NCBI GenBank assembly: GCA_002369515.1
Contig: DFFM01000005.1
Span: 1-19,253 of the forward strand
DNA: 19,253 nt
Direction of reading: 5' to 3'
Origin: Prevotella sp. UBA3776
Lineage (GTDB): Bacteria > Bacteroidota > Bacteroidia > Bacteroidales > Bacteroidaceae
Shown here: positions 1 to 19,253 of the stretch, piece by piece
How the letters are laid out: the number at the start of each line of letters is the position of its first letter
Numbering within the stretch: position 1 is the first letter of the stretch
Program-made: the position numbers and the translations under genes
Notes under the pieces: model-generated
Databases searched by the model: none
The model's input: only the letters and a program-made list of their open reading frames with translations
What the model was told of the DNA's origin: nothing

Positions 1-4
1 CAAC

Positions 5-40
5 AAAAACAGGGAGTCTTACAAATAAAAACCTGTTTTT
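5..40. terminator. A/T-rich inverted repeat downstream of murF
   Basis: Nine-base arms AAAAACAGG (5-13) and CCTGTTTTT (32-40) are perfect inverted repeats around an 18-nt loop. The T tract at the outer end makes it a possible bidirectional terminator. It lies about 145 nt past the murF stop on the minus strand. The stem has few G/C pairs and the loop is long, so support is modest. I see no gene in 41-185. Confidence 0.35.
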
Positions 41-185
41 CCTTGTCCGTGTTGGTTTTTATTGGTTTTTGAACGACGCGGAGCGTTATTCTTCCATCTA
101 TGGGGATGATTTAAGCTACAAAGGATTTGGTGCTACGATTGCGGATAATCATAAAAATTATCTCCCGACAATACTTTCCGCATGT

Positions 186-1529
186 CTACAACACCTCGGG
201 CAGTTGGTAGAGACGTGTGCCGTTGCTGCCCTTGATGAGAATGCAACAGCCACGCGGGGGCTGCTCGGCCAAGGCCGCCTTCACCTGCTCCACATCAGCG
301 AATTTGCGGAATTGGCAGCGGGTTTTGCCAAACTCCTCGCCCACGAGCCATGTGTTGGTGAGCCCATACTCGGCGAGCATGTCGGCGATGTGCTGGTGCT
401 CCTCGGCGGAGGCGTCGCCCAACTCGCGCATGTCGCCCAGGATGGCCATTTTGTTCTCCACGCGCATGTCGCGAAAATTCTGCAGGGCGGCTGCCATGCT
501 GGTGGGGTTGGCGTTGTAGGCATCGACGATGAGCGTGTTGTGCTCGGTGCGGGTGAGCTGCGAACGGTTGTTGCTGGGCACGTAGTTGGCCAGAGCGTGG
601 TTGACCTGGGCCACATCCACGTCGAAGAACAGGCCCACGGAGATGGCGGCCAGCATGTTGTAAAGGTTGTAGGCCCCGATGAGGTGGGTATGCACCAGTT
701 CTTTCTCCGTGTCGCCCTCTTCATCGACAATCCACCAGCGGAAGGTCAGGAAGGGGGCGCACTCCACCACCTCTCCCTTGACGACGATGTCGTCGGAGTC
801 GCCCGTACCGTAGCCTGCCAGCAGAATGAGCCCGCGCTCATTGGCCATCTGCATGAGATGCTCGTCGTCGGTGTTGATGAAGACGAACCCGTGGTCGGGG
901 TCGCCCTCCTCGGCCCGCTTGCGCAGATAGTCGTAGAGCTCGCCCTTGGTGTTCATCACGCCCTCGAACGAACCGAAGCCCTGCAAGTGGGCACGGCCCA
1001 CGTTGGTGATGAGTCCGCAGGTGGGTTCGGCGGTTTCCACGAGCGTCTTGATGTCGCCCGGATGGCTGGCTCCCATCTCCACAACGGCTATTTCGTGCTC
1101 ACGGTTGAGCCGGAAGAGCGTTTTGGGCACTCCCACGTCGTTGTTGAAGTTGCCCTGGGTGGCCAGCACGTTGTATTTCTCGGCCAATACGGCGGCCACC
1201 AGCTCCTTGGTGGTGGTTTTTCCGTTGGTTCCGGTGATGCCAACGACGGGAATGTCAAACTGGCGGCGATGCTCGCGGGCCAGGTCCTTGAAAGTTTGCA
1301 GACAGTCATCGACGAGGACGAACTGCTCCTTTCGGGCCGCGTCGATGGCTCGTTCTTCGTCAACGACGGCGTAGGCGCAACCCTGGTCGAGCGCCTTGGC
1401 GGCATAGTCGTTGCCATTGAACGAAGCTCCCTTCAGCGCCACGAAGATGCTGTCCTTGGGGCAGTCGCGGCTGTCGGTGGTTATCACGGGGTGCTGTCGG
1501 TAAAGCTGATATAGTTCCTTGATGTTCAT
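186..1529 (-). CDS. murF: UDP-N-acetylmuramoyl-tripeptide--D-alanyl-D-alanine ligase MurF
   Basis: Cytoplasmic ATP-dependent Mur ligase that adds D-Ala-D-Ala to UDP-MurNAc-tripeptide, the last soluble step of peptidoglycan precursor synthesis. The protein is 447 aa, normal for MurF. The N-terminal substrate-binding domain contains TTDSR (17-21) and VALKG (30-34). The ATP-binding P-loop GTNGKTTTKEL is at 100-110, followed by the Mur-ligase signature GNFNNDVGVP and EMGASHPGDI. The C-terminal domain contains LIVDAYNANPTSM. The frame stays open to 1652, but I chose the ATG at 1529: family homology begins here (MNIKELYQLY) and a TATCTTTG -7 box lies just upstream at 1555-1562. The extra 41 residues of the longer reading look like translated promoter. 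It stands divergent from the kinase gene. Confidence 0.95.
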   Translation of the reverse strand: MNIKELYQLYRQHPVITTDSRDCPKDSIFVALKGASFNGNDYAAKALDQGCAYAVVDEERAIDAARKEQFVLVDDCLQTFKDLAREHRRQFDIPVVGITGTNGKTTTKELVAAVLAEKYNVLATQGNFNNDVGVPKTLFRLNREHEIAVVEMGASHPGDIKTLVETAEPTCGLITNVGRAHLQGFGSFEGVMNTKGELYDYLRKRAEEGDPDHGFVFINTDDEHLMQMANERGLILLAGYGTGDSDDIVVKGEVVECAPFLTFRWWIVDEEGDTEKELVHTHLIGAYNLYNMLAAISVGLFFDVDVAQVNHALANYVPSNNRSQLTRTEHNTLIVDAYNANPTSMAAALQNFRDMRVENKMAILGDMRELGDASAEEHQHIADMLAEYGLTNTWLVGEEFGKTRCQFRKFADVEQVKAALAEQPPRGCCILIKGSNGTRLYQLPEVL

Positions 1530-1554
1530 GTCGTGTTTTTGTTGATTGTTCGTG

Positions 1555-1562
1555 CAAAGATA
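1555..1562 (-). promoter_or_regulatory. -7 box of the murF promoter
   Basis: On the minus strand this reads TATCTTTG, matching the Bacteroidota -7 consensus TAnnTTTG. It lies 25 nt upstream of the murF ATG and implies a short leader. I found no TTTG -33 box at the usual 19-21 nt spacing, so this is a half-match. Confidence 0.5.
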
Positions 1563-1604
1563 TTTATTATTTTCCGAATAGGAATGTTTTTGTGCGAGTT
1601 TTAT

Positions 1605-1635
1605 TTTGCAGTTAGCCGAATTTGTCATACCTTTG
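1605..1635 (+). promoter_or_regulatory. Promoter of the kinase-folP-cdaA run
   Basis: A -33 box TTTG (1605-1608) and a -7 box TACCTTTG (1628-1635) are separated by 19 nt, a full match to the Bacteroidota primary-sigma consensus TTTG-N19-21-TAnnTTTG. Transcription would begin around 1640, leaving a leader of roughly 20 nt before the ATG at 1664. It is back-to-back with the murF -7 box. Confidence 0.7.
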
Positions 1636-1663
1636 CTAGTGATAATCGACAAAAACGAGAAAA

Positions 1664-4585
1664 ATGGGCACGACCAATGTTTGCCGTATCATACTTTTGC
1701 CATTTGGCAAAGGTTTTTTGCCGTGGCTGAAAGTCTTGGCCGCCCCCATGTGCATGGTGCTGCTGTTCGCCTGTAGCGACGCCACCCCCCGACAGACTTT
1801 CACCACCAGCCAGCGGGCAGCCGTGGACAGCGTAGTGAAGCGTTGCCGCAACATCGACTCGCTGAAAATCCTGTTCCACTATTATGAGCGCAACCAGAAC
1901 ACGCTGGGCCAGATTGTAGCACTGCGCGAACTGGGACGGCTCTACCGCAACAACAGCCAGTTCGACAAAGCCCTGAAGGCCAACGCACAGGGCCTGGAAG
2001 TGGCCGAGCAGGCAGCCGACACCATCGAGATGGTGCAGGCCCTGAACAACATCGGAACCAACTATCGGCGGCTGGGACTGCTCGACATGGCGTCAGAGTA
2101 CCACTACAAGGCGCTCAACACGGCGAGAGCCTTCAGCGACTCGCTCGACGAGCAGGCGCGCAAGAACCTGGTGGTGTCGCTCAACGGTCTGGGCAACATC
2201 TACCTCACGCTGGGCGACGAGCACTTGGCCGACAGCGTGTTCCGCGCTGCACTGGCCGGCGAGCAGATGCTGGGCAGCACACTCGGACAGGCCATCAACT
2301 ATGCCAACCTGGGCTCCATCTTCGAGAAGAGCGGACAAACCGACTCGGCATGGGCCTACTACCGCAAGTCGCTCGACATGAACAAAGAGGCAGGCTCGGA
2401 ATTGGGCGTTTCGCTCTGCCACAACCACTTCGGGAGACTCTACGAAAACGAGCAACGATACGAGGAGGCACTGCGCGAATATGCACAGTCGTACGACATG
2501 ATGAAGGAAAGCCGCGACGAGTGGCACTGGCTGGAGTCGTGCATATCGATTGCCCGCGTCCATGTGGCCCGCCACGACTACGCCATGGCCGCAACCTATC
2601 TGGCCAAAGGAATGAACGTGGCAACCACCATCAAGTCGATGGAACACGAGGCGCAAATCCACCAGCTCTACTACGAAATCTACCGCTCTACGGGCAACAA
2701 CGCCCTCGCCCTGGACCATTTCGTCAGGGCAAAGGAATGCAACGACAGCGTGGTGAACCTGAAGAAGGTGAACGAAATACAGAACCTGCGCATGAGCATT
2801 GAGCGCGCCCGACAGGAAAGCCGCTTCAACCTGGCGCAGAAAAACCTCGAGCTTGAACGGGTCTCCAAACACACTGCATGGTTCGCACTCCTCGTGGTGG
2901 TGCTGCTGGCGGCGGTGCTCATAGCCTTCATTTGGTACGCCCTGCGAACGCGCATCCGAACGGTGAAAATTCTGCGCGACGTGCAGACCGTGCGCGAGAA
3001 CTTCTTCACCAACATCACCCACGAGTTTCGCACGCCACTCACCGTCATCCTGGGGCAAGGACAGCTGCTCAAGAACAGCACAGCCGACAACATGGACCAG
3101 GTGCATGCAGCCGCCACCATGATTGAGCGGCAGGGCAACAGCCTGCTCACGCTCATCAACCAGCTGCTCGACATTGCAAAGGTGAAATCGGCCATCGGCA
3201 ACCCCGACTGGCGGCAGGGCAACGTGGTGGCCTACGTGGCCATGCTCGTGGAGAGTTTTGCCGACTATGCACGGCAGAAAAAGATAGCGCTGAACTTCCG
3301 GCCCGCAGAAAACGAAGTGCAGATGGACTTCGTGCCCAACTACATGAACAAGGTGATGCGCAACCTGCTCTCCAACGCCTTCAAATATACGCCCGAGGGG
3401 GGACGCATCGAAGTCTCCACCCGACTGCAGGCCAGCACCCTCGAGCTGCGAGTGGCCGACAGCGGCGTTGGCATCGACGCAAAGAATCTCCCCCACGTGT
3501 TCGAACCCTTCTTCCAAGGCAAGGAAGACAGCCAAAAAGTGGGAACTGGAGTCGGACTCTCACTGGTGCGCGACATCGTGGAGACCATGGGCGGAAAAAT
3601 CAGCGTGGAAAGCCAACCGGGCAACGGCACCACCTTCGTCATTAAGCTGCCGCTGCATGCCAAGGGAGCACTCGAGCAGAAGAACAAAGCAGCAAATGCG
3701 TCGGCACAGCCGCTGCCGCCTGTCAGCATGGTCGAAGCTACAATAGGCCCCGTCAGCCCGCTGACCGAACCCACCGTCCTGGCCGACGACCCACTGCCCG
3801 ACGACGAGACGGCCACCAACATCACACGACTGCTCATCGTCGAAGACAACAACGACGTGGCCTACTACATCGGCCAGCAACTGCGCGAGAAATACGCCAT
3901 CGCCTACGCAACCGACGGCGAGCAAGGACTGCAGAAAGCCATGGAAATGGTGCCCGACCTCATCATCACCGACCTCATGATGCCTGGCATCGACGGCTAC
4001 GAACTGTGCAAGCGCGTACGCCGCTCCGAGCTGCTCAACCACGTACCCGTCATCATGGTGACAGCCCGAAGCACCGAAGAAGACCGCATACGAGGCCTTG
4101 AAGCCGGCGTTGACGCCTATCTCTACAAGCCCTTCAACAGCGAAGAACTGAACGTGCGCGTGGAGAAACTGCTCGACCAGCGACGCCTGCTGCGCGAAAA
4201 ATACTCGCAAGCCATCAAACAAGACAACACGCAGAGCGTAGCCGTGGAACCGGCTGTGAGCGACTTCATACGCCGCATCGACGAGGTCATCACGCAACTC
4301 ATGCCCAGCGGCGACGTCAACCTGCAGAGCGTGTCGGGAAGTCTGTGCCTCAGCACATCGCAATTCCGCCGCAAACTGTTTGCCACCACGGGCGAAACAC
4401 CCGCCAACTACATCACAATGGTGCGCATGCGCCAAGCCCGGAGACTGCTCACCGAACATGCCGAAATGAACGTGGGCGAAGTGGCCACGGCATGCGGCTA
4501 CGACGACAACAGCCACTTCACACGCGTATTCCGCCAGGTTTACGACATCACGCCCACCGAACTGCGCCGCAACCAAACAAAATAA
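1664..4585 (+). CDS. TPR-sensor hybrid histidine kinase / response regulator with AraC-type DNA-binding domain
   Basis: A complete two-component system in one 973-aa chain. The N-terminus is hydrophobic with a lipobox-like LFAC ending at Cys37, then a TPR-rich extracytoplasmic region (about 55-390), coiled-coil-like helix, and one membrane span (about 404-427). The cytoplasmic part holds the HisKA domain with H-box ITHEFRTPL (phospho-acceptor His453) and the ATPase domain with N-box Asn571, DSGVG (599-603) and GTGVGL (627-632). A receiver domain (about 722-835) has VEDN and phospho-acceptor Asp770 in ITDLMMPG, and an AraC/HTH_18 domain ends the protein (about 868-970). All catalytic residues are present. 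The TPR sensor differs from the reg_prop/Y_Y_Y sensors of classical polysaccharide HTCS proteins, so its ligand is unknown. folP starts 8 nt after the stop, so they may be co-transcribed, though no functional link is known. Confidence 0.93.
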   Translation: MGTTNVCRIILLPFGKGFLPWLKVLAAPMCMVLLFACSDATPRQTFTTSQRAAVDSVVKRCRNIDSLKILFHYYERNQNTLGQIVALRELGRLYRNNSQFDKALKANAQGLEVAEQAADTIEMVQALNNIGTNYRRLGLLDMASEYHYKALNTARAFSDSLDEQARKNLVVSLNGLGNIYLTLGDEHLADSVFRAALAGEQMLGSTLGQAINYANLGSIFEKSGQTDSAWAYYRKSLDMNKEAGSELGVSLCHNHFGRLYENEQRYEEALREYAQSYDMMKESRDEWHWLESCISIARVHVARHDYAMAATYLAKGMNVATTIKSMEHEAQIHQLYYEIYRSTGNNALALDHFVRAKECNDSVVNLKKVNEIQNLRMSIERARQESRFNLAQKNLELERVSKHTAWFALLVVVLLAAVLIAFIWYALRTRIRTVKILRDVQTVRENFFTNITHEFRTPLTVILGQGQLLKNSTADNMDQVHAAATMIERQGNSLLTLINQLLDIAKVKSAIGNPDWRQGNVVAYVAMLVESFADYARQKKIALNFRPAENEVQMDFVPNYMNKVMRNLLSNAFKYTPEGGRIEVSTRLQASTLELRVADSGVGIDAKNLPHVFEPFFQGKEDSQKVGTGVGLSLVRDIVETMGGKISVESQPGNGTTFVIKLPLHAKGALEQKNKAANASAQPLPPVSMVEATIGPVSPLTEPTVLADDPLPDDETATNITRLLIVEDNNDVAYYIGQQLREKYAIAYATDGEQGLQKAMEMVPDLIITDLMMPGIDGYELCKRVRRSELLNHVPVIMVTARSTEEDRIRGLEAGVDAYLYKPFNSEELNVRVEKLLDQRRLLREKYSQAIKQDNTQSVAVEPAVSDFIRRIDEVITQLMPSGDVNLQSVSGSLCLSTSQFRRKLFATTGETPANYITMVRMRQARRLLTEHAEMNVGEVATACGYDDNSHFTRVFRQVYDITPTELRRNQTK

Positions 4586-4593
4586 GATTGCCC

Positions 4594-5382
4594 ATGGAAT
4601 ACCAGATACAAGTGAAAGGCCGCCTGATGAACCTCGGGAAGCCGCAGGTGATGGGAATACTCAACGCAACGCCCGACTCGTTCTACAGCGAAAGCCGACA
4701 GCAAACCGAAAAACAAATAGCCGAACGCGCCGTGCAAATAGCAGCACAAGGAGGAAGCATCATCGACGTGGGAGCCTGCTCAACCCGACCCGGAGCACAG
4801 CAGGCGAGCCCAGAAGACGAAACGGCACGGCTGCGCACAGCCCTCGCCATTGTGCGCAGGGAGCTGCCCCAGGCGGTGGTGTCGGTCGATACGTTCCGAC
4901 CCGAGGTGGCGCGCATGGCAGTGGAAGAATACGGAGCCGACATCGTCAACGACGTCAGCGAGGGCAGCATTGAAATGTTCAGAATGGTGGCACGGTTGCG
5001 CGTACCATATATATTAATGTCGGTACAGCCCACCCTGCGCGACACGCTCTTGGCATTCGCCCAAAAAGTCCAGCAGCTGCACGCCTTGGGACAGAAAGAC
5101 ATCATCCTCGATCCGGGATTCGGTTTCGGCAAGACCCTGGAGCAGAACTACCAACTGCTCAACCAGCTCGACCATCTCTCGGTGCTTGGTCTGCCCCTAC
5201 TGGTGGGAGTGAGCCGCAAGTCGATGATTTATCGCCAGTTGGGTGTCACTCCCGACGAGGCCCTCAACGGCACCACCGTGCTCAACACCGTCGCCTTGGC
5301 GAAGGGTGCCACCATCCTGCGCGTTCACGACGTTAGAGAGGCCATAGAAGCAGTAAAACTGACCGAAAGCCTAACCCTCTAA
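4594..5382 (+). CDS. folP: Dihydropteroate synthase FolP
   Basis: Condenses p-aminobenzoate with 6-hydroxymethyl-7,8-dihydropterin diphosphate in folate synthesis; the sulfonamide target. The protein is 262 aa, typical for DHPS. Visible signatures are NATPDSF (24-30, usually NxTPDSF), an IDVGACSTRPGA segment, DPGFGFGK (173-180) and SRKS (207-210) of the TIM barrel. The frame is open far upstream inside the kinase gene, but the ATG at 4594 gives a normal N-terminus; ATG 4627 is a second, less likely choice. The stop codon TAA (5380-5382) lies inside the first unit of the octamer repeat that follows. folP beside cdaA is a familiar Bacteroidota arrangement. Confidence 0.95.
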   Translation: MEYQIQVKGRLMNLGKPQVMGILNATPDSFYSESRQQTEKQIAERAVQIAAQGGSIIDVGACSTRPGAQQASPEDETARLRTALAIVRRELPQAVVSVDTFRPEVARMAVEEYGADIVNDVSEGSIEMFRMVARLRVPYILMSVQPTLRDTLLAFAQKVQQLHALGQKDIILDPGFGFGKTLEQNYQLLNQLDHLSVLGLPLLVGVSRKSMIYRQLGVTPDEALNGTTVLNTVALAKGATILRVHDVREAIEAVKLTESLTL

Positions 5383-5457
5383 CTGTCTATCCGTCTAATT
5401 GTCTATCTGTCTAATTGTCTATCTGTCTAATTGTCTAACAGTCTATCCGTCTAACCG
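5378..5457 (+). repeat. Octamer tandem repeat TCTAWNNG, ten units
   Basis: Ten contiguous 8-bp units run from 5378 to 5457: TCTAACTG, TCTATCCG, TCTAATTG, TCTATCTG, TCTAATTG, TCTATCTG, TCTAATTG, TCTAACAG, TCTATCCG, TCTAACCG. The first contains the folP stop codon and the last ends 9 nt before the cdaA ATG. Because 8 is not a multiple of 3, its TAA triplets at 5380, 5396 and 5412 close all three forward frames. A matching array sits at 15018-15081. Confidence 0.9.
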
Positions 5458-5466
5458 TCAAGAAAT

Positions 5467-6240
5467 ATGTTTGCATTTGGAATAAAGGATTTCATCGACA
5501 TCTTCTTGGTCGCCCTGTTGCTCTACTACAGCTACAAGGTGATGAAAGAGTCGCGCTCGCTCAACGTGTTCATCGGCATCATGATTTTCGTCGTGGTGTG
5601 GCTGCTGGTGAGCCAAGTGCTGGAGATGCGCCTGTTGGGCAGCATCATGGACAAATTGGTCAGCGTGGGAGTGCTGGCACTCATTGTGCTTTTCCAGGAA
5701 GAGATACGCAAGTTTCTCTACGTCATGGGCGGCCATCAGAGCGTCAAGCCCCTGATGAACATCTTCAACTTTGGCCACGACAAGAAGGCCGAAACCGACA
5801 AGTCCATCATCATGCCCATCGTCATGTCGTGCATGAGCATGAGCAAAGGCCGCGTGGGAGCGCTCATCGTCATCGAGCGAGCCGCCCCACTCGACGACAT
5901 TGTGGCCACAGGCGACCGCATCGACGCCAACATCAACCAGCGGCTCATCGAGAACATCTTCTTCAAGAACTCCCCCCTTCACGACGGCGCCATGGTCATT
6001 TCGCAGAAACGCATCAAGGCCGCAGGCTGCATCCTGCCCGTCAGCCACGACATGGACATCCCCAAGGAGCTGGGACTGCGCCACCGCGCAGCCATGGGCA
6101 TATCGCAAGACAGCGACGCCATAGCCGTTGTCGTCAGCGAAGAGACAGGCCGCATCTCGGTGGCCATCAACGGCCAGTTCCACCTGCGCCTCTCCGCCGA
6201 GCAGCTCGAGAAACTGCTCACCGACCAGATGGCAGCCTGA
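5467..6240 (+). CDS. cdaA: Diadenylate cyclase CdaA/DacA (c-di-AMP synthase)
   Basis: Makes the second messenger c-di-AMP from two ATP at the inner membrane; c-di-AMP is tied to osmotic and cell-wall homeostasis in many bacteria. The protein is 257 aa. Three hydrophobic segments occupy about residues 8-80. The DAC domain follows, with both catalytic motifs intact: DGA at 173-175 (within SPLHDGAMVIS) and RHR at 205-207 (within GLRHRAAMGIS). Start at ATG 5467 after the octamer repeat; no strong Shine-Dalgarno is visible, as usual in this phylum. Probably co-transcribed with folP. A GlmM/CdaR partner is not present in the window. Confidence 0.94.
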   Translation: MFAFGIKDFIDIFLVALLLYYSYKVMKESRSLNVFIGIMIFVVVWLLVSQVLEMRLLGSIMDKLVSVGVLALIVLFQEEIRKFLYVMGGHQSVKPLMNIFNFGHDKKAETDKSIIMPIVMSCMSMSKGRVGALIVIERAAPLDDIVATGDRIDANINQRLIENIFFKNSPLHDGAMVISQKRIKAAGCILPVSHDMDIPKELGLRHRAAMGISQDSDAIAVVVSEETGRISVAINGQFHLRLSAEQLEKLLTDQMAA

Positions 6241-6260
6241 GCACTTGCCACTACAAGAAA

Positions 6261-6322
6261 AACGATTTCCCCCGCCACGCTTGGATTCTCCGCAAAGAAT
6301 CAGCGTGGCGGGGGAAATCGTT
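6261..6322. terminator. Strong bidirectional terminator between cdaA and the C10 peptidase gene
   Basis: Arms 6261-6281 and 6302-6322 pair perfectly over 21 bp. Beyond a 2-nt bulge (6282-6283) another 6 bp (GATTCT 6284-6289 with AGAATC 6296-6301) closes a 6-nt loop. T tracts follow on both strands (6321-6327 on plus; AAAAA at 6258-6262 gives U's on minus). It sits between two converging genes and fits termination in both directions. Confidence 0.88.
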
Positions 6323-6357
6323 TTTTTGTTTTGCCGGCTATCGGCTATTGTCGGGAA

Positions 6358-8082
6358 CTATCTCTGAATCTTTCTGACGCGTTTGCCATCGTTGACAATC
6401 AGCAGCCCCTTGAACGGAACCTGGTCAAGATTGAACGAACGGGCAGACGATTCATACAGTTTCCGGCCCTGAGCGTCATACACGCGCACCATCCCGTCGG
6501 ATTCAGACGCCTGGCGCTCGTTCACCAGAACGTTGCTGATGCCTGTGGTGGCAGTCCAGTTGGCATTTTTCTCGTCTTTCAGCGCTATCTTTCCGTTGAG
6601 AATGGTCAGCAGGTAGCTGTTGCTGTACTTCTCGTTGCAGCGCATAGGCTGATAGTCTTGGTCTTTCGTTTCATTGTACGAAGCGGCATAGATGCGGTAG
6701 TTTCCGTCGGGCAGCTTGTTCAGGTTGGCGTTGAAGCTGAGCTCGTAGAAATAGTTGTTCCCGTTTGCATCCTCATTAAGGTATTCGATGTTTGACACCT
6801 GCTCCGAACCCAACACGGTAATCTTGCCAGTGCTGAGATCTTCGGCCACAAGGCACAGCAGGCCAGAGAACGAATTGACGTCGAAGTTCATGGCATGCAT
6901 GCGGGAAGTGATGTTGCCGGCACGGTTGCTGATGACGAGTCCGTCATAGAGACCCCATGACGAAGCATACTGCACGTCGTCCGTGTTTTTGCGCACCTGC
7001 ACCATTTCCTGCTGAGCGGTGTATCCTTTCAGGTCGGCAATGTTGAAGAAACCGTCCGACGAGCCTTCCCATCCCCAGTTGACATGCACAAATCCTTCCT
7101 CGTCGTAGCCATCGAGCACAAACTCGTGGCCACCTTCCCGCTGGCTGGCACCACCGTAGAGCACAGGCCGGCCGGCGCTGATTTCTTCGAAGATCTTCTC
7201 CATCCATTCCAGATTGGGGAAATAGTCACGACGATAGAAGTGCATGTTGGGATGATAGTAGAAACGACTGCTCAAAGCATCGCAGGCATCATGGGTGAAA
7301 GCACCGCTGCCCGTGCGCGTATATTGCATTTTGACGGAATAGCCGCAATGCTTCATCAGCGTTGAAACTGATTTGCGCTGGGCATCGGTCCACGGGCCAT
7401 GGTTCTTGTAAACGGGCAGCATGTTGTCCCAATCGTAAGCAGACTTTGCCAAGTTGTCCGACAGTTTTTGCGAAGCCGTGGAGCCCTCGGGGGTAAAATA
7501 GTATGAAACACTTCCTTTTCCTTTCTCAGGCCAACGATGATAATACATGATTTGCGCCATGGCGGTAGCCACGCACCCCGTAACATAGTGGACTTCCTCC
7601 TTTTTGGAGTTCTCATACGTAGGAGTCTGGTCGTTGAAGGGTGCGTCTTGTCCCCACTTGGTCTGCAAGAGTTCCGCTACACTCGATTTGAGTCCGGCCT
7701 TCTCAGGTCTCACATTTTCGCTCTTGACGCCATTGGCCAGGTTGTAGGCCAGCTGCTCGTTCATGGCGTCGAGCCACCAGCGGAATCCGGGAGCCGCTTT
7801 TTCGGCGACGAAAGGTTTGTCCGAATAGCCTTGCACAGCCTCAAAGGCATCGTCGTTGGCGATGACGGCAAATCCGGCCTCGCCACCAATGATGGTGAGT
7901 TGCGGATTGCGTTCAATAACGTTTAGCGGCATGTTGGCGGCAGCCTTGCGCAGGCCAGAGCGGTTGGCCTTGGCAAAGATGGCCTTTTGGGCGGCCTGCA
8001 TCATACTTTGCTCGGTGCGCTCTTTGGCAGTTGCCGTAACCATTCCTGCAAAGAGGAACAGGAAAAGGAGTTTTGTTTTCAT
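6358..8082 (-). CDS. Secreted C10-family (streptopain/interpain-like) cysteine peptidase
   Basis: Papain-fold cysteine peptidase of 574 aa. An N-terminal signal peptide (MKTKLLFLFLFAGMVTATA) is followed by a propeptide (about 20-135) like those that keep SpeB and interpain A inactive. The catalytic domain begins near LLQTKWGQDAPFN. The catalytic Cys170 lies in VTGCVATAMAQ and His319 in GGHEFVLDGYD, followed by the conserved NWGWEG (335-340). The C-terminal 60 residues (VYDAQGRKLYE, then FKGLLIVNDGKRVRKIQR) resemble a type IX secretion sorting domain. It is the last gene of the susC-susD-lipoprotein operon, 91 nt after the lipoprotein gene with a hairpin between. Likely role: digesting host or dietary protein to supply the SusCD transporter; the substrate is inference. 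Confidence 0.92.
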   Translation of the reverse strand: MKTKLLFLFLFAGMVTATAKERTEQSMMQAAQKAIFAKANRSGLRKAAANMPLNVIERNPQLTIIGGEAGFAVIANDDAFEAVQGYSDKPFVAEKAAPGFRWWLDAMNEQLAYNLANGVKSENVRPEKAGLKSSVAELLQTKWGQDAPFNDQTPTYENSKKEEVHYVTGCVATAMAQIMYYHRWPEKGKGSVSYYFTPEGSTASQKLSDNLAKSAYDWDNMLPVYKNHGPWTDAQRKSVSTLMKHCGYSVKMQYTRTGSGAFTHDACDALSSRFYYHPNMHFYRRDYFPNLEWMEKIFEEISAGRPVLYGGASQREGGHEFVLDGYDEEGFVHVNWGWEGSSDGFFNIADLKGYTAQQEMVQVRKNTDDVQYASSWGLYDGLVISNRAGNITSRMHAMNFDVNSFSGLLCLVAEDLSTGKITVLGSEQVSNIEYLNEDANGNNYFYELSFNANLNKLPDGNYRIYAASYNETKDQDYQPMRCNEKYSNSYLLTILNGKIALKDEKNANWTATTGISNVLVNERQASESDGMVRVYDAQGRKLYESSARSFNLDQVPFKGLLIVNDGKRVRKIQR

Positions 8083-8109
8083 AGGTTTTGTACTTTTTTT
8101 TAGACGGTC

Positions 8110-8144
8110 AAAGAGGAAAGGCCGTTTTTCGGCCTCTCCTCTTT
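8110..8144. promoter_or_regulatory. Intra-operon hairpin before the peptidase gene
   Basis: Arms 8110-8124 and 8130-8144 (ending GGCCG / starting CGGCC) pair over 15 positions with one A-C mismatch and a 5-nt loop. It lies between the lipoprotein stop and the peptidase start. In the operon direction no long U tract follows, so it is more likely a partial terminator, processing site or stabilising stem that sets the peptidase level relative to upstream genes. On the plus strand it is followed by CTTTTTCC. Confidence 0.6.
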
Positions 8145-8173
8145 TTCCGATAGGGTAGAATGATATTGATGAA

Positions 8174-9097
8174 TTATTGTTGCTTCACAAGCTTGATGCT
8201 CGTAAATCTCTCCCACCAGCCAGCTCCCGGTTGATAGAACCAAAGCGATCCAACGCCTGATCCGTCGAAGGTGCTTTCCCAAGTGATTTCTGTGGGGAAG
8301 CTGTCTCCGTCGCCCAGTTGCCATTCTGCGGTCAAATCTTCGGTTGACATGTTGGCACCGTCGTCGGTGAGCCAAATCCACTGATAGCTACCGCCGTATT
8401 CAGAGATGATTTCGTTCATGACGAAGCCCAAGGTTCCCTTCTTGGTGGCGCTGTCGAATGTGTAGCGGAAGTGCCACTGGAAGTCGAGCGCCACACCTAC
8501 GTTGAGGAAGCCGACACCTGTGGCGGTGAGCAGATTGTTGTAGTTGGGGTCTTCTTCATCGCTCGGTCCGCTGATGGTGATGGTCTTCTCGAAAGCGGCA
8601 CCTTCAGAGTTGACGGCCTGGAACAGCCATTTGCCGAAGAACTTCTCGAAGAATGCGGCATCGTTGTCGCGCAGCACAACCTCAATTTCGTCTCTTTCGA
8701 GCTTGGCGCCCTGCAAATTGGTGATTTTCAGCTTGAAGGTGCGGGCCTCGTTGATTTCGTTGTCATCAACGGTCTTGATTTCCACACCCAGGGTTTCGGC
8801 CGAAGTGGTGTCGTTGAGCAGGGTGAGGTTCTTTGACGTTACAAGGAAATGCGTGTCCTCGGTGGCGGGATTGCTGCCTTCGGCAATCACCTGGATGTTC
8901 ATCTTGATGTCGCCGTTGCGTTGTCCGTTGATGGCGATGGGCACCTTGAAAATTCCGGAGTTTTCCTTCATTACCAGTTTGTCCGTGGTGAATCCAACCG
9001 TCGTGCTCGCGTTCGAGTTGATTGACTCATCGTCGCTGGAGCATGCCGCAAAGAGCGTTGCGACAGCCAGCAGGAGGAAAAATTTTATATGTTTCAT
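8174..9097 (-). CDS. SusCD-associated lipoprotein with Calx-beta-like domain
   Basis: A 307-aa exported lipoprotein: signal MKHIKFFLLLAVATLFAAC with lipobox FAAC and lipidation at Cys19, followed by SSDDE, a Bacteroidota surface-export-like acidic patch. Residues about 33-150 look like a Calx-beta/immunoglobulin-like domain (GIFKVPIAINGQ, then a TVDDNEINEARTFKLKI stretch typical of such folds). The C-terminal half (about 155-300) is a Trp/Gly-rich beta domain I do not recognise. Its place, 36 nt after susD, is the SusE/SusF position, so a surface-exposed ligand-binding role is inferred. Possible alternatives are a protease-inhibitor or adhesin role. Confidence 0.8.
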   Translation of the reverse strand: MKHIKFFLLLAVATLFAACSSDDESINSNASTTVGFTTDKLVMKENSGIFKVPIAINGQRNGDIKMNIQVIAEGSNPATEDTHFLVTSKNLTLLNDTTSAETLGVEIKTVDDNEINEARTFKLKITNLQGAKLERDEIEVVLRDNDAAFFEKFFGKWLFQAVNSEGAAFEKTITISGPSDEEDPNYNNLLTATGVGFLNVGVALDFQWHFRYTFDSATKKGTLGFVMNEIISEYGGSYQWIWLTDDGANMSTEDLTAEWQLGDGDSFPTEITWESTFDGSGVGSLWFYQPGAGWWERFTSIKLVKQQ

Positions 9098-9133
9098 ACG
9101 AATAATTGTCTTGATTGAAGTTGAGTAAATGGA

Positions 9134-10696
9134 TTAATAACCAGCATTCTGGACAATCTGCGGATTGGCGTCGGTCTCAGCCTTGGGAATGGGGAAGATG
9201 AGACGCGGGTCGTTGGCCGTCTTGTTGAGCTTGGTGGTGACGGCAGAGCCCGGGAACAGACAGAGGTCGTCCTGTTGGGTGGTGTTGCGCACCACGCCCA
9301 TGTGCCAGCGCTTCAGGTCGAAGAGTCGCATGCCCTCGCAAAGCATTTCGCGGCGGCGTTCGTTCTTCAGTTCGTTCATCAGCTCAGTGGCGTTGCCGTA
9401 GGTCTGAGGTGTGAAGTCGGCAAAGCGGTTGGCCTGCAGTTCGTTGAGATATTTGGCTGCTTCGCTGATGTTGCCAGCCTGTGCATAGGCTTCGGCGGCA
9501 ATGAGGTACATTTCAGCAATGCGGAACACCTTGGGCTCGCTCACGAAACGTCCGCCCTCGGTCTTCACCACATTCTGGTGGATGCCAGAGTCATCGGGAT
9601 ACTTGTTCAGCTCCAGGACGTCGCCGCTCGTACCGTTGGTGGTGGTGATGGTCTGCACCTTGAAGTAGGCTTTGATGCGCAGGTCGTTCATGGTGAAGAT
9701 GCTGATCAGGTCGCCGCTGGGGATGTAGTCGGGCGCACTGCCTTCGGTGTAAGGCAGGAATCGAACGCCGTTTTGTCCGGGCAGCTCGTTGGCAGAGGGC
9801 ACGGGCAGCTGCCAGATGGCCTCTGGTGCATTGTCGTTGTGCCACATGTCAACCAACTCGTCGGCATCGGCGCAGAGAGCGTAGCTGTTGCTGTTGATGA
9901 GCTGGGTAGCCTTGGCGGCAGCCGTGGCGTAGTCGTCCATGGCGAGCGCCACGCGAGCCTCGAAGGCGGTGATGACATCCTGGCTGACGTAAGCCAGCGG
10001 ATTGGTCTTGTTGAGCGATGTAGGCTCAGCGGGGATGAGCGGCTTGGCAGCCTCTATGTCCTTCTTGATTTGCTCGTAGGTCTCGGCCAGCGTAGCGCGG
10101 GCGGGATACTTCGAGTTGTCCGAAGTGGGTGCATAAACAGTTGAGAAGGCTACGCCCGTATTGGCCTGGCTGGCCGTGCTTGCCTCATAGTCGGCGCAGA
10201 AGTACTGGGCCAGTTGGAACAGGGAGAAAGCACGGAGGAAGTAAGCCTCGCCTACGATTTGGTTCATCTCGATCTTGCGGCTGGCAATGACTTCCTGGTC
10301 GTTCTCCTCGCCGACGACCGTCGGGTCGTTCAGGTCGAGCTTGGCGGCAAAGTCGATGATGTAGTTGCAACGGCTGATAAGCCCTTGGAATCCGCCCCAG
10401 ATGGATTCGAACTCTCCGGTCTCAGCATTGTGTTGCCAGCGGTGCAGGTTGCCGTAGGTGTTAGAGAAACCAACCACGGCGTTGAAGTTGTCAGTCATCA
10501 GTTCTGGAGCCACCCAATAGCCACCGCTGTTGAGTCCTCTCAGCGGCGAATAGAGGCCCGTCCGCATGTTGATGAAGTCGTTGTAAGACTGGAGTGCCTC
10601 TGTGTCGGGTATTGCGTCGTAAGGCTTCATGTCCATGTCGCACGATGTAACCCCCAGCGTCAATACTGCAAACAAAATTACATATATTTTTTTCAT
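9134..10696 (-). CDS. RagB/SusD family nutrient-binding outer-membrane lipoprotein
   Basis: A 520-aa SusD-like lipoprotein that caps its SusC partner and captures ligand at the cell surface. The signal is MKKIYVILFAVLTLGVTSC with lipidation at Cys19, followed by DMDMKPYD. Family marks include the early SYNDFINMRTGLYSPLRG segment, TPR-like helices, a MAEMYLIAAEAYAQ-type segment (here RIAEMYLIAAEAYAQAG) and the C-terminal RREMLCEGMRLFDLKRW motif. The start is 24 nt after the susC stop. Binding residues cannot be predicted from sequence alone; the neighbouring peptidase suggests peptides. Confidence 0.95.
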   Translation of the reverse strand: MKKIYVILFAVLTLGVTSCDMDMKPYDAIPDTEALQSYNDFINMRTGLYSPLRGLNSGGYWVAPELMTDNFNAVVGFSNTYGNLHRWQHNAETGEFESIWGGFQGLISRCNYIIDFAAKLDLNDPTVVGEENDQEVIASRKIEMNQIVGEAYFLRAFSLFQLAQYFCADYEASTASQANTGVAFSTVYAPTSDNSKYPARATLAETYEQIKKDIEAAKPLIPAEPTSLNKTNPLAYVSQDVITAFEARVALAMDDYATAAAKATQLINSNSYALCADADELVDMWHNDNAPEAIWQLPVPSANELPGQNGVRFLPYTEGSAPDYIPSGDLISIFTMNDLRIKAYFKVQTITTTNGTSGDVLELNKYPDDSGIHQNVVKTEGGRFVSEPKVFRIAEMYLIAAEAYAQAGNISEAAKYLNELQANRFADFTPQTYGNATELMNELKNERRREMLCEGMRLFDLKRWHMGVVRNTTQQDDLCLFPGSAVTTKLNKTANDPRLIFPIPKAETDANPQIVQNAGY

Positions 10697-10720
10697 ATAT
10701 CTTTTCTCCTTATGATTTGA

Positions 10721-13717
10721 TTAGAATGTGAGTTGAGCACCGATTGAAATCTGGCGTGTGTTGGGGTAGTTACCCAGGGTGACATTCGAGTTCACCTCGG
10801 GGTCGTAGCCCTTGTATCCAGTGAAAGTCAAGAGGTTACGTCCAACGACGAAAATCTTTGCGCCTTTGAGAATCTTGCTCTGCTTCATGAGTTTCTCGGG
10901 GAAGCTGTAAGAGAGCTGCAACATCTTCATACGCACGAACGAGGCATCCTCAAGCAGGTGGGTGTCGAATTCCACGTCAGCGTCCATGGCGGGGATGTCG
11001 GTAACCTGACCGGGAGTTGTCCACATGTTGAACATGTCGGTGGTCTGGTTGTGGTCGCTGGCGAAGGCTGCGTTCTCGGTGAAGTAGCGTTCGTTGTTCA
11101 ACATGTAGCGGTCGAACATACCGGTGAACTGCACGTCGAGCTGGATGCCTTTCCAAGAGAGTGTTGACATCAGACCGCCCGACCAGGGAGCGAACTGGTT
11201 CTTGCCGGTCATCACGGCGTCGTTGTCCGAATAGACCTTCGTTTCGTTGCCGTTCTTGTCGAGCCAAACGTTTTGGCCGTCGCGCGGGTCAACGTGGCTC
11301 CAGCGCACATAGTAGAACTCGCCGTAGGGGTGGCCCACTTCCATGCGCAGACCCGTGTTGGCAATCGTGAAGAAGTCGAGACCCTGGAAGAGCTTGGTGA
11401 TTTTGTTCTTGTTGTAGTTGCCGTTCAGGCTGACGGTCCAGAACCAGTCACGCGACTTGAGAATGTCGAACTCGATGTTGAAGTCGATACCCTGGTTGGT
11501 CATTTCGGCCACGTTGCCCCAGCCTCCGGAGAAACCGGTGGTGTAGGAATAGGGAATCTCCATGAGCATGTTGCTGGTGGTCTTCTTGTAGTATTCAACG
11601 TTGAAGTTGACGCGGTTGAACAGACGTCCGTTCAGGGCCACGTTGAATGTCTTCACGGTTTCCCATGTAAGGTCGGGGTTGGAGGGGTTGGCAACAGCCG
11701 TACCCGAAACACCGTTGTAGAGAGGACCCGTGCCAACCAGACCGAGGGCGCGGTAGGGGCTGATGCCCGAGTTACCGGTAGAACCGTAGCTCACCTTGAC
11801 AGCCAAGTCGCTCAACCAGCGCTTGGTGCTGGCCATGAACGATTCGGAAGAAATCTTCCACATGACAGCAGCAGCGCCGAAGGTAGCCCAACGGTTGTTC
11901 TCGCCGAAGAGCGAGCTGCCGTCGCGACGGGCGCTCAGGTCGATGAAGTAGCGGTCGCCATAGGCATAGTTGAGGGCGCCGAACCAAGAGTTGCGGCTCT
12001 CTTCGGTCAGGTAAGTGTTTCTGCCAGAAGGCACGTTGGCCGAAGAACCGGCGGTAGGCAACATCAGTCGCACGTCGGTCTGACCGTCAATGTCGAGCAT
12101 GAATGCGCGGTCCTTGCTGTAGGTGGACTCCTGTCCGAGCAGCACGGTCACGTCGTGCATACGTCCGATGTTGAATTTGTACTCGGCGGTGTTGGTGACA
12201 GTCCACTGATAGTAGCGCTCAAACTGGTCCTGCGTTGCACCGGCTCCCTCGAACGGGCCAACGGGATAGCACTTGTAGTCGTAGGTGTAGTCAAGTGCCT
12301 CGAGGCCCACGGCCGATCGGAGGTTCATGCCCTTGATGGGGGTGATGTTGACGTAAGCGTTCTCGTTGATGTTCAGTCGGCGGTTGCTCGAAGGCTGAAT
12401 CTCGCTGAGGTAGTAGGGGTTGTAGTAGCCCAGCAGGTCGAACTCGTCGAGACGCTTGCCATAGCCCTTGAATTCGGACTTTGAGTAGTCGTAGGTGTCG
12501 TAGTCGAAGCCCAGAAGCTCATAGTAAGACTGGATGGGCAGATAGACACGCGCTGCATAAGTCTTGTTATAGACCGAGTTGCTGGAGTTTCCGAAGGCGG
12601 TTGTTCCCGACTTGGTGAAAGCCAGGTTGTTGTTCAGTCCCACCTTGAGCCACTTGGTGATGGTGCTCTCGATGTTGGCGCGGATGGTTTCGCGGCGCAT
12701 GCTCGAGTCGTCCATGATACCCTCAGCCTTGTAGTGGCCGTAGGAGAGCAGATAGGACATGTTGCTCGAACCGCCCACCACGCTGGCAGTAATCTCGCTT
12801 GTGGGTGCGCTCTTGCCGAAGAACACGTCTTTCCAGTCGGTAGAAATGCCGTTTTTCACGAAGTAGTTCTTCATGGCCTGGAAACTCTCGCTGGTCTTGT
12901 TGGCCGGGGTGAGGATTTCCTGGAAGTTGAGCCACTGCTCGGCGTTCATCATCTCCACATGGTCGCCCGTCATCTTCGAGATACCATACTGTGCAGAAAC
13001 GCTGATCTGAGCCTGCTGGCCGTACTTTCCGCGCTTCGAGGTGAGGATGATCACACCGTTGGCGGCGCGCGAACCGTAGATGGCTGTAGAGGAAGCGTCC
13101 TTGAGCACCGTCATCGACTCGATGTCGTTGGGGTTCAGGGTCTGGAAGGTGCTGGAAGTGATTTCGCTTCCGTCCAGAATGTAGAGCGGGGTGGTCGAGG
13201 CGTTGATGGAGGTGACGCCACGTATGCGCATCGAAACGCTTGCCGAAGGCTCACCCGACGACGTAAACACCTGCAAACCAGCCACCTGGCCCTGCAGGGC
13301 ATCGCCGATGTTGGCCACCGGACGGTTTTGGAATTTGTCTGCCGTCACCGTCTCTACCGAACCGGCAATGGTTCCCAACTTCTTGGCCGAACCGTAACCG
13401 GTCACAACCAGAGCGTCGAGCATGGTATTGCTGGCAGCCAGCGTGACGCGTACATTGGACTTGATAGCCACATTTTGTGTCTCATAACCTACATACGACA
13501 CTTCCAGATGCTTGGCACCACTAGGCACCGACAGACTGAACTTTCCATCTTGATCTGAAACTGTTCCGGTCTTGGTTCCCACCACACGGATGGTTGCACC
13601 AATGATTGGCTCACCATCTTCTGCTGAAACCACGGAACCCGAGACTTTCGTTTGTGCCAGAGCCATTCCCAAACTCAGGAACAAGCCGGCCAACAACATA
13701 ATTAGTCTTTTTTCCAT
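10721..13717 (-). CDS. SusC/RagA family TonB-dependent outer-membrane transporter
   Basis: A 998-aa TonB-linked outer-membrane importer. It has a signal peptide ending ALAQ (about 1-22), an N-terminal CarboxypepD_reg-like domain (about 23-105, KVSGSVVSAEDGEPIIGATI), a LDALVVTGYG segment typical of SusC proteins, a plug domain (about 115-225, with LYILDGSEI and SRAANGVIILTSKRG), and a long beta-barrel ending in an aromatic residue (QISIGAQLTF). Length is in the usual range. It leads the operon from a promoter about 200 nt upstream. No anti-sigma/ECF pair is adjacent, and the N-terminus shows no STN domain, so control through such a pair is not indicated. Confidence 0.95.
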   Translation of the reverse strand: MEKRLIMLLAGLFLSLGMALAQTKVSGSVVSAEDGEPIIGATIRVVGTKTGTVSDQDGKFSLSVPSGAKHLEVSYVGYETQNVAIKSNVRVTLAASNTMLDALVVTGYGSAKKLGTIAGSVETVTADKFQNRPVANIGDALQGQVAGLQVFTSSGEPSASVSMRIRGVTSINASTTPLYILDGSEITSSTFQTLNPNDIESMTVLKDASSTAIYGSRAANGVIILTSKRGKYGQQAQISVSAQYGISKMTGDHVEMMNAEQWLNFQEILTPANKTSESFQAMKNYFVKNGISTDWKDVFFGKSAPTSEITASVVGGSSNMSYLLSYGHYKAEGIMDDSSMRRETIRANIESTITKWLKVGLNNNLAFTKSGTTAFGNSSNSVYNKTYAARVYLPIQSYYELLGFDYDTYDYSKSEFKGYGKRLDEFDLLGYYNPYYLSEIQPSSNRRLNINENAYVNITPIKGMNLRSAVGLEALDYTYDYKCYPVGPFEGAGATQDQFERYYQWTVTNTAEYKFNIGRMHDVTVLLGQESTYSKDRAFMLDIDGQTDVRLMLPTAGSSANVPSGRNTYLTEESRNSWFGALNYAYGDRYFIDLSARRDGSSLFGENNRWATFGAAAVMWKISSESFMASTKRWLSDLAVKVSYGSTGNSGISPYRALGLVGTGPLYNGVSGTAVANPSNPDLTWETVKTFNVALNGRLFNRVNFNVEYYKKTTSNMLMEIPYSYTTGFSGGWGNVAEMTNQGIDFNIEFDILKSRDWFWTVSLNGNYNKNKITKLFQGLDFFTIANTGLRMEVGHPYGEFYYVRWSHVDPRDGQNVWLDKNGNETKVYSDNDAVMTGKNQFAPWSGGLMSTLSWKGIQLDVQFTGMFDRYMLNNERYFTENAAFASDHNQTTDMFNMWTTPGQVTDIPAMDADVEFDTHLLEDASFVRMKMLQLSYSFPEKLMKQSKILKGAKIFVVGRNLLTFTGYKGYDPEVNSNVTLGNYPNTRQISIGAQLTF

Positions 13718-13914
13718 AAATTCTCTCTCAATATTAAAAATTAAACTGTTAATATTCGCTTTTTTGCAATTGCCAAACCTCTATATTATATAAAAAAGGT
13801 GGCAGCCCACACATTGCAGGCAGTTCTTCTCGTTTTCTAAAACTTCGTCATTTCTCACCTTAGATTTCCTCCAAAGAGGCGTTAACATTGGTTTGCAGCA
13901 ACAAAGCCACCTTG
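13718..13914 (-). other. Long susC leader region
   Basis: About 190 nt separate the predicted transcription start from the susC ATG. The stretch is A/T-rich and holds only a small CCTC-caaa-GAGG hairpin (about 13868-13879) and an AT-rich patch at 13781-13796. No known riboswitch or attenuator is recognised. A leader this long leaves room for post-transcriptional control. Confidence 0.4.
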
Positions 13915-13946
13915 CAAAAATAGCGCATTTATTTAACACCAACAAA
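13915..13946 (-). promoter_or_regulatory. Promoter of the susC-susD-lipoprotein-peptidase operon
   Basis: On the minus strand, -33 TTTG (13946-13943) and -7 TATTTTTG (13922-13915) are separated by 20 nt, a full fit to the Bacteroidota consensus. Transcription would start near 13908 and run towards susC. Confidence 0.65.
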
Positions 13947-14039
13947 TAAAATTATAAAAAACACACACCGTTAAACATTTTTTAAAACATTTTGTTAAAA
14001 AAGTTCGCAAACACACCCTGTTGCTTTCGTTTTGCCAAC

Positions 14040-14056
14040 AAAAAACGCCCTTGGCG
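14040..14056 (-). terminator. Short intrinsic terminator after the WYL regulator gene
   Basis: On the minus strand CGCC (14056-14053), a 3-nt loop, and GGCG (14049-14046) are followed by six T's (14045-14040). The 4-bp stem is weak, but the layout and position 9 nt after the stop codon fit a terminator separating rnhB-WYL from the susC operon. Confidence 0.4.
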
Positions 14057-14065
14057 GATCATTTC

Positions 14066-15010
14066 TCAACCTTTAGCCGAAAAGTCCTGACTTCTGTAAT
14101 CCTCGCCCCCGAACTTGGCGGCAACACGACGGCTGCGCTCGGCCAAATAATGGCGGAAAGCGTCGTTGCCCAGCACCTCGATGTCCTCGGACAGCCCCAG
14201 CACAAAACGGCCCACGCCCACAAAGCTGCAAACCGGCAAATCCAGCAGCCAGTGGCTACCGCCGTCGTCGCGCAGATAGCGTTCTGCCCGAGGATACTCC
14301 TCCATGAGCACATGGTGGGCCAGCAGCCCCAGCCGCAACTGCACCTGCTGCTGCTCTTCGTCGGTGAACATGAATATGTCGGTGAACATCTGCCGGTGCT
14401 TCTGCTCGTTGGACCACTGCACGTCCATCAGCTGCACAGCCTCCATGCGCGAGAGCTTGAACGTCTTGTTCATGCCGCTCGACGGCTCGAAGCAGCGAAC
14501 CTCGTTGTTGCCGTTCATGAGCATGAACGGCTCCACCACACGGTCCTTGCGCGAACGCCCGTGGGGCGACGAATAGTTCTTGAGCACCACCATCTGCTTG
14601 TACTTGATGGCCTCGTAGAGTACTTTCACGTGTTCGGCCGCGCGGCGGCGCAGCTCATCGTCGGCCAGGATGTTGAAGTCGTAGAACCGGTCGAGCTTGC
14701 GCTTTACGCCCTCCACCACGGCATTGTGAACATCCACCTGCTCGAGCAGCCGCCGAATGGTGACGGCCTCGTCCTCGGTGAACGATATGCGGTCCATCAG
14801 ACGGGCAAAGAAGGGCGACGAACGGTCGATGCTGTAGCCGCGCCCGCGCTTCTCGACCACAAAACCGCAGTCGCGGTAGAACTCCAAGTAGTAGTAGAAA
14901 TTGCGGCGCGAAACGCCCACGCGCTCGCAGATGCGGGCTACGTCCATGTCGCGGTTCTCGATGAGCAGCAACAGCAGCTCGAGTTGTTTTTCAAGTTTGT
15001 CGTGGCGCAT
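14066..15010 (-). CDS. WYL-domain transcriptional regulator with N-terminal HTH
   Basis: A 314-aa DNA-binding protein. Residues 1-60 form a winged-helix/DeoR-like HTH (IENRDMDVARICERVGVSRR, then FYYYLEFYRDCG and VEKRGRGY). The middle and C-terminal part matches the WYL (ligand-binding) architecture common in Bacteroidota: a helical linker (about 75-130), then a beta-rich domain with YSSPHGRSRKDRVVEPFMLM and an NNEVRCFEPSSG core, where the W-Y-L triad is degenerate. Ligand and targets are unknown. It follows rnhB after a 74-nt gap almost filled by the octamer repeat, and lies upstream of the susC operon on the same strand, so it could regulate that operon; this is only positional. Confidence 0.8.
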   Translation of the reverse strand: MRHDKLEKQLELLLLLIENRDMDVARICERVGVSRRNFYYYLEFYRDCGFVVEKRGRGYSIDRSSPFFARLMDRISFTEDEAVTIRRLLEQVDVHNAVVEGVKRKLDRFYDFNILADDELRRRAAEHVKVLYEAIKYKQMVVLKNYSSPHGRSRKDRVVEPFMLMNGNNEVRCFEPSSGMNKTFKLSRMEAVQLMDVQWSNEQKHRQMFTDIFMFTDEEQQQVQLRLGLLAHHVLMEEYPRAERYLRDDGGSHWLLDLPVCSFVGVGRFVLGLSEDIEVLGNDAFRHYLAERSRRVAAKFGGEDYRSQDFSAKG

Positions 15011-15017
15011 TTTCCGA

Positions 15018-15081
15018 CGGTTAGACGGTTAGACGGTTAGACATTTAGACAATTAGACATTTAGACAATTAGACAATTAGA
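15018..15081 (-). repeat. Octamer tandem repeat TCTAANNG, eight units
   Basis: Read on the minus (transcribed) strand: TCTAATTG twice, TCTAAATG, TCTAATTG, TCTAAATG, TCTAACCG three times. The array begins 3 nt after the rnhB stop and ends 7 nt before the WYL-regulator ATG. It is the same octamer family, in the same sense relative to its genes, as at 5378-5457. Confidence 0.9.
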
Positions 15082-15084
15082 TAT

Positions 15085-15726
15085 TTATTTGAAGTCCAAG
15101 GTGAGTTCTTCTGGCGGCAGCAGGGTGTAACTCATGCGGTGAAGGGGCGTGGGGCCATACTCGCGAATGGCTTCGCGATGCTTCTTGGTGGGGTAGCCTT
15201 TGTTGTTGGCCCAGTCGTATTGCGGATATTCCAGCGCCAAGGCGTCCATATAGTCGTCGCGGTAGGTCTTGGCCAGAATGGAGGCGGCGGCGATGGAGAG
15301 ATACTTCCCGTCGCCCTTCACGATGCAAGTGTGGGGCAGCGGCTCCCCTGCCCTACTCTGTCCGCCGTCCAAAGGAGCGAAGTATGGACGAAAACGGTTG
15401 CCATCAACAATGATGGCCTCGGGACGCACCTGCAACTGGTCGAGGGCGCGGTGCATGGCCAGAAAACTGGCGTTGAGGATGTTTATCTTGTCGATCTCTT
15501 CAGGTGTGACGATGCCCACCGCCCAGGCCAAAGCGTCGCGCTCAATCACTTCGCGCAGGGCATGCCGCTTGCGGTCCGTGAGCTGCTTCGAGTCGTTGAG
15601 CTCAGCGTTCTCATAGTCTTTCGGCAGCACGACAGCCGCAGCATAGACGCTGCCCGCCAAGCAACCGCGGCCAGCTTCGTCGCACCCGGCCTCAATCAGT
15701 TCATGGTAATAACAACTTTTCAGCAT
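15085..15726 (-). CDS. rnhB: Ribonuclease HII
   Basis: Cleaves the RNA strand of RNA-DNA hybrids and single ribonucleotides embedded in DNA; cytoplasmic. The protein is 213 aa from the ATG at 15726 (a TTG one codon earlier is possible). Catalytic acidic residues are visible: DEAGRG (Asp16, Glu17), Asp108 in IIVDGNRF, and Asp157 in [25 protein letters not shown] is also conserved. Between the NRFRPY and [10 protein letters not shown] motifs there is a stretch of about 14 residues (116-129) that, from memory of the family, is longer than usual. It probably heads a two-gene transcript with the WYL regulator. The region 15727-15838 upstream shows no clear promoter. Confidence 0.95.
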
Positions 15727-15838
15727 CAAAAAAATATCAATTTATAAATGGTGAAGGAATGATTTTTAAACGAATGATCTCACATAATTGTGATTGACAT
15801 GAATGGGGGGAATGGATTCAATTTTCACAGGAGGGGAA

Positions 15839-15882
15839 GTTACAGACCCCACCCCCATCCCCTCCCCTTGAGGGGCGGGGAG
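15839..15882 (-). repeat. 44-bp G-rich repeat, solo copy 1
   Basis: Minus-strand copy of the 44-bp core that starts CTCCCCGCCCCTCAAGGGG and ends GGGGTCTGTAAC. It has an imperfect hairpin (two C4/G4 steps, TCAA loop) and four G-runs. It carries the AT variant (GGGGATGGGGG). It is immediately followed on the plus strand by the ACTCCGCACAG module shared with 16826 and the window end. Confidence 0.9.
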
Positions 15883-15942
15883 ACTCCGCACAGACTGCTT
15901 ATTCCCAGCTTTAAGGGAGGAGCCAAATGTTGGGCCAGTATT

Positions 15943-16326
15943 TTCTTCATAGCAACTGCTCTTTTAATCTACCCACAACTACCCCCTGCGCGCGCTCCCC
16001 GCCCCTCAAGGGGAGGGGTTGGGGGTGGGGTCTGTAACTTTTTCATACCATCAGCTCATTTAATCTACCCACAACTACCCCCTGCGCGCGCTCCCCGCCC
16101 CTCAAGGGGAGGGGTTGGGGGTGGGGTCTGTAACTTCTTCATAGCAACTGCTCTTTTAATCAACACACAACTACCCCCTGTGCGCGCTCCCCGCCCCTCA
16201 AGGGGAGGGGTTGGGGGTGGGGTCTGTAACTTCTTCATACTAACTGCTCTTTTAATCTACCCACAACTACCCCCTGCGCGCTCTCCCCGCCCCTCAAGGG
16301 GAGGGGTTGGGGGTGGGGTCTGTAAC
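15943..16326 (+). repeat. 4 x 96-bp tandem array containing the 44-bp repeat
   Basis: Four units of exactly 96 bp: 15943-16038, 16039-16134, 16135-16230, 16231-16326. Each has a 52-bp variable part (TTCTTCATAGCAACTG, TTTAATCTACCCACAACTA, CCCCCTGCGCG) then the 44-bp core at 15995-16038, 16091-16134, 16187-16230 and 16283-16326. All four cores carry the TT variant (GGGGTTGGGGG), unlike the three solo copies. Putative G-quadruplex runs are at 16010-16030, 16106-16126, 16202-16222 and 16298-16318. The last core overlaps the end of the DUF559 gene. The period is a multiple of three, so a long plus-strand frame stays open through it, which I regard as incidental. Confidence 0.95.
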
Positions 16327-16743
16327 TTCAATTCCACTGCAGTTCACAGAAGAAACATCTCCGTCAGTCAACCCACCTTTTATCCTCCTCGCCACACCAA
16401 CAATCTCCTCCACCACACCCAATGGATTACTCCTCACCATCTCATTCGAGAATCTAATCACCACTATCCCCTGCTCACGAAGGAAACCAGTGCGTTGCTC
16501 GTCATCCTCAAACTTGAGGTCGTGAGAACTGCCATCCACCTCGACACACAATTTCAGCTCAGGACAATAAAAATCGAGGATATAGCTCCCAATTCCCTGC
16601 TGTCGTCTGAATTTAAACCCACCTGCACCACGCCCTCTCAAAACTTTCCAGATAATGGCCTCCTCTGGGGTGGAATGGTTTCTGAGCTCTTTGCGCAGCG
16701 ATGTTTGGTCAGAGTTGTTGGCTTCGGCAGAATGGTAGTGCAT
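16294..16743 (-). CDS. DUF559 (Vsr/PD-(D/E)XK-like) endonuclease-domain protein
   Basis: A 149-aa protein with the DUF559 pattern: LRKELRNHSTPEEAIIWKVL (17-36), GGFKFRRQQGIGSYILDFYC (41-60), then KLCVEVDGSSH (64-74) and GFLREQGIVVIRF (86-98). Asp57, Glu68, Asp70 and His74 are candidate active-site residues of the Vsr-like fold. The substrate is unknown. The domain ends near residue 120; a short linker follows, and the last ten residues (VTDPTPNPSP) plus TGA are encoded by the adjacent repeat core 16294-16326. ATG 16743 is the only sensible start. About 39 nt upstream lies a G-rich copy of the repeat that would sit in the 5' leader. No promoter of the usual type is seen. The gene is smaller and more accessory in character than its housekeeping neighbours. 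Confidence 0.85.
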   Translation of the reverse strand: MHYHSAEANNSDQTSLRKELRNHSTPEEAIIWKVLRGRGAGGFKFRRQQGIGSYILDFYCPELKLCVEVDGSSHDLKFEDDEQRTGFLREQGIVVIRFSNEMVRSNPLGVVEEIVGVARRIKGGLTDGDVSSVNCSGIEVTDPTPNPSP

Positions 16744-16781
16744 AGTGACATGGTGTTTTTTTGTTGATGACAGAAAGGAAG

Positions 16782-16825
16782 ATTACAGACCCCACCCCCA
16801 TCCCCTCCCCTTGAGGGGCGGGGAG
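16782..16825 (-). repeat. 44-bp G-rich repeat, copy upstream of DUF559
   Basis: Minus-strand copy ending GTAAT rather than GTAAC, AT variant, G-runs at 16790-16810. It runs directly into the 42-bp array on its outer side, sharing the TTGAGGGGCGGGGAG segment. Confidence 0.9.
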
Positions 16826-16936
16826 ACTCCGCACAGACAGCCTCCATCCTGCTTGAGGGGCGGGGAGATTCCGCACAGGCTGCCTCCTTCCTGCTTGAGG
16901 GGCGGGGAGACTCCGCACAGATTGCGTCCTCCCTGC
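16811..16936. repeat. 3 x 42-bp tandem repeat
   Basis: Units 16811-16852, 16853-16894 and 16895-16936 each start TTGAGGGGCGGGGAGA, then YTCCGCACAG, then a more variable 16 nt ending CCTGC. A fourth, degenerate start (TTGAAGGCGGAAAA) follows at 16937. The first 15 nt coincide with the end of the 44-bp core. The variable parts are similar to each other, so these are not CRISPR spacers. Confidence 0.9.
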
Positions 16937-17059
16937 TTGAAGGCGGAAAATATCGAAAACCAGCCTTTTTCTTGAAAAACGAAAGCAACAATGAATTATT
17001 GCACAGCACCGTGACCGTTTTGTCGGAAGATATTTTGCCAATTGCAGGAACATGTTTTT

Positions 17060-17208
17060 ATTGTCGAGAAATAAGAACAGATTTTCTAGAGAATTTCATC
17101 GCAACTTCGGGAGATATTTTCGTCATGTCGAGATATAATTTTGCAACGTCGGGAGATAATTTCACAGCGCCAAGAGATAATTCCACTGCGCTGGGAGGCG
17201 CCGTCCCA
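17060..17208 (+). repeat. Degenerate 21-bp tandem repeat
   Basis: Five consecutive 21-bp units at 17104, 17125, 17146, 17167 and 17188, built on ACGTCGGGAGATAATTTTGCA; related, more diverged copies lie at 17060-17103 and near 17030. The 21-bp period gives heptapeptides (FATSGDN, FTAPRDN, STALGGA) in a plus-strand frame at 16972-17259 (95 codons). I cannot show that this frame is a gene: it lacks a ribosome-binding site and starts beside the 42-bp repeats. Confidence 0.7.
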
Positions 17209-17401
17209 TTATCTACCGAGCGAAAAGCGTTAAAAAGATTGAAAAAGGGGGAGATTTAACAGAAAAAAGTCGGTTTGTGAACATATTGTGCACAAAACGG
17301 CAGTTTCTTTGCAATCGAAAACCAACGGCAACGCCCCGTCAGCAGGGGCAGTGCCAAGGATGGTGAAACTCACAAAAAAATAGATAAAAGGAGAAAACAA
17401 C

Positions 17402-17701
17402 ATGGAGAAAAACCTGATACTGAACGCGCAGACAGCCACATGGCTGTTGCAAGCAAGAGAAACGTCCTTATCAATCACTCATAAACTTTACGCAATCATG
17501 AAGAAGACCCTCACCCCCCTGCGCAAATACTACTCCGCCGTGCTGGAGCGACCCATCGACGTGCGGCAGACGCTGCTGCTCATCCAGGCCCAGGTGGCCT
17601 TTGTGCTGGCTGCGCTGCCCGCAGAATGCCCGCTGCTGTTGCGCGCAGCGTTCGCACTGTGGTTTGGCTGGAGTGTCAGAGTGTGCAAGCAGCAGCTCTG
17701 A
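17402..17701 (+). CDS. Small hydrophobic hypothetical protein
   Basis: A 99-aa frame with an AAAGGAG ribosome-binding site 8 nt before the ATG at 17402. An internal ATG at 17498 would give 67 aa (MKKTLTPLRKYYSAVLERP). The C-terminal half is a strongly hydrophobic hairpin-like segment (TLLLIQAQVAFVLAALP and LLLRAAFALWFGWSVRVC) with basic residues before it, so an inner-membrane peptide with one or two spans is plausible. Composition from about 17498 resembles the core genes. I do not recognise the family. A GC-rich hairpin (GCCCC 17333-17337, GGGGC 17345-17349) lies in the upstream region, which otherwise shows no clear promoter. Confidence 0.5.
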   Translation: MEKNLILNAQTATWLLQARETSLSITHKLYAIMKKTLTPLRKYYSAVLERPIDVRQTLLLIQAQVAFVLAALPAECPLLLRAAFALWFGWSVRVCKQQL

Positions 17702-17772
17702 GAACGGCCGTCAACAACATGTGAAACGGCTTCCACAAGCAACCCAATCGTCAACTTGCCACAAACAAAAAA

Positions 17773-17798
17773 GGGCGGCACACGCTGGTGTACCGCCC
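17773..17798 (-). terminator. Intrinsic terminator reading the minus strand
   Basis: GGGCGG (17773-17778) pairs with CCGCCC (17793-17798). After one C-A mismatch ACAC (17780-17783) pairs with GTGT (17788-17791) around a GCTG loop. On the minus strand six T's follow (17772-17767). It would end the outer-membrane-protein transcript about 150 nt after its stop, leaving the nested palindrome in the 3' UTR. Confidence 0.75.
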
Positions 17799-17833
17799 TG
17801 GGGTGTTCCTTTGAGATGGAACAGAACTGTTGT

Positions 17834-17911
17834 TTTGCAGTATGAGGTGACGTGTCTCACGTCACAAATTCACGGGATTGTGACGTGGGACACGTCACCT
17901 CATACTGCAAA
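17834..17911. repeat. Nested palindrome with 34-bp arms
   Basis: Arms 17834-17867 and 17878-17911 are inverted repeats with a single difference (17856/17889; T opposite G, so still a wobble in the plus-strand RNA) around a 10-nt loop. Each arm has its own hairpin: GTGACGTG, 3 nt, CACGTCAC at 17847-17865 and again at 17880-17898. It could fold as one long stem or as two short stems. It lies between the converging small-protein and OMP genes. No coding is evident. Confidence 0.95.
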
Positions 17912-17945
17912 GCAGACGAATAACTTTTAGATATGTAGAAGAGTA

Positions 17946-18635
17946 TCAGAACTTGAAGTTTGCACCAACTTGGGCGAAGCCCTGGAAACCATAGCCAAGT
18001 TCGACGAAACCGCGGAGGTTGCGGGTGCCGGCCTCGAAGCCGAGGGCTGAAACCTGATAGCCAAAGCGGGTGCCCTTGTCGCTCTTGATTTGATCGGTCA
18101 ATTCGCCCGGGGTGTTCTCTTTGGCATTCCCCACCATCTTGGCGCTGTTGCTGGCAATGCAGACACCAGCGGCAACCTTCGAATAGAACCCGATGTTTTT
18201 ATTTCCTGCCCATACGGCCTTTACCACCGGCATCACGGTGAAATAGTCGTTGGTTGCCTTGGCTACTTCGTGGAAGTTCCCAGATGTGTCGGCAACCAAC
18301 AATTTGTTGCTTGTGCGCTGATAGGAAAGGGCCGCTCCGACTTTTACCTTAGATGTTAAGCTATAGAGATATTGCAGGTTGAAGACGGGACCGTAGCTTG
18401 CGTCCTTCTGGGTCTTGTCGGCCAGGTCAACCTGACCAAAAGTGAAGATGGTTGCGACGCTTTTTCCGATGGCAGTGCCCAGGGCTTCACCAATGGCTTC
18501 GCCTATGTTTTTCTCGTTAGGTGTGCCTCCACCTACGCTGAAGGATATTTCAGACTTTGATTCGTTTTGTGCCATTACAGAACTGCTCATCAGGAGCATG
18601 AGAGCCACGAGACTCATGAATTGAAACTTTTTCAA
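17946..18635 (-). CDS. Outer-membrane beta-barrel protein (porin-like family)
   Basis: A 229-aa protein with signal peptide MKKFQFMSLVALMLLMSS... cleaved after about VMAQ, then alternating beta-strand patterns and a terminal Phe (QVGANFKF) typical of small outer-membrane barrels. Residues about 30-60 contain a Gly/Ala-rich helix (NIGEAIGEALGTAIGKSVATI) that is unusual before the first strands. The start codon appears to be TTG at 18635, because it supplies the MKK positive charge; the ATG at 18617 would leave the signal peptide without it. Function unknown; pore, adhesion or structural roles are possible. It has its own promoter and terminator. Confidence 0.75.
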   Translation of the reverse strand: MKKFQFMSLVALMLLMSSSVMAQNESKSEISFSVGGGTPNEKNIGEAIGEALGTAIGKSVATIFTFGQVDLADKTQKDASYGPVFNLQYLYSLTSKVKVGAALSYQRTSNKLLVADTSGNFHEVAKATNDYFTVMPVVKAVWAGNKNIGFYSKVAAGVCIASNSAKMVGNAKENTPGELTDQIKSDKGTRFGYQVSALGFEAGTRNLRGFVELGYGFQGFAQVGANFKF

Positions 18636-18746
18636 AATTGCTTTTTTTAGTGGTTATTGTTTTTTTTATTAATTTTCTTTTTGGTGGTTGTCGCGGGAAA
18701 AAGCGTTTGCCGATGTCCGACCGGGGCTTTGTTCCTTTTGACATTG

Positions 18747-18754
18747 CAAAAGTA
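18747..18754 (-). promoter_or_regulatory. -7 box of the outer-membrane-protein promoter
   Basis: On the minus strand TACTTTTG followed by CAAT fits TAnnTTTG. A weak -33-like ATTG lies 18 nt upstream (18776-18773). The predicted leader is about 105 nt and contains long A tracts. Confidence 0.5.
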
Positions 18755-18918
18755 GGACGTTTTTCGCTGGCACAATAATATTTTGCGAAAAAACGAAGAA
18801 GGACGTTCGGACAATCGCGCCATTTTAGGACAAACACGACAAAAGGCATTTTTTCTTGTCGCAAAGAGCTGCAAAACGAGCAAAACAAGGGGAAAAATAT
18901 AAATGTACGCGCGCGAAC

Positions 18919-18943
18919 ATTATATATATATATTTATATATAT
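18919..18943. repeat. TA-dinucleotide tract
   Basis: A nearly pure alternating A/T run of 25 nt, flanked on the left by a GCGCGCG tract (18909-18915). This easily melted block separates the OMP promoter region from the right-hand repeats. No gene is seen in 18755-19253. Confidence 0.8.
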
Positions 18944-18988
18944 GCTGAGCTTGCTGGCGGTCAGCGGGAAAGGGGGAACATAAAAGAA

Positions 18989-19079
18989 CTTGGAATGAAA
19001 CAGGGCGACCTGGAATGGGAAAAAGAATGGCTTGGAATGAGAATGTATGGCTTGGAATGAGAATGAATGGCTTGGAATG
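18989..19079. repeat. About 20-bp tandem repeat around CTTGGAATG
   Basis: CTTGGAATG (once CCTGGAATG) starts at 18989, 19009, 19031, 19051 and 19071. The last three units (ATGGCTTGGAATGAGAATGW, 19027-19046 and 19047-19066, then a partial copy) are almost identical. It abuts the 44-bp repeat copy at 19086. Confidence 0.85.
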
Positions 19080-19085
19080 GGTTAA

Positions 19086-19253
19086 GTTACAGACCCCACC
19101 CCCATCCCCTCCCCTTGAGGGGCGGGGAGAGTACGCAGGGGGGCGTTGTGTGTTCATTAAATGAGCTGATGGTATGAAGAAGTTACAGACCCAACTCTTG
19201 TCTCCCCGCTTAAATCTGGGAAAAAACTGCCTGTGCGGAATCTCCCCGCCCCT
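19086..19253 (-). repeat. Inverted 168-bp mosaic copy with the 44-bp repeat
   Basis: Read on the minus strand, 19253-19086 aligns without gaps to 15871-16038 on the plus strand over 168 bp. Shared blocks are AGGGGCGGGGAGA, TCCGCACAG, TTCCCAG, TTTAAG, GTTGGG, TTCTTCATA, the 96-bp-unit spacer and the 44-bp core (19086-19129, AT variant, G-runs at 19094-19114). The block nearest the window edge (12 nt from 19242) is the start of another core copy and is cut off. Confidence 0.85.

What the first reader, a model, noticed from the sequence alone, without database searches (positions are those of the whole stretch)
15839..16825. DUF559 nuclease gene embedded in its own family of G-rich hairpin repeats: candidate nuclease-driven repeat system
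Seen: one 44-bp repeat occurs seven times within 3.3 kb, and copies in inverted orientation bracket a DUF559 gene. Known: REP sequences paired with RAYT enzymes show that a single nuclease gene can be tied to dispersed palindromic repeats; DUF559 shares the Vsr/PD-(D/E)XK-like fold. Inferred: the DUF559 protein may recognise, nick or spread this repeat, making a REP-like system built on a different nuclease.
Basis: partly seen in the sequence, partly recalled or inferred. Interest (0 to 1): 0.85.

Follow-up and report, generated by a model that had tools for sequence, protein, structure and literature searches.

The report
DNA-cutting gene bracketed by triplex repeats
A small bacterial gene for a likely DNA-cutting enzyme sits between copies of a folding DNA repeat, and the same pairing recurs in very different bacteria, which suggests that the enzyme is the missing partner that spreads a long-known but unexplained family of repeats.

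Summary
In detail: seven copies of one repeat lie in 3.3 kb, and inverted copies bracket an intact DUF559 gene whose stop codon lies inside the nearest copy. The repeat is dispersed in this genome (47 copies at up to 3 mismatches; reversed control 0). It has the form of an intrastrand-triplex repeat (arm, loop, arm, mirrored tail): the BoxC/PIT/TM kind, for which the 2015 study found no mobility gene. A fold-only finder places such motifs within 350 bp of DUF559 in 110 of 142 loci from many phyla (1.94 against 0.095 per kb further out); two further samples give 13 of 18 and 7 of 10; E. coli K-12 ycjD is a named case. Three other gene families in repeat-bearing genomes give 0 of 30, 0 of 30 and 0 of 29. 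The tail covaries with its own arm, repeat orientation follows DUF559 ancestry, and occupied and empty sites of a DUF559 element of about 0.5 kb were seen. Best reading: DUF559, a Vsr-fold nuclease, is the partner that drives these repeats, as RAYT does for REP but with unrelated chemistry. Association shown; cutting and movement inferred. Quadruplexes are not the conserved feature, and repeats persist in genomes without DUF559.

The parts
16294..16743 (-). DUF559 (Vsr-fold, PD-(D/E)XK-like) nuclease gene, 149 aa; stop codon in the loop of the adjacent repeat
   Evidence: PF04480 E 2e-31; frame; model nearest to 3hrl and 3r3p, more weakly 1vsr; domain residues E16, D45, E56, H62 the same in 143 of 143 sequences
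15846..15880 (-). triplex-type repeat copy 1 (arm-loop-arm-linker-mirrored tail, read on this strand)
15997..16031 (+). triplex-type repeat copy 2, in the 96-bp array
16093..16127 (+). triplex-type repeat copy 3, in the 96-bp array
16189..16223 (+). triplex-type repeat copy 4, in the 96-bp array
16285..16319 (+). triplex-type repeat copy 5, overlapping the 3' end of the DUF559 gene, tail toward the gene
16789..16823 (-). triplex-type repeat copy 6, upstream of the DUF559 gene, tail toward the gene
19093..19127 (-). triplex-type repeat copy 7, 2.3 kb beyond copy 6
15929..16312 (.). 96-bp direct tandem array that holds copies 2 to 5 (start-to-start spacing 96, 96, 96)
   Evidence: family D1
16812..16947 (.). 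three 42-bp spaced partial copies (hairpin arm plus CCGCACAG spacer) beside copy 6
   Evidence: family D2

Best explanation
The window holds a DUF559 nuclease gene together with the folding repeats that are its partner. Each repeat is a G/C-rich hairpin followed by a tail that mirrors the hairpin's purine arm, so that one strand can fold into an intrastrand triplex; these are repeats of the BoxC/PIT/TM kind. Shown here: DUF559 genes of many phyla carry such repeats at one or both ends, the tail covaries with its own arm, repeat orientation follows DUF559 ancestry, and in one genus a repeat-DUF559-repeat unit of about 0.5 kb is present or absent between the same two genes. Inferred: the nuclease recognises the folded repeat, on exposed single strand or an extruded cruciform, and nicks or cuts beside it; repair or template switching by the host then copies repeat plus gene, or the repeat alone, to new sites. 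I saw no target duplication, which fits break repair better than a classical transposase. Solo, paired and tandem copies, as in this genome, would be non-autonomous derivatives, as REPs are to RAYT.
For: Proximity: 274 motifs within 350 bp of DUF559 (1.94/kb) against 70 elsewhere in the same loci (0.095/kb); 110 of 142 loci: 2 of 2 own, 26 of 30 family, 56 of 80 genome-collection, 26 of 30 phylum. 18 mid-ranked loci: 13 with motifs, 1.75 against 0.035/kb. Ten of 43 plasmid-collection records: 7 with motifs, 2.16 against 0.245/kb. Specificity in 20 repeat-bearing genomes: GIY-YIG 0 of 30, IVP 0 of 30, Y1 transposase 0 of 29 usable loci. Inverted flanks: above the 99th percentile of 3615 shifted controls in 54 of 75 loci, p 1.6e-31. 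Covariation, one hairpin per locus, 86 loci: mirror better in 55, direct in 11, tie in 20; own tail matched at 85% or more in 76% against 26% for swapped tails. Orientation on the DUF559 tree: 7 changes against about 23.5 shuffled, 0 of 500 as low. Repeat likeness falls with protein distance, r -0.18, 0 of 2000 permutations. Genome co-occurrence. E. coli YcjD is DUF559 (1.4e-49) and published repeat no. 9 lies 167 bp from its end. Occupied and empty fmt sites; one element at two unrelated sites. dN/dS 0.04-0.21 in the 9 of 13 pairs with finite dS, some of them near saturation. Sequence and fold neighbours include a homing endonuclease.
Against: No binding, cutting or movement was shown. 32 of 142 DUF559 loci have no strict motif within 350 bp. 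8 of 51 repeat-bearing phylum genomes have no DUF559 hit; E. coli has the motif in 5377 of 5426 genomes but ycjD in 3365. Of 30 repeat loci found by pattern (one per genome), only 1 had DUF559 within about 1.5 kb by a strict motif test that may undercount. G246 holds 49 window-type copies although none of the 4 DUF559 genes read there (of 6) is of the window subfamily. No rejoining activity is known for this fold (recalled). The published in vivo footprint gave no stable triplex (PMC4666352). The Caulobacter DUF559 protein VsrA was studied as a Vsr-like mismatch enzyme (passage). The 142 loci are best-scoring matches, and co-occurrence, tree and distance tests share ancestry.
Confidence: 0.62

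Rival explanations
1. The repeats are fragile or insertion-prone places, and DUF559 genes, mobile by some other route, land or survive there. The nuclease does not act on the repeat.
For: Triplex repeats are linked with rearrangement in E. coli (PMC4666352). Many DUF559 genes lie in arrays of repeats, as in the window.
Against: Three other gene families of repeat-bearing genomes show none (0 of 30, 0 of 30, 0 of 29). Orientation follows DUF559 ancestry. The two empty fmt junctions read base by base carry no repeat, so repeat and gene arrived, or left, together.
Confidence: 0.17
2. Another enzyme of the host or of a mobile element moves the repeats, and DUF559 is a passenger gene kept for its own function, for example Vsr-like repair.
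For: DUF559 is not known to rejoin DNA; VsrA of Caulobacter acts as a Vsr-like enzyme (passage in PMC12907096). 17 of 20 repeat-bearing genomes also hold Y1 transposase matches.
Against: 3 of the 20 repeat-bearing genomes (G600, G760, G504) have no Y1 match, and Y1 genes there have no triplex motifs beside them, 0 of 29. The small elements read (L297, L304, L308, L309, L324) have room for DUF559 alone. I did not search for other transposase families.
Confidence: 0.13
3. The repeats are expression signals of DUF559 (terminators, pause or translation-coupling hairpins) and have no role as substrate.
For: The window gene's stop codon lies in a repeat, 17 of 24 homologues that I read end in or run into repeat-like residues, and in L309, L324 and L313 an in-frame ATG before the right repeat could start the next gene.
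Against: Repeats lie on both sides, in orientations that differ between clades, and most copies are dispersed far from DUF559. The PIT form showed no promoter or terminator activity in E. coli, as reported in PMC4666352.
Confidence: 0.06
4. The link is a by-product of composition or of my choice of loci.
For: The 142 loci were the best-scoring matches of three searches; G/C-rich hairpins are common in some genomes.
Against: Controls inside the same loci (0.095/kb), shifted positions (54 of 75 above the 99th percentile), other families in repeat-bearing genomes (0 of 89 in all) and two further samples (13 of 18, 7 of 10) all agree.
Confidence: 0.02

Closest known systems
BoxC / PIT / TM intrastrand-triplex repeats (Holder et al. 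2015, PMC4666352, and work cited there)
   Same: Order pyrimidine arm, purine arm, mirrored third strand; G/C-rich; dispersed, single or in inverted pairs; in E. coli one copy lies beside the DUF559 gene ycjD.
   Different: Described without a partner gene: the paper says it never found mobility functions near them, and the words endonuclease and DUF have no occurrence in its main text. The window sequence does not fit the E. coli consensus letter for letter, and the paper's E. coli copies are all intergenic while some here are read in frame.
REP / RAYT (repeat extragenic palindromes with a Y1 HUH transposase; recalled, listings)
   Same: One small enzyme gene flanked by inverted palindromic repeats, with many dispersed solo or paired copies elsewhere.
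   Different: The enzyme here is DUF559, not Y1; no tail tetranucleotide test was made; the fold is a triplex-type hairpin with mirrored tail; 3 of 20 repeat-bearing genomes have no Y1 match.
Vsr-like homing endonuclease I-Bth0305I (3r3p)
   Same: Same fold, and found by sequence profile (5.1e-7) and by structure (3.5e-4); a nuclease that spreads its own gene.
   Different: It belongs to a phage intron (recalled; the entry is titled mobile intron protein); here the same element sits at unrelated sites and ends in folding repeats.
E. coli Vsr and Caulobacter VsrA
   Same: Vsr fold (1vsr, Foldseek E 2.8e-2, rank 12); VsrA contains a DUF559 domain.
   Different: They are studied as mismatch-repair enzymes paired with methylation; no repeat partner is described in the passage I saw.
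Rickettsia palindromic elements and MITEs (recalled; listings)
   Same: Short palindromic repeats, some read in frame inside genes, without their own transposase.
   Different: Different sequence and no triplex rule that I know of; here a candidate enzyme is bracketed by the repeats.

Membership tests
BoxC/PIT/TM triplex repeats | pyrimidine arm, purine arm, third strand that mirrors the purine arm | tested here: met
   all seven window copies are found by the fold-only finder
BoxC/PIT/TM triplex repeats | E. coli consensus sequence CCCTCNCCC... | tested here: not met
   window copies read CCCCGCCCC...GGGGAGGGG...GGGGTGGGG; member of the structural kind, not of the E. coli sequence family
BoxC/PIT/TM triplex repeats | triplex formation by the strand | not testable with these tools
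   the folding program has no triplex model
DUF559 (PF04480) | profile score above the curated cut-off | tested here: met
   108.5 bits against 20.6
DUF559 (PF04480) | nuclease activity of this protein | not testable with these tools
   needs a bench test; conserved acidic residues and fold only
REP/RAYT | RAYT: Y1 (HUH) domain in the flanked gene | tested here: not met
   the window protein matches DUF559 and, below cut-off, MTES_1575, no Y1
REP/RAYT | enzyme gene flanked by inverted palindromes that are dispersed in the genome | tested here: met
REP/RAYT | tetranucleotide tag such as GTAG beside the hairpin | not tested
   no count made
Homing endonuclease element | homing-type nuclease fold | tested here: met
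   3r3p by sequence and structure
Homing endonuclease element | restricted to one allelic site, usually in an intron or intein | tested here: not met
   the same element at unrelated sites in two genomes of one genus; introns and inteins were not searched for
DDE insertion sequence or MITE | target-site duplication | tested here: inconclusive
   none seen in the few occupied and empty fmt junctions read; no statistic
DDE insertion sequence or MITE | terminal inverted repeats | tested here: met
   matched ends in the elements of L297, L304, L309; 54 of 75 loci above control

The most novel reading that the evidence does not exclude
DUF559 nucleases and intrastrand-triplex repeats form one bacteria-wide class of selfish element, in which a repair-type nuclease that cannot rejoin DNA recognises a three-stranded DNA fold and spreads it through host break repair. 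The orphan BoxC/PIT/TM repeats, E. coli's included, are its non-autonomous copies, and ycjD is its E. coli member.
Probability: 0.5. Interest if true: 0.95.

Novelty: categorically new. Interest (0 to 1): 0.88.

Why it matters
BoxC/PIT/TM repeats have been known since the 1990s, occur in more than 260 genomes and go with genome instability (PMC4666352), yet no partner gene or way of spreading was known. A nuclease family that sits between such repeats in many phyla makes the question directly testable, in E. coli K-12 with ycjD. If the nuclease acts on the fold, it would be a natural structure-specific enzyme for intrastrand triplex DNA and a class of mobile element without transposase chemistry. 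It would also explain repeat-coded ends such as PTPNPSP in predicted proteins, seen here in 17 of 24 homologues read.

Tried and rejected
G-quadruplex as the conserved property: rejected; 82 of 272 motifs fit four runs of three or more G, while asymmetric versions keep the mirror rule. Plain DNA folding of window copies: not informative, z -0.94 to -1.45. A clean empty site at E. coli ycjD: not found; the three strains without ycjD that I opened carry efflux genes there, as PMC12817139 reports (passages). A conserved stem mismatch as a Vsr-like signal: 63 of 272 motifs have one, of mixed types, no claim. Type A/B pairing of the two ends: looked at in the table, not counted. Frame preservation of in-frame insertions: examples read, no statistic; host names there are my reading, not a profile search. 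The mispaired-flank control (median 19 against 10; 68 of 139 above the 99th percentile) was weak because ends of different loci share a consensus and two loci hold runs of N; one search replaces it. The both-strand mirror test (263 against 124) counted hairpins twice; one search is the one-per-locus version. The direct-tail finder gives a similar enrichment (210 motifs near, 19-fold) because most arms are nearly symmetric, so only speaks for the mirror.

Sample limits: the 142 loci are the best matches of three searches plus two of this genome; some share a site (L056 and L058 are 98.9% identical). L003 was left out of the counts. The 10 I picked for variety from 25 listed of 43 records. The 20 genomes of the negative controls I picked among repeat-bearing ones; the control loci are the 30 best matches of each family. 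The 12 genomes I picked; of the DUF559 genes in the five without repeats only part were read. The 24 homologues I picked from 120 listed of 454. The E. coli genome among the 14 controls gave no DUF559 match, while NC_000913 has ycjD; I do not know which strain the control is.

Literature: searches found no paper that links DUF559 or ycjD with these repeats; of the 14 papers with the word DUF559 I saw passages of two and the rest as listing only. The library lacks most subscription journals and preprints. Seen: PMC4666352 outline, passages, sections 12 and 15, first parts of sections 3 and 20; passages of PMC12907096, PMC12308824, PMC8044849, PMC12817139, PMC1189080.

Full report
What is in the window. 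The window is contig 23 of an unnamed, 66.7%-complete genome of 2.40 Mb. Seven copies of one 38-44-bp core lie at 15845-19129, four of them in a 96-bp tandem array. The DUF559 gene is 16294-16743 on the minus strand. Its nearest repeats have opposite orientation with both tails toward the gene, and the frame ends in the loop of the downstream copy, so the protein ends PTPNPSP. Of 24 homologues that I picked and read (454 found, 120 listed), 17 end in or run into the same kind of residues. The core occurs 47 times in the genome at up to 3 mismatches, reversed control 0. Two more DUF559 genes of this genome, one read in frame within an ABC-F-like gene and one before an argG-like gene (names by my reading), are bracketed by other inverted G-rich hairpins.

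What the repeat is. Each copy reads pyrimidine arm, loop, purine arm, short linker, purine-rich tail. The tail is the mirror of the purine arm, with T or A opposite A and G opposite G, the rule for a purine-motif intrastrand triplex (section 3 of PMC4666352). A literal search for the proteobacterial form led to Holder et al. 2015 (PMC4666352): the E. [quoted passage not shown] That paper reports no flanking mobility gene, and the words endonuclease and DUF have no occurrence in its main text. It reports triplex formation in vitro and no stable triplex in vivo.

The repeat goes with DUF559. Flanks of 30 DUF559 loci of the family showed, in most, matched inverted repeats that differ between loci but agree within a locus. 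I then had 80 named loci from the genome collection, whose titles name many phyla, and 30 from the phylum. With a finder that uses only the fold, motifs are 20 times denser within 350 bp of DUF559 than elsewhere in the same loci; 110 of 142 loci have at least one: 2 of 2, 26 of 30, 56 of 80 and 26 of 30 in the four groups. 18 middle-ranked loci give 13. Ten of 43 records found by an E. coli YcjD search of the plasmid collection, picked for variety, give 7; those seven are Neisseria, Sphingomonas, Synechocystis, Deinococcus, Pseudanabaena, Azospirillum lipoferum and Sinorhizobium. In 20 repeat-bearing genomes the finder gives 0 of 30 GIY-YIG, 0 of 30 four-helix IVP and 0 of 29 Y1 transposase loci. 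E. coli K-12 is a good anchor: YcjD is DUF559 (E 1.4e-49), its gene is at 1351407-1351760, published repeat no. 9 is at 1351204-1351239, 167 bp beyond its end, and by my reading the gene's stop codon lies in a degraded copy.

Presence across genomes. In 399 family genomes the exact core CCCCACCCCCNNCCCCTCCC occurs in 17 (reversed control: one hit in each of 2 genomes), of which 16 have DUF559, against 152 of 399 overall (P 1.3e-6). In 395 phylum genomes the pattern GGAGAGGGNNNGGGTGAGG occurs in 51 (reversed control: one hit in each of 3 genomes); strong DUF559 (E up to 1e-15) is in 42 of these 51 and in 120 of the other 344 (P 1.2e-10; with all hits 43 of 51 and 179 of 344, P 5.9e-6). Shared ancestry is not corrected for. 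Window-type repeats number 47, 148, 4, 30, 24 and 18 in the six genomes where I saw the window's DUF559 subfamily (56-68% identity), 0 in five other genomes that I picked, and 49 in G246, where none of the four DUF559 genes read (of six) belongs to it. Against strict dependence: 8 of 51 repeat genomes lack a DUF559 hit; E. coli has the motif in 5377 of 5426 genomes (BLAST limit E 10) but ycjD in 3365; of 30 repeat loci found by pattern only 1 had DUF559 nearby by a strict motif test.

Coupling of nuclease and repeat. Taking one clearly asymmetric hairpin per locus (86 loci), the downstream sequence fits the mirror of the arm better than a direct copy in 55, worse in 11, equally in 20; its own tail fits at 85% or more in 76% of loci, tails of other loci in 26%. 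The letters change between phyla while the mirror rule stays. On a tree of 143 DUF559 domains, loci with both tails outward (30) or inward (45 with the window) need 7 changes against a shuffled mean of about 23.5, 0 of 500 as low; one 45-row clade holds 24 outward and no inward loci. The tree is short of columns and many forks are open. Repeat similarity falls with protein distance (109 loci, r -0.18, 0 of 2000 permutations; still -0.15 among distant pairs), a weak effect.

Signs of mobility. One element is 79.7% identical over 438 bp in two genomes of one genus (L297 of G078, L304 of G235) with unrelated flanks; the right repeat is better conserved than the gene and homology ends with its tail. 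In the genus of G235, of 30 fmt loci fetched, three carry a DUF559 element between a CBS-domain gene and fmt (533, 571 and 628 bases from the stop codon to the fmt core), two read-out relatives have 22 and 23 bases there, and one (L313, 166 bases) keeps both ends without DUF559. In L309, L324 and L313 the usual fmt start codon is gone and an in-frame ATG lies inside the element by my reading; in L308 the fmt ATG is kept. I see no target duplication. At an RNase HI-like gene L042, L212, L218 and L233 are occupied at slightly different codons, L212 with an eroded repeat. In-frame repeats also occur alone, as in ArgC of L291. The gene looks kept by selection: dN/dS 0.04-0.21 in the 9 of 13 pairs with finite dS, and E16, D45, E56 and H62 of the domain are the same in 143 of 143.

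Enzyme. The window domain model (mean pLDDT 86) is closest to the DUF559 structure 3hrl (E 6.5e-8), then to the homing endonuclease I-Bth0305I (3r3p, 3.5e-4); mitochondrial ribosome proteins and restriction enzymes come next, and Vsr (1vsr) is weaker (2.8e-2). The profile finds 3hrl and 3r3p by sequence. A Caulobacter DUF559 protein is described as Vsr-like (passage in PMC12907096). A nuclease of this fold that promotes spread of its own gene therefore has a precedent; I know of no rejoining activity.

Verdict. The association of DUF559 with intrastrand-triplex repeats is well supported and was not found in print in the searches made. Recognition, cutting and copying are inference. It works like REP/RAYT but is not RAYT, and does not meet the tests for homing introns; target duplication was not seen in the few junctions read. 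I rate the combination categorically new, while its parts are known.

Noticed in passing
window 5371-5467 and 15009-15087: Two arrays of an 8-bp tandem unit in inverted orientation about 9.5 kb apart, up to 85% complementary over 73 nt.
   Followed up: no
window 17831-17914: Long inverted repeat, 37-nt arms 95% complementary with 10 nt between them.
   Followed up: no
L309, L324, L313 (fmt junction): The element seems to supply a new in-frame start codon and a short N-terminal extension to the downstream gene fmt.
   Followed up: partly
L001, L034, L048, L049, L056, L195: DUF559 read in one open frame inside conserved genes (ABC-F-like, SpoIID-like, epimerase-like, MetH-like by my reading), with repeats coding the junctions.
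   Followed up: partly
E. coli fabI-sapF junction (L204-L207): ycjD and an efflux operon are alternative contents of the same junction (PMC12817139 passages).
   Followed up: partly
PMC12308824 (passages): Legionella experimental evolution reports recombination hotspots at segments with a transposase and a DUF559 gene; whether triplex repeats flank them was not checked.
   Followed up: no
L272, L340, L344 and similar: Some DUF559 genes sit between two inverted repeat pairs (four copies), as if the gene lay between two miniature paired elements.
   Followed up: no
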